Shown in pieces: positions 1 through 39,427 of a stretch of 39,427 nucleotides of DNA. Origin of the DNA: a virus. The stretch spans positions 1 to 39,427 of the IMG/VR virus record IMGVR_UViG_3300036846_001124; one strand, written 5' to 3'. The number at the start of each line of letters is the position of its first letter. Within the stretch, counting starts at the first letter, position 1. Both the position numbers and the translations under genes were made by a program. The notes beneath the pieces were generated by a model. It had not been told where the DNA came from. It ran no database searches and was given only the letters and a program-made list of their open reading frames with translations.

Positions 1-28
1 CCGCATTGGGCGGGATATGGAGGTGGGA

Positions 29-148
29 ATGCGTATCTTTGTACTCGTGTTATCGCTGCTCGCAACGTTTGCCGTGTTGGCTCCGGCCGATGCTGGCACA
101 TGCTATGGACGTTGGGTCGGCAATACGTGGGTTACATCCTGCATCTAG
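29..148 (+). CDS. Secreted micropeptide with Sec signal (39 aa)
   Basis: A 39-residue ORF starts with ATG directly after a strong GGAGGTGGGA ribosome site. It begins MRIFVLVLSLL, a basic residue followed by a hydrophobic core, and reaches a PADAG region that looks like a signal peptidase I site, leaving a mature piece of only about 16 residues with two cysteines (CYGRWV and TSCI). The two cysteines could form one disulfide in the periplasm. It is followed by a strong intrinsic terminator, which supports it as a real transcription unit end. No family is recognised. The alternative 68-residue frame starting at 6 lacks a ribosome site and is not preferred. Confidence 0.6.
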   Translation: MRIFVLVLSLLATFAVLAPADAGTCYGRWVGNTWVTSCI

Positions 149-163
149 CTATAATCACAGAAG

Positions 164-196
164 GGTGCCGGGGCTCACACCCCGGCACCTTTTCTT
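164..196 (+). terminator. Intrinsic terminator
   Basis: A perfect 10-base-pair GC-rich stem (GGTGCCGGGG with CCCCGGCACC), six-base loop CTCACA, then TTTTCTT. It lies 16 bases after the stop of the 39-residue secreted peptide. Confidence 0.9.
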
Positions 197-213
197 ACCA
201 CTAAGGGGTTGAT

Positions 214-405
214 GTGACGAAGGGGCGCATCTGTGAAATCTGTGGCCACAGACTTGTTAAAGGACGGTGGCCAGCTATTGAACTTCCGATTGCCTTGAAA
301 GAATTAGGATTTGATGGCAAATGGGCTCATGCCAGTTGCGTTGTGAAATTGGCCAAATACAGAGAAGCCCAACGGAAGCTCAGAGGCCTTGATTACAACG
401 ATTAG
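214..405 (+). CDS. Small zinc-binding-like protein (63 aa)
   Basis: GTG start with a good AAGGGG ribosome site six bases upstream; the ATG two bases earlier is followed at once by a stop. The protein has CEIC near residues 8-11 and HASC near 40-43, a CxxC...HxxC arrangement that could bind one zinc. The C-terminal third is basic and helical. No named family is recognised. It is the last rightward gene before a convergent leftward gene ending at 402, with which it overlaps by four bases. Confidence 0.6.
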   Translation: MTKGRICEICGHRLVKGRWPAIELPIALKELGFDGKWAHASCVVKLAKYREAQRKLRGLDYND

Positions 406-926
406 AGGCACCTCATAAGAGTGACACCTGTATTCCATGACCACAGCCAAGTCGGAACTAGATTGCAAGCTTGGGCAACCAAGACCCACTTGCCAGGGTG
501 GTTTGGGTCACCTTCTGGCTTTACCGGAATAACCGGCGTTCCATTGGCCAATGCCATCACGGGCGGTCCATTTGGAACTGTCCGCACATTGAGCCCACCG
601 GCATCAGTCACAATCGTGCATGTTGGTGGAGTCTGACAATGCATATAGGGCCAATAGATCCAGCCTAGCACTGGTGGACTCTGAGGTGGAGGTGGAGCTT
701 CAACAGGCGGAAGAGGCACCGGCACCGGTATGATTGGGCCAATCGGGCCTCCAGGCGCGGGTGGACTGTATGCAGGCGGGTCTTCGTAGCGCGGATATAC
801 TCCCGGCGCAACGAACTGTGGGCCTTCCCACCAATGGCCACGGGTATCGGTCCATGCCCAGGCATGTCCAGCCTCGAAGATGATGGCCGCACCTATCAGG
901 CCAGCCCCATAGAGTAGCTTATTCAT
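402..926 (-). CDS. Secreted proline-rich SH3-like protein
   Basis: Leftward 174-residue protein with an AGGAG ribosome site before ATG at 926. Residues 1-24 are a Sec signal ending near HAWA. Residues about 40-90 are strongly proline-rich (PPP and PVPVPLPP runs). The C-terminal part (about 100-174) resembles a bacterial SH3 domain: it holds GLNVRTVPNG, a typical SH3b entry, then NGTPV and GKWVLV strands. SH3b domains often bind cell-wall peptides, so a periplasmic or cell-wall-associated role is plausible, but this is inference. Four cysteines in the mature part may form disulfides. Confidence 0.7.
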   Translation of the reverse strand: MNKLLYGAGLIGAAIIFEAGHAWAWTDTRGHWWEGPQFVAPGVYPRYEDPPAYSPPAPGGPIGPIIPVPVPLPPVEAPPPPQSPPVLGWIYWPYMHCQTPPTCTIVTDAGGLNVRTVPNGPPVMALANGTPVIPVKPEGDPNHPGKWVLVAQACNLVPTWLWSWNTGVTLMRCL

Positions 927-944
927 AGTTTTACTCCTGGTTTA

Positions 945-967
945 GGGGCTCACTTTGCGTGAGCCCC
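945..967 (-). other. Hairpin between two leftward genes
   Basis: Perfect 8-base-pair stem GGGGCTCA/TGAGCCCC with a 7-base loop, between the end of the 977-1261 gene and the ribosome site of the 402-926 gene. There is no T-run on either side, so it may be an attenuator or processing site and not a full terminator. Confidence 0.4.
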
Positions 968-976
968 TTGTTCACA

Positions 977-1261
977 TCACTCTGGAATTTCAAGAAACGC
1001 TGCTCGTGCTAGATTCACGAACACCGCTGGATTCTTGAAACCACCGTTCGTGTAGATGTTGTACACGAGTTCCAGACGCTGGTGGCAACGATGATTCGGC
1101 CCGTTGTCCTGAAACTGCATGGTCTTCTGAGCGTATCTGCGGAATGAATTCATGTCATGTCCCACCGCTTGGTGGAAATGATGACACTCCGCAAATGCTT
1201 CTCGGTCAAACCCGAGTGCTTCAAGCTTGTCGAGTAGTTCAAGAGATAGTTGTGGGCTCAT
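977..1261 (-). CDS. Small helical protein of unknown function (94 aa)
   Basis: Leftward ORF with an AAAGGAG ribosome site before ATG at 1261. The protein is predicted mostly helical, rich in His and Cys (ECHHFHQAV and HRCHQRL), without a signal peptide or membrane segment. The clustered His and Cys could bind a metal, but no known motif is complete. It is transcribed from the region holding three TGTAAAGTAT elements. No family is recognised. Confidence 0.6.
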   Translation of the reverse strand: MSPQLSLELLDKLEALGFDREAFAECHHFHQAVGHDMNSFRRYAQKTMQFQDNGPNHRCHQRLELVYNIYTNGGFKNPAVFVNLARAAFLEIPE

Positions 1262-1300
1262 AGTTATACTCCTTTGTTTCGGCCTTGTTGGCCATACACC

Positions 1301-1330
1301 AATATACTTTACACGCGCGTATGATTACAA
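1301..1330 (-). promoter_or_regulatory. Leftward sigma70-like promoter with TGTAAAGTA element
   Basis: On the minus strand TTGTAA (1330-1325), 18 bases, TATATT (1306-1301), placed about 40 bases before the start of the 977-1261 gene. The -10 overlaps a TGTAAAGTATATT element. Two more TGTAAAGTA copies lie upstream at about 1348-1355 and 1394-1401, spaced 42 and 46 bases, and look like repeated protein-binding sites. Confidence 0.5.
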
Positions 1331-1438
1331 TAGTGAGTACGCAAAATACTTTACAAAATCACACAAAATCGTTGTTGCAATCCAGGTTAAAATACTTTAC
1401 ACGGGTATGCATGTAGCGGGCGCAGGTACGGGGGAACC

Positions 1439-1684
1439 ATGCGATATCCAAAGGGCTCAAACAATCCGTGGAAACGTGGGCTTACACGGATTACCGTCAG
1501 TATGCACCACGACACGTTTAAACGGTTGCTTCAACGTGCAAAAGACGAGAAGAAGTGGTTTTCGGAAGTCGTGGAGGATGTTGTCAAGTGTGGGCTCTTA
1601 TGCCTGGATGAGTCGGACAAGTTAGAACCAAAGCTTAGGTTGGTTCCCAAGGAATGTAGCGATGAAGAAAGTACTCCTAATTAG
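1439..1684 (+). CDS. Ribbon-helix-helix-like DNA-binding protein (81 aa)
   Basis: ATG after a GGGGGAA ribosome site. Residues about 15-50 fit a CopG/Arc-type ribbon-helix-helix: a short strand (TRITVSM), then a helix with HHDTFKRLLQRAKDEKK and a second helix starting WFSEVVEDVV. Such proteins bind operator DNA as dimers. It is divergent from the 977-1261 gene and immediately beside the three TGTAAAGTA elements, so it is a candidate regulator of that intergenic region (inference). The acidic C-terminal tail overlaps the next gene by 23 bases. Confidence 0.6.
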   Translation: MRYPKGSNNPWKRGLTRITVSMHHDTFKRLLQRAKDEKKWFSEVVEDVVKCGLLCLDESDKLEPKLRLVPKECSDEESTPN

Positions 1685-2048
1685 CGTGGCATTCAGCATG
1701 TGCTCATTGGCACATGCGGCACCGCGGATGTTGAAGTCCGAGTGCCACGAGACAGAAGACCATATTCGTACATGCTTGGCACCGGGCGAAGCACCAGTCA
1801 CACCCCTATCCAAAACACCGGCTGTCGTACCCCCAACCCCAGCCCCCGAACGACAGTCGGTGCCGGAGCAGCCAGTAGGTCCACCCCAAACCTCTGCTGT
1901 TCAACCCGTGCGGCCGGAGGCACCACCTCCGGTCGCACGATCCTTTTTCTTTCCGCCTCCAATTGTGGAAAGCCGTCGCAATCAAACATGCCAGTCACAA
2001 TGCTATAATCGTGCTGGAGTTAGGGACTGCCGACAATACTGCTGGTAA
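1662..2048 (+). CDS. Secreted proline-rich cysteine-tailed protein
   Basis: 128 residues with a clear Sec signal (MKKVLLISVAFSMCSLAHA) and an AAGGAA ribosome site, starting inside the preceding regulator gene. The middle (about 45-100) is proline-rich, like the middle of the 402-926 product. The C-terminus has four cysteines in CQSQCY...CRQYCW, suggesting two disulfides in a small periplasmic module. No family is recognised. The architecture (signal, Pro-rich linker, small Cys domain) parallels other secreted accessory proteins of this region. Confidence 0.65.
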   Translation: MKKVLLISVAFSMCSLAHAAPRMLKSECHETEDHIRTCLAPGEAPVTPLSKTPAVVPPTPAPERQSVPEQPVGPPQTSAVQPVRPEAPPPVARSFFFPPPIVESRRNQTCQSQCYNRAGVRDCRQYCW

Positions 2049-2060
2049 AAGAGGGCGGCA

Positions 2061-2249
2061 ATGATAACAAAGCAAGAAGCAGAACTACTCGTGTCAACAA
2101 TCGCCAAGCTTTCTAAGGTAATCGTACCTGTAGAAACAGCATTGGAAGCGATGTACGCTGTTGAACTCTCACGCTACAACCCGGTAAGAAACCGAGGTGT
2201 GAATTACATAAAAAGCGGTCCACCGGAAACCTTAGAAGCTGCGGAATGA
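2061..2249 (+). CDS. Hypothetical protein (62 aa)
   Basis: ATG after AGAGGG. A short protein with an amphipathic helical N-terminal half (about residues 3-33) and a basic centre. Tightly packed between two rightward genes, three bases before the next start. No family is recognised. Confidence 0.5.
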   Translation: MITKQEAELLVSTIAKLSKVIVPVETALEAMYAVELSRYNPVRNRGVNYIKSGPPETLEAAE

Positions 2250-2252
2250 ACA

Positions 2253-2516
2253 ATGCCCAAGCCAGTCTGTGTGAACTGTAAGCGTTTCTACAAGATAAGA
2301 AAGAGTGGGTTCTATTGGGTGGAAATGAGGCCCACAGGATTTGACCAGTGGGTGCCATATAAGATATGGAGCTCCGATCTTTGGGAATGCCCAGGATGCG
2401 GAGCTCAGATTTTATCTGGTCATGGAATACAACCAGTATCCCTTGAGCACCATACAGAATTCAAAGATCTGCTGGAGAAATTAAGAGCGACTCAGTTAGA
2501 GATAAATGACTGCTAG
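2253..2516 (+). CDS. Small zinc-ribbon protein (87 aa)
   Basis: Contains CVNC at residues 6-9 and CPGCG near 47-51, a two-knuckle zinc-ribbon pattern, with aromatic strands between the knuckles (FYWVEM, WVPYKIW). Such ribbons are common in short phage proteins of unknown role. The C-terminus is helical. It ends just before the promoter at 2523, so it closes its operon. Confidence 0.65.
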   Translation: MPKPVCVNCKRFYKIRKSGFYWVEMRPTGFDQWVPYKIWSSDLWECPGCGAQILSGHGIQPVSLEHHTEFKDLLEKLRATQLEINDC

Positions 2517-2522
2517 TCCCGG

Positions 2523-2551
2523 TTGCATTCTTGGTTGCAACAGTGTAAAGT
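2523..2551 (+). promoter_or_regulatory. Phage promoter, TTGCAT-N17-TAAAGT
   Basis: TTGCAT at 2523-2528, exactly 17 bases, TAAAGT at 2546-2551, followed by ATATTG. It lies 25 bases before the ATG at 2576. Same layout as four other rightward sites in this window. Confidence 0.65.
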
Positions 2552-2575
2552 ATATTGTGTTGCAGGGAATGAGCA

Positions 2576-2731
2576 ATGCGTGACACATCGAAGAAAGCTA
2601 TCGCACATTGTGATTCTATTATACGCAGGCTTGATAGAATAGAAAAAATGATACAGGCACTCAAACAGCAAGTGGAGCAGTTAGAAAAAGCGGAAAGCCG
2701 AAGGCACGCAGGATATCCCGGTTATGATTAG
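2576..2731 (+). CDS. Small coiled-coil protein (51 aa)
   Basis: ATG after CAGGGA. Residues about 10-43 form one long charged amphipathic helix with heptad-like leucine and isoleucine spacing (IIRRLDRIEKMIQ, LKQQVEQLEK), suggesting a coiled coil. Its stop overlaps the start of the next gene by eight bases, as in a translationally coupled operon. No family is recognised. Confidence 0.55.
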   Translation: MRDTSKKAIAHCDSIIRRLDRIEKMIQALKQQVEQLEKAESRRHAGYPGYD

Positions 2732-3287
2732 AAAATGCGGCGAGTGCACGCTTTGTTGCCGGTTATTGCCGATCCAGAAGGGCATGGATAAGACCGATAC
2801 AGCAGAGACTATCAAGGCATTGTTTGATGTACCTAAGGATGCATTGGAAGATTTCCACAAACCTGCAGGATTCAAGTGTCCACACCAACACTTCGGTGGA
2901 TGCCGGGTCTATGAAAAGCGCCCGATGGGTTGCCGGTTGTGGTCGTGTCGGTGGCTGGTAGGTGAGGATACCCAGGAACTACGGCGACCTGACCGGGTTG
3001 GATACGTCATTGATCTAGTGCAGGATTACATCACAATAGAGTATGGTGGCGAAACGACCAAGATAGCTGTAGTACAAATATGGATTGATCCTAAGCGTAA
3101 GGAGGATTGGCGGCAGGATGACCAGTTGTGGGAGTTTATGAATAGGCGTGGCAAAGAAAACATGGCTACAATTCTACGTTATAATTCTAAAGATGTCAAG
3201 ATTATCTTCCCACCGGTAATGTCAGATGACAACCAGTGGCATGAAGTTGATGAAAACAGAGTTAATATGGTGCGGGAAAAGCGATGA
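2724..3287 (+). CDS. YkgJ-like CxxCC iron/zinc-binding protein
   Basis: 187 residues. The N-terminus CGECTLCC (residues 5-12), then KCPHQ near 51, GCRVYEKRPMGCR near 59-71 and SCRW, is the cysteine pattern of the YkgJ/CxxCxxCC family, annotated as zinc or iron chelating. The C-terminal 100 residues are mixed alpha/beta and specific to phage versions. The biological role of this family is not known. It is coupled to the preceding coiled-coil gene and to the following small gene through ATGA overlaps. Confidence 0.75.
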   Translation: MIRKCGECTLCCRLLPIQKGMDKTDTAETIKALFDVPKDALEDFHKPAGFKCPHQHFGGCRVYEKRPMGCRLWSCRWLVGEDTQELRRPDRVGYVIDLVQDYITIEYGGETTKIAVVQIWIDPKRKEDWRQDDQLWEFMNRRGKENMATILRYNSKDVKIIFPPVMSDDNQWHEVDENRVNMVREKR

Positions 3288-3463
3288 AAGATCGAGTAGC
3301 GATTAAAGCTCAAAGGCCAGATGTTGAAGCTCGTATCACTGTTGGTGATCTAGCTGGTGATCGGCGTGACCTATTACTGATTGCGTTGCGACGGCATTTC
3401 CTAAACCCACGTTATGATATTCCACCTAAGTTGAAGAAGCAAAATGCCAACACCAGATACTGA
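3284..3463 (+). CDS. Hypothetical protein (59 aa)
   Basis: The start codon overlaps the stop of the YkgJ-like gene (ATGA). The product is basic and soluble, with a GDLAGDRRDLLLIALRRHF stretch predicted as a helix. No family is recognised; the coupling and lack of internal stops support it being real. Confidence 0.55.
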   Translation: MKDRVAIKAQRPDVEARITVGDLAGDRRDLLLIALRRHFLNPRYDIPPKLKKQNANTRY

Positions 3464-3527
3464 ATTGATAATCATTGGGATCATTGTCATCACTGTGGTT
3501 GTATTGCTCTTAGCATCGCTCAAATAA
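3444..3527 (+). CDS. Single-pass membrane micropeptide (27 aa)
   Basis: A 27-residue ORF overlapping the preceding gene by 20 bases. After MPTPDTEL comes an uninterrupted hydrophobic segment of 16 residues ending LLLASLK, enough for one membrane pass with a short basic end. Phage membrane micropeptides of this size can modulate lysis or host membrane proteins, but nothing here shows a specific role. Confidence 0.4.
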   Translation: MPTPDTELIIIGIIVITVVVLLLASLK

Positions 3528-3560
3528 TATTGTTGCGCAGACAGTTAACTTTAGGTAACA

Positions 3561-3589
3561 TTGCATTCTTTTGTAAAGCGTTGTAAAGT
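3561..3589 (+). promoter_or_regulatory. Phage promoter, TTGCAT-N17-TAAAGT
   Basis: TTGCAT at 3561-3566, 17 bases, TAAAGT at 3584-3589, about 55 bases before the first PEP-CTERM gene. A second TGTAAAG lies inside the spacer. Confidence 0.65.
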
Positions 3590-3642
3590 AGTTGCGTTGG
3601 GGTAATTTGGGGCTCATCCACCACACCTAGCACGGAGGTTCT

Positions 3643-4257
3643 ATGAAGAAACTACTCTTGGCGACCACGGCGGTCTTGGCATTTGCGACAAGCAATGCCA
3701 TGGCAGACGTTACAGTCCTCGATCAACTGAGCGGAACGGGCGACAACGTCGTCGCCGATTCCTCGAGCACCAACAGTGCTCTAGGTCATCTCAACGGCCA
3801 GCATCTTGATGTGGTTCGTTACACGAACCTATCGACCGGCTTTACGTTCGCTGCCAACGGCAACGACATAAAGATCGGCAACACCAATATGGTGACCGAC
3901 CAAGTGTTCGACCCGACCAACACCTTCGTAGTTGGTACCACGACGGAGGTGTTCAGTTTGACGGGCACCGGCGACGTGCATCTGGCCGTGAACGCCACGG
4001 ACGGAACGTTCAACTTTGATCTCGGCACCATCGGCAATGGCCAGTCCGGGTTCACGGTGAACGCCATCAACGGTGAAGTGATCAACTCGCTAACGCTCAC
4101 CGACTCCACCGGAGGTATACTTAGCTTCGAACACAACCGCATCGAAACGGCTGTGGCGGCTGTACCTGAGCCGGCGACCTGGGGCATGATGCTTCTAGGC
4201 TTTATCGGCCTAGGGTTTGCCTTCAAGAATAAGCGTCGCAAGGTAAGCTTCGCGTAG
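3643..4257 (+). CDS. PEP-CTERM sorting-domain protein 1
   Basis: 204 residues, ATG after ACGGAGG. Residues 1-21 are a Sec signal (ending AMADV). The body is rich in Thr, Asn, Gly and beta strands, typical of secreted surface or matrix proteins. The C-terminus has VPEPATWGMMLLGFIGLG then a hydrophobic segment and basic tail (KNKRRK): the complete PEP-CTERM signal, which in bacteria is recognised by exosortase after export. The phage would therefore depend on the host's exosortase. Followed at once by a second PEP-CTERM gene. Host-derived surface protein is the likely origin (inference). Confidence 0.9.
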   Translation: MKKLLLATTAVLAFATSNAMADVTVLDQLSGTGDNVVADSSSTNSALGHLNGQHLDVVRYTNLSTGFTFAANGNDIKIGNTNMVTDQVFDPTNTFVVGTTTEVFSLTGTGDVHLAVNATDGTFNFDLGTIGNGQSGFTVNAINGEVINSLTLTDSTGGILSFEHNRIETAVAAVPEPATWGMMLLGFIGLGFAFKNKRRKVSFA

Positions 4258-4295
4258 ATACAAACTTGGTCAGAGGTTGGCCCACCAAGAACGGG

Positions 4296-4313
4296 AGGGT
4301 GCCACGGCACCCT
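4296..4313 (+). other. Hairpin between the two PEP-CTERM genes
   Basis: Seven-base-pair stem AGGGTGC/GCACCCT with a four-base loop, in the 95-base gap between the genes, followed by TCTACC and no T-run. It may be an attenuator or mRNA-stability element. Confidence 0.35.
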
Positions 4314-4352
4314 TCTACCTATCCCAATCCCCACTACTATGGTGAGCTCAAG

Positions 4353-4997
4353 ATGAAAAAGCTCTTGCTAGCGAGCGTATTCGCTTTGGCGGTAGGTCCC
4401 GCACTTGCGGATGCAATCAACTTGACGGCGACTGTTGACGGAGTAGTGGCAGGCTCTGCCTCAAGCCCCGATGGCAGCTTGACTGTCACCAACCAGTCGT
4501 TCGGCGTATTCAATCTGAACTCGCTGAGCATCAATTCGGAGACGTTCCTGGCGCCTCCGGGCATTTTGTCCAGCAACACGCTGGACGTGGATCAAACCGC
4601 GACTGGCACTCACACGCTGGTCCTGGACATCACTGCAACCGGCCTCGCTGGGCCGAATGCCCTGCAAGACTTCCTGTCGTCATTTTCGGTGAGTGGCCAG
4701 ACGGCGGGATGGTCTGTGATTGAACGTACCACCATCAATGGCGTCACGCTTGCCACCACTCCGCTATTCACCGGAGTGTCTGACTCAGCGTTCTCCACCA
4801 ACGCTGCATTCGCAGGTACGCTGTTCACTGCCGATGAGCACTACACGATCACTTCGGTAGGGGAAGGCTCGTTCAACGGCGGTATTGATATCAGTGCCGC
4901 AGTGCCAGAGCCAGCGACCTGGGGCATGATGTTGCTCGGCTTTGTCGGGCTTGCGTTCATGTTCCGGCAGCAGCGCCGCAAGGTGTCGTTCGCGTAA
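4353..4997 (+). CDS. PEP-CTERM sorting-domain protein 2
   Basis: 214 residues from ATG at 4353; the frame is open 87 bases further upstream but the signal peptide MKKLLLASVFALAVGPALA fixes this start. The middle is a beta-rich, Thr/Ser-rich secreted domain. The C-terminus VPEPATWGMMLLGFVGLAF plus RQQRRKVSFA is a full PEP-CTERM signal, and the last residues RRKVSFA are identical to those of the upstream gene, showing that the two sorting tails share recent ancestry though their bodies differ. A strong terminator follows. Confidence 0.9.
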   Translation: MKKLLLASVFALAVGPALADAINLTATVDGVVAGSASSPDGSLTVTNQSFGVFNLNSLSINSETFLAPPGILSSNTLDVDQTATGTHTLVLDITATGLAGPNALQDFLSSFSVSGQTAGWSVIERTTINGVTLATTPLFTGVSDSAFSTNAAFAGTLFTADEHYTITSVGEGSFNGGIDISAAVPEPATWGMMLLGFVGLAFMFRQQRRKVSFA

Positions 4998-5020
4998 GGA
5001 CTCATGGCATAAAAGAGGGG

Positions 5021-5050
5021 AAGGGGCCGGATGAAAGTCCGGCCCTTTTT
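5021..5050 (+). terminator. Intrinsic terminator after PEP-CTERM operon
   Basis: Stem GGGCCGGA/TCCGGCCC extended by AAG/TTT pairs, six-base loop, then five Ts. Ends the PEP-CTERM transcription unit just before the Tas promoter. Confidence 0.9.
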
Positions 5051-5058
5051 ATTGGAAG

Positions 5059-5087
5059 TTGCAATCTTGCAAGTAATGTTGTAAAGT
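5059..5087 (+). promoter_or_regulatory. Promoter of the Tas-array locus, TTGCAA-N17-TAAAGT
   Basis: TTGCAA at 5059-5064, 17 bases, TAAAGT at 5082-5087. It lies between the upstream terminator and the AGGAGG ribosome site of the Tas-like gene, so it is the natural start of transcription for the gene and, with no terminator seen between, for the array. Confidence 0.7.
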
Positions 5088-5111
5088 AAATTTGCACACT
5101 AGGAGGGCTCG

Positions 5112-6128
5112 ATGGCAGAACTTGATCTAATTAGAATAGCAGTCAAAGGCTGTTATGATCTACAAATGCTGCGAATGCAGACCGGCTTGCGGCTTGCATC
5201 GAATTTTCGTGCTAAACTGAAAAAGCACAAAGATGACATTAAGGAAACCGAGGATGGTGAACTTAGTGCGGTTGCTCAGAGCATCCTGGACGAGCTCCGT
5301 GAATCTTACAAAATGCTGACGAGCGGCATTGCCAGGAACAGGACCTTACCAGGTAAAGAAGGATTCATAGGCAACCCATTGATTTCTACGTATGCCGAAC
5401 TGGTCATGGTCCACCAATTTACAGTATTGGAACGAGAAGAGAAAGGACACTTCCTTCAGTTAGAAACCTTGTTGGCAGATGTTCCTATCTTTACAGAGTA
5501 TCTGACTAATGTGAGGGGTATCGGAGCTGCGATGGCCGGTGTGCTGGTCACCAAGTTTGATCCACAAAAAGCACGGCATGTTTCTAGCTTCTGGAAGCTT
5601 GCCGGGTTGGATGTAGTGATTGTGGACTGTGGTGGCTGTGAAGGCAGGGGTGAAGATGCTGCCGGTAATCTGTGTCAGTATTGCAAAGGTTCTGGCATTT
5701 GGGGTGAGGGCAGATCACGTAAGGAAAGCCACCTTGTTGAGCGCACGTATACGAATAAGGATGGTGAGGAAGCCACGCGCATGGGCTTGACCTATGACCC
5801 GTGGCTGAAAACCAAGCTGTTCGTGCTAGCCGGGTCATTCATGAGGTCCAAGAGCCCTTGGGCTGATGTGTACCGAAACTATAAGAATCGTATCAGCTCA
5901 GATGTGGCCCGTGATAAGGTTAGTGTCGGCGAGTGGAAACTTCGCAATAAACGTGGTGAGATTGTGGAGCACTTGTGGACACCTGGGCGCATCGATAACA
6001 GTGCCAAGCGCTACATGATCAAGATGTTCCTCATCGAGTTCTGGACCAAGTGGCGGACCATGGAAGGTCTACCGGCACCACCTCCATACCATGAAGGTAT
6101 GCTTGGTCACCGGCATGCAGCGGAGTAA
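5112..6128 (+). CDS. Tas-like Nop/IS110-related RNA-guided protein, nuclease-free (TasA type)
   Basis: 338 residues after AGGAGG. A helical N-terminus (RIAVKGCYDLQMLRMQTGLRL) leads to a coiled region, then VRGIG (134-138) with HVSSFWKLAGL (156-166), the helix-hairpin-helix signature shared by IS110-type transposases and the Nop-like fold. The C-terminal block AKRYMIKMFLIEFW...WRTMEGLP...PPPY...LGHR (298-334) is typical of stand-alone relatives often annotated as transposase. An insert with C173/C176 and C188/C191 is a zinc knuckle. No RuvC DEDD or HNH residues are visible, so it should bind and not cut. In published TIGR-Tas systems Nop-domain Tas proteins bind 36-nt tigRNAs from dual-spacer arrays; here such an array lies 335 bases downstream. 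Assignment to Tas rests on family recognition plus this neighbour. Confidence 0.8.
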   Translation: MAELDLIRIAVKGCYDLQMLRMQTGLRLASNFRAKLKKHKDDIKETEDGELSAVAQSILDELRESYKMLTSGIARNRTLPGKEGFIGNPLISTYAELVMVHQFTVLEREEKGHFLQLETLLADVPIFTEYLTNVRGIGAAMAGVLVTKFDPQKARHVSSFWKLAGLDVVIVDCGGCEGRGEDAAGNLCQYCKGSGIWGEGRSRKESHLVERTYTNKDGEEATRMGLTYDPWLKTKLFVLAGSFMRSKSPWADVYRNYKNRISSDVARDKVSVGEWKLRNKRGEIVEHLWTPGRIDNSAKRYMIKMFLIEFWTKWRTMEGLPAPPPYHEGMLGHRHAAE

Positions 6129-6131
6129 GCG

Positions 6132-6314
6132 ATGGATGATGGCGAAAAACGTGCTGCTGCTCGAGCAATCTATGAGGAATACGACTACATGGGTGCTGGA
6201 AACAGGACAGCGTGGGGCAATCTACCTGCACACGAGCAACAGACCTATTTGCAGTTAGCAGCAGCCGCTCTACGCGCCGTTCAGCGACACAGACGCGGTG
6301 AGTTCAATGGGTGA
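6132..6314 (+). CDS. Small hypothetical protein between Tas-like gene and array (60 aa)
   Basis: Starts four bases after the Tas-like stop, with GGAGTAAGCG acting as ribosome site, so it is in the same operon. Two helical parts: residues 1-20 (GEKRAAARAIYEEYDY) and 36-56 (QQTYLQLAAAALRAVQRHRR), separated by a WGNLP turn. This helix-W-LP-helix pattern is seen in short phage proteins of unknown function. Its position suggests, but does not prove, a link with the array. Confidence 0.55.
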   Translation: MDDGEKRAAARAIYEEYDYMGAGNRTAWGNLPAHEQQTYLQLAAAALRAVQRHRRGEFNG

Positions 6315-6462
6315 TATGCAATGATCATGGAGTAACGCCAATCCAGACATTACCCCCTCTCGTGCGTGAAGCACACCAATTGCTGCTGATCACACAGCAG
6401 ACTGTCAAATAGCGAGAAACCCAGAAAGCAGGGGCTGGAGAACCCGGTCACTGCACACCCTA
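6315..6462 (+). other. Array leader with degenerate first repeat
   Basis: No ORF is supported in this 148-base gap. It holds a small hairpin (CTGCTG at 6383-6388, CAGCAG at 6395-6400, loop ATCACA) and, from 6411, a degraded unit: AGCGAG runs straight into AAACCCA, and AGAACCCGG at 6439 resembles a loop repeat, 52 bases before the first intact edge repeat. No terminator is seen, so the array can be read from the upstream promoter at 5059. Confidence 0.6.
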
Positions 6463-7929
6463 AGCGAGCCACTCTTTCATAGAAACCCACGCTGACGAAG
6501 CGAGCCACTGTCACTCAGTAATCCAAGGCGCGAAAGCGAGCCAAAGCCGTAAAGAAATCCAGAAGCTGAAAGCGAGCCAAAGCCGTTAAGAAATCCATGG
6601 TGCAATAGCGAGCCAGATAAGGTAAGAAATCCACAATGGAGCAGCGAGCCACAGTTATCTAGAAATCCAAGTTTGTCAAGCGAGCCACCTTCTAAGAGCG
6701 AGCCAACTCAATCTAAAAATCCAGGCTGAGGAAGCGAGCCATAGCCGACAAAGAAATCCACACAGTGCTAGCGAGCCATACTTCGGTAGAAACCCGTGTA
6801 GAGAAAGCGAGCCATGGTTCATCAGAAACCCATCGTTCCAATAGCGAGCCAGAACGTCCTAGTAATCCAGGTTTAACAAGCGAGCCAAAATATATCAGTC
6901 ACCCGATATCGTTCAAGCGAGCCATCGAATACAGAAGCCCGTAAAGGTAGAGCGAGCCACGCCCGTTCAGAAATCCCTCACCATCGAGCGAGTCAAATCA
7001 CCACAGAAATCCATGCATGATAAGCGAGCCATACAGGAACAGGACACCAAATTCCACAAGCGAGCCAACCTGAGCCAGAAAACCGAGCATCATGAGCGAG
7101 CCAAGTCGCCAAGAGACCCAATGAAGGAAAGCGAGCCAATGATCATTAGATATCCATGTGCTATAAGCGAGCCATAACGAGCCAGAAATCCATTACGTTG
7201 AAGCGAGCCAGGGTTATAAAGACATCCAGAGAGCCGAAGCGAGCCAAAATACATTAGGAATCCGATGTGCCGAAGCGAGCCATCATTTACTAGAAACCCA
7301 AGCAAGCAAAAGCGAGCCATGAAGGAAAAGTAACCCATATGTGCAAAGCGAGCCAGACTTCGAAAGAAACCCAAAGTCGATCAGCGAGCCACGAACGAAA
7401 AGTGACCCAGAGAAGACCAGCGAGCCAACGTGAGCCAGAAAGCCAAGCATCATTAGCGAGCCAAGGTCTTTTAGAAATCCATAAAATGAAAGCGAGCCAC
7501 GATCCCAGAAATCCGTAAATGCAAAGCGAGCCACTCGCGACTAGACACCCAAGATGAAGAAGCGAGCCAAAGCAATACAGAAACCCAATTACTGGAAGCG
7601 AGCCAATGTTTACGAGAAACCCAGAATGCCACAGCGAGCCAACATCAATTAGTAATCCTGACGGCGTAAGCGAGCCACTTAAATCTAGGCACCCACGAAC
7701 GATCAGCGAGCCGGAAAACTGAAGAAACCCACATCCCGACAGCGAGCCAGCTACTATCAGATACCCATGGTCCGAAAGCGAGCCAAGCTTGTCTAGAAAC
7801 CCAGAAGTTTTAAGCGAGCCAGGACCTACTAGGAATCCAGAAACGACGAGCGAGCCAGCGAAAAACAGATACCCATGAAGAAAGAGCGAGCCAGCAGCAA
7901 TTAGAAATCCATGACTAAAAAGCGAGCCA
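6463..7929 (+). repeat. TIGR-like dual-spacer guide RNA array (42 edge repeats)
   Basis: 42 copies of AGCGAGCCA, 40 exact (variants AGCGAGTCA at 6987, AGCGAGCCG at 7705). Of 41 intervals, 33 are exactly 36 bases, four are 37, two 35, one 34 and one 18. Within each unit a second, looser 9-mer (consensus AGAAAYCCA) sits in the middle, so the plan is edge repeat, 9-base spacer A, loop repeat, 9-base spacer B: 40 dual-spacer units plus one half unit, about 81 spacers, almost all unique. This equals the published TIGR layout, where the array is processed to 36-nt tigRNAs whose two spacers address the two DNA strands. CRISPR is excluded by the short repeats and spacers. The likely strand is plus, as for the upstream Tas-like gene; which nine bases bound the mature RNA cannot be told from sequence. 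Confidence 0.9.
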
Positions 7930-8180
7930 GCCAATATCTTGTCAACCGGGTACCTACCGGGTACAATGTTATCAAGTGCGACGAGGATTTTAACTTTATG
8001 GAAGTGTATGCTGTAGTAGAGGAGCGTGGTAAGTGGTTCTGCTCATGCCCCAATACGATGGCGGCTGAATGCAGGCATATAAAAATGATAGACATCTTTA
8101 AGAAGAAAAGGGCAATAGACAAGGGCATGTTCTTTTGTTATGATACCAAAGAATGGACTAAAGTTAAGGGATTTAACTAG
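7911..8180 (+). CDS. SWIM zinc-finger protein starting inside the array
   Basis: 89 residues. FCSCPNTMAAECRHIKMI (about residues 43-60) is a SWIM motif, CxC followed by CxH, preceded by the usual strands (YLVNRVPTGYNVIK, YAVVEERGKW). SWIM fingers bind zinc and are found in proteins that touch DNA or partner proteins. The only in-frame start giving the full fold is the ATG at 7911, in the last spacer, so residues 4-6 come from the final edge repeat. No good ribosome site precedes it; an internal ATG at 7998 would remove the first strand. The stop lies in an 11-base-pair hairpin (8170-8196). A partner role with the array is inference from position. Confidence 0.7.
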   Translation: MTKKRASQYLVNRVPTGYNVIKCDEDFNFMEVYAVVEERGKWFCSCPNTMAAECRHIKMIDIFKKKRAIDKGMFFCYDTKEWTKVKGFN

Positions 8181-8196
8181 ATACTCTAGTTAAATC
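8170..8196 (+). other. Hairpin at the end of the SWIM gene
   Basis: Perfect 11-base-pair AT-rich stem GATTTAACTAG/CTAGTTAAATC with a five-base loop; the stop codon of the SWIM gene is part of the stem. No T-run follows, so it is a weak terminator or an RNA end-stabilising element. Confidence 0.5.
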
Positions 8197-8207
8197 ACTT
8201 AGCTTGT

Positions 8208-8246
8208 ACCGAGGAGTGGACTAAGGTGAAAGGATTTGGTGGGTAA
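8208..8246 (+). pseudogene. Remnant of a second SWIM-gene 3' end
   Basis: The reading frame ACC GAG GAG TGG ACT AAG GTG AAA GGA TTT encodes TEEWTKVKGFGG then stop, nearly the same as the C-terminus of the SWIM protein just upstream (KEWTKVKGFN). Only the last dozen codons are present, so this is the tail of a duplicated or deleted copy. Confidence 0.6.
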
Positions 8247-8252
8247 TCAAAC

Positions 8253-8281
8253 TTGTGCTTCACATATTTGTGCTGTAAAGT
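8253..8281 (+). promoter_or_regulatory. Phage promoter, TTGTGC-N17-TAAAGT
   Basis: TTGTGC at 8253-8258, 17 bases, TAAAGT at 8276-8281, 34 bases before the ATG at 8316. Confidence 0.6.
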
Positions 8282-8315
8282 ATATGGGTTAGCAACCTTC
8301 ATTGGAGAAACAGTT

Positions 8316-8687
8316 ATGAAGCACGTTGACGTCAGTGAACTGGTAACTGCGATCCCTGTACCTGCTCCCGAGATGACCCGTACTGAGAAACTTCTCAGAT
8401 GGGCGAAGATCATTCGAAGTTCAACGATTCACATGAACTTGTACCACAATCTCGAGTACATGGGTACAGAACATCTAAAGATGCTGACAGTAATCGAACA
8501 TGCAACTGCGCCCGGTGCGGCGACCCGTGATCCTGAATTTAAGAAACAGGGTATCGGCTCGACCGCGTATGATGTGATGAAGTTCTTCGAGCTCACCAAG
8601 CAGGAGTTACATGAGTTCTCATGTGACTGCGGAGGAGCGATCAGCAACGAACATCAAGCTCGGCGCATCGAGGGTCTAGCTCGTTAA
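8316..8687 (+). CDS. Hypothetical protein (123 aa)
   Basis: Start chosen at ATG 8316, after TTGGAG and downstream of a clear promoter; the frame is open upstream to 8253 but that part overlaps the promoter. The protein is soluble and mostly helical, with a C-terminal CDCGG (about residues 105-109) that could be half of a metal site. No family is recognised. It forms a single-gene unit with its own promoter. Confidence 0.6.
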   Translation: MKHVDVSELVTAIPVPAPEMTRTEKLLRWAKIIRSSTIHMNLYHNLEYMGTEHLKMLTVIEHATAPGAATRDPEFKKQGIGSTAYDVMKFFELTKQELHEFSCDCGGAISNEHQARRIEGLAR

Positions 8688-8724
8688 TCTACCGAGGAGG
8701 GAGCGGGAGGTGCAAGCTGGATGT

Positions 8725-8749
8725 TAACTGTGAATAAGTGATTCACAGT
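8725..8749 (+). other. Hairpin downstream of 123-aa gene
   Basis: Stem AACTGTGAA/TTCACAGTT (nine base pairs) with a seven-base loop. There is no T-run. It may end or protect the upstream transcript, just before the next promoter. Confidence 0.4.
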
Positions 8750-8759
8750 TGCATGATGC

Positions 8760-8788
8760 TTGTGCTTCCCGCTTTTATTTTGTAAAGT
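8760..8788 (+). promoter_or_regulatory. Phage promoter, TTGTGC-N17-TAAAGT
   Basis: TTGTGC at 8760-8765, 17 bases, TAAAGT at 8783-8788 followed by ATATTGCATTG. Directly precedes the 8839 gene. Confidence 0.6.
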
Positions 8789-8838
8789 ATATTGCATTGG
8801 GCAAGCATGATGCTAGCCCATAACCAGGAGTAAGGACT

Positions 8839-9015
8839 ATGAACAAGGTAAAAATTGAGTTGGAAGAGTGGCAGCTTGCGATGCTGCACAACTTGGTCAG
8901 CCGTAAGCTTTGGGAGCATGAATACAAAGGCGACGGCCTTTACGATAGTGATGATAACCACATTGCTCGAGGCGTATTGAGCAGGCTGTTGGATAGTTTA
9001 AGTCACAGCATGTGA
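8839..9015 (+). CDS. Small helical protein (58 aa)
   Basis: ATG after CAGGAG. One acidic amphipathic helical protein with LEEWQLAMLHNLVSRKLWEHE and a C-terminal helix (ARGVLSRLLDSLSHS), a plan common in small phage proteins annotated only as hypothetical. Followed by a GC-rich hairpin. Confidence 0.55.
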   Translation: MNKVKIELEEWQLAMLHNLVSRKLWEHEYKGDGLYDSDDNHIARGVLSRLLDSLSHSM

Positions 9016-9023
9016 TTGACTTT

Positions 9024-9045
9024 ATGTGGCGCGCGTGCGCCACAT
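9024..9045 (+). other. GC-rich hairpin
   Basis: Nine-base-pair stem ATGTGGCGC/GCGCCACAT with a four-base loop between two rightward genes. No T-run follows. Confidence 0.45.
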
Positions 9046-9078
9046 CGCGGCAATCATACTTAACCAGGAGTATGAAAT

Positions 9079-9375
9079 ATGACAAGTAGAATTAGCGACG
9101 ACGATCTTAAAATCCGCCACACCACTCTGGATTTGCTGATAGCGGCTCTGGGGTATGTGCCTGATGATTCATCGAAGAAGACAGTTATGGGCATACAGAA
9201 ACGCATCAACAAAGCGGTTGAGCAAGGGCGCATGGCAATTGACAGCAGAGGCCATTATAGAATAACCCAAGAATGGAAAGACATAATGACTGAGCGCAAC
9301 CGGGAACAGTCACGTCAGCGGGGTGAAATGGTAACTGTTCGACTTGGGTTTGGGCCTGTAGCAGAAGTGGTGTGA
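9079..9375 (+). CDS. Hypothetical protein (98 aa)
   Basis: ATG seven bases after a second, out-of-frame ATG; the CAGGAG ribosome site lies about 11 bases upstream of the chosen start. Residues about 10-65 look like a winged-helix-sized module (helices, then GRMAIDSRGHYRIT, a beta-wing-like hairpin). DNA binding is possible but unproven. The stop overlaps the next start. Confidence 0.55.
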   Translation: MTSRISDDDLKIRHTTLDLLIAALGYVPDDSSKKTVMGIQKRINKAVEQGRMAIDSRGHYRITQEWKDIMTERNREQSRQRGEMVTVRLGFGPVAEVV

Positions 9376-9779
9376 TGAGCAAATTGAAACAGATTACTAA
9401 AGTCCTATTAGCCGGTGTGACTGTGTTGTCACTCGTCGGGTCTGCACGTGCCGATGTAATGCCTGATGAACTAATTGGCCATTGGAAAGAGAATCCTATT
9501 GACGATGAGCATATTGAACAAAACGTCTTTCTGCACACAACTCAATCAAACTTTAATTCGTATGATGGCTATGATATTTGGAAGGATAAATATGAGATAT
9601 ATGATTACACATGCAAAGTTCTGCATGTGGAAAAACAAATGACTACCGTATACACCGTCCAATCCTTTTGCAAGCTGATCGGGAATCCAGATGATCAGTT
9701 GGATGATTCGTACACAGATATGAGTGAGTTTGAGTTATTAAAGAATGGGAAAGTGTTGGTCACACCGGTAGGGTCGTAG
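9375..9779 (+). CDS. Secreted protein of unknown function (134 aa)
   Basis: Start at ATG 9375, overlapping the previous stop as TGATG. Residues 1-25 are a Sec signal ending SARAD. The mature part is acidic and beta-rich with a WKE...YDGYDIWKDKYEIYDY stretch and two cysteines that could pair. It resembles small periplasmic lipocalin-sized proteins but no family can be named. Last gene before a 286-base gap. Confidence 0.65.
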   Translation: MSKLKQITKVLLAGVTVLSLVGSARADVMPDELIGHWKENPIDDEHIEQNVFLHTTQSNFNSYDGYDIWKDKYEIYDYTCKVLHVEKQMTTVYTVQSFCKLIGNPDDQLDDSYTDMSEFELLKNGKVLVTPVGS

Positions 9780-10065
9780 GCTGATTGTGCAAGAGACTAA
9801 TCAGCTTATAGGCTGATTGTGCAGAGCACAACAAATCCTTGTTTGGTCAGCACAATTAGCACTTGCATGAATTTTCAGCCGGGTGTACCCTTGTTACCCC
9901 AAAGACATAAATCCGTAATAATTATGACATAAAGCGTAGATATGACAAACATATCACAGCAAAGAGGTCATAATAAAGAAACCGCCGCCCTGAGGAAAGG
10001 GCGGCGGAGTGCTGAGTGCTAAGGAGCTATGGAAGTCACCCACACCCTAGGAGGAACTAGGAAAA
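9780..10065 (+). other. Intergenic region with direct repeat and strong hairpin
   Basis: No gene is supported. GGCTGATTGTGCA occurs twice (9779 and 9811, 32 bases apart). A perfect 10-base-pair GC stem CCGCCGCCCT/AGGGCGGCGG (9982-9991 with 9998-10007) lies in the leader of the primase gene; read leftward it is followed by a T-rich tract, so it could be a leftward terminator or a leader structure. No sigma70-like promoter stands out. Confidence 0.5.
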
Positions 10066-11751
10066 ATGACATCCGACAGTACATTTACCACGTTGTCGGG
10101 GGGATTGCAAGCAAAAATTATTAATGATTTAATGGATTTGTTCCGGAGTAATAGCCGGGGATATGGAGTGGGGGAATTTCAGGGCGCAAGGTTTGACGAG
10201 GATAAGAATAAGTGGATTCCTGGACATGTGCGGTGGACCTGGGGCGAGACCAGCGAGCGCGAATGGCATGACCATTTAGCCGGTGTGAAGCTATTGGGTC
10301 AGGGAGTACTTTGCGACGATAATAAGGTCTGGTATGCCTGTTTAGATATTGATAGCTATGATATTGATTACCACGAGGAAATGGCCAAGATAAAGCGCAG
10401 CGGTCTACCGCTGGTGGTGTATCGGACGAAGAGTGGTGGATTGCGGATTGTCATATTTTTCAGTGAAGGAATAGATAGCGAGCTGGTTATACCAAGGATG
10501 CGAAGAGTCGCATCCTTATTGGGATATGCAGGCTGCGAAATCTTCCCTAAACAATCAAAATTGGATGTATCGAATGGCGATTGCCCATCATGGATCTATA
10601 TGCCGTATGGAGGAACGCATGACATGTTCCCGGAACAAGGTTGCATGAACGAGGGTGGTGGATTGATGGAATTGGAGGAGGGAATAGAGTACGCTAAAGA
10701 GAAAAGAATAACACAATCAGAGTTCGTAAAACTGTTTACCGCCGAGGAGCACGCAAAGGCTAATGGGAAGGCTAATGGCCGGAAACATCCGCGTGGGTCG
10801 TGGGTCCAGGAAGAGAGTTACGAGACAACCATAAACACGATGTTTTGGGATGGTCCACCTTGTCTGTGGACTATTTCACATGCAAAGTCCCATGAAATGC
10901 AAAATAATTTCTTATTCAATGTAGCCATGTTTCTTAGGAAAAAATATCCTGAGAATTGGGACAAGGCATTGGAGTGGGTCAATTATAATGTGCTTCAGCC
11001 GGTGGGTGATAGAGATAAGTTGAATAGTCTTATTAAACGTGAGCCCGATAAGAACTATTTGTGTCAACAAGAACCCATATGCTCGCATTGTATTTCCCAT
11101 ATGTGTCGTCGTCAGCCGTATGGCGTAGGAAATGACGGTACTGGAGTTGATTATCATGAACTAGCAATTACGATTATAGATAGGGAACCAAATATTTTCT
11201 TTGTGAGTATTGGTGACAAACGAATTCAATGCACATTTGATGAATTGTGGCATCAGCACAAATTTCAGGTCAAGTGTGGTGATCATGGTATTTCTGCCCC
11301 GCAGACAATGAAGAAAGTAGAGTGGGAAAATATTATACGGCAGAATACAGAGAAAGCGACGCATGCTCCACCGTCACGAGTGATACGAACCAATGCTGAT
11401 GAGCTTGATTTATTAGCCAGATATTTCGGTGCTTATCTTCCAAGTTATATGCGTGTTGGTGAAAAGGAAGATGATAAAGTCCGGGTAAGGGATACAGAAA
11501 GAAGAATTTACTTTAAAGAACAGAGATTGTTGGATTATTGCCGTGGATTATCAGGTGGTGGAAATCTAGCATTGTCCATGCGATGGTTTATTCACAATAA
11601 ATGTGATTATCATCAGCAGGGTCCTGGGCATCGTGGATGGTGGCGCAGTACGTATTCTATACAATACGAAATGTTTGATGAGGAAGAATTAGGGAAATGG
11701 TTTGGAACAAATAATGGTGCTCAAAGTAAACAGGAGGAGATTAATCCATGA
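10066..11751 (+). CDS. Archaeo-eukaryotic-type (AEP) DNA primase
   Basis: 561 residues. D94 and D96 in CLDIDSY form the metal-binding motif of AEP primases; YRTKSGGLRIVIFF (119-132) is the second motif, and EIFPKQSKL (158-166) plus WIYMPYGG the third region. In the family the second motif usually reads SGG-x-H; here the position is Arg127. Residues 333-347 (CQQEPICSHCISHMC) form a four-cysteine zinc site followed by PYGVG, as in viral and plasmid primases. The last 200 residues are unrecognised and may be a winged-helix or helicase-contact domain. It would lay primers for phage replication; no helicase is in this window. AGGAGG precedes the start. Confidence 0.8.
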   Translation: MTSDSTFTTLSGGLQAKIINDLMDLFRSNSRGYGVGEFQGARFDEDKNKWIPGHVRWTWGETSEREWHDHLAGVKLLGQGVLCDDNKVWYACLDIDSYDIDYHEEMAKIKRSGLPLVVYRTKSGGLRIVIFFSEGIDSELVIPRMRRVASLLGYAGCEIFPKQSKLDVSNGDCPSWIYMPYGGTHDMFPEQGCMNEGGGLMELEEGIEYAKEKRITQSEFVKLFTAEEHAKANGKANGRKHPRGSWVQEESYETTINTMFWDGPPCLWTISHAKSHEMQNNFLFNVAMFLRKKYPENWDKALEWVNYNVLQPVGDRDKLNSLIKREPDKNYLCQQEPICSHCISHMCRRQPYGVGNDGTGVDYHELAITIIDREPNIFFVSIGDKRIQCTFDELWHQHKFQVKCGDHGISAPQTMKKVEWENIIRQNTEKATHAPPSRVIRTNADELDLLARYFGAYLPSYMRVGEKEDDKVRVRDTERRIYFKEQRLLDYCRGLSGGGNLALSMRWFIHNKCDYHQQGPGHRGWWRSTYSIQYEMFDEEELGKWFGTNNGAQSKQEEINP

Positions 11752-11801
11752 TGGTTGTGGGTCTTGGAGTTTGTGTGTTACTATTGGGTTATCGGACCTA
11801 G
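11748..11801 (+). CDS. Possible hydrophobic micropeptide (17 aa)
   Basis: The start overlaps the primase stop (ATGA) and AGGAGGAG lies a good distance upstream. The product is almost wholly hydrophobic (MVVGLGVCVLLLGY). It could be a membrane micropeptide or only a coupling ORF that carries ribosomes to the next gene. Confidence 0.3.
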   Translation: MMVVGLGVCVLLLGYRT

Positions 11802-11807
11802 GAGGAT

Positions 11808-11987
11808 ATGATCATGACAATAGAGATACAGGCCAAGCCAGAGCAAGTCGAACGTCTTATCAATATCTTGGAAAGAATTGCAGATACACTGGACAATATT
11901 CGTATGGATTTAGGTGAAATAATGCAAGATACAGGGGAAGGAAGAGGGAAGTTTGCTGTAAATGTCCGGAATATTGATCAGAACTGA
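11808..11987 (+). CDS. Small helical protein (59 aa)
   Basis: ATG at 11808 (or 11814 in the same frame) just after GGAGGAT. Residues 12-45 form an amphipathic helix with coiled-coil-like spacing (VERLINILERIADTLDNI). It overlaps the possible upstream start of the NusG-like gene. No family is recognised. Confidence 0.5.
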   Translation: MIMTIEIQAKPEQVERLINILERIADTLDNIRMDLGEIMQDTGEGRGKFAVNVRNIDQN

Positions 11988-12606
11988 CGTGAGACACATC
12001 CTATCAGGCGCTGTCGGCGGGATAACCGGTGAGTTGGTTAACACGCTTCGCTTGATCGAACGTCGCCATGGAGATGAGGCCATGACACTTGGAACTGAAG
12101 GTGAGCAATGTGCTCCACACTGGTCATTACTAAAGTTAAATCCTCAGAAGCAACGAGGTTATATGGAGTTATTGCAGGAACATTACCCTGGTATTGAAAG
12201 TTATTTTCCGGTATATAGCCGGGTAGTGAGACCACATGGGGTTCGAAAACCTAGGGAAGTAAAGAAACCTGTGTATCCTGGGTATGTATTTTTGCGTGTG
12301 AGTGACGGGGACTTAAGAGGCCCCGTCGCTTTACCGGTGAGTGCTAAATGGGTTCGGTTTGGTGGTAGAATAGAGGCAATACCGGGGTTCGTAATACAGA
12401 GATTACGAGGCTTGGAGCAGGCTAATGAATTGGTAAGGGAGGTCAAGTATGTTAATCCTTATGTTCCTGGGGTACGTGTACGAGTGCATCTGCCGGTGCA
12501 GGACATTATGGGGGTCGTCGTCAAATTGGTTCGTCATAATCGGGCTTTGGTGGATACGCCGTTGGGAAGGGCAACGGTCCAAGTGCACACTTTACAGATA
12601 CTTTAG
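11962..12606 (+). CDS. NusG/RfaH-like transcription elongation factor
   Basis: Up to 214 residues. From about residue 54 it reads WSLLKLNPQKQ, then FPVYSRVVRPH, KPVYPGYVFLR and KWVRFGG, the NGN domain of NusG/RfaH (RNA polymerase clamp binding); the C-terminal 55 residues (YVPGVRVRVHLPVQDIMGVV...) are a KOW domain. Phage or mobile-element NusG paralogues act as operon-specific antiterminators. The start is uncertain: ATG 11962 overlaps the previous gene, GTG 11989 follows its stop, and ATG 12082 has the best ribosome site (GAGATGAGG) and begins right at the NGN domain. The region just downstream carries repeated TGTAC hairpin-like elements that could be its targets (inference). Confidence 0.8.
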   Translation: MSGILIRTDVRHILSGAVGGITGELVNTLRLIERRHGDEAMTLGTEGEQCAPHWSLLKLNPQKQRGYMELLQEHYPGIESYFPVYSRVVRPHGVRKPREVKKPVYPGYVFLRVSDGDLRGPVALPVSAKWVRFGGRIEAIPGFVIQRLRGLEQANELVREVKYVNPYVPGVRVRVHLPVQDIMGVVVKLVRHNRALVDTPLGRATVQVHTLQIL

Positions 12607-13031
12607 GATGTTATTAGATGTACAAAGCGTACAATCTAATAAGTTTGGGCTTTGGATTGTGAACAAGATGTACAAGGTGTACGGGTATTTGTCGTGGTAT
12701 ATTTGTAATGGAATTGCTGCTGTACATCGTGTATTTCTTGTACTCGGTGTACCGTGTACAAGGAAAATGTACGGTGGTTTGATATCTTGGGGTAGTTATA
12801 CGCGCGCGCGTTTCGCCGAACACAATGTACAAAGAGTACGTTGCGATTTCCATAAAAATTTCCACGCCCGCCTGCGTGGGCACGCACTCAAAAGGAAGTT
12901 TGTACATCTTCTTTGGTCGCTTACGATCGCTGCAAAACGATGTGCAAAACTACCCCCTCCCCCCTTGCAATCCACCGGCAACATGCTTTACAATAGGTCC
13001 TATAATACCACTAACCAGAGGACCAAAAACC
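12607..13031 (+). other. Gene-free region with TGTAC-N5-GTAC repeats
   Basis: 425 bases without a supported gene. Palindromic 15-mers TGTAC-N5-GTAC lie at 12619, 12669, 12739 and 12826, a near copy at 12721 (second half GTATT), and single TGTAC half sites at 12755, 12768 and 12901. The first three are 50 and 52 bases apart, about five helical turns. The stretch also has an alternating CG run near 12801 and a CCACGC/GCGTGG hairpin (12862-12879). They could be operators, replication-origin iterons, or RNA hairpins of five base pairs used in antitermination. Confidence 0.7.
12965..12994 (+). promoter_or_regulatory. Sigma70-like promoter
   Basis: TTGCAA at 12965-12970, 18 bases, TACAAT at 12989-12994, about 38 bases before the next rightward gene. 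Confidence 0.45.
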
Positions 13032-13244
13032 ATGGACGACAACGACCTCTCACTGATCCGCACCCTCATCCTAGCCAACGGTCTACGCGAATTTCTCCAA
13101 GGCGCGGGGAAAGTGTGCTCGGACCTCGCAGAAGATGTCGCGCCCACGGATGCGCACATAGCGAACTCCTATATGCACGTATCCGTATCCTTAGACACGA
13201 TCGTCGAGGAAATAGAGGAGGAACCTGCTCACACTCCCGGCTAA
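13032..13244 (+). CDS. Small acidic protein (70 aa)
   Basis: ATG after AGAGGA. Helical and acidic: SLIRTLILANGLREFLQGAG and a C-terminal EEIEEEP tail. It matches the plan of small phage proteins of unknown role. The longer open frame back to 12825 crosses the TGTAC repeat region and is not credible. It has its own promoter. Confidence 0.55.
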   Translation: MDDNDLSLIRTLILANGLREFLQGAGKVCSDLAEDVAPTDAHIANSYMHVSVSLDTIVEEIEEEPAHTPG

Positions 13245-13537
13245 TCCGCGGTCCTCCGACCACGAAATCATGTCAAAAGTCCTTGGATTCGCCGTCCAAG
13301 GACTTCGCCTCTACGAAATTATATCCAAGATTCCATAGATCATGGAATTTAATAAATTCGCAGAATGGTGCAAAAATGACCACAAATTCACCGGTAAATC
13401 GCAATGGGACGATGATGGCTGAAGATAGGAGGACGATTCGTCGTCAAAATGACATGGAAACGATTGGAAATCTGCATTTAGTCTTTGAATTCTTATCAAT
13501 GATTTTTTGGTCAAAAAGAAAGGGAGCCGAAGCTCCC
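13245..13537. other. Intergenic region with hairpin
   Basis: A perfect 11-base-pair stem AAGTCCTTGGA/TCCAAGGACTT (13277-13287 with 13295-13305, seven-base loop) lies 33 bases after the rightward stop and may terminate that unit, although no T-run follows. A 26-codon ORF at 13342-13422 has no ribosome site and is not called. Nothing else is seen before the leftward terminator. Confidence 0.5.
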
Positions 13538-13540
13538 TTA
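13511..13540 (-). terminator. Leftward intrinsic terminator
   Basis: Stem AAGGGAGC/GCTCCCTT closed by a four-base loop that reads TTCG on the minus strand, followed leftward by TCTTTTTG. It includes the stop codon of the 13538-13837 gene. Confidence 0.85.
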
Positions 13541-13837
13541 TTTATCCAATCCGATTGTTCTTCGGCAAGCACTTCTTTGTTCCTCAAACATCCGTGTGTA
13601 ATCGGCGTAAAGTTTTCGATTGCTCGCGCTGATCGGTGCTCCGGCAACGCTCAGCTTCGCTATCATTTCTTCAACATCATCAGCGGCATGTTGATATTGC
13701 AGAGCAAGATCACAAGATGGCGTGCTCTGTGCTTTCTGCTCAAGCTGCATTTCTTGAATACGATCAGAAAGCCGGTCAGCATGCGCAGCGGTCATCGTCG
13801 CCACACTCGTTGCCAGGATGATCAGAAGCTTTTTCAT
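13538..13837 (-). CDS. Secreted helical protein (99 aa)
   Basis: Leftward, AAGGAA ribosome site. Residues 1-20 are a Sec signal (MKKLLIILATSVATMTAAHA). The mature part is helical with charged heptads (RLSDRIQEMQLEQKA, AADDVEEMIAKL) and two cysteines, C42 and about C91, which could be joined in a helical hairpin. No family is recognised. A terminator overlaps its end, so it is the last gene of the leftward unit. Confidence 0.65.
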   Translation of the reverse strand: MKKLLIILATSVATMTAAHADRLSDRIQEMQLEQKAQSTPSCDLALQYQHAADDVEEMIAKLSVAGAPISASNRKLYADYTRMFEEQRSACRRTIGLDK

Positions 13838-13879
13838 AGCTCAATTCCTTCTGGTTGCCGATTAGGTTTTCTGAATCGA

Positions 13880-14251
13880 TTAGGATCGCTTAGCTTTCCT
13901 ACGTTCGTGCGGTGCCACAGGATCAAGCTCTGGCTCCTTAGGAAAGTACCGCACGCCATTGATCTCAATGAAATCACCCCAGGTATAGAGCCACCGAAGG
14001 TGACGCATTACATCGGCCCGGTAGTAGCCGATTGCTTCGGCGTCCTCAAGGATGCCGGCGATGGTCGTCGTTGTCTTCACACGCAGGACTTGCTCGAACA
14101 GATTATATGCGCGCGAATTAGGACGCCATGGATTGTGAGTGCTGATTACGCGGACTGAGGCGCTTAAGTCAAACGGCTTGCATCGCCGAAAGGCGGTGGC
14201 ATGCCGAACAGTCGCGCTTGGCGCGATTGGCATGTTTGTCGGGTAGCTCAT
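13880..14251 (-). CDS. Possible winged-helix DNA-binding protein (123 aa)
   Basis: Start at ATG 14251, eight bases after AAGGAG; an in-frame TTG six bases earlier is too close to the ribosome site. Residues about 45-105 run helix, helix, then a recognition-helix-like YYRADVMRHLRWLYTWG followed by DFIEINGVRYFP, which looks like a beta wing. DNA binding is inferred from this pattern alone. The end is basic (RRKAKRS). Confidence 0.5.
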   Translation of the reverse strand: MSYPTNMPIAPSATVRHATAFRRCKPFDLSASVRVISTHNPWRPNSRAYNLFEQVLRVKTTTTIAGILEDAEAIGYYRADVMRHLRWLYTWGDFIEINGVRYFPKEPELDPVAPHERRKAKRS

Positions 14252-14320
14252 CGTCAAGTCTCCTTAGCTGTGCTGGATGGTACCGGCCTACTGTAATGGT
14301 ACCATAATCAGTTGTTTTCA

Positions 14321-14354
14321 TGCAACAAAAAAGGGCACCGGGTTTCCGGTGCCC
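14321..14354 (-). terminator. Leftward intrinsic terminator
   Basis: Stem GGGCACCGG/CCGGTGCCC with a four-base loop, followed leftward by six Ts, 22 bases after the stop of the 14376-14720 gene. Confidence 0.9.
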
Positions 14355-14375
14355 TGATTTTGGGTGCGTACCCCG

Positions 14376-14720
14376 TTACTCCGCTGCGGCGGGCATCTCC
14401 AGGGTAATGTTCCCGTGCTGTACGTCCCAGCGCACGTCGGCGCGGGCCAGCATGCGGGTCAGGTTGGCCGCCTTGTACTCGGCCTCCAACTCCGCAACGG
14501 TAACGCCAACGCGGTAGAACTGGCCGTAGCGTTGGGCCGACTTGCCGCGCTTGGGGTTTTCCTTCACCCAAGAAATGCGTGCATTCGGCACCAGCACATC
14601 CTTGCCCGCATAGCGAACCGGCTTTGCCTTGGCCTCGGTCTGCGTGGTAACAACCTCGGCCTCCGGGGCAACCTGCTCCGGCGTGGCAACGTGGGCGGAC
14701 TTTTTGGCTTGCTTGCTCAT
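14376..14720 (-). CDS. Hypothetical protein (114 aa)
   Basis: Leftward, GGAG ribosome site. Residues 1-35 are Ala/Glu/Lys-rich and probably disordered; the rest is a compact mixed domain (YAGKDVLVPNARISWV, YGQFYRVGVTVAELEAEYKAA). Higher GC than the genes around it. No family is recognised. It has its own promoter and terminator, so it is a single-gene unit, possibly expressed at high level. Confidence 0.65.
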   Translation of the reverse strand: MSKQAKKSAHVATPEQVAPEAEVVTTQTEAKAKPVRYAGKDVLVPNARISWVKENPKRGKSAQRYGQFYRVGVTVAELEAEYKAANLTRMLARADVRWDVQHGNITLEMPAAAE

Positions 14721-15101
14721 AATACAACTCCAAGTGGTATGGCCCCTGAGGGCCGGTGGGCGAGGGCGATATTGCCCGCCGCCATGTTGTAAATATACTT
14801 TACAAACCGAGGAAATGCAATATGCTTTACAAACTATTTGTGCATACCTCGTATGCGTATATGCATGGATATATGCATATATTCATAAGCTATAGCTCAT
14901 AATCCATCTTATAAGGGTAAGGGTATCTGGGTGCCGCATAACACCAAATCACAGTCAAAATCGGTTTTGGGCCTATAAACCTCTCAGACAACACCGAGAC
15001 CCCAAAACCCAAAATATTGAGAAGATGAAAACCAACCCCTACCCTTTTACCTCTCCCCCAAGACCCAAACCCCCAAAATATTGAGAAGACCCCACCAACC
15101 C
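14721..15101. other. Intergenic region: leftward promoter, AT palindromes, direct repeats
   Basis: No gene is supported. It holds the promoter below, then an AT-rich stretch (about 14840-14900) with repeated ATATGCAT palindromes and AGCTATAGCT, then a pyrimidine-poor/C-rich stretch in which CCCAAAATATTGAGAAGA occurs twice (15008-15025 and 15072-15089). Such a mixture of AT-rich DNA and repeats can mark an origin or a regulatory hub; no evidence decides. Confidence 0.5.
14792..14820 (-). promoter_or_regulatory. Leftward promoter, TTGCAT-N17-TATATT
   Basis: On the minus strand TTGCAT (14820-14815), 17 bases, TATATT (14797-14792). The -10 is embedded in TTGTAAAGTATATT, and another TTGTAAAG lies about 28 bases upstream. 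It drives the 14376-14720 gene. Confidence 0.65.
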
Positions 15102-15305
15102 TTATCCCCGCTTAAAGATCTGCACAAAACTCAATTCCGGATCGACCCGTAACCGGCTAATCGCCTCTTCCATGCTAACACTAGAATCGTCAATCATAAC
15201 CTCAAAATGGCATCCGGGATTGGCAACATCAAAATCCCGAAGATACTGAAGCAACGTCTGCTCTAACTCCCCCGGTATATGCGCTCGTATGAATATAACT
15301 GCCAT
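15102..15305 (-). CDS. Hypothetical protein (67 aa)
   Basis: Leftward with an AGGAGG ribosome site. Compact alpha/beta: a first strand (AVIFIRAHI), a helix (LEQTLLQYLRDF), a second strand (HFEVMID) and a helix (MEEAISRL), ending in a basic FKRG. It lies nine bases after the stop of the alpha-CTD-like gene, last of that leftward operon. No family is recognised. Confidence 0.55.
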   Translation of the reverse strand: MAVIFIRAHIPGELEQTLLQYLRDFDVANPGCHFEVMIDDSSVSMEEAISRLRVDPELSFVQIFKRG

Positions 15306-15314
15306 CTCTACCTC

Positions 15315-15749
15315 CTACACATTCAACCTCATCCCATGCTTCCCGAGGACAGCATTAACCCGGTTAATCGTTTCTCTACCAACAAAAGGCTGATCCCTCA
15401 ACTCATCCTCACTAATCGCTAACAAATCCCTCACGGTAACCAGCGGACGTTGCCGCTCAAGCCCGACAAATTGTTTCTCATGGGTATTCCAGCTATCAAA
15501 GGCTTTTGACAATCGCTTTTGGTAATCAAATCCCCAATCAACTTTATTCAGCGGAGTATCAAGAAAAGAGAAATCAAGCTTGTCTGTCACACCGGTATCA
15601 GCGTCTAGTGTGGTGGTTATTGTCGCTGATTCCAACAAACGGAGGGCCTCGGCAATCAATCGCGTGGCCTTCATAATCAGATTGACAGGAGTGTCGTGCG
15701 TCATGAGTTTAACTCTTGTTAAACGAGTCCAGCCTTCTTCCTCATCCAC
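15315..15749 (-). CDS. Protein with RNA polymerase alpha-CTD-like C-terminus
   Basis: 144 residues, GTG start with AGAGGAG just upstream, overlapping the preceding gene by eight bases. Residues about 100-144 (RPLVTVRDLLAISEDELRD, FVGRETINRVNAVLGKHGM) match the helix-hairpin-helix fold of the bacterial RNA polymerase alpha C-terminal domain: VRDLL for the VGDLL motif and GRETINRVNAVL for the GKKSLNEI-type helix. In bacteria this domain contacts UP-element DNA and activators. The N-terminal 100 residues are not recognised. A phage regulator that mimics alpha-CTD is a fair inference. Confidence 0.6.
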   Translation of the reverse strand: MDEEEGWTRLTRVKLMTHDTPVNLIMKATRLIAEALRLLESATITTTLDADTGVTDKLDFSFLDTPLNKVDWGFDYQKRLSKAFDSWNTHEKQFVGLERQRPLVTVRDLLAISEDELRDQPFVGRETINRVNAVLGKHGMRLNV

Positions 15750-16008
15750 TGAACTCCTCTATCTCTTCCCTATTATGAAATCGGACGAGCTTACACTTCC
15801 TACCGGTCATAGCGGCGATTTTCCGAGCAATCGGCCACAGACTATCAAGCCTTTTTACGTCAGCCACAATCAGCGGCACTTGGGAACCAGGACCCATGAG
15901 CGGAGCCGACAGGACCCCCTCATATCCATCCTCAGGGTCCACAGACACGAAAGCCCATATTTCGTTTATGAATATGGTATTCTTAGGCGCATAGACGACG
16001 AATGGCAT
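15742..16008 (-). CDS. Hypothetical protein (88 aa)
   Basis: Leftward, GGAGAG ribosome site. Alpha/beta protein: FVVYAPKNTIF, EIWAFVSVDPEDG and VPLIVADVKRLDSLWPIARKIAAMTG. It is two bases downstream of the ParB-like gene and overlaps the alpha-CTD-like gene, so these three are translationally coupled. No family is recognised. Confidence 0.6.
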   Translation of the reverse strand: MPFVVYAPKNTIFINEIWAFVSVDPEDGYEGVLSAPLMGPGSQVPLIVADVKRLDSLWPIARKIAAMTGRKCKLVRFHNREEIEEFSG

Positions 16009-16010
16009 GG

Positions 16011-16475
16011 CTATTTCTCTCCTATTATCACAAACCGGCCACTGAGCTTGAGTTGATCCTGTGTCAGATCAACCGAGTCAACGACGCGAAAGGGCTCCCA
16101 CAATTCCACCGGTAAAAGCCAGCCAGCGATGAATGGGATGCCGTCGATCGCGTGACGGACGTAGCGGTGGTGACCATCCACAAGGTACACGTCTTGGGAC
16201 TCGTCAGACCATGAGTGACGCTTGCAAAAGATGATGGGCTCGGCGAGCTCCTCACCGGTTAAGGCAAGGACACGACCCCGGCTCACTGTATTATCTTTCA
16301 AGTATTGGTTGGCAATGTCCTGGTCAACAGGAACCTCCACTACTTCAAGTCCTTCCATGTGCGCCAAGATCCATTTCCGTAACCGGCTAGACGCAATCTG
16401 AGTATTGCTACCATCATCGTCAACCCAAGTGAAGAGGGGCTCGAAGTGGCCCATTTCATCCAGTCGTATTGCCAT
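16011..16475 (-). CDS. ParB-like protein (154 aa)
   Basis: Residues about 100-120 read DVYLVDGHHRYVRHAI, the DGHHR-type core motif of ParB/sulfiredoxin-fold proteins. Upstream strands (VVEVPVDQDI, VLALTGEEL) fit the same fold. Family members range from DNA partition CTPases to nucleases and protein modifiers, so the activity cannot be given. The ribosome site is weak (AAGGGC). Confidence 0.65.
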   Translation of the reverse strand: MAIRLDEMGHFEPLFTWVDDDGSNTQIASSRLRKWILAHMEGLEVVEVPVDQDIANQYLKDNTVSRGRVLALTGEELAEPIIFCKRHSWSDESQDVYLVDGHHRYVRHAIDGIPFIAGWLLPVELWEPFRVVDSVDLTQDQLKLSGRFVIIGEK

Positions 16476-16514
16476 ACGAGTTTTGCCCTTGCAAAATGAG
16501 TTATGCCTTCTTCT

Positions 16515-16721
16515 TTATCTTCTACCCTTCGACGGACAAGCAATGTCGTCAGGGTAACGTTCACAGAAGTCCTGGCCCTGTTCAATGATATGCTTTCGCT
16601 CGGCATCCTTACTCATAGGTGCAACCTTTGGATCAGGGGACTGACCCTGTACACGAAAGGCATCGCTGGAACACCCGGCTAAAGCGATCGCTGCGATTAG
16701 AACGAGTGCCTGAATCGCCAT
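16515..16721 (-). CDS. Small lipoprotein (68 aa)
   Basis: Start at the second in-frame ATG, 16721, six bases after AGGAGG; an ATG at 16727 touches that ribosome site. Hydrophobic signal followed by lipobox IALAGC, so Cys17 would be lipidated and the protein anchored in the periplasm. The mature part has two further cysteines (DFCERYPDDIAC). It overlaps the end of the PEP-CTERM gene by 25 bases. Phage lipoproteins often act in superinfection exclusion or as spanin partners; neither is shown here. Confidence 0.7.
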   Translation of the reverse strand: MAIQALVLIAAIALAGCSSDAFRVQGQSPDPKVAPMSKDAERKHIIEQGQDFCERYPDDIACPSKGRR

Positions 16722-17032
16722 CGCCATCCTCCTAGCATTGCAAATCCGGTCAGCAGCATAGCCCAAGTCGCGGGTTCAGGCACAGCAGGCTGGACATAGG
16801 TTATGCTTGTAACCTGCCACCCGCCGGGGAAAACGCTGGTGCTATACCCGGTCGGCTCGAACGACACAGCATAGGGATCCGCCGGATCCATCGCCTCCGC
16901 AGCAAAGTATAGCGCCATTCCCGATGGCTCCCAAAAGGGATTCACGGTGATGTCGACGATGATGGCGATCGTATCGGCGCGTGCTGGCACGGTCACCAGC
17001 ATCAGCGCAGCGATGAGTAAGAGTTTTTTCAC
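16697..17032 (-). CDS. PEP-CTERM sorting-domain protein 3
   Basis: 111 residues, GTG start after AAGGA. Sec signal MKKLLLIAALMLVTVPARA, a short beta-rich body, then AVPEPATWAMLLTGFAMLGG and a basic tail (WRWRFRHSF): a full PEP-CTERM exosortase signal. The tail differs from those at 3643 and 4353 (WAMLLTGF against WGMMLLGF), so it was acquired or evolved separately. It sits in a leftward operon next to a lipoprotein gene. Confidence 0.85.
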   Translation of the reverse strand: MKKLLLIAALMLVTVPARADTIAIIVDITVNPFWEPSGMALYFAAEAMDPADPYAVSFEPTGYSTSVFPGGWQVTSITYVQPAVPEPATWAMLLTGFAMLGGWRWRFRHSF

Positions 17033-17036
17033 GGCA

Positions 17037-17234
17037 TTAATCCTTTTCTATCACGCTACGTTTGTTCGTTCGATGCAGTGCGTCGATGTTCATCAGCTTC
17101 ACCACAGTCTCACGGAATGACACATTTCCCGGCACCTCCATCAGATCCTTTAAGATGTAGCTCATCTGCCGCTCGGACACATGCTTCCGCACAACTTGGT
17201 AGATCTTCTCAGCAGTCAACTCACTCACGACCAT
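17037..17234 (-). CDS. Hypothetical helical protein (65 aa)
   Basis: Leftward, AAGGAAG ribosome site. All-helical (LTAEKIYQVVRKHVSERQM, RETVVKLMNIDALHR), charged, soluble. It overlaps the preceding gene by 14 bases. No family is recognised. Confidence 0.55.
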   Translation of the reverse strand: MVVSELTAEKIYQVVRKHVSERQMSYILKDLMEVPGNVSFRETVVKLMNIDALHRTNKRSVIEKD

Positions 17235-17481
17235 GCTGTTGCTTCCTTTCTTTTATTGCGTCGAGCATACGGACCGTGGCTTCCATCGTTTCAATAGCGT
17301 GCAGCAGCGATTCTTCAGAATCACTCAGACCATCATTATAAACACACGCCGCACACAGGTTGAATGGACTGTTACGCAGCCGTTGACGGATTTTGGGCGG
17401 GAAGTCGTCAAAGTTGTCACACATGAACTTCCAGCCCTCATCGCTAACAAGGCACAGTCCCTGGAAGCGTTGCCTCGCCAT
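17221..17481 (-). CDS. Hypothetical protein (86 aa)
   Basis: Leftward, AGGAAG ribosome site; its start shares one base with the stop of the 17481 gene. The N-terminal half has FCLV-like strands and a CAAC motif (about residues 43-46); the C-terminal half is a helix (LLHAIETMEATVRMLDAI). No family is recognised. Confidence 0.55.
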   Translation of the reverse strand: MARQRFQGLCLVSDEGWKFMCDNFDDFPPKIRQRLRNSPFNLCAACVYNDGLSDSEESLLHAIETMEATVRMLDAIKERKQQHGRE

Positions 17482-17723
17482 CAGTTAATCTTCCTTTCCT
17501 TGTTACGCTTCTCTAGCTCTTCAGAACAAGCTATATTGAGAAGAATTAACAGCTTATCAATCAAGTCGCCACCTTTGTCACCGCCATATTGACCAACGGC
17601 AATCTTGACTGCGGTGATTAGAAGAGCAGGGACAGCATCGTCAGGTTCAACAGGTGGTCGATGCAAGCCCAGCCATCTCAGGAGTTCATTCGTCAACTTT
17701 TGTGCGCCTTCGGGACTAGCCAT
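17481..17723 (-). CDS. Hypothetical protein (80 aa)
   Basis: Leftward, AAGGAGG ribosome site. Helical, with ALLITAVKIAVGQYGGDKGG in the middle and a charged C-terminus. The glycine turn YGGDKGG between helices is the only notable feature. It directly abuts the upstream gene. No family is recognised. Confidence 0.55.
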   Translation of the reverse strand: MASPEGAQKLTNELLRWLGLHRPPVEPDDAVPALLITAVKIAVGQYGGDKGGDLIDKLLILLNIACSEELEKRNKERKIN

Positions 17724-18101
17724 TTATTTACCTCCTTGTTTACGTCCCCAAATCAACCCCAGGTTCGAAGCCTTCGTTCTTATTGCCCCTTCTGTTCTGG
17801 ACAGAAACACAGCTATTTCCTTCGCAGGAGTTCCGGACTCGATGTGTCTCTTTAAATGAGCTAGTTCTTCCTCTGTCCAATGCGTGTTCTTTCTTAAACT
17901 TGGTTGATCTGGCACAAGCTTGGGTTTATACCTTCGTTTAGACCGAAGCGATGGACTAATCTCTATAGAACCCGTGTTTCTGCGTACATGGACACTGCCA
18001 TCAATAGTCTTGAGAGCCTGATTGATAACGTCCAACCATTGATCCAGTTGATGTTTAGATCCAGTTGAGATGACAACAGACCCGTACACAGTCTTATCCA
18101 C
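17724..18101 (-). CDS. Myb/GcrA-like helix-turn-helix protein (125 aa)
   Basis: Residues about 72-115 (HWTEEELAHLKRHIESGTPAKEIAVFLS, EGAIRTKASNLGL) fit a Myb/SANT- or GcrA-like DNA-binding domain: W, T/E-rich helix 1, G-turn, helix 2 with EIA, recognition helix with AIRTKASNLGL. The N-terminal 60 residues include basic stretches (RSKRRYKPK) that may add DNA contacts. In GcrA the same motif binds promoter DNA with sigma70; here the role is inferred only. Confidence 0.6.
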   Translation of the reverse strand: MDKTVYGSVVISTGSKHQLDQWLDVINQALKTIDGSVHVRRNTGSIEISPSLRSKRRYKPKLVPDQPSLRKNTHWTEEELAHLKRHIESGTPAKEIAVFLSRTEGAIRTKASNLGLIWGRKQGGK

Positions 18102-18104
18102 CGG

Positions 18105-18557
18105 TTACTCCTTCGACCCAGGACGCTCCTCATCCTCAAAGGTCTCCCATGTCCAAGCCCAATCTTGGATGGCGGCAGTCAGTTCTTCTGCTGATGGAAA
18201 AACTGGCTCACTACCAACCGAACCAACTTTGAGCTTTGCGTAGATCCCCTGTCCCATCGCCATCGCCTCCCGGTAAGGCAACGCGATGATGAACTCCGCA
18301 ATCGTTTGGTTGCGAGTCTTGCTTCGAGTGGAGTAGTGCTTATCTACTCCACTACTGGCCCTCACCGAAGGTGGGGCATACTTTCGCACTTCTTCTGGAG
18401 GGTCGGGCATCGGAAGTGGTGACACTGGTTTATGCATTCCATCGGGTACAGTCGCACGCTCAGGCACCCGTTCATTAATGTTCTCGCGAAGGCGGGCCAT
18501 AAAATCGGGTCCTCCAGGTGTGTTCTGCTTGTCGCTTTGCTTGTCGTTATCGGCCAT
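18105..18557 (-). CDS. Hypothetical protein (150 aa)
   Basis: Start at ATG 18557 after AAAGGAGAATACA; the frame is open to 18608 but lacks a ribosome site there. Residues 1-85 are Pro/Asp/Lys-rich and probably disordered, residues 90-145 form a helical acidic domain (AEFIIALPYREAMAMGQGIY, DWAWTWETFEDEE). First gene of the long leftward operon. No family is recognised. Confidence 0.6.
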   Translation of the reverse strand: MADNDKQSDKQNTPGGPDFMARLRENINERVPERATVPDGMHKPVSPLPMPDPPEEVRKYAPPSVRASSGVDKHYSTRSKTRNQTIAEFIIALPYREAMAMGQGIYAKLKVGSVGSEPVFPSAEELTAAIQDWAWTWETFEDEERPGSKE

Positions 18558-18599
18558 TGTATTCTCCTTTGTGTGGTTCGTTTTACTCTTTATGCACAG

Positions 18600-18615
18600 G
18601 TAACGCAAACGTTAC
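18600..18615. promoter_or_regulatory. Palindromic operator candidate
   Basis: GTAACG-CAAA-CGTTAC, a perfect six-base inverted repeat 43 bases before the first leftward gene and in the divergent region between the leftward operon and the packaging genes. A dimeric repressor site is the simplest reading. Confidence 0.45.
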
Positions 18616-18714
18616 TTTCACACGACCTTGTACCCCCTTGTAATCTGCACACCACCTATGGTATGGCAATTTTGACTCACCTTTTGCGCTCTACCACAGT
18701 GGACGCAGAGCTCA

Positions 18715-19125
18715 GTGCCACGTCCACACCCACACACCGGTAGTTCCACCGGAAGTGCGAAGCTCACGCATAGACCAGATCGTAGCTTACCATTGGCCCG
18801 CAAACCAGAAGCGGAAATCCTTGAGCCAGAACCCAGATACAATGACCCGGAACTGTCTCCACAGGATTTCTTACTTGCAGTGATGCACGACAAGCGGCTG
18901 CCGATGGCAGCACGCATTGATGCTGCGTCCAAAGTTTCTGTGTACATCCATCCCCGGTTAGCGCAGATCACGCAGGATGTGACGGCTGGTGTTACAATTC
19001 GCATTGAAGGTGGGCTTCCCCAATTACCGGGCACGAATATTATCATGCCAGAACACACGAAACACACGGTTACAGCCGAAACAAGCCAGAGTAAAGGCAA
19101 CGGCCACGATCCAGACTCTACTTAA
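18715..19125 (+). CDS. Terminase small subunit-like protein (136 aa)
   Basis: GTG start (weak ribosome site). Residues about 45-85 (LSPQDFLLAVMHDKRLPMAARIDAASKVSVYIHPRLAQ) match a helical motif very common in phage proteins encoded just before the large terminase: helix, MxD, LP, R.DAA, YxHP+L. The N-terminus is basic and Pro-rich, fit for DNA binding. It precedes the large terminase by about 780 bases, with two small leftward genes between. A convergent 57-residue ORF overlaps its end by eight bases. Confidence 0.55.
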   Translation: MPRPHPHTGSSTGSAKLTHRPDRSLPLARKPEAEILEPEPRYNDPELSPQDFLLAVMHDKRLPMAARIDAASKVSVYIHPRLAQITQDVTAGVTIRIEGGLPQLPGTNIIMPEHTKHTVTAETSQSKGNGHDPDST

Positions 19126-19291
19126 CCTCCTGAAAGATTTCTTCCCATTCAGTTTGAAGCATATACGGCCAGTTCTCTTTAATTCTGGCCCATATGGCAT
19201 CTGCGTTTGGCTCCATACCCCTATCGCGCCGCCGCTTGACCCACATCTTCATCACTGACACTTTACGCTTATCGGCTATTTTATCGACCAT
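19118..19291 (-). CDS. Small basic protein (57 aa)
   Basis: Leftward ORF overlapping the end of the 19281 gene by 11 bases and the end of the rightward 18715 gene by eight. Basic first half (KRKVSVMKMWVKRRRDRG), then an amphipathic helical half (IWARIKENWPYMLQTEWEEIF). The coupling to the membrane-protein gene supports it. No family is recognised. Confidence 0.5.
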   Translation of the reverse strand: MVDKIADKRKVSVMKMWVKRRRDRGMEPNADAIWARIKENWPYMLQTEWEEIFQEVK

Positions 19292-19649
19292 TGGGTGTGT
19301 AGACTCCGCGTGCGTTTGGGATTAAGGTCACCTCCAACTCAGCCTGGGTTGGTTCTCCTGTTGCCAGCTCAGGCTCCTTTCTTCTAAACCGCAGGCCAAT
19401 CTTGGTAATTTCTCCAACACCGACCAACACCGCAATCAAATAATAGATTGGCATATAGTCAGCCCACGGTTCATCCAGAAACAAAACACCGATTACATTG
19501 AGTGTAAATAAACCGAAACACAGCCAAATTCCTGCTCGGATAAATTTCCCCTGCGCGATATTGCACAGGGCCATGATCGGTGAGCCAATCAGCCACCCGC
19601 CTAGCATTATCGCGATGCCAATTGGAACAAGTAATATCAGTGCAGTCAC
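19281..19649 (-). CDS. Membrane protein (122 aa)
   Basis: GTG start after AAAGGAG. Three hydrophobic segments: residues 2-25 (ILLVPIGIAIMLGGWLIG), 40-57 (GIWLCFGLFTLNVIGVLF) and 66-84 (MPIYYLIAVLVGVGEI), then a basic soluble tail. It has its own strong promoter. It could be an exclusion protein or a holin-like protein; nothing decides. Confidence 0.65.
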   Translation of the reverse strand: MTALILLVPIGIAIMLGGWLIGSPIMALCNIAQGKFIRAGIWLCFGLFTLNVIGVLFLDEPWADYMPIYYLIAVLVGVGEITKIGLRFRRKEPELATGEPTQAELEVTLIPNARGVYTPNGR

Positions 19650-19675
19650 GAACTTCTCCTTTAACCTTGTAAAGT

Positions 19676-19704
19676 ATTATAGCAAGTTGCAAATGGGAGT
19701 ACAA
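19676..19704 (-). promoter_or_regulatory. Leftward sigma70 promoter, TTGTAC-N17-TATAAT
   Basis: On the minus strand TTGTAC (19704-19699), 17 bases, perfect TATAAT (19681-19676), 27 bases before the membrane-protein start. A TGTAAAGTA element on the plus strand (19668-19676) touches the -10. Confidence 0.75.
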
Positions 19705-19711
19705 GCATCTT

Positions 19712-19912
19712 ATGGTAAGCAGCCTCTACACCGCACCTCACATCACACTCGCGCCGTCGCACTTGTTTGTGCAGAAGACTCCACATGTGGATCCGAACTC
19801 CACAACCGGTCAACGTCATTCCGGTGCATCACCGCAGTCCCCAAGCCCGATGATGTCCGGTAAGGGGAAGTCGCCTCCTCCGCCCCCCAAGTCGGCTTCC
19901 CCACCTAAATGA
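19712..19912 (+). CDS. Small Ser/Pro-rich protein (66 aa)
   Basis: Rightward ORF whose stop overlaps the large terminase start by four bases. Low complexity after residue 30 (Ser, Pro, Lys, ending PPPPPKSASPPK). GGGAG is about 12 bases before the ATG. It may be a real short protein or mainly a translational leader for the terminase. Confidence 0.4.
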   Translation: MVSSLYTAPHITLAPSHLFVQKTPHVDPNSTTGQRHSGASPQSPSPMMSGKGKSPPPPPKSASPPK

Positions 19913-21210
19913 ACGTAATCGCTTTTCCTCGCGCCAGTGATGAGCACGTCATTGTCCTGCCGTCACTTCATGAAGGTCAGATTGATGCGTTCAATCTGCC
20001 CGGCAGGTTTAAAGCTTTACGATGCGGACGACGATGGGGAAAGACCCAATTTCTAAAAACGATTGCTTGCGATTTCGCGGCCAAGGGCGCACAGGTCGGA
20101 TGGTTCGTTCCAAACTATCGCTATGCCTCCGAAGCGTATAGTGAAAACGAGGTAACTCTTGAACCGGCTGTGCGCTCTTCCTCTCGTAACCTTGGTATTC
20201 TTCACACGACCACGGGTGGACGAATTGAGCTTTGGACCCTTGAGGATGAAAAAGCTGGTCGTTCCCGTCGTTATCACCTCGTTATTATCGATGAGGCTGC
20301 GTTTACGAAAGCTAATGCGGTCGATATTTGGACGAAAGCCATACGACCAACGTTACTTGACTTTCGTGGCGCGGCGATCATCGCGTCGAACACTAACGGC
20401 ATCAATGAAGAAAATTTCTTCTGGCGGATCTGTAACCTCCCGGAATACGGCTTTGTCGAATATCACGCCCCTTCGCACAGCAATCCATTCCTCCCGGCCG
20501 ACGAACTCGCACGTCTAAAAGAAGACAACCATCCGCTTGTCTATGCCCAAGAATATCTTGCAGAGTTTGTGGATTGGTCTGGTGAAGCATTCTTCAGCTT
20601 GGACAACATGCTTTCTAACGGGCACCCTGAGCCGTTTCCCGAGCGATGCCTTTATGTCTTTGCTACTCTTGACACAGCCGTCAAGACCGGTAAAGAGGCT
20701 GATGGGACCGGGTGCATCTATTGGGCGTACGAAAAACTAGGCGACGAACTTTGGCTTAAGATCATTGACTACGAATACCTTCAGATAGAAGGGAGCATGT
20801 TAGAACTATGGTTACCCGTCGTGTATCGGAATCTGGAGGAGTACGCCTCGAAGTGCGGGAGTCGGCTCGGCCATCGGGGCTGCTTCATCGAAGACAAGGC
20901 AAGTGGGTCAATCTTGCTTCAACAAGCGCGACGGAAAAACTTACCGGCAAGCGAGCTTCCGCAGAAACTCACACAGCTAGGGAAGGCCGAAAGGGCCATT
21001 AACGTGAGCGGCTATGTGTTTCAGAATAAGGTTAAAATTCTGGAGACGGCCTATAATCGTATCATTACATTTAAACAGGTTGCCAAGAATCATCTTCTTG
21101 GACAAGTACTTGGATTTCGTGTAGGGGATACAGAGGACCGCCAAGACGATTTACTTGATTGTTTTTCCTATGGTGTCGCTATTGGATTGGGGAACTATGA
21201 AGGATATTAG
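19909..21210 (+). CDS. terL: Terminase large subunit
   Basis: 433 residues. Walker A CGRRWGKT (39-46), Walker B VIIDE (125-129), coupling motif ASNTN (159-163). The nuclease half has LDTA with D255, FIEDKASG with D329 and a C-terminal DDLLD (413-417), the acidic triad of the RNase H-like terminase nuclease. It would pump DNA into the prohead with the portal and cut concatemers. Length is normal for the family, all motor and nuclease residues are present, so it should be active. Confidence 0.95.
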   Translation: MNVIAFPRASDEHVIVLPSLHEGQIDAFNLPGRFKALRCGRRWGKTQFLKTIACDFAAKGAQVGWFVPNYRYASEAYSENEVTLEPAVRSSSRNLGILHTTTGGRIELWTLEDEKAGRSRRYHLVIIDEAAFTKANAVDIWTKAIRPTLLDFRGAAIIASNTNGINEENFFWRICNLPEYGFVEYHAPSHSNPFLPADELARLKEDNHPLVYAQEYLAEFVDWSGEAFFSLDNMLSNGHPEPFPERCLYVFATLDTAVKTGKEADGTGCIYWAYEKLGDELWLKIIDYEYLQIEGSMLELWLPVVYRNLEEYASKCGSRLGHRGCFIEDKASGSILLQQARRKNLPASELPQKLTQLGKAERAINVSGYVFQNKVKILETAYNRIITFKQVAKNHLLGQVLGFRVGDTEDRQDDLLDCFSYGVAIGLGNYEGY

Positions 21211-21213
21211 CAG

Positions 21214-21432
21214 ATGGCTAAAGAGCCAACTCCAAGAGTGCCATCACCTTCACCTGTAGAATACTATGTAGAAGAATATCCTATATCAATGCCGACTGTA
21301 GAAATACAAAGTAAACTTGATACGTTGGGTGTGGATGGTTGGCAGCTCCTTTTTATAGGACCTTATGGTCACAAAGATAATGTAAGAGCATATTTCACGC
21401 GGCCATCTCTAAAGATTGCAGAGCAGGAGTAG
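21214..21432 (+). CDS. Hypothetical protein (72 aa)
   Basis: Starts four bases after the terminase stop. Residues about 16-60 have the pattern Y-strand, helix, GWQLLFIGPYG, RAYFTRP, like short DUF4177-type alpha/beta folds (WELV...FKRP). The match is by eye only. Its role in packaging is unknown. Confidence 0.55.
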   Translation: MAKEPTPRVPSPSPVEYYVEEYPISMPTVEIQSKLDTLGVDGWQLLFIGPYGHKDNVRAYFTRPSLKIAEQE

Positions 21433-21434
21433 AC

Positions 21435-21851
21435 ATGCCAAAGAAGAATAACGGAACGCCAAATCCAGTTCAAGATAATGAGGTAACTCCTCAAGTTGTG
21501 ACACCATATACGGTCACATCTGCCAGTGTTGGAACTGCTTTGCTAGTGGGTGCTGGTTCTATTAGTGCATTTACGATGACTCAACTTACATCAGCGGCTG
21601 CTGATGATATTACACAATTAGTCTTGGTTGATTCAGCAGCAGTTCCTACTGGTGCTGCCAAGGTTCTTTGGGCTGCAAATCTGCGGGCCTTGGCTTGTAT
21701 GAATGAGCCAAGACCCGGAATTGGCTTAACTCCAGGTTTGACTGCTCCGACTTGGCCAAAAACTCTTATGGGAGCGACCGCTATCCCATTTACAAATGGG
21801 TGCTTCGTTAAAAGCTGTCCTGCTAACACGACGTTTACGGTTTCGATCTAA
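21435..21851 (+). CDS. Probable small structural protein (138 aa)
   Basis: No signal or membrane segment. Small-residue and beta-rich (SVGTALLVGAGSISAFTMTQL, TAPTWPKTLMGATAIPFTNG), the composition of capsid decoration or fibre-like proteins. It overlaps neither neighbour and abuts the portal start directly. A structural role is inferred from composition and position. Confidence 0.5.
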   Translation: MPKKNNGTPNPVQDNEVTPQVVTPYTVTSASVGTALLVGAGSISAFTMTQLTSAAADDITQLVLVDSAAVPTGAAKVLWAANLRALACMNEPRPGIGLTPGLTAPTWPKTLMGATAIPFTNGCFVKSCPANTTFTVSI

Positions 21852-23438
21852 ATGACAACAGTGCCATCAGCTTCAGTAGGCACGACTCCTGGTAATGCAC
21901 TCCAGGATCTATTGTGTGCGCCTGACATCGTACCTGGTGATGTCGTTTCATACGAGACCTGTAAGGAAATCTATTTATACCATCCACTTGGATCGCGAAT
22001 TGTTGAAGGTCCAGTCAGTCTCGCAATGGCGCAAAAGCGCACTATTAAAGTTCCGGATAGTCCAGGCGAGTACTGTGTGGATGCTTTTGTCGATGAATGG
22101 AAAAATCTTGCTGGTGATTTCCTTGTGCATAATCTTCTTACTGTCAGCCGCATATATGGCGTTGCTTCTATCGCATTACTTGTTGATGGATTAAAGAGTA
22201 ATGAGGTCATTAATTATTGGGATCTCCCTGATCTTAATATTAGTTTCAACATACTTGATCCTCTTAATACTTCCGGATCTTTGGTTCTTAATCAAAATCC
22301 CAATGCAATGGATTTCATGAAATACACCCAGATCGCAGTTGCTGGGACCGCTTATCACCCCTCCAGGACTGTGACAATCACAAATGAGAAGCCTATATAT
22401 CTGGGCTATACTACTTCTGCTTTTGGCTATGTCGGTCGCTCTGCTTATCAGCGCGCTTTTTATCCATTAAAGTCTTACATCAAGAGCTTGATTGCTGATG
22501 ATCTTGTTGAAACTAAAGTTGGTGTTCTGGTTGCCAAGATCAAGCAACCCGGTAATTTTGTTGATAACATTATGTCCTGGGCGGCCGGTTTCAAGAGGTC
22601 TTTGGTCAAAGAAGCAGAAACAGGTAACGTCCTCAACATTACCCCAGAAGAAGACATCGAATCCCTTAACATGCAGAACCTGGAAGGGCCGCATGTTCTG
22701 GCCCGCCGAAATATTCTTGAAAATATTGCGAATGCTGTGGATATGCCGGTAAAACTCCTCACCCAGGAATCTTTCGCCGAGGGGTTTGGAGAAGGATCGG
22801 AGGATGCGAAAGCAGTAGCGCGATACATGGACCGACTCAGGGAAACCATGGATCCTGTATACCGGTTCTTAGACCGTATCGTAATGCACCGTGCCTGGAC
22901 CCCCGCCTTCTTTAAGATGTTGCGCAAGAAGTTTCCGGAAAAGTATGCAGATACGACGTATCGTGAGGCTTTTTATGAGTGGACAAATAGTTATCTAGCG
23001 GTATGGCCTTCGTACTTGCGCGAGCCTGATAGTGACCAAGTCAAGGTTGACGATACCAAGATGAAAGCTGCTATCAGTGTTTTCCAGATTCTAGAACTTA
23101 GCTTCGATCCTGAAAATAGGACTCGGCTTGTGCAATGGCTTGCAGATGCAGTTACGAATAACAAGCTTCTTTACTCCAGTCCATTGGAACTTGATTACCA
23201 AGTTCTGTTAAAGAAATTCCAGGATATGGAAGAACAAGAAGACAAAGAACAAGAAGCAGCTTTGATGGGTGGGATGGGTGGTGGGCCTGGAGGTGGAAAA
23301 TCTAATGGTGGTGCTGCTGATCCACGCAAGGTTCAGATTCCGAAGGTGAAGATGGCGCGGGCTGATGATGCCAGTGTAATTCGTTTGTTGGAGCATATCC
23401 AAAATGCCTCAGCGGTCGCAAGTAACCAAGGCGCTTAG
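21852..23438 (+). CDS. Portal protein (DUF1073-like)
   Basis: 528 residues, starting at the base after the previous stop. SRIYGVASIALLVDG (about 99-113), YHPSRTV (about 168), YLGYTTSAFGYVGRSAYQRAFYPL and LLTQESFAEGF...EDAK (about 300-320) fit the portal family that includes DUF1073. The C-terminus is acidic then Gly-rich. The portal dodecamer is the DNA gate at one capsid vertex and docks the terminase. Position right after terminase supports the call. Confidence 0.85.
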   Translation: MTTVPSASVGTTPGNALQDLLCAPDIVPGDVVSYETCKEIYLYHPLGSRIVEGPVSLAMAQKRTIKVPDSPGEYCVDAFVDEWKNLAGDFLVHNLLTVSRIYGVASIALLVDGLKSNEVINYWDLPDLNISFNILDPLNTSGSLVLNQNPNAMDFMKYTQIAVAGTAYHPSRTVTITNEKPIYLGYTTSAFGYVGRSAYQRAFYPLKSYIKSLIADDLVETKVGVLVAKIKQPGNFVDNIMSWAAGFKRSLVKEAETGNVLNITPEEDIESLNMQNLEGPHVLARRNILENIANAVDMPVKLLTQESFAEGFGEGSEDAKAVARYMDRLRETMDPVYRFLDRIVMHRAWTPAFFKMLRKKFPEKYADTTYREAFYEWTNSYLAVWPSYLREPDSDQVKVDDTKMKAAISVFQILELSFDPENRTRLVQWLADAVTNNKLLYSSPLELDYQVLLKKFQDMEEQEDKEQEAALMGGMGGGPGGGKSNGGAADPRKVQIPKVKMARADDASVIRLLEHIQNASAVASNQGA

Positions 23439-23640
23439 ATTCTTTCACAAGAATCCAACCGTCCCAACCAAAGGTATTCGGTTTATTGCGAATAAACTGA
23501 GGGAAACTGAGGAAGAGGAAGGTGAAACGCAGCAATACCTCAAGTCAGCGTACACTTACCTAGAAAGACAACGGCATCCTAATAAACGAATGCTACGGAA
23601 TATTAAACGGTTAAGTGGAGCCTTTAATGCCTCTAACTGA
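23404..23640 (+). CDS. Hypothetical basic protein (78 aa)
   Basis: Starts inside the portal gene (35-base overlap). Strongly basic and helical (QVTKALRFFHKNP, RQRHPNKRMLRNIKRLSG). It may be a small internal or neck protein. No family is recognised. Confidence 0.5.
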   Translation: MPQRSQVTKALRFFHKNPTVPTKGIRFIANKLRETEEEEGETQQYLKSAYTYLERQRHPNKRMLRNIKRLSGAFNASN

Positions 23641-23962
23641 AAAAGGTGAAAAGATAAAGGGTTCCATGGAGAAGAGCTATGGCAAGGAGAAGGGTGAAGA
23701 AGTTTTCTACGCTTCTAAGAACAAAGGAACGATTTCTGGTGTAGACCGCACTGATGACAACCAGCACATGGGATTCACTAAGGGTGAGGCACCAGAAGTT
23801 GAAAAACTTGTTTCGATGTGTGATGCATTATCAACACGTATGGATGCGTTTGAGCATAGACGAGCAATGCAGAAGACAGCGCCGGTGAAGCCTCGTACGA
23901 AAGACAATATGCAACCATCGAATCCACACCCTAAAGAGGTTAGGGAACCTGGAGCAGCTTAA
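23627..23962 (+). CDS. Phage protein with YGKEKGEEVFYASKNKG motif (111 aa)
   Basis: Start at ATG 23627, seven bases after GGAG. Residues 12-40 (SMEKSYGKEKGEEVFYASKN) form a short motif found in many phage head-region proteins, of unknown function. A helical stretch follows (VEKLVSMCDALSTRMDAFEHR) and the tail is Lys/Pro-rich. Encoded between portal and protease genes, so likely linked to capsid assembly. Confidence 0.6.
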   Translation: MPLTEKGEKIKGSMEKSYGKEKGEEVFYASKNKGTISGVDRTDDNQHMGFTKGEAPEVEKLVSMCDALSTRMDAFEHRRAMQKTAPVKPRTKDNMQPSNPHPKEVREPGAA

Positions 23963-23963
23963 G

Positions 23964-24377
23964 ATGCGTGGAAAGACTAATACTCTTGAAGACATTTACA
24001 TGATACTGGATAAAATTGAACCAGACGAATATGGCTGTTTGCATTATCCATCTAATACACCTATAGGTTATTATCGAGAAGTAAGGATCAATTGGAATCG
24101 ATTCAGAGCACATTGTATTGCCTTAGAAAGAAAATTAGGGCGTCCTATTCAACCAGGATTCCAAGCTTTGCACACCTGCGATTGTAAAAGTTGCGTAAAT
24201 CAGGAACATCTTTATGAGGGAACATATGGAGATAACGTACTTGATAGATGGGCAAGAGATCCAGAATTCCGTCAAGCAATAAGTCAAGTCCGAAAAATTA
24301 CATGGCAAGACCCAAAATACCGTCAAAAAAGATTAGATACATTTTATAAAAATAAACGAGATCGAGCGAGTGCATGA
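23964..24377 (+). CDS. HNH homing-type endonuclease
   Basis: 137 residues. R-AHCIALERKLGRPI (about 48-61), then ALHTCDCKSCVNQEHLYEGT (about 68-87) and DNVLDRW: the ββα-metal HNH core of phage endonucleases, with LHTCD, CVN and HL the usual landmarks. Here CVNQ replaces the common CVNP. Such free-standing genes sit between essential phage genes and spread by cutting alleles without them. Lower GC than the genes around it. It overlaps the next start by four bases. Confidence 0.8.
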   Translation: MRGKTNTLEDIYMILDKIEPDEYGCLHYPSNTPIGYYREVRINWNRFRAHCIALERKLGRPIQPGFQALHTCDCKSCVNQEHLYEGTYGDNVLDRWARDPEFRQAISQVRKITWQDPKYRQKRLDTFYKNKRDRASA

Positions 24378-25486
24378 TTATCGCCGCAGGTATCGCATTT
24401 AAGGCTCCTACAGGAAGACTTCTATTCTGTCGCAGGACTGATGGCATGGGTTGGGCATTTCCAGGCGGTGTGAAAGATGACATTGAAAGCGTGGAACAGT
24501 GTGCCATCCGAGAGGCTTTTGAGGAAACAGATTTTCGAACTGGCCATGTCGGTAAGCTATTGTGCAGACGTGTTAAAGATGATATTGATTTTACTACTTT
24601 TGTTTTTGATTGTGATGGTGAGTTTACACCACGGTTAAATCATGAGCACGATGCATTTACGTGGGCGACTCCTGACGCGGCGACGCAATTGCACTTGCAT
24701 CCTGGAGTTAGAGTTGCTCTGCATAAGATAAAGGGAATGAATGAATTCGAGCTCGCTGAGGCCATACGTGATCAAGAGCTTGTTTCTCCGCAGTACATCG
24801 AAAACATCTGTTTGGTCGACATGCGGATTAGTGGAACAGGATTTTCGTATCGACCAAAACTCAATGAATGGGTCTACCGGCGAGATACAGTATACCTTAC
24901 CCCTGAATTCTTACAGCGATGCAATGGCATTCCTGTTATTATGGAGCATCCTTCTACCCAAATACTTAACTCAGACGAATTTGCACAGCGTGTTGTTGGA
25001 ACGATGTTCCTTCCATATATTAAAGGAGAAGAAGTCTGGGGAATTGCTAAAATTTATGATAAAGACGCGATTGCCATGATTAATGGCGGACAGCTATCAA
25101 CATCTCCGAGTGTTGTATTCAGGGATACAAAAGTCAATTATACGATTGAATTAGAAGATGGTGATCATTTACTTGTAGAAGGCGAGCCTAGTTTTGTTGA
25201 TCATTTGGCAATTTGTGAAAAAGGGGTCTGGGATAAGGGTGTGGATGCAAGTGGGATTCGGGTGGACTCTGAAGAGGTGGGGGAACCGCAAGAGAAAGTG
25301 GTCACTGCCAAATCGGATGTGAATGCCTTGCCCGCTCCTTCCTTGCCTCCCGTCGGGGAAGGGGCTGAACCGACACCTAACCAGCAAGGCATTCCACCCG
25401 GTTTGGTAGGATTAGCTGATGGATTAAGTAAGTTCAGTGAACGGCTCGACAAGTTTTTAACTCGTCGGGATTTGATGGTACGGTAA
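24374..25486 (+). CDS. Nudix hydrolase fused to DUF2213-like head protease
   Basis: 370 residues. Residues 1-120 are a Nudix domain: box G32, E38, R46-E47, E50-E51 in the pattern Gx5Ex7REUxEE; the final xGU is TDF instead of a glycine. From about 140 the protein resembles DUF2213 (SPQYIENICLVDMRISGTG, PVIMEHP, LSTSPSVVF, VDHLAICEKGVWDKG), a domain found next to phage capsid genes and thought to act as prohead protease. The C-terminus is Pro-rich then coiled (GLSKFSERLDKFL). Gene order before scaffold and capsid agrees. Confidence 0.8.
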   Translation: MIIAAGIAFKAPTGRLLFCRRTDGMGWAFPGGVKDDIESVEQCAIREAFEETDFRTGHVGKLLCRRVKDDIDFTTFVFDCDGEFTPRLNHEHDAFTWATPDAATQLHLHPGVRVALHKIKGMNEFELAEAIRDQELVSPQYIENICLVDMRISGTGFSYRPKLNEWVYRRDTVYLTPEFLQRCNGIPVIMEHPSTQILNSDEFAQRVVGTMFLPYIKGEEVWGIAKIYDKDAIAMINGGQLSTSPSVVFRDTKVNYTIELEDGDHLLVEGEPSFVDHLAICEKGVWDKGVDASGIRVDSEEVGEPQEKVVTAKSDVNALPAPSLPPVGEGAEPTPNQQGIPPGLVGLADGLSKFSERLDKFLTRRDLMVR

Positions 25487-25501
25487 GCAAGGAGACGAGA
25501 A

Positions 25502-26494
25502 ATGGCTGAGAAGGCACTTGATTCGATGCTTGCTGATGCCATCAGCAAGATGGATGCTCTCACCAAGCGCATGGATGCCCTTGAAACTGGTGAGGGAAGC
25601 AAAAACCCCGTCAGCAAGGGAGACGATGCAAAAAGGAAAGACGATGACGCCAAGGCCAAGTCGGACGACGACGACGACGACGACAAGAAAGACGATGCCA
25701 CAACCCCCAAGAATAAAATCCTTGCGGATGCTAAAGGAGCATCGGAAAAAGACGACGCTGCTGCGGTATCAGATGCGGCGCCTCCCTTCATGAAAAAGGA
25801 TTCCAAGAAAGCCGATGACGGCGAGCTTGAAATCAAGCACAAGGGCGAGGGGAAGGACGACAGCAAGAAAGCGGATGCCAAGAAGAAAGCTGACGCCAAG
25901 GCTAAGTCGGACGACGATGACGATGACAAGAAGTCCGATGACGACGATGATGACAAGAAGTCCGATGACGACGATGACAAGAAGGATGACGCCGCGAAAA
26001 AGGCTGATTCCGTTGGTATCTTGCGCCGTCAGATCGCTGACCAAGCTGCCGTCATTACTCGCCTTGAGCGCATGATGAAACCAAAGACCGATGCCGAGCA
26101 CGCAGCGTTTGCTGATGCCCAGGCTCGAGCCGATGCTGTCTACCAGGGTTTCGGCAAGCACGCTCCACGTCCGCTTGAGGGTGAAGACCTTCTTGATTAC
26201 CGGAAGCGGCTGGCAACAAACTTGAAGATGCATTCTCCCAGGTGGAAGGATGGCAAGCTCTCAAGACTCGATGATGAAAATTTCGCACAAATCGAGTCAC
26301 AAATTTATGCTGATGCTGCCTCCGCAGCCGCAAATCCTATTGACCTGGATGCGGGCGAGCTGCGCGAAGTGCAAAAGATCAATCCTGTGACAGGGCATCG
26401 AGAAAACGTCTTCTATGGCAAAGAACATTTTGTCAAGGGGATGGGTCGTCCTGGCCGTAGGGTGGCTGCTTTCCGCACCTTGGGTTCGGTCTAA
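25502..26494 (+). CDS. Asp/Lys-rich scaffold-like protein
   Basis: 330 residues. After a helical start (DSMLADAISKMDALTKRMDAL) come poly-Asp blocks (KSDDDDDDDKK and repeats of SDDDDDDKK, about 55-170), then a coiled segment (ILRRQIADQAAVITRLERMM) and a C-terminal domain. Location between protease and capsid, low complexity and coiled coil fit a scaffolding protein, but the C-terminal domain (about 190-330) could also be virion-retained. The Asp blocks are direct DNA repeats and likely vary in length. Confidence 0.6.
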   Translation: MAEKALDSMLADAISKMDALTKRMDALETGEGSKNPVSKGDDAKRKDDDAKAKSDDDDDDDKKDDATTPKNKILADAKGASEKDDAAAVSDAAPPFMKKDSKKADDGELEIKHKGEGKDDSKKADAKKKADAKAKSDDDDDDKKSDDDDDDKKSDDDDDKKDDAAKKADSVGILRRQIADQAAVITRLERMMKPKTDAEHAAFADAQARADAVYQGFGKHAPRPLEGEDLLDYRKRLATNLKMHSPRWKDGKLSRLDDENFAQIESQIYADAASAAANPIDLDAGELREVQKINPVTGHRENVFYGKEHFVKGMGRPGRRVAAFRTLGSV

Positions 26495-26523
26495 TCCGGG
26501 TCCTATAGAGAAGGATAACTTCA

Positions 26524-27141
26524 ATGGTCGCAAACATTGCTTTCAATCCCTACGTCCAAACATCGGCGCCAGGGATGTTCAACATTGAGTCTGATGGATA
26601 TATCGTTGGCATGGCTGAGCCAGATCCATCAACTCGTTTCGCGCTTGCCGGTGGCTGGCTCGCTACGACTGAAACTCTGCCGATGTTTGGTGGAGTCGGT
26701 ATTTCGGAAAACATTCCGCAAGAGCGTCCTCCAGTAAGTCGGGCTGATGTTGCCTTGGGTGGCACCATTGCTCGAGCAACAGCCGAAGCGAATCTCACCG
26801 GGTTCAGTGTCTTTGACCAGAACTATGCGGCGGTGAATTCACCACAGTCTCCTGTTCCCACAGTCGGCAGTGGTGGGTTGGTGAATTTCTATCGTCTTGG
26901 TTCACTTGCTCGTGTCGCCTTGGCAATCGATCCAACCCTGATTACCCTGGAAGGTACTCTGATTACTTCCCAGGTTTCATGGGACTTTACCAACCAGAAG
27001 ATCATCGCCTTTGCGACTACTGCACTCCCGGTTAAGATCATTCGGATCAAGTCATCGGGGTGCATGGTTCCGGTCTATACTTCTGGTACTGGCTTTACGA
27101 CTTGGACCTATAACGGAGCCGCAGCACTCTGCGTCCTGTAA
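26524..27141 (+). CDS. Putative capsid decoration protein (205 aa)
   Basis: ATG after GAAGGA. Beta-rich and Gly/Thr-rich with no signal: FALAGGWLATTETLPMFGG, SGGLVNFYRLGSLARVALAI, a plan seen in structural proteins placed directly before DUF2184-type capsids. It forms its own translation unit 57 bases before the capsid gene. Confidence 0.6.
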   Translation: MVANIAFNPYVQTSAPGMFNIESDGYIVGMAEPDPSTRFALAGGWLATTETLPMFGGVGISENIPQERPPVSRADVALGGTIARATAEANLTGFSVFDQNYAAVNSPQSPVPTVGSGGLVNFYRLGSLARVALAIDPTLITLEGTLITSQVSWDFTNQKIIAFATTALPVKIIRIKSSGCMVPVYTSGTGFTTWTYNGAAALCVL

Positions 27142-27197
27142 CCGTCTCAATCTGGATGAGGCCGGGTCATCCTTGGCCTAATTTAAAGGAGTGAAAG

Positions 27198-28220
27198 ATG
27201 CCCAATATTTCTCCGGCCTTTGTTCAGGTTCATCCATCCTACATGATGCCTGACACATTGATGCCGTACTCGCAAGCATCAGGTGCCTTCGATCTCTTAG
27301 CCTCTGGCGCACCGCTTATCAGGCTAGCAGATGGTGATCTCTACGCTTACATCAAGCGTGTGGACCTGCGCACGCGGATGGCTGCTGGTCAATCGGCTTA
27401 TAACCAATTGCCAGGTGTCTCATTCGCGATGTCGCAAATCAGTGCTCCGACCTATCTGCTTCGGGTCCGTGCTGAATATGATCATCATGATACCGCAGCA
27501 ATGGCACGATGGGGTCTTTCCATCGTAGACGCACACCGGCTCGGTATGCGGCAGGCGACGTTCCAGCTTATGCGGAATGCCCTTCTGTACGGGTTTAATC
27601 CGGCTAATGGTGAAGGCCTCATAAATGCGAGTGGCGCGACGGCCATCACATTACCGGCTGATAGCGCCGGTAATACAACTGTGGTGACCTACGATAACGG
27701 CCAGATGGCTTTCTTCCTGATCTCACAGATCAGTGCCATTAAGACCCGTACTAATCAGCTTGGTATTGGTCGTAAGTTCGTAATCGTTGGCCCGCAGCGG
27801 ACCCTCGGTGCAATGGAATACCAAAATATTGTTCAGCTTACCAGCTATCAGCGTCCTGGTGCTGGTTCACAGAGCACGGCAGGCGTCGTAAAAGACGTGC
27901 TGGAAATGAATGACGATGACATCGTCTGGGCATACGACGATACACTCATCGGCAAGGGTGCGGGCGGCAATGATGCAATTATCATTGTTATGCCGGAAGT
28001 TGAACAGCCAAAGGGCGCTCGTATCAATACAAATGAGTTCGCCAAGCTGACTCCATCTATGGAAGCCTGTACCTTGATGCTCGCTGATATGGCGGCACCG
28101 AGGGAAATTCCTGTTCCACTAGCCGGTGGAGCGATTGACGTACTCGCTGAGCAGCGTTGCACAAGCGGATGGGCAGTTCGTCCAGAAGCACTCACAATTG
28201 TGACGATGCAGTACCAGTAA
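27198..28220 (+). CDS. Major capsid protein (DUF2184-like)
   Basis: 340 residues after AAAGGAG. LPGVSFAMSQISAPTYLLRVRAEYDHHDTAAMARWG (split over residues about 70-105) gives way to IVDAHRLGMRQATFQLMRNALLYG and later FVIVGPQRTLGAMEY; this pattern belongs to the DUF2184 capsid family with the HK97 fold. Higher codon bias and GC than neighbours fit a highly expressed gene. It builds the icosahedral shell around the scaffold. Confidence 0.8.
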   Translation: MPNISPAFVQVHPSYMMPDTLMPYSQASGAFDLLASGAPLIRLADGDLYAYIKRVDLRTRMAAGQSAYNQLPGVSFAMSQISAPTYLLRVRAEYDHHDTAAMARWGLSIVDAHRLGMRQATFQLMRNALLYGFNPANGEGLINASGATAITLPADSAGNTTVVTYDNGQMAFFLISQISAIKTRTNQLGIGRKFVIVGPQRTLGAMEYQNIVQLTSYQRPGAGSQSTAGVVKDVLEMNDDDIVWAYDDTLIGKGAGGNDAIIIVMPEVEQPKGARINTNEFAKLTPSMEACTLMLADMAAPREIPVPLAGGAIDVLAEQRCTSGWAVRPEALTIVTMQYQ

Positions 28221-28245
28221 GATAAGGTTCGTAAGGGGAACGGTT

Positions 28246-28770
28246 ATGCCTGAACTCTATATTGGCAATGTGTCCAAGCAGATCTTTCAGTTTTGTTATC
28301 GTTCCCCTGAACGACCAGGAGTAATTGTACAGACAATCCCTATCGGGGGGCAGATAAGGATCTCCCCCAATGGGCAGCATGTTAATCTTAGTACACCGGA
28401 AATTGACGCTATTCTTGAACAGCATAAAACATATGGGCTTGTTTCTGTTGATGATATTGACAGGATGCGTGGTCCTTTTGATGGAATTTGTTATTCTATT
28501 GGTAAACAAATCTCTGTAGAAAAATTGCGTCGTGCGATGGTTAGGAAAGATGATTCGTTAAAAGAATTTGGCAAGACGATGCGTCAGGAAGCAGCGTTGG
28601 CGGTCAATTCGCAAATTGAAGGGCAAATTGGTTCTCCTCTGCGCCAATTGGAAATGAGTTTTCAGGAAGAAGAGCCTAAGGGTGGTTATGTTGATGAACT
28701 CAGCCATGTGGCAGAAGGTGTTCGGGTTACGCGCGAAGCAGCATCATCAGGTAAACGTGGGCGCAGATGA
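28246..28770 (+). CDS. Head-tail region hypothetical protein (174 aa)
   Basis: Residues 1-50 are beta-rich (LYIGNVSKQIFQFCYRS, TIPIGGQIRISPNGQ), the rest helical and charged. In related phages a protein of this size follows the capsid gene. The stop overlaps the next start by four bases. No domain name can be given. Confidence 0.55.
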   Translation: MPELYIGNVSKQIFQFCYRSPERPGVIVQTIPIGGQIRISPNGQHVNLSTPEIDAILEQHKTYGLVSVDDIDRMRGPFDGICYSIGKQISVEKLRRAMVRKDDSLKEFGKTMRQEAALAVNSQIEGQIGSPLRQLEMSFQEEEPKGGYVDELSHVAEGVRVTREAASSGKRGRR

Positions 28771-29300
28771 ATAATGTGGTAACTCTACAAACTGTTCCAA
28801 AAACAGCACCTATCTATGGGTTGCCTGCTGGCGATCCAACGTTCGCTGGATTCCAATGGTTTGTCGCTAATTCTATGGGAGTTCCTTCTGAAGCTATTCC
28901 TGATGTTACTTTCCTTCAGGCGGCTTATGCTCAGGCTGTAAATATTGCCTTAACGGATTTATCATCTGTTCCTTATGTTTCTGGTACGCCAAATCTTTAT
29001 GCGATTGCAGTCTACAATCTTGCTGCTGCGATGCTGCTTTGGGGTGCGATCGATAATCCTGATGCGCCTCCTCCATACAACACATTTTGGACCGACTTGA
29101 GGACAAAATTAGGCATTTACTCTATGTCATATGGCTTGGTCAATTCCGCCGCAGATCAAGGCACATCTGAATCTATGTATATCCCAGAGTTTATTAAAGG
29201 GATGAATTTATTAAATCTCCAGCTAATGAAATCACCTTGGGGTCAGATGTACCTTATGATAGCTGGCGAGTGGGGAACAATCTGGGGTTTGACGATATGA
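28767..29300 (+). CDS. Head completion or neck protein candidate (177 aa)
   Basis: ATGA overlap on both sides. Helical protein with many Tyr, Ala and Leu (TFLQAAYAQAVNIAL, NLYAIAVYNLAAAMLLWGAI), like the all-helical connector proteins that sit between portal and tail. The position (capsid, unknown, this, then two small tail genes) supports the guess; no motif proves it. Confidence 0.5.
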   Translation: MNNVVTLQTVPKTAPIYGLPAGDPTFAGFQWFVANSMGVPSEAIPDVTFLQAAYAQAVNIALTDLSSVPYVSGTPNLYAIAVYNLAAAMLLWGAIDNPDAPPPYNTFWTDLRTKLGIYSMSYGLVNSAADQGTSESMYIPEFIKGMNLLNLQLMKSPWGQMYLMIAGEWGTIWGLTI

Positions 29301-29806
29301 AGTTAAACCTTGGGTTTGAAAGCTTTCCTTACCCTGAACGATATGGTGCAGCATCACCACTATCCCCCTCTGTAAAAGGGAAAGCAGCAAAAAATTTATC
29401 ACGTGCTCAACGATCCTATGGGCAGGGAAAGACAACAAGGGATGTTGCAGGTGATTTAGAGGCTAAATACAAGATTGTAGAAGCATTCTACGAAATGGAG
29501 GAAGATTTTATTACTGAATTAATTGAAGAAAAGGCAGCGATGGATTTAGATGATATTTTGACAATGGGTACGCCTTCGATGGAAGGTATGTCTTTCAAGG
29601 AAACAGATAAAATTGAAGAACGATTTAGAAGAAATCTTTCTTATCGTAGATATGATGGGATAATTTCTGGAGTACCAACGTTAGCATCACTTAAAGGTGT
29701 TTCGCACTTGCGGCAGCGTCCGTATGCGAAAGGCTCTGGTACACGGCCAAGTTTCGTTGATACAGGGTTATATTCTAAAAGCTTCAGAGTGTGGATGGAG
29801 GAGTAA
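29297..29806 (+). CDS. Neck or tail-completion candidate (169 aa)
   Basis: Start at ATG 29297, overlapping the previous stop; the frame is open 60 bases further upstream but that is inside the preceding gene. Soluble and charged with two long helices (EAKYKIVEAFYEMEEDFITELIEEKAAM, SFKETDKIEERFRRNLSYRR). No family is recognised. Confidence 0.5.
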   Translation: MKLNLGFESFPYPERYGAASPLSPSVKGKAAKNLSRAQRSYGQGKTTRDVAGDLEAKYKIVEAFYEMEEDFITELIEEKAAMDLDDILTMGTPSMEGMSFKETDKIEERFRRNLSYRRYDGIISGVPTLASLKGVSHLRQRPYAKGSGTRPSFVDTGLYSKSFRVWMEE

Positions 29807-29968
29807 ATGCTTGGTCAGATCCTGCTGGTATTCGCATTCGTTTTTGCTGTGATCGCAGCAGTGTTCGTCACAACTGTGAGCCGTCCACCAATCGCTCTTC
29901 ACTTTGGGTGGCTTGCTGTAGCATTCTGGATTCTATCCATTTTGCTCGGTGGCTTTGGAGTAAAATGA
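29807..29968 (+). CDS. Two-pass membrane protein (53 aa)
   Basis: ATG directly after the previous stop with GGAGGAG upstream. Two hydrophobic segments, residues 2-24 and 33-52, around an SRPP turn. The size and topology suit a small holin or another inner-membrane phage protein, although lysis genes are unusual amid neck genes; the role stays open. Its stop overlaps the next start. Confidence 0.6.
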   Translation: MLGQILLVFAFVFAVIAAVFVTTVSRPPIALHFGWLAVAFWILSILLGGFGVK

Positions 29969-30093
29969 TGGCAATGACACCTTGCTCACCGGTTAACAAG
30001 CCAGGTCTTTCTGGTAAAGGCCGACCACTCCCGAAGAAGCCTTTGCCGAAATCACCTGGATCTTGTTCGAGTCCCTCTTTGGGCCGTAGGTAA
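29965..30093 (+). CDS. Small basic Pro/Lys-rich protein (42 aa)
   Basis: ATGA overlap with the membrane-protein stop, and its own stop shares a base with the next ATG. Composition is Pro, Lys, Ser and Gly (GLSGKGRPLPKKPLPKSPG), with two cysteines. It is short but held in a chain of exact overlaps, which is why it is listed. Confidence 0.45.
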   Translation: MMAMTPCSPVNKPGLSGKGRPLPKKPLPKSPGSCSSPSLGRR

Positions 30094-31403
30094 TGGCATC
30101 TGTACTTGATGCTTTAAACTCAAAATCCCAACTTGGCGCTTCCCTTGAGCAAGGTGTTCGTACTCTATCGGCGGATCAAACTTTATCTTTCTCTTTGTAT
30201 CGAAAATTTATTTTTCCGTTAGACGGTATGAATTATTGGATTAAGGTTCCGTCAAGTCCTGCCCCTGTTTCTACGGCTGGTATCATACCAACATCTGGAT
30301 TGGTGTCTGCAACAGCTAAAGCTGGAGAGGCTATTCAGATTTCACCAGGAGGACCGCTTGCAGCCTTCATTATTGGCGGCACTATATATAATCCGCTTGA
30401 TGCTGTTGATCAAGGACTTGAAACAGCAGAGTCACTATTTGTGGATTTTACTGGTCCTGCATATTCACATGTATCAGGAAGTTCTATCGAACTTCAACCA
30501 GGAGAAAATGTAGATATTCCTGAAAATTGTGTAAATGGAGCGTGGGTTTGTGCCGCGAGTGGTAGTCATCAATTTACGTGCGTGTTGCAAAGATCTAATC
30601 CCACTGTGGAAATGGCAACCGATGTTGAAGTAAGTGGCTCTTTTCACTATGCATCTACAACACTTCAAGAGGAAGATGCAACAGTTGACACAAACGAGGT
30701 TATTTTCACTTCTCTCTCAGAAATTCAGCACTTTAATCGAATCGGCCCTGATTATATGTATATCTGTCATTATCGTGATATTACTTTTGCTTTTGACTCT
30801 AGAGCTAGATTATATGAACAAGCTGATCTCTATCATTATCGCGGGCATGCGCTGAAGAGTAAGCACCAAACTCAAATTATTGATGACCCGTCGCAGTTTA
30901 ATCCAACGTTAGTTGTTTCAAACTCACTTCCTATTTGGCTCTATATGCAAATCTACGTGCCACCGTATCCAGGATTTACGTGTCCGTTTATTTTGTATCC
31001 TTCTTTTCTGGTAGATGATAACTTGCCTCCTCCGTTTGGGGCTGTGCATTGTGAGGATACTCGAGTATTGATGATGAACTCGTACCTTGGTCCTCACTTG
31101 CAGTCCAGCCAATTGTGCAGAGAAAAGGTTAGAGTTCATACTTATGGTGTAGATAATGAAACTATTATTTCATTTCTCAATTTTGTAGCGCAGTATTCGC
31201 GCGATTGGATGTATTTGGGGTTAGTGGATAGTCCTGCAATTCGTGATCAAAAGGATGTGCAGCCGGAATTTAAGACTTTGGCACAACGGAAGCTTATCGA
31301 ATTTGATATTAATTACAATCAGGCTGTGAGCCGAAACTTGGCTCGCCAGTTAGTTGAACATGCGAGGGTGCAGTTTATCCCACAGTGGTTGAATGGAGAC
31401 TAA
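30093..31403 (+). CDS. Structural protein of unknown function (436 aa)
   Basis: Long soluble protein, beta-rich N-terminal half and alpha/beta C-terminal half, no signal. Notable parts: GMNYWIKVPSS, FHYASTTLQEEDATVDTNEVIF (about 185), LVVSNSLPIWLYMQIYVPPYPG and SYLGPHLQ. A DUF-type virion protein encoded between neck and sheath in related contractile phages is the best reading, but I do not recognise the family. Confidence 0.55.
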   Translation: MASVLDALNSKSQLGASLEQGVRTLSADQTLSFSLYRKFIFPLDGMNYWIKVPSSPAPVSTAGIIPTSGLVSATAKAGEAIQISPGGPLAAFIIGGTIYNPLDAVDQGLETAESLFVDFTGPAYSHVSGSSIELQPGENVDIPENCVNGAWVCAASGSHQFTCVLQRSNPTVEMATDVEVSGSFHYASTTLQEEDATVDTNEVIFTSLSEIQHFNRIGPDYMYICHYRDITFAFDSRARLYEQADLYHYRGHALKSKHQTQIIDDPSQFNPTLVVSNSLPIWLYMQIYVPPYPGFTCPFILYPSFLVDDNLPPPFGAVHCEDTRVLMMNSYLGPHLQSSQLCREKVRVHTYGVDNETIISFLNFVAQYSRDWMYLGLVDSPAIRDQKDVQPEFKTLAQRKLIEFDINYNQAVSRNLARQLVEHARVQFIPQWLNGD

Positions 31404-31404
31404 A

Positions 31405-31650
31405 ATGCCACAGACAACTTATCTTTCTCTATGGACGGCTGAGTATCCAATTACCGCTAAAGTGCAGAAACCGGGTGGTGTGACTGTGCTATCAGCCGTT
31501 GGTGCTGGTGATGTTCCAAATAAACCGACTTACACCGCTGGAACGATTCAGATGGTTGAAGCTGAGGCTACTGCTGAAGTTGAGGTCGAAGGAACTAAAG
31601 TAACGGCTCATGCTGAGGCGAGTGTGACAGTGGAGCCAGCCAGTCAGTGA
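31405..31650 (+). CDS. Small beta-rich protein (81 aa)
   Basis: Start at ATG 31405, after GGAG; an in-frame ATG at 31393 lies inside the previous gene. Ends with a highly regular stretch of alternating Val/Glu/Ala/Thr (about residues 45-80), predicted as beta strands. It could be a virion accessory protein. No family is recognised. Confidence 0.5.
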   Translation: MPQTTYLSLWTAEYPITAKVQKPGGVTVLSAVGAGDVPNKPTYTAGTIQMVEAEATAEVEVEGTKVTAHAEASVTVEPASQ

Positions 31651-31763
31651 AACGGTTTCAGGAACGGAAGGCGCTTAAAGCGAAGACTCTTCAACGAGCT
31701 CAAAAGACGCAAAAGAAAAAGGCGGTTGAAGAGCGCCAGCGTCGTCTAAGCAAGAAAGTCTAA
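31647..31763 (+). CDS. Very basic small protein (38 aa)
   Basis: GTG start overlapping the previous stop as GTGA. The product is Lys/Arg/Gln-rich (KRFQERKALKAKTLQRAQKT) and helical, so it may bind nucleic acid or a virion partner. It is supported by coupling and by a clean stop before the sheath gene. Confidence 0.4.
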   Translation: MKRFQERKALKAKTLQRAQKTQKKKAVEERQRRLSKKV

Positions 31764-31789
31764 TTTGCTTGGCAAAAGGAACGTGAACC

Positions 31790-33559
31790 ATGGCAATTCA
31801 AACTCAGTTTAGCACGGATCCCAATGCGATTGTAACGGTGCACGTTTCAATCATTGAGGCTCCAACTCCTATTAACTATCAGCGAACCGGGGCCTTCGTG
31901 TCCTTTGGGGCGACAACCCTGTTGCCGGGTGATACGGAGCTTTTGACGCAGTTGTCGGACCTAACACTGCCAGAGTCAGCAATGCTTGTGCTGACTGCTG
32001 TGTGGGCGAATGGTCTTGTTACGGTGACTATTGACCAGACTATTCCTGGTGTTGTTGTCGGTGATACAGTTTCTATTGTGATGAGTCAGATGGTTCCTGT
32101 GGGGTACAACGGGACATTTGCTGCTACGATCATCTCTGCCAATGGGTTTACCTACCCACTCACAACCAATCCTGGTCCGGTAACACAGGAAGGTATTGCG
32201 TCATTTCCATCTATGCTACAACTTCCAATAAACTTTTCTGCTATGACGTGGGCTGCTGGAGTCGTGACTGTAACGACTTCAGTTCCTCTAGCTGGCCCTC
32301 CTACAGTTGGTGATGAAATTGATCTGTTGATTTCGGGAGTGACTCCTGCTGCGTATAATGGCTTGTTTGATTGTACAGTGACGGGTGCGAATACTTTTAC
32401 GTATCCGGTGACTACAAATCCTGGTACTGCTACTGTGATGGGCTATGCGGTATGGCAGCAGACCATTGAACTTCAGCAGATGGCCACGACTTATTTCGGT
32501 CAAGGAAACATGGTCGGACCATGGGTTCTTGAACTTGGGTACCAGAGTTCTATCGACAATAAGGTTATTGCTTTGGAAAATTGGCTTGCTGATAATCCGT
32601 TGACGATCTACGGATTCTTGATGCCACGTGAATTTGGGTCGGATGTTAACGCACTTCCGGCATGGCCTGGATATCCAACACCATATCCTGCTCCAACCAG
32701 ATTTATGGGGTTGCTGAAGCAATACCAAGCTCCAGAAAAAATGGAGTATTTCTGGGTCACGGTTACCCCGCAAACTACGCGGACCTTGGACGAGACTTAT
32801 AAGGATGTCTTCAAGCTTGTTGAAGCTCCTGTATTGTCAGATCCGCTGGCAGTTCCACCCGGCAGTACCTCTGGGTACTCGAACGTGATCGATCCAGAAG
32901 GTGAGTTCACGCTTGCTGCGCTTTTCTATAATGCACTTTCGTATCGGCCATCGAATACAAATCGAATTTCCCCTATGGCATTCAAGTATGTCTATGGGGT
33001 TACGGAGTATCCTCAGCGGCACAATGGTCCGTTGCTCGTCAGCTTCAAGTCTACGAACACGAACTACATCACAACTGGTGCTGAAGGTGGCATCAGCTTC
33101 ACAATGGTTTATGAAGGTGTGACTGCTGATCATCACGATTACTTCAACTGGTGGTACACGATCGATTGGGTGCAGATTGAAGTCAATCTAAATCTCAGCA
33201 ATGCTATCATCAATGGGTCCAATAATCCGTTGGCTCCTCTTTACTACAACCAGGATGGTATCAACTATCTGCAAACGGTGCTCTATCGTACAATGGTGAG
33301 TGCTAGCACATTCGGTATGGTTTTGGGTAAGATCGTGATGTCTACGTATGATGGTCCAGATCTTACTAATTCCATCAATGGGGGTGAGTTTGCAGGTGAG
33401 TGTGATGTGAATGCTGTACCATTCCTCAACTACACTTTGGCGAACCCTGGGGACTATAAGATTGGAGAGTATGATGGACTCTCTACCTTGTTTATCCCTT
33501 CGCGTGGATTTATCCATGTCCTCGTGAATGTCGTCGCCACGGATCTCGTTTCCATCTAG
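31790..33559 (+). CDS. Tail sheath-like protein (DUF3383-like) with duplicated insert
   Basis: 589 residues. The N-terminal core (AIQTQFSTDPNAIVTVHVSI) is followed by two tandem, clearly homologous beta modules at about 70-137 and 152-220, both carrying GVVTVT-like, YNGxF and FTYPxTTNPG strings. The remainder (IALENWLADNPLTIYGFLMP, LAALFYNALSYRPS, AGECDVNAVPFLNYTLANPGDYK) fits the DUF3383 sheath family. The order sheath, tube, chaperone, tape measure supports a contractile tail. The modules probably sit on the outer surface of the sheath (inference). Confidence 0.65.
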   Translation: MAIQTQFSTDPNAIVTVHVSIIEAPTPINYQRTGAFVSFGATTLLPGDTELLTQLSDLTLPESAMLVLTAVWANGLVTVTIDQTIPGVVVGDTVSIVMSQMVPVGYNGTFAATIISANGFTYPLTTNPGPVTQEGIASFPSMLQLPINFSAMTWAAGVVTVTTSVPLAGPPTVGDEIDLLISGVTPAAYNGLFDCTVTGANTFTYPVTTNPGTATVMGYAVWQQTIELQQMATTYFGQGNMVGPWVLELGYQSSIDNKVIALENWLADNPLTIYGFLMPREFGSDVNALPAWPGYPTPYPAPTRFMGLLKQYQAPEKMEYFWVTVTPQTTRTLDETYKDVFKLVEAPVLSDPLAVPPGSTSGYSNVIDPEGEFTLAALFYNALSYRPSNTNRISPMAFKYVYGVTEYPQRHNGPLLVSFKSTNTNYITTGAEGGISFTMVYEGVTADHHDYFNWWYTIDWVQIEVNLNLSNAIINGSNNPLAPLYYNQDGINYLQTVLYRTMVSASTFGMVLGKIVMSTYDGPDLTNSINGGEFAGECDVNAVPFLNYTLANPGDYKIGEYDGLSTLFIPSRGFIHVLVNVVATDLVSI

Positions 33560-33569
33560 GAGATAACCC

Positions 33570-34010
33570 ATGGCCTTTCAATTCACTCCTCCTGGAGTCC
33601 TGAACCGACTCCGGGCTTCGGTCGTATGGTCAGATTTTCCTGAACTCAATGTTACAAGTGGCCTTTTGACAACAGAAGGTATTCGCTTGGCGTTGGAAGG
33701 AAATGCGACTGACTTGCTACCGGCTATGGTGAGCTTGGTGAGCAGTCCAGCACCGTATCTATCGGCGTCTATAACAATGTCGGTTGTGCGAAGTTCAGCA
33801 TTGGCCAATCTTTTCAAGCTCCAGTTTGAGGATACGACCCTCATGGGGATTGCGACGATTTGGCCAGATACAGACGTTATTCCTGTATTCACCATCCACA
33901 ACGTAGCTCTTGAGAGTATGCGTGAGATGGCATTTGCAGGAATGGAGGCAGCTATGGTGGTCACGGCTCGTGGCTACTACAACGTCAACACAGGGTTCTT
34001 TGGAACCTAA
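33570..34010 (+). CDS. Tail tube-like protein (146 aa)
   Basis: Beta-rich protein without signal: AFQFTPPGVLNRLRASVVWSDFPE, SASITMSVVRSSALANLF, DVIPVFTIHNVALE. Position right after the sheath and before the chaperone, and length near that of DUF3277 tube proteins, make it the tube candidate. The family match is by position more than motif. Confidence 0.6.
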   Translation: MAFQFTPPGVLNRLRASVVWSDFPELNVTSGLLTTEGIRLALEGNATDLLPAMVSLVSSPAPYLSASITMSVVRSSALANLFKLQFEDTTLMGIATIWPDTDVIPVFTIHNVALESMREMAFAGMEAAMVVTARGYYNVNTGFFGT

Positions 34011-34026
34011 TAATGGAGGATAGCGT

Positions 34027-34596
34027 ATGGCAGAGGTTAAGTTAAACAGGAAACTTAATCTTGTTATGAGTCTCGATACTGAAGTGGGGAACATCTATGT
34101 TCACTCTATCCCTATTAGTCGAGAAGTATTTGAAGATAATTTCCTTGTTGTTTCTCGCGCTTTCACGGCAGTTTACACAAATGGATTAGGACCAGTGACA
34201 GGGCCGCGCGTTGCGGCTCTTCTGTTAAAACAAGAAGCAGAAGCACTCAACGTTTGGGCAAAAACTCAACAATCTCTTATGGCTGAAATCAACCGATTAA
34301 CAACAGTGATTTTGCCTGGGGATAACGGTTGGGAGCAAATGCCGTTTGATGTTGCTAAGAAACGTGGTGTTATCGACGACGACGTTGCATCGGAGGTAGA
34401 AAACAGCCTCGTATATTTTACATGCGCCTCATCCATACATCTGAAGGCGGAAATGAAAGTGGCAATGGAAGGGTTGAGCACTCTTTGGGGCGCGCAAACT
34501 ACGTCATTGAACGTTACGGAATACATGAATTCCTTACCGATGTTGACGCAGGAAGAGAATACTGGCGAGAATCTGCCGACGGCAGTGAATCAATAA
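34027..34596 (+). CDS. Tail assembly chaperone candidate (189 aa)
   Basis: Located between tube and tape measure, where the chaperone always lies. Helical and soluble (LLLKQEAEALNVWAKTQQSLMAEINRL, EMKVAMEGLSTLWGAQ). The final 60 codons are overlapped by a second frame that continues to 34727, the arrangement used for chaperone frameshift products. AGGA lies upstream of the ATG. Confidence 0.6.
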   Translation: MAEVKLNRKLNLVMSLDTEVGNIYVHSIPISREVFEDNFLVVSRAFTAVYTNGLGPVTGPRVAALLLKQEAEALNVWAKTQQSLMAEINRLTTVILPGDNGWEQMPFDVAKKRGVIDDDVASEVENSLVYFTCASSIHLKAEMKVAMEGLSTLWGAQTTSLNVTEYMNSLPMLTQEENTGENLPTAVNQ

Positions 34597-34727
34597 TACA
34601 TTCTTGTCTTTCATGGTTGGTCGATGAAGGCTTTAGTGACTTCTTCGATCAATTTGAATTGGCATGGCCACACGGTACTCGTCTTCAATGGCAGCAACGC
34701 TATATGATTGCGCTGTGGAAAGCGTAG
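34422..34727 (+). CDS. Chaperone frameshift extension (probable -1 product)
   Basis: A frame one base behind the 34027 gene is open from 34359 and ends at 34727, two bases before the tape measure. No ribosome site precedes its first ATG (34422), and the convincing coding part (SCLSWLVDEGFSDFFDQFELAWPHG, LQWQQRYMIALWKA) lies after the upstream stop. Together this suggests expression by ribosomal frameshifting, as in many tailed phages. I see no canonical slippery heptamer in the overlap, so separate initiation remains possible. Confidence 0.5.
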   Translation: MRLIHTSEGGNESGNGRVEHSLGRANYVIERYGIHEFLTDVDAGREYWRESADGSESIIHSCLSWLVDEGFSDFFDQFELAWPHGTRLQWQQRYMIALWKA

Positions 34728-34728
34728 A

Positions 34729-37700
34729 ATGCCAACTGTTACAATAAGAATTCCACCTCAGTTTATGCAGTCTGTAAATCAGCTAATGGCTGATATACAG
34801 AAATTTCAGGTATCTGTTATACAAACTCAACAAACTGTTGAACAACTTCATCTTAATCAGACACAAAGAATTGGAACTCAAATAGGTTCTCATCTTTCAC
34901 GTATGAACCAACTTTTCAAGAAAATCGGTTCGTCTATTGTTCAGAGCATTGATCGAATGTTACAATCAATGGGAGCTCTTGGCAGATTATTTGTCAATAG
35001 TTTCACTGTAGGAGCAGAGGTCCTTGAATTTCTTGCTGGCCCCATTGGATGGGCGGTTGGCACGACTGTTGCAGTTGGGTCTTTTGCTCTCCCGATTGCG
35101 ATGAGTTTTACTAGATGGATATATGACAAGATAGTTAGGCTTGGAGACAATCTGCTACAAGATTGGTTAGTGGCAAGAGGCACGTTTTCAACTGTTAGCG
35201 GTATACGAGCTTTTAGAGCTTCGTTTGCAGGATTGCCGATAGATGATGATATATTTACCAGAATGGCTGTTGGTAGAGCAGATACGGGTTCTGATGAATT
35301 TAGGGCTCTTCTTTCATTTAAAATCAAGGAGCAACAAGACTCTACTGATATGCTAATGGACTTGATGATAGCTACTTCTGCATTTATGAAAAATCAGAGT
35401 GGAGGAATAGATCTACCCGTGGCTCAGGCATTTCGCCTAACTTCAATTTTCCCACCGAAACTACTTCTTGCTCTCATAGGCATTGACAAAAAGGAACTAG
35501 AGGAAAAGATTCAACATGAACAAGAGTTAAAAAAGTTGTTGAGGATATCACCAGAAGCTGTTAAAGGATGGAGTAAGTTCAGTGTTTCACTAAATCTCAT
35601 GTGGGTTCAGATAGAGACGATTATTGCTAAGAAATTGGCAGACCCTAACTCAAATTTTGTGAAAAGTCTTACTAAACTAATTGAGGCGATGACAAAACTT
35701 GTGGAGGTGTTTCTAAATCTCCCTATTAGTCAGAAAGCCATTGATTTGATAACGAATATAGTGCAAAGGACTGCAACTTATTTAGAAAAAGGCAGTAGTC
35801 CTACTATTCGTAAAAATCTCAAAGATGTAGCAGTTCTGATGGCTGATACGGGAAAAGAAGTTGATAAACTAAGGGGTGCTGTTGAACGGTTATCTGACAC
35901 TCCAACTGCTTTGCCGGATAAAGCTAGGGCGATACCAAGTTATGATGATCGTGGTGAACCAGTAGGAACTAAAGGTCCTTCTGTAGGAGCTAGTAGAGAT
36001 TCTTATGTTAATCGCGGTGGTGGTGGATATGGTGTGAGTGGTGGTCCTACATTCCGCCCTGGAGTGGGTCCTGGTCCGCGTGCCCGAGAAACCCCCGGAG
36101 CTGGCAATGAAACACCAACGCGTCCAGGTCCATTTATTAGCAACGTGCCACGCATTCCCGGTGTCCCTGGCACGCGAGGTAATGTTCCACCCGGTGGCAT
36201 CCGTCGCTACACTGGCCCGACACACCCGCGTGTTCATGGCCCGCCTGAGCCTATTCCAAAAGCACCTACTGCCAAACCTGGAGCACCTGCTGTTTCTCAA
36301 CCAGCGGCTCCCCCAAGAATTCCTGGTGTAGGTCTACCTGGAGGTCCCTCTGGTCCTACAGCACGCCCACCATCTCCTAGCTTCTTAGGTGGCGCACCCG
36401 GTATACCAGGACTTCCTGGAGGTCCATCAGGACCAGCGGTTCAGCGTGGTCCTGCCGCTGGTGCTGCCCCTGCTGGATGGTCTAATGACTTAGATCGGCA
36501 ATCTTATGACAATATGTTCAGTGGCACCAAGCTCGCTGGCCATTATGATGATGTAGTGCGAGCCGCACAGAACAATAACGTTCCTCCATCGCTTGTTGCT
36601 GGGATTATGGCCCATGAATCTGCTAGGGGCCGCAGTCGCATGATAAACGAAAAGAATAACCCTGCCGGAATTATGATTCCTAATGGACCAGGGCGTACTT
36701 TCTCATCTATTGAGGAAGGCATTGATAGTTCAGCTCACTCAATTGCTAGAAACTATAATCGTGGTGGCCGCACCATTCCGGGTATGGCAGGTTCCTACGC
36801 TCCACCAGGAGCCGCTAACGATCCAGGTAATTTAAATCGTGGTTGGCCCGCTGGCGTGACGATGTATCAACACCAGTTGCAGTCAAGCACCGGACAACCG
36901 GCACAATCCGCGCCACCTCCACCTCCGGCAAATGCTCCTCCTTCACCTAGCGGTACGGCATTACGTGATCCCGTTACAGCGACTGGACTAGGTGGGGGAG
37001 TAGTCGGGTCAGGATATCAAACTCGCGCTCAGGGTGGCCATCAGGGACTCGATATTCTAGCTCCGGCTGGATCGCCAATTTACGCGAGTGGTGGTGGTGT
37101 CATTGAACACAATAATGCTCGTGGCACCCAATGGAATGACGCAATTACTGTTATCAGAATGGAGGATGGCCGACGAATTGTTTATATGCATCATCATCTT
37201 GATCCTGGCCTAAAAGAAGGGTCAAAGGTTGAAGCTGGCCAGCAGATTGGCACTAGTGGTGTCGCGAATAATGTTGCACATCTTCATTACGAAATATGGT
37301 CAGGAGCACGGTTGCATTCCAAAAATATTACGATGCAAAATCCTTGGACTAAAAAGAATCTTCCGGTGGGTGGGCGTGATCCTACACAACCTCAGCTTCT
37401 TCAGCAACCTACTCAGGCTCAGCAACCTGTTTTGCCACAAACCAGTGCAGCCGGTGTTCAAGGCTTACCCGGTGGTCCGAGTGGATCAGCAGACCCACGA
37501 ATAAATCCACCTGTTCAAACAGCCGGCATTCCTGGAGCGGCTGGCACTCCGGGTGGACCAGCCGCAGTCAAGCCGGGAAAAGCTCAACCGTCGGCACAAC
37601 CTGCTCCTCAAGTTACAGCCGCAGCTCAAGCACCACTTGCCCCTGGAGCAAAAGTTCCACGTACAGGTCCTGGTCCATGGACTGACCTCCCTGGTGCGCG

Positions 37701-39427
37701 TGGACATAATTTTCAGCCCCAACACGTAGATCCTCGTTTGCGTGAAATTTTGAGTGGATCTAAGGAACAATTTGAAAAAATGCATCCTGGTTATACAATT
37801 AGAGGAACATCAGGTCTTCGCCCTGGGGATCGTGGATTCCATGGTGGTGGTAAGGCCATGGATATGCAGATTTTTGACCCTAATGGTAACCCTATTGCAA
37901 ATGAAGGAAAACTAGGTCCTCGCGGTGAACCGTTAGGTGATGATTCAGGTTTGTATCATGAATATGCTCGTATTGCTAAAGGCGAACAACAAGCACGTTA
38001 TCCTGAATTAGATAAGCAATTTTCATGGGGTGGTTCACATGGTACCCAAAAACCAAGTGGAGGCCCGCCCGATTGGATGCACTTTGACCTGGGTGGTGAA
38101 CGTGGTCATTGGACACAAAATAGACCAAGTAATATGGGTCCACTTCCAGGACTTACTTATGGTCCATCTACAGGAAAACCGGCTGATAAACCGACAGCAG
38201 AACAAGCTCCTACTGGCCGTAAGACCATGCTGTTCTTACATGGCATGGAGTCTCGCTATAACCAAGGAGGCGTGAGCAAAACACCAGGCGAAGTCGAAGA
38301 CTCAATGCGCCGGTATGCAAATTCTAAGGGTTATGACTTTGAAGCAATCAATGTTTCTGGTGATTATACTCAGCAACAATTGAAAGAAGCGGAAGCACGT
38401 ATAAAGAAAGGTGGTGGGGATGTTGGAGCGGTTACTGGATTCAGTGCTGGTGGCTCAGTTGCGGCTACATTGAAGAGATTGCATCCGGAATTGGATACTA
38501 CTATTATAGGAAATAAGAAATATCAGACTACCGATTTTCCTGGCGAAAAACATATGAATTTACCAGAAGCTTTAGCCAAGCAATCTGAAAAGGAAGCTCA
38601 AGAAAAAGCAGAAAAGGCGAAAAGGGATATAGATAGTAAAGCTCAAACAGATACACAATCTAAAGGAAATACTAATACTTCTACATCTACACAGACAGAT
38701 GTTCAGAAGAAAACTGAAATAGAAACAGGGAAAGACACTGGTTGGGGACCGGGCAGTGGCAGTGATAAGAAACCAATCTGGTTGCCACATGAGTTATCAG
38801 ATCAAAATAAATTAGATCCCAGTCTTACTAAACTGGATCCAAGTCTTCCTCGCACGGCTATGGCTGATACTGGTACAATGACTGATGCTCCTTTAATTGG
38901 CATACGGTCTAGGGAACAGTACGGTCCAGACATTAGTCTTAAGTCTTCTAGTCAGGAAAAGATTCACCCTAATGCTTTGGGGTTTGTTAGAGCGATTGGC
39001 CGTACTGAAACTGATTTTAGTCGTAAAGAAGCTTATTCTGATGCTACGAATCGCATGAGTTACGGTAATCGAGTTTCTGAATATGACTATGGCTATTATC
39101 AGATGGCGGATCGTGATGTTAATTACGCTGTCAATAAACTTGGTATGTCTCCAGATCTTGCTCAACATTTGAATGGAGGCCCTGATCATCAAAGTACGGT
39201 TGAACAGCAGACTGCTGCGGTCAATGACTATTTGAAGAGACGTTGGCCAGAATCGTACCAAAATCTAGTGGAAAAGAATGATTATCAAGGAATGGTGGAT
39301 GCTACGAGAAGCGGAAAAAGTTGGGTTTGGTTTGGTTTAAGAGATAAACCAGAGGCCGCTTCTACGGAGTACAATAAAACTAGAGAAACTGCTCAAGCAG
39401 CAGAAGACGTTGCTAAAGTTGGAGGTT
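34729..39427 (+). CDS. Giant tape-measure-like virion protein with multiple cell-wall enzyme domains (partial, 3' end outside)
   Basis: Open for 1,566 codons to the window edge. Order: helical N-terminus (1-80); hydrophobic segment (84-126); helical rod (130-400); collagen-like Gly-Pro linker (about 425-585); lysozyme/glucosaminidase-like domain (about 605-720, candidate Glu630, NNPAGI); M23 peptidase (about 760-870) with H771/D775, YMHHH near 821 and H851/H853 of HLH; second Gly-Pro linker (about 885-985); M15-type peptidase-like domain (about 1004-1125) with H1038, D1045 and H1118; alpha/beta-hydrolase-like domain (about 1164-1265) with FLHGM and GFSAGG, Ser1239; coiled linker; lysozyme-like C-terminal domain (about 1416-1540, candidate Glu1427, YGYYQM). 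M23 is clear; the others are motif-level. Role: set tail length and open the cell wall during entry. Confidence 0.8.
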   Translation, partial: MPTVTIRIPPQFMQSVNQLMADIQKFQVSVIQTQQTVEQLHLNQTQRIGTQIGSHLSRMNQLFKKIGSSIVQSIDRMLQSMGALGRLFVNSFTVGAEVLEFLAGPIGWAVGTTVAVGSFALPIAMSFTRWIYDKIVRLGDNLLQDWLVARGTFSTVSGIRAFRASFAGLPIDDDIFTRMAVGRADTGSDEFRALLSFKIKEQQDSTDMLMDLMIATSAFMKNQSGGIDLPVAQAFRLTSIFPPKLLLALIGIDKKELEEKIQHEQELKKLLRISPEAVKGWSKFSVSLNLMWVQIETIIAKKLADPNSNFVKSLTKLIEAMTKLVEVFLNLPISQKAIDLITNIVQRTATYLEKGSSPTIRKNLKDVAVLMADTGKEVDKLRGAVERLSDTPTALPDKARAIPSYDDRGEPVGTKGPSVGASRDSYVNRGGGGYGVSGGPTFRPGVGPGPRARETPGAGNETPTRPGPFISNVPRIPGVPGTRGNVPPGGIRRYTGPTHPRVHGPPEPIPKAPTAKPGAPAVSQPAAPPRIPGVGLPGGPSGPTARPPSPSFLGGAPGIPGLPGGPSGPAVQRGPAAGAAPAGWSNDLDRQSYDNMFSGTKLAGHYDDVVRAAQNNNVPPSLVAGIMAHESARGRSRMINEKNNPAGIMIPNGPGRTFSSIEEGIDSSAHSIARNYNRGGRTIPGMAGSYAPPGAANDPGNLNRGWPAGVTMYQHQLQSSTGQPAQSAPPPPPANAPPSPSGTALRDPVTATGLGGGVVGSGYQTRAQGGHQGLDILAPAGSPIYASGGGVIEHNNARGTQWNDAITVIRMEDGRRIVYMHHHLDPGLKEGSKVEAGQQIGTSGVANNVAHLHYEIWSGARLHSKNITMQNPWTKKNLPVGGRDPTQPQLLQQPTQAQQPVLPQTSAAGVQGLPGGPSGSADPRINPPVQTAGIPGAAGTPGGPAAVKPGKAQPSAQPAPQVTAAAQAPLAPGAKVPRTGPGPWTDLPGARGHNFQPQHVDPRLREILSGSKEQFEKMHPGYTIRGTSGLRPGDRGFHGGGKAMDMQIFDPNGNPIANEGKLGPRGEPLGDDSGLYHEYARIAKGEQQARYPELDKQFSWGGSHGTQKPSGGPPDWMHFDLGGERGHWTQNRPSNMGPLPGLTYGPSTGKPADKPTAEQAPTGRKTMLFLHGMESRYNQGGVSKTPGEVEDSMRRYANSKGYDFEAINVSGDYTQQQLKEAEARIKKGGGDVGAVTGFSAGGSVAATLKRLHPELDTTIIGNKKYQTTDFPGEKHMNLPEALAKQSEKEAQEKAEKAKRDIDSKAQTDTQSKGNTNTSTSTQTDVQKKTEIETGKDTGWGPGSGSDKKPIWLPHELSDQNKLDPSLTKLDPSLPRTAMADTGTMTDAPLIGIRSREQYGPDISLKSSSQEKIHPNALGFVRAIGRTETDFSRKEAYSDATNRMSYGNRVSEYDYGYYQMADRDVNYAVNKLGMSPDLAQHLNGGPDHQSTVEQQTAAVNDYLKRRWPESYQNLVEKNDYQGMVDATRSGKSWVWFGLRDKPEAASTEYNKTRETAQAAEDVAKVGG

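Follow-up and report, generated by a model that had tools for sequence, protein, structure and literature searches.

Phages encode PEP-CTERM proteins with a three-part architecture (signal peptide, body and C-terminal sorting tail), and our computational comparison demonstrated that the bodies are exchanged between phages while the signal peptides and tails around them differ. The proteins came to light in a 39,427-base IMG/VR virus record, which was analysed whole (the window) and whose gene content includes a terminase, a portal, a head-maturation protein, a primase and a tail lysozyme. The original prediction for this DNA had pointed to three PEP-CTERM proteins, two of them encoded in tandem. 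These genes are confirmed here, and the interpretation attached to them is supported in part. What goes beyond it is that the bodies are exchangeable and shared among phages and that each phage keeps to one tail type; this modularity is the real find. In bacteria, PEP-CTERM proteins are known as components of the surface and the matrix, and the system was defined there by the genomic co-occurrence of exosortase and PEP-CTERM proteins. Our literature search, with subscription journals mostly outside its coverage, found no report of phage-encoded PEP-CTERM proteins, including in the available part of PMC12642866.

The genes and the elements around them are located in the window as follows.

3571..3590, plus strand: two direct copies of a phage-wide motif (TTGTAAAGCG TTGTAAAGTA), putative promoter or operator, 52 bases 5' of gene 1
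3643..4257, plus strand: PEP-CTERM gene 1, 204 aa, called from its PF07589 score (26.2 bits), translation and body relatives
3643-3705, 3706-4152 and 4153-4257, plus strand: signal peptide, body 1 and sorting tail of gene 1
4353..4997, plus strand: PEP-CTERM gene 2, 214 aa, called from its PF07589 score (31.1 bits), translation and body relatives
4353-4409, 4410-4895 and 4896-4997, plus strand: signal peptide, body 2 and sorting tail of gene 2
5019..5050, plus strand: terminator-like hairpin 3' of gene 2, -24.1 kcal/mol
16697..17032, minus strand: PEP-CTERM gene 3, 111 aa, with a short body and a GTG start, called from PF07589 (26.3 bits) and NF035944 (35.5 bits)

In the window DNA, Pfam model PF07589 has exactly three sites, all above its cut-off of 20.7 bits: 4159-4236 (plus strand, 30.3 bits), 4899-4979 (plus strand, 35.6 bits) and 16715-16786 (minus strand, 28.9 bits). 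None of the 14 control genomes was positive. The whole proteins of genes 1, 2 and 3 exceed the same cut-off with 26.2, 31.1 and 26.3 bits, and they also pass TIGR02595 (23.5, 22.4 and 19.5 bits; cut-off 16). The PEPxxWA-CTERM model NF035944 (cut-off 35) accepts gene 3 at 35.5 bits, and gene 1 (33.9) and gene 2 (32.7) are slightly under. The predicted order of VPEPATW, hydrophobic segment and basic end is confirmed in all three proteins, as is the position of the third gene on the other strand, where it sits ahead of the terminase gene; no relatives of gene 3 were found in viral contigs. The signal peptides, each a basic start followed by a hydrophobic stretch, were assigned by inspection and a hydrophobicity rule, with no dedicated predictor. 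For gene 2, a start at TTG 4266 was considered and replaced by ATG 4353 (MKKLLLASV...).

Translation also bore out that the proteins of genes 1 and 2 share the C-terminal end RRKVSFA, and the claim that their bodies are unrelated is right at the sequence level (BLASTP E = 0.37). The whole proteins align with each other at E = 1e-20, chiefly via the signal peptide and the tail. A recent gene conversion that homogenised the two tails is not supported, because they share just 71% DNA identity.

The exchange of bodies is evident from the comparison of the window with viral record G002 (locus L005), in which the gene order is reversed. The DNA of body 1 is 94% identical between the two (420 of 447 positions), against 66% for the signal peptide, 72% for the tail and 45%, the level of shuffled sequence, for the flanks. 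Among codons for the same residue, 126 of 139 are identical in the body, 2 of 10 in the signal peptide and 13 of 25 in the tail (Fisher p 6e-9). Body 2 is 89% identical at the DNA level, and the corresponding codon counts are 110 of 157, 0 of 9 and 10 of 23 (p 8e-5). Taking both genes together, signal peptides and tails are 50-72% alike and the flanks are at chance. The same codon comparison for body 1 with G001 gave p 3e-8; with G008, the gene of body 2 is similar in both signal peptide (82%) and body (79%), and a swap is not seen in this comparison. The reciprocal swap occurred in the second surface gene of the sister phages L069 and L072, in which the upstream region (71%), signal peptide (73%), tail (80%) and downstream region (68%) are alike and the bodies are only 46% identical (shuffle mean 44%, maximum 48%). 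The L072 body scores 46 bits, under the cut-off of 50, against the FxDxF PEP-CTERM family over the body and has a VPGP tail where the family has PEP.

Body 1 was found with PEP, PLPA and VPGP tails in different phages. Its tree requires three changes of tail type (the minimum possible is two) and rejects a single clade for PLPA tails (p 0.003) and for VPGP tails (p 0.019); a change of tail type is nevertheless rare, because the types are otherwise clustered on the tree. The PLPA tails of body-1 relatives are built from the same three parts as VPLPA-CTERM (TIGR03370), but their top score, 17.9 bits (L067), lies below that model's cut-off of 25.35. Within a phage, the tail type does not vary: it was uniform in 16/16 contigs with at least two surface genes (15/15 minus near copies) and, once loci found by tail patterns were added, in all 24 contigs (51 genes). 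Shuffled assignments gave a mean of 8.2 uniform contigs and a maximum of 18 in 100,000, figures that overstate independence, given the relatedness of some contigs (L069/L072, G006/G008) and the part that tails and bodies played in finding the loci. Clustering of 155 proteins, near copies included, produced 46 body clusters; at least two members are present in 16 of them, and 5 of these 16 contain more than one tail type. Rows left out of the counts were the near copies G003, c077, c068, c071 and L289, an antisense false match in L272, and 16 of 135 ORFs that had a tail motif without a signal peptide; double labels PLPA/VPGP were assigned to VPGP. The PEP pattern itself was present in 54 IMG/VR stretches. 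We see an even balance for and against the broader proposal that phages share a phage-only pool of bodies, recombined between host-fitted signal peptides and exosortase-type tails, by which one body could be displayed on hosts with different enzymes and which would amount to a general modular system of surface conversion.

The tandem pair has regulatory elements of its own. The motif TTGTAAAGTA, with up to one mismatch, has 12 sites in the window (for example 3581, 5079, 8780, 14796 and 19667) against 2.2 expected; 11 of the 12 are intergenic, as placed by an ORF map of likely genes, and TATTTT or TATATT often follows. One copy ends 52 bases 5' of gene 1 and another 23 bases 5' of the gene after the pair, and we infer a promoter or operator role for the motif. 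Among the fetched loci, the exact motif occurs in one other contig only, that of a sister phage (L069 = L268), ahead of its third surface gene. The folding energy of the hairpin at 5019-5050 (-24.1 kcal/mol) corresponds to z -4.7 and was equalled by no shuffle. With the phage-wide motif upstream and the terminator hairpin downstream, the pair seems to be transcribed as a phage unit of its own.

PEP-CTERM genes are common in bacteria, and the G+C content of the pair (0.56) lies above that of most of the window; both would suit passenger host genes without a phage function, or a misassembly. The distribution of the bodies argues against such an origin. Body 1 occurs in 21 IMG/VR loci and body 2 in 5. 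The first searches reached 12 viral records, 7 of them with two PEP-CTERM sites near each other, and the pairing varies: body 1 is combined with body 2 in the window, the order is reversed in G002 and G003, and body 2 is placed after other bodies in G008, G009 and G010. Named phage functions were recognized in 7 of 10 records (20 proteins tested), and G001 is without a phage hallmark of its own. G002 and G003 have 36 proteins in common, and G008 and G006 have 18; the upstream flank of the pair contains a 187-aa ORF (at 2724) with a homologue in G003.

In bacteria, a pattern scan of genome contigs for body 1 (17-row alignment) returned 60 stretches, none of which was confirmed, and a scan with the gene 2 protein (P0002) returned 72 loci, all of which match the tail alone at E <= 1e-3. 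Body 2 alone, run on those 72 loci, gave no profile match at E <= 1 and a single stretch, in L083, at E 0.03. These scans rely on exact peptide patterns and could have overlooked distant relatives in bacteria. A profile search with body 1 found nothing in 385 Alphaproteobacteria and one partial match, 40 residues long with E 0.0046, in 398 genomes of the phylum; the positive control recovered 5/5 viral records, G002 being the source of an alignment member and the others close relatives. Plasmids had no match to the gene 1 protein (P0001) or to an L070 relative, and catalogued phages had none to P0001 and one VPGP relative at E 0.01, or to P0002 even at E 10. A near DNA match to window positions 1-25000 was also sought among them and none was found.

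The original prediction had itself named wrong assembly of bacterial DNA as the finding that would overturn it. We reject an assembly chimera: the genes on either side, the 187-aa ORF at 2724 and a TIGR-Tas locus downstream, are of phage type, the pair carries the phage-wide motif, and the bodies recur in IMG/VR contigs of many metagenome numbers. Since they recur in viral contigs and have no credible relative in the bacterial genomes searched, the pair is not misjoined bacterial DNA. The bodies are, moreover, under purifying selection (dN/dS 0.03-0.31 over 13 pairs). Together with the occurrence of the same bodies in many viral contigs, their absence from the bacterial genomes searched (bar the one partial match) and the motif and terminator around the pair, this makes passenger genes or misassembly very improbable.

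Exosortase (PF09721) was found in 0/26 viral records with such genes (the window and 25 further), which supports the predicted dependence on a host enzyme; this result speaks against the phage carrying the full system, not against its proteins being substrates. The enzyme is present in 116 of 147 Sphingomonadales genomes and in 7/7 genomes chosen for tails resembling those of the window, the outcome of the check on likely hosts that had been proposed with the prediction. Sphingomonadales also hold the most similar bacterial tails (64 of 72 loci as judged from record titles, in a scan with the window's own tail octamer), and this similarity suggests them as the host group. The terminase and portal of the window are 78-85% identical to those of the sister phages L069 and L072, and the named phages closest by the same two proteins (42-47% identity) are Shewanella phage QDWS, Pantoea phage PdC23 and Klebsiella phages, a similarity that does not fix the host. 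The terminase matched 10 of 337 Alphaproteobacteria, at best with 39% identity over half of the query, and we assign no host from this.

The phage proteins resemble those of the bacterial PEP-CTERM/exosortase (EpsH) system in having a signal peptide, PEP motif, helix and basic end, and in the presence of several unrelated bodies per tail type in one genome. Unlike that system, they are encoded by phages without the enzyme, and their bodies are absent from the bacterial genomes searched and traded among phages between different tails. Within each phage the tails match the host type, as would also be the case for sorting decoys that occupy the host exosortase, starve the host's own PEP-CTERM proteins and alter the surface by loss. 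We regard decoys as quite improbable, because purifying selection acts on the bodies (dN/dS 0.03-0.31) and they pass from phage to phage without their tails, so that the function resides in the body.

The model of body 1 (pLDDT 95) is an all-beta domain whose first Foldseek matches in the PDB are CBM29 modules (E 2.8e-4). The likeness is limited by a TM score of about 0.44, an identity of 8-15% and a body-1 alignment in which no Trp is conserved. Fold comparison gave Z 7.3-8.3 for CBM29 (models that lack clear relatives usually reach 7-8), 9.3 for the C-terminal part of Vip1 and 8.2 for the C-terminal part of the CBA120 tailspike TSP4 (VIA match). For the model of body 2 (pLDDT 72), the matches include carbohydrate-binding and adhesin domains among others, none of them stronger than background. 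BFVD contained no fold match at E <= 0.001. Judging by these models, the bodies are possibly beta-sandwich-like and glycan binding. A relationship of body 1 to the flocculation protein PepA (NF033554) was rejected: the whole-protein E-values (3.8e-6 to 0.015) are lost when the bodies alone are scanned, so the scores stem mainly from the signal peptide and tail.

The literature reports that the Aquincola PEP-CTERM protein PepA moves exopolysaccharide from the soluble to the cell-bound state and causes floc formation (PMC9850573), and it associates PEP-CTERM proteins with exopolysaccharide loci (PMC1569441). The CBM29-like fold of body 1, the selection on the bodies and the retention of exopolysaccharide by PepA lead us to a tentative best explanation, to which we give a little less than even credence: the pair may be a phage accessory ('moron'-like) unit for two host-displayed proteins with glycan-binding bodies, by which receptors are masked or exopolysaccharide is retained. 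Given the match of body 1 to TSP4, the proteins could instead form a coat on new virions or serve to tether or release these at the cell surface. This is improbable: the genes lie outside the structural gene block of the window, a sorting tail is unexpected on a virion protein, and the position in the sister phages, adjoining the terminase gene on the opposite strand, also looks accessory. Rather unlikely, too, is a role in matrix remodelling, in which the proteins would be secreted into the exopolysaccharide and infected or lysogenised cells would aggregate or stay in a biofilm, aiding the spread or survival of the phage. The CBM-like fold of body 1 would fit such a role, as would the link to exopolysaccharide loci (PMC1569441) and floc formation by PepA (PMC9850573), but the PepA-like scores do not survive scanning of the bodies alone, and the bodies, which fall into 46 clusters in a set of 155 proteins, seem more diverse than a single matrix role requires.

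According to the accessory-unit explanation, both proteins would be exported through the host Sec pathway, and the C-terminal helix would keep each of them at the inner membrane until the host exosortase cuts at the PEP site and releases the protein to the cell surface or the exopolysaccharide. There the bodies would most likely bind surface glycans and either mask receptors or keep exopolysaccharide on the cell, and masking would weaken the adsorption of competing phages (superinfection exclusion). Recombination would insert a phage-owned body between two end parts, signal peptide and sorting tail, that suit the current host. Of these steps, we infer exosortase processing, glycan binding and masking. 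Superinfection-exclusion envelope proteins occur in phages, for example the lipoproteins of T5 and P1-like phages. In both cases accessory phage genes encode exported proteins, and the lipoproteins can block adsorption or entry. However, these lipoproteins use lipid anchors, whereas the proteins described here have C-terminal exosortase-type tails, uniform per phage.

A phage-owned, exchangeable set of PEP-CTERM proteins links phage biology with the exosortase systems of environmental bacteria, and the trade in bodies with host-suited ends suggests a virus-owned toolkit for redecorating infected bacteria. Surface conversion becomes directly testable with one body and two tails, and the tail type of a viral contig may help to indicate its host.

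Proteins with VPGPxxGAGxPG tails are common among viral contigs: the VPGP pattern occurs in at least 120 stretches of IMG/VR (loci L215-L294). In bacteria, the VPGP tail was found in 1 of 289 Alphaproteobacteria, with a subset of candidates scored per genome, and the VPGP tails of 7 viral proteins had no match among the NCBIfam sorting-signal models. The tail hints at a sorting signal still in need of its enzyme. At positions 1342-2557 of L155, in an alphaproteobacterial genome, a small MPGPIAGAGLP-tailed protein adjoins an exosortase/archaeosortase-like gene (16.8 bits, below the cut-off of 23), which is possibly the cognate enzyme of the VPGP-type tail. The short LPXTG model accepts the small protein as well (18.6 bits; cut-off 15.9). 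PF09721 has no match in that genome.

Two further loci of the window deserve mention. A primase-like protein at 10066-11751 has a weak match to the TOTE conflict-system AEP domain (23.3 bits, below the cut-off of 27). Directly downstream of the tandem pair lies a TIGR-Tas system (5112-7946), with a Tas protein at 5112-6128 (NF052498, 115.8 bits; cut-off 100) and a dual-repeat array at 6464-7922; the array has a period of 36 and 42 edge repeats, exceeding the 5-15 units given as most common in PMC12045711.

What the first reader, a model, noticed from the sequence alone, without database searches (positions are those of the whole stretch)
5059..7929. TIGR-Tas-like RNA-guided locus in a phage genome
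Seen: one promoter, a 338-residue protein with the VRGIG/HVSSFWKLAGL helix-hairpin-helix and RRY-FL-W-WR-EGLP-LGHR blocks, then an array of 40 dual-spacer 36-base units (9-base repeat, 9-base spacer, 9-base repeat, 9-base spacer). Known: published TIGR-Tas systems have Nop-domain Tas proteins related to IS110 transposases and arrays giving 36-nt RNAs with two 9-nt spacers addressing both DNA strands. Inference: this is a member of that class, of the nuclease-free type, so its effect should be DNA binding or silencing of host or rival-phage genes and not cleavage. About 81 spacers is a rich target list.
Basis: partly seen in the sequence, partly recalled or inferred. Interest (0 to 1): 0.95.

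Follow-up and report, generated by a model that had tools for sequence, protein, structure and literature searches.

The report
Nuclease-free TIGR-TasA system in phage
A soil-type phage carries a recently described RNA-guided DNA-binding system: one small nuclease-free protein and a bank of 40 two-part guide RNAs, the longest such bank among the 70 related loci with arrays seen here; the system is of a known kind, but what its guides target is still unknown.

Summary
Window 5112-6128 encodes a 338-aa protein; 6463-7929 holds 42 edge repeats (AGCGAGCCA), giving 40 full dual-spacer units plus one half unit. The protein passes NCBI's curated TIGR-Tas cutoff (115.8 vs 100 bits). Its model matches solved TasH (Z 18.4) and TasR (Z 17.1), starting where their nuclease domains end. 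Of 93 loci with a relative of the protein, 70 carry the same kind of array, always on the tas strand.

New details: an insert with two CxxC pairs found in no close relative; a 4.6-kb accessory cassette whose empty site is seen in a syntenic phage; the longest array in the set; and a statistical sign that arrays change by copying half units: near-identical spacers within an array keep their slot (25 of 28, p 1.4e-5) but usually have a different partner.

Targets remain unresolved: none in the phage's own record, only isolated exact matches in related phages. Binding without cleavage is inferred from the family, not shown.

The parts
5019..5050 (+). Rho-independent terminator of the upstream PEP-CTERM gene; isolates tas transcription
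   Evidence: RNA fold -24.1 kcal/mol, z -4.86, ending in a U run. The consensus scan did not list it.
5079..5091 (+). Promoter-like motif TTGTAAAGTAAAT shared with other phage genes
   Evidence: 13 matches in the window at up to 2 mismatches vs 3.2 expected, 0 of 100 shuffles as many; sites lie upstream of several genes.
5112..6128 (+). tasA: solo Nop-domain TIGR-associated protein, 338 aa
   Evidence: NF052498 TIGR_Tas 115.8 bits, cutoff 100; PDB TasH E 4.7e-8; model vs TasH Z 18.4 and TasR Z 17.1.
5628..5684 (+). Insert with CxxC (C173, C176) and CxxC (C188, C191), zinc-knuckle-like, between the AGLD motif and the next beta-hairpin
   Evidence: Among 93 loci only the window and the archaeal locus L107 have paired CxxC at this place. 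Low model confidence there.
6132..6314 (+). Small ORF, 60 aa, unknown
   Evidence: ORF list; no Pfam or PHROG match.
6411..6462 (+). Degenerate leading units (AGCGAGAAACCCA ... AGAACCCG)
   Evidence: Direct reading of the sequence.
6463..7929 (+). TIGR array: edge repeat AGCGAGCCA, loop repeat AGAAAYCCA, 40 full dual-spacer units plus a half unit at 6679
   Evidence: Unit parsing; loop positions 1, 7 and 8 are invariant in 40 units and position 2 in 39 of 40, other positions vary.
7911..8180 (+). SWIM-like CxCx7CxH small protein; its start codon and first codons lie in the last array unit
   Evidence: Sequence; homologs in tas-less relatives, 70.8% identical in G043; empty-site comparison.

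Best explanation
This is a phage-borne TIGR-TasA system. One transcript should run from the motif at 5079 through tasA into the array. By analogy with characterised family members, the array RNA is cut within the edge repeats into about 36-nt tigRNAs, each with two 9-nt spacers. A TasA dimer holds each tigRNA by its box D (AG) and box C (CCA) motifs. The complex binds double-stranded DNA by pairing spacer A with one strand and spacer B with the other, opening and bending the DNA. Without a nuclease domain it cannot cut, so it most likely blocks transcription or replication at the bound site. The likeliest use is interference with competing phages or other mobile elements in the same host. Shown here: family membership, solo-Nop architecture, array anatomy, strand linkage, and the cassette's presence in this phage and absence from a syntenic relative. 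Inferred: processing, DNA binding, silencing. Guess: the class of target.
For: Curated family score above cutoff. Profile matches to TasR E 2.9e-23 and TasH E 3.5e-21. Fold match starting at TasH residue 65 and TasR residue 110, so no room for HNH or RuvC. 40-unit array next to the gene on the same strand. 70 of 93 loci with a Tas relative have such arrays, all 103 arrays on the tas strand. Published reference phage CGphi29 (TasH) has an array with the identical edge repeat AGCGAGCCA (L019). Edge pair 3-6 covaries: C-G 650, T-G 36, T-A 32, C-A 21. Published TasA, TasR and TasH all copurify with 36-nt RNAs (PMC12045711). No match to its own record at up to one mismatch per half and gap 0-3, as expected for guides against foreign DNA.
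Against: No RNA or binding data here. Targets not identified: three exact opposite-strand spacer-pair matches in 3.3 Mb of held DNA, most of it related phages, against 0.39 expected from re-paired spacers. One of the three is in the phage's own PEP-CTERM gene with a 12-bp gap. The two close-spaced ones use different spacer orders, 0.44 Mb of further DNA gave none, and 8-nt matching showed no excess. The usual terminator after the array is missing. The CxxC insert could alter function.
Confidence: 0.9

Rival explanations
1. The same TIGR-TasA machine regulates genes of the phage or its host (for instance surface proteins) and is not aimed at rival elements.
For: The locus sits next to two PEP-CTERM surface-protein genes. 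Unit 7059 and its near-copy 7419 resemble the phage's own PEP-CTERM coding motif: both spacers of 7059 match exactly, on opposite strands, at 4164-4193.
Against: The two half-matches are 12 bp apart, while published cleavage tolerates only 0-2 bp (PMC12045711). The near-copy 7419 does not match exactly. Other tas loci lack PEP-CTERM genes within the held flanks. No other self-match at gap 0-3.
Confidence: 0.25
2. TasA binding and bending of DNA helps integration, partition or packaging of the phage genome.
For: Suggested in the original paper because TasR bends DNA by about 180 degrees and some TasA genes lie beside parB-like genes (PMC12045711).
Against: No parB or integrase was recognised next to this locus in the family scans run. 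40 diverse guides and no self-match fit poorly with one structural site. The host genome was not searched.
Confidence: 0.08
3. A decayed IS110-type transposase beside an unrelated minisatellite.
For: Weak Pfam IS110 match (E 0.018); PHROG label 'transposase'.
Against: IS110 NCBIfam score 16.5 against a cutoff of 140, TIGR-Tas 115.8 against 100. Intact ORF. The same repeat type beside 70 of 93 relatives. No DEDD domain.
Confidence: 0.01

Closest known systems
TIGR-TasA (solo-Nop TIGR-Tas; Faure et al. 2025, PMC12045711)
   Same: Solo Nop protein, adjacent dual-repeat array, 9-nt spacers, 36-bp period, box C/D motifs in both repeats, phage host.
   Different: 40 units where 5-15 is usual; CxxC...CxxC insert; no terminator after the array; array end runs into the next gene.
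SpTIGR-TasH of Salicola phage CGphi29
   Same: Identical edge repeat AGCGAGCCA, loop repeat AGACAACCA (L019); 24% identity over 74% of the protein.
   Different: TasH has an N-terminal HNH nuclease and 16-nt total spacer length (PMC12045711); the window protein has no HNH.
IS110 family RNA-guided transposases (IS621)
   Same: Nop-like fold, Z 12.3.
   Different: IS110 has an N-terminal DEDD recombinase domain and a bridge RNA; the window protein has no such N-terminal domain and an array in place of a single guide RNA.
Box C/D snoRNP Nop5/Nop56
   Same: Nop fold, Z about 6-7; box C/D logic.
   Different: Works with L7Ae and fibrillarin on RNA methylation; similarity here too weak for membership.

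Membership tests
TIGR-Tas | Nop-domain Tas protein, by curated family model | tested here: met
   NF052498 115.8 bits, cutoff 100; all 16 aligned relatives match the model.
TIGR-Tas | Fold of Tas proteins | tested here: met
   AlphaFold2 model, pLDDT 81: TasH Z 18.4 (222 aligned, 3.1 A), TasR Z 17.1 (192 aligned, 2.8 A).
TIGR-Tas | Adjacent array of two alternating 8-12-nt repeats with about 9-nt spacers | tested here: met
   42 edge repeats, 40 full units; 73 of 80 spacers exactly 9 nt.
[quoted passage not shown]
   AG at the start and CCA at the end of both; loop A1, C7, C8 invariant and G2 39 of 40.
TIGR-Tas | Extra covarying base pair in the edge repeat | tested here: met
   Positions 3-6: C-G 650, T-G 36, T-A 32, C-A 21, across loci.
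TIGR-Tas | Processing into 36-nt tigRNAs bound by the protein | not testable with these tools
   Needs RNA sequencing.
TIGR-Tas | Dual-strand RNA-guided DNA binding | not testable with these tools
   Needs biochemistry; natural targets not identified.
TasA subgroup of TIGR-Tas | No N-terminal HNH or RuvC domain | tested here: met
   Model residue 1 or 2 aligns with TasH 65 and TasR 110; no nuclease match in Pfam.
IS110 transposase | Curated IS110 family score; N-terminal DEDD domain | tested here: not met
   16.5 bits against cutoff 140; the alignment to IS621 starts at residue 125 of IS621, leaving no N-terminal domain.
Box C/D snoRNP (Nop5) | Nop5 with L7Ae/fibrillarin partners and K-turn RNA | not tested
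   Only fold similarity seen (Z about 6-7); no Rfam match in the window.

The most novel reading that the evidence does not exclude
TIGR arrays are rebuilt by copying half units in register (edge-A-loop or loop-B-edge), so that new dual guides arise by recombining A and B spacers inside the array and not by fresh capture; the window's CxxC-bearing TasA is a zinc-binding variant working with the longest such array in this set.
Probability: 0.25. Interest if true: 0.65.

Novelty: new member of a known kind. Interest (0 to 1): 0.42.

Why it matters
How TIGR arrays arise and what TasA proteins do are stated as open questions in the founding paper. This locus gives a compact, clean test case: 40 guides, an empty-site relative, about 80 related phage records in the same collection, and a measurable sign that spacers within an array are copied slot by slot with changed partners. 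Two exact dual matches in related phages are candidate targets that can be tested directly in a binding assay.

Tried and rejected
Targets in the phage's own record: none at up to one mismatch per half and gap 0-3. Targets in 0.85 Mb around tas genes: the published geometry gave no more near-matches than three control geometries. Related phages: three exact 18-of-18 composites among 20 geometry-gap cells in 1.2 Mb, scanned with 234 units from 12 loci; only two of these are window units. For the 37 window units usable in the exact test, real pairs beat permuted pairs in 3.3 Mb (3 vs 0.39), but this was not reproduced in 0.44 Mb of new DNA or with 8-nt halves. A whole-collection scan for the unit 7347 composite gave 5 scattered hits, about chance by my estimate. 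PEP-CTERM genes as a general partner of tas: rejected, 1 of 91 loci, window only; homologous surface-protein genes of another sorting type lie near tas in G013 and G023. Terminator after the array: none. No plasmid carries a close relative; no PADLOC model matches. One search contained an arbitrary extra peptide typed by mistake; its result is ignored. The published supplementary table could not be read, so whether this exact locus is already listed is unknown.

Full report
What is there. The window is a 39,427-base virus record. At 5112-6128 (+) it encodes a 338-aa protein, followed on the same strand by an array of short alternating repeats. Parsing gives 42 edge repeats (40 exactly AGCGAGCCA), 40 complete units edge-A-loop-B and one half unit at 6679. 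Among the 80 spacers of full units 73 are exactly 9 nt. The loop repeat (consensus AGAAAYCCA) varies at positions 3-6 and 9, while A1, C7 and C8 are invariant and G2 is kept in 39 of 40. Tandem Repeats Finder sees only fragments because half of each unit is variable. A chain finder for AG....CCN sites in phase links 80 sites in the window and found no chain of five or more in mononucleotide shuffles of the sequences then held.

What it is. The protein scores 115.8 bits against NCBI's TIGR_Tas_endo model, above its curated cutoff of 100, and only 16.5 against the IS110 model with cutoff 140. By sequence it finds TasH (E 4.7e-8) and the solved TIGR-TasR chain 9mty (E 3.5e-5) in the Protein Data Bank; the family profile gives 3.5e-21 and 2.9e-23. 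An AlphaFold2 model (pLDDT 81) matches TasH at Z 18.4 and TasR at Z 17.1, IS621 at 12.3 and Nop5/Prp31 at about 6-7. In these alignments the first or second residue of the model falls on TasH residue 65 and TasR residue 110, so the protein starts where the HNH or RuvC domain ends. It is therefore the solo-Nop type, TasA. The defining array features published for TIGR (PMC12045711) are met: two alternating repeats, 9-nt spacers, box D (here AG) and box C (CCA) in both repeats.

Relatives. Two scans of viral contigs and one of genome contigs brought in relatives of the protein; with the window and two phage records this made 93 loci after removing repeats. 70 of these have an array of the same design, and all 103 arrays lie on the tas strand. 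The published reference, Salicola phage CGphi29 (locus L019), has the identical edge repeat AGCGAGCCA. Across the loci the edge-repeat positions 3 and 6 covary (C-G 650, T-G 36, T-A 32, C-A 21; T-A expected about 6 from the margins), as expected of the extra edge pair seen in the TasR structure. The window array is the longest of the set; the paper gives 5-15 units as usual.

Peculiar features. (a) Between the AGLD motif and the next beta-hairpin the protein has an insert with two CxxC pairs (C173, C176, C188, C191), absent from the 15 aligned relatives. Among 93 loci the only other paired CxxC at this place is in a Thermoprotei archaeon protein, L107, so the insert probably arose twice. That it binds zinc or lies in the DNA-separating wedge loop is inference; the model is poor there. 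(b) The locus is part of an accessory cassette. In the syntenic phage G043 the two flanking genes (CxxCxxCC protein and SWIM-like protein) are adjacent; in the window, two PEP-CTERM genes, tasA, a small ORF and the array (about 4.6 kb) lie between them. The last edge repeat lies inside the start of the SWIM-like gene. (c) A strong terminator (5019-5050, z -4.9) precedes tasA, which has its own promoter-like motif, shared with other phage genes. No terminator follows the array, so tasA, array and SWIM gene probably share a transcript (inference).

The phage. Capsid relatives include records of 75-79 kb. G013 (77,961 bp) has its tasA split over the record ends, so it is probably circular, and the window is likely about half a genome (inference). 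In the 43 records reached by capsid or primase similarity only one has a closely related tasA and three have a distant Tas: tas is accessory in this phage group.

Targets. The paper's 8-nt 3' overhang implies that a target reads A then the reverse complement of B, with a gap of 0-2 (my derivation). No such site exists in the phage's own record at up to one mismatch per half. In 3.3 Mb of held DNA, much of it from related phages, 37 usable window units give three exact opposite-strand pairs against 0.39 expected when A and B are re-paired between units. They are: unit 7347 in phage G017 (gap 3, in the homolog of window gene 30093-31403, at a place where the window protein differs); unit 7885 in G033 (gap 2, reverse order); and unit 7059 in the phage's own PEP-CTERM gene (gap 12). 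New DNA gave none, 8-nt halves gave no excess, and a scan of the whole viral collection for unit 7347 is about at chance. I treat these as candidates only.

How arrays change. Within arrays, spacers identical or one mismatch apart are far commoner than between arrays (139-fold and 8-fold). They keep their slot: 25 pairs A-A or B-B against 3 across slots (p 1.4e-5; also p 2.5e-4 or less on positions 1-8 or 2-8 with one mismatch allowed). In 17 of 22 unit pairs the other spacer differs at 5 or more positions. Since A and B are interchangeable in targeting (PMC12045711), independent capture from the same site should often swap slots; slot keeping with changed partners suggests copying or recombination of half units in register. 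The pairs come from about a dozen arrays and are not fully independent, so this is a lead, not a proof.

How it works, and how sure. Family identity: near certain. Processing to 36-nt guides and dual-strand DNA binding: very likely from characterised members, not shown here. Effect by blocking and not cutting: likely, since no nuclease domain is present. Aim at competing phages or other mobile elements: my preferred guess, about 60%. Verdict: a good new member of a known kind, with some details of interest to the field.

Noticed in passing
window 3643-4257, 4266-4997, 16697-17032 (-): Two phage genes for PEP-CTERM sorted surface proteins (Pfam PF07589) and a third ORF with a PEP-CTERM-like end, pointing to a Gram-negative host with an exosortase. 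Relatives G013 and G023 carry homologs with a VPGP-type ending near their Tas genes.
   Followed up: partly
window 4164-4193 and units 7059, 7419: Both spacers of unit 7059 match exactly, on opposite strands and 12 bp apart, the DNA coding the phage's own PEP-CTERM motif; unit 7419 is a near-copy.
   Followed up: partly
window, 13 sites incl. 1302, 2543, 3581, 5079, 8273, 8780, 14793, 19667: Repeated motif TTGTAAAGTAWAT upstream of genes on both strands, 13 vs 3.2 expected: probably a phage-specific promoter.
   Followed up: partly
L107:2021-3058: A Thermoprotei archaeon Tas protein has its own zinc-ribbon-like CPHC...CPRC at the same place as the window's insert, plus cysteines near the N-terminus.
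   Followed up: no
G010, G011, G023 (18924-19607): Three capsid relatives carry a very distant Tas-like protein of about 280 aa; whether it has an array of another type (for example stem-loop) was not tested.
   Followed up: no
L041 and L104: A viral contig and a Spirochaetes MAG contig share one near-identical dual-spacer unit (up to 2 mismatches per spacer).
   Followed up: no
window 10066-11751 and 11962-12606: Primase-like protein with weak similarity to the AEP-TOTE primase and PHROG primase, and a phage NusG-like protein.
   Followed up: no
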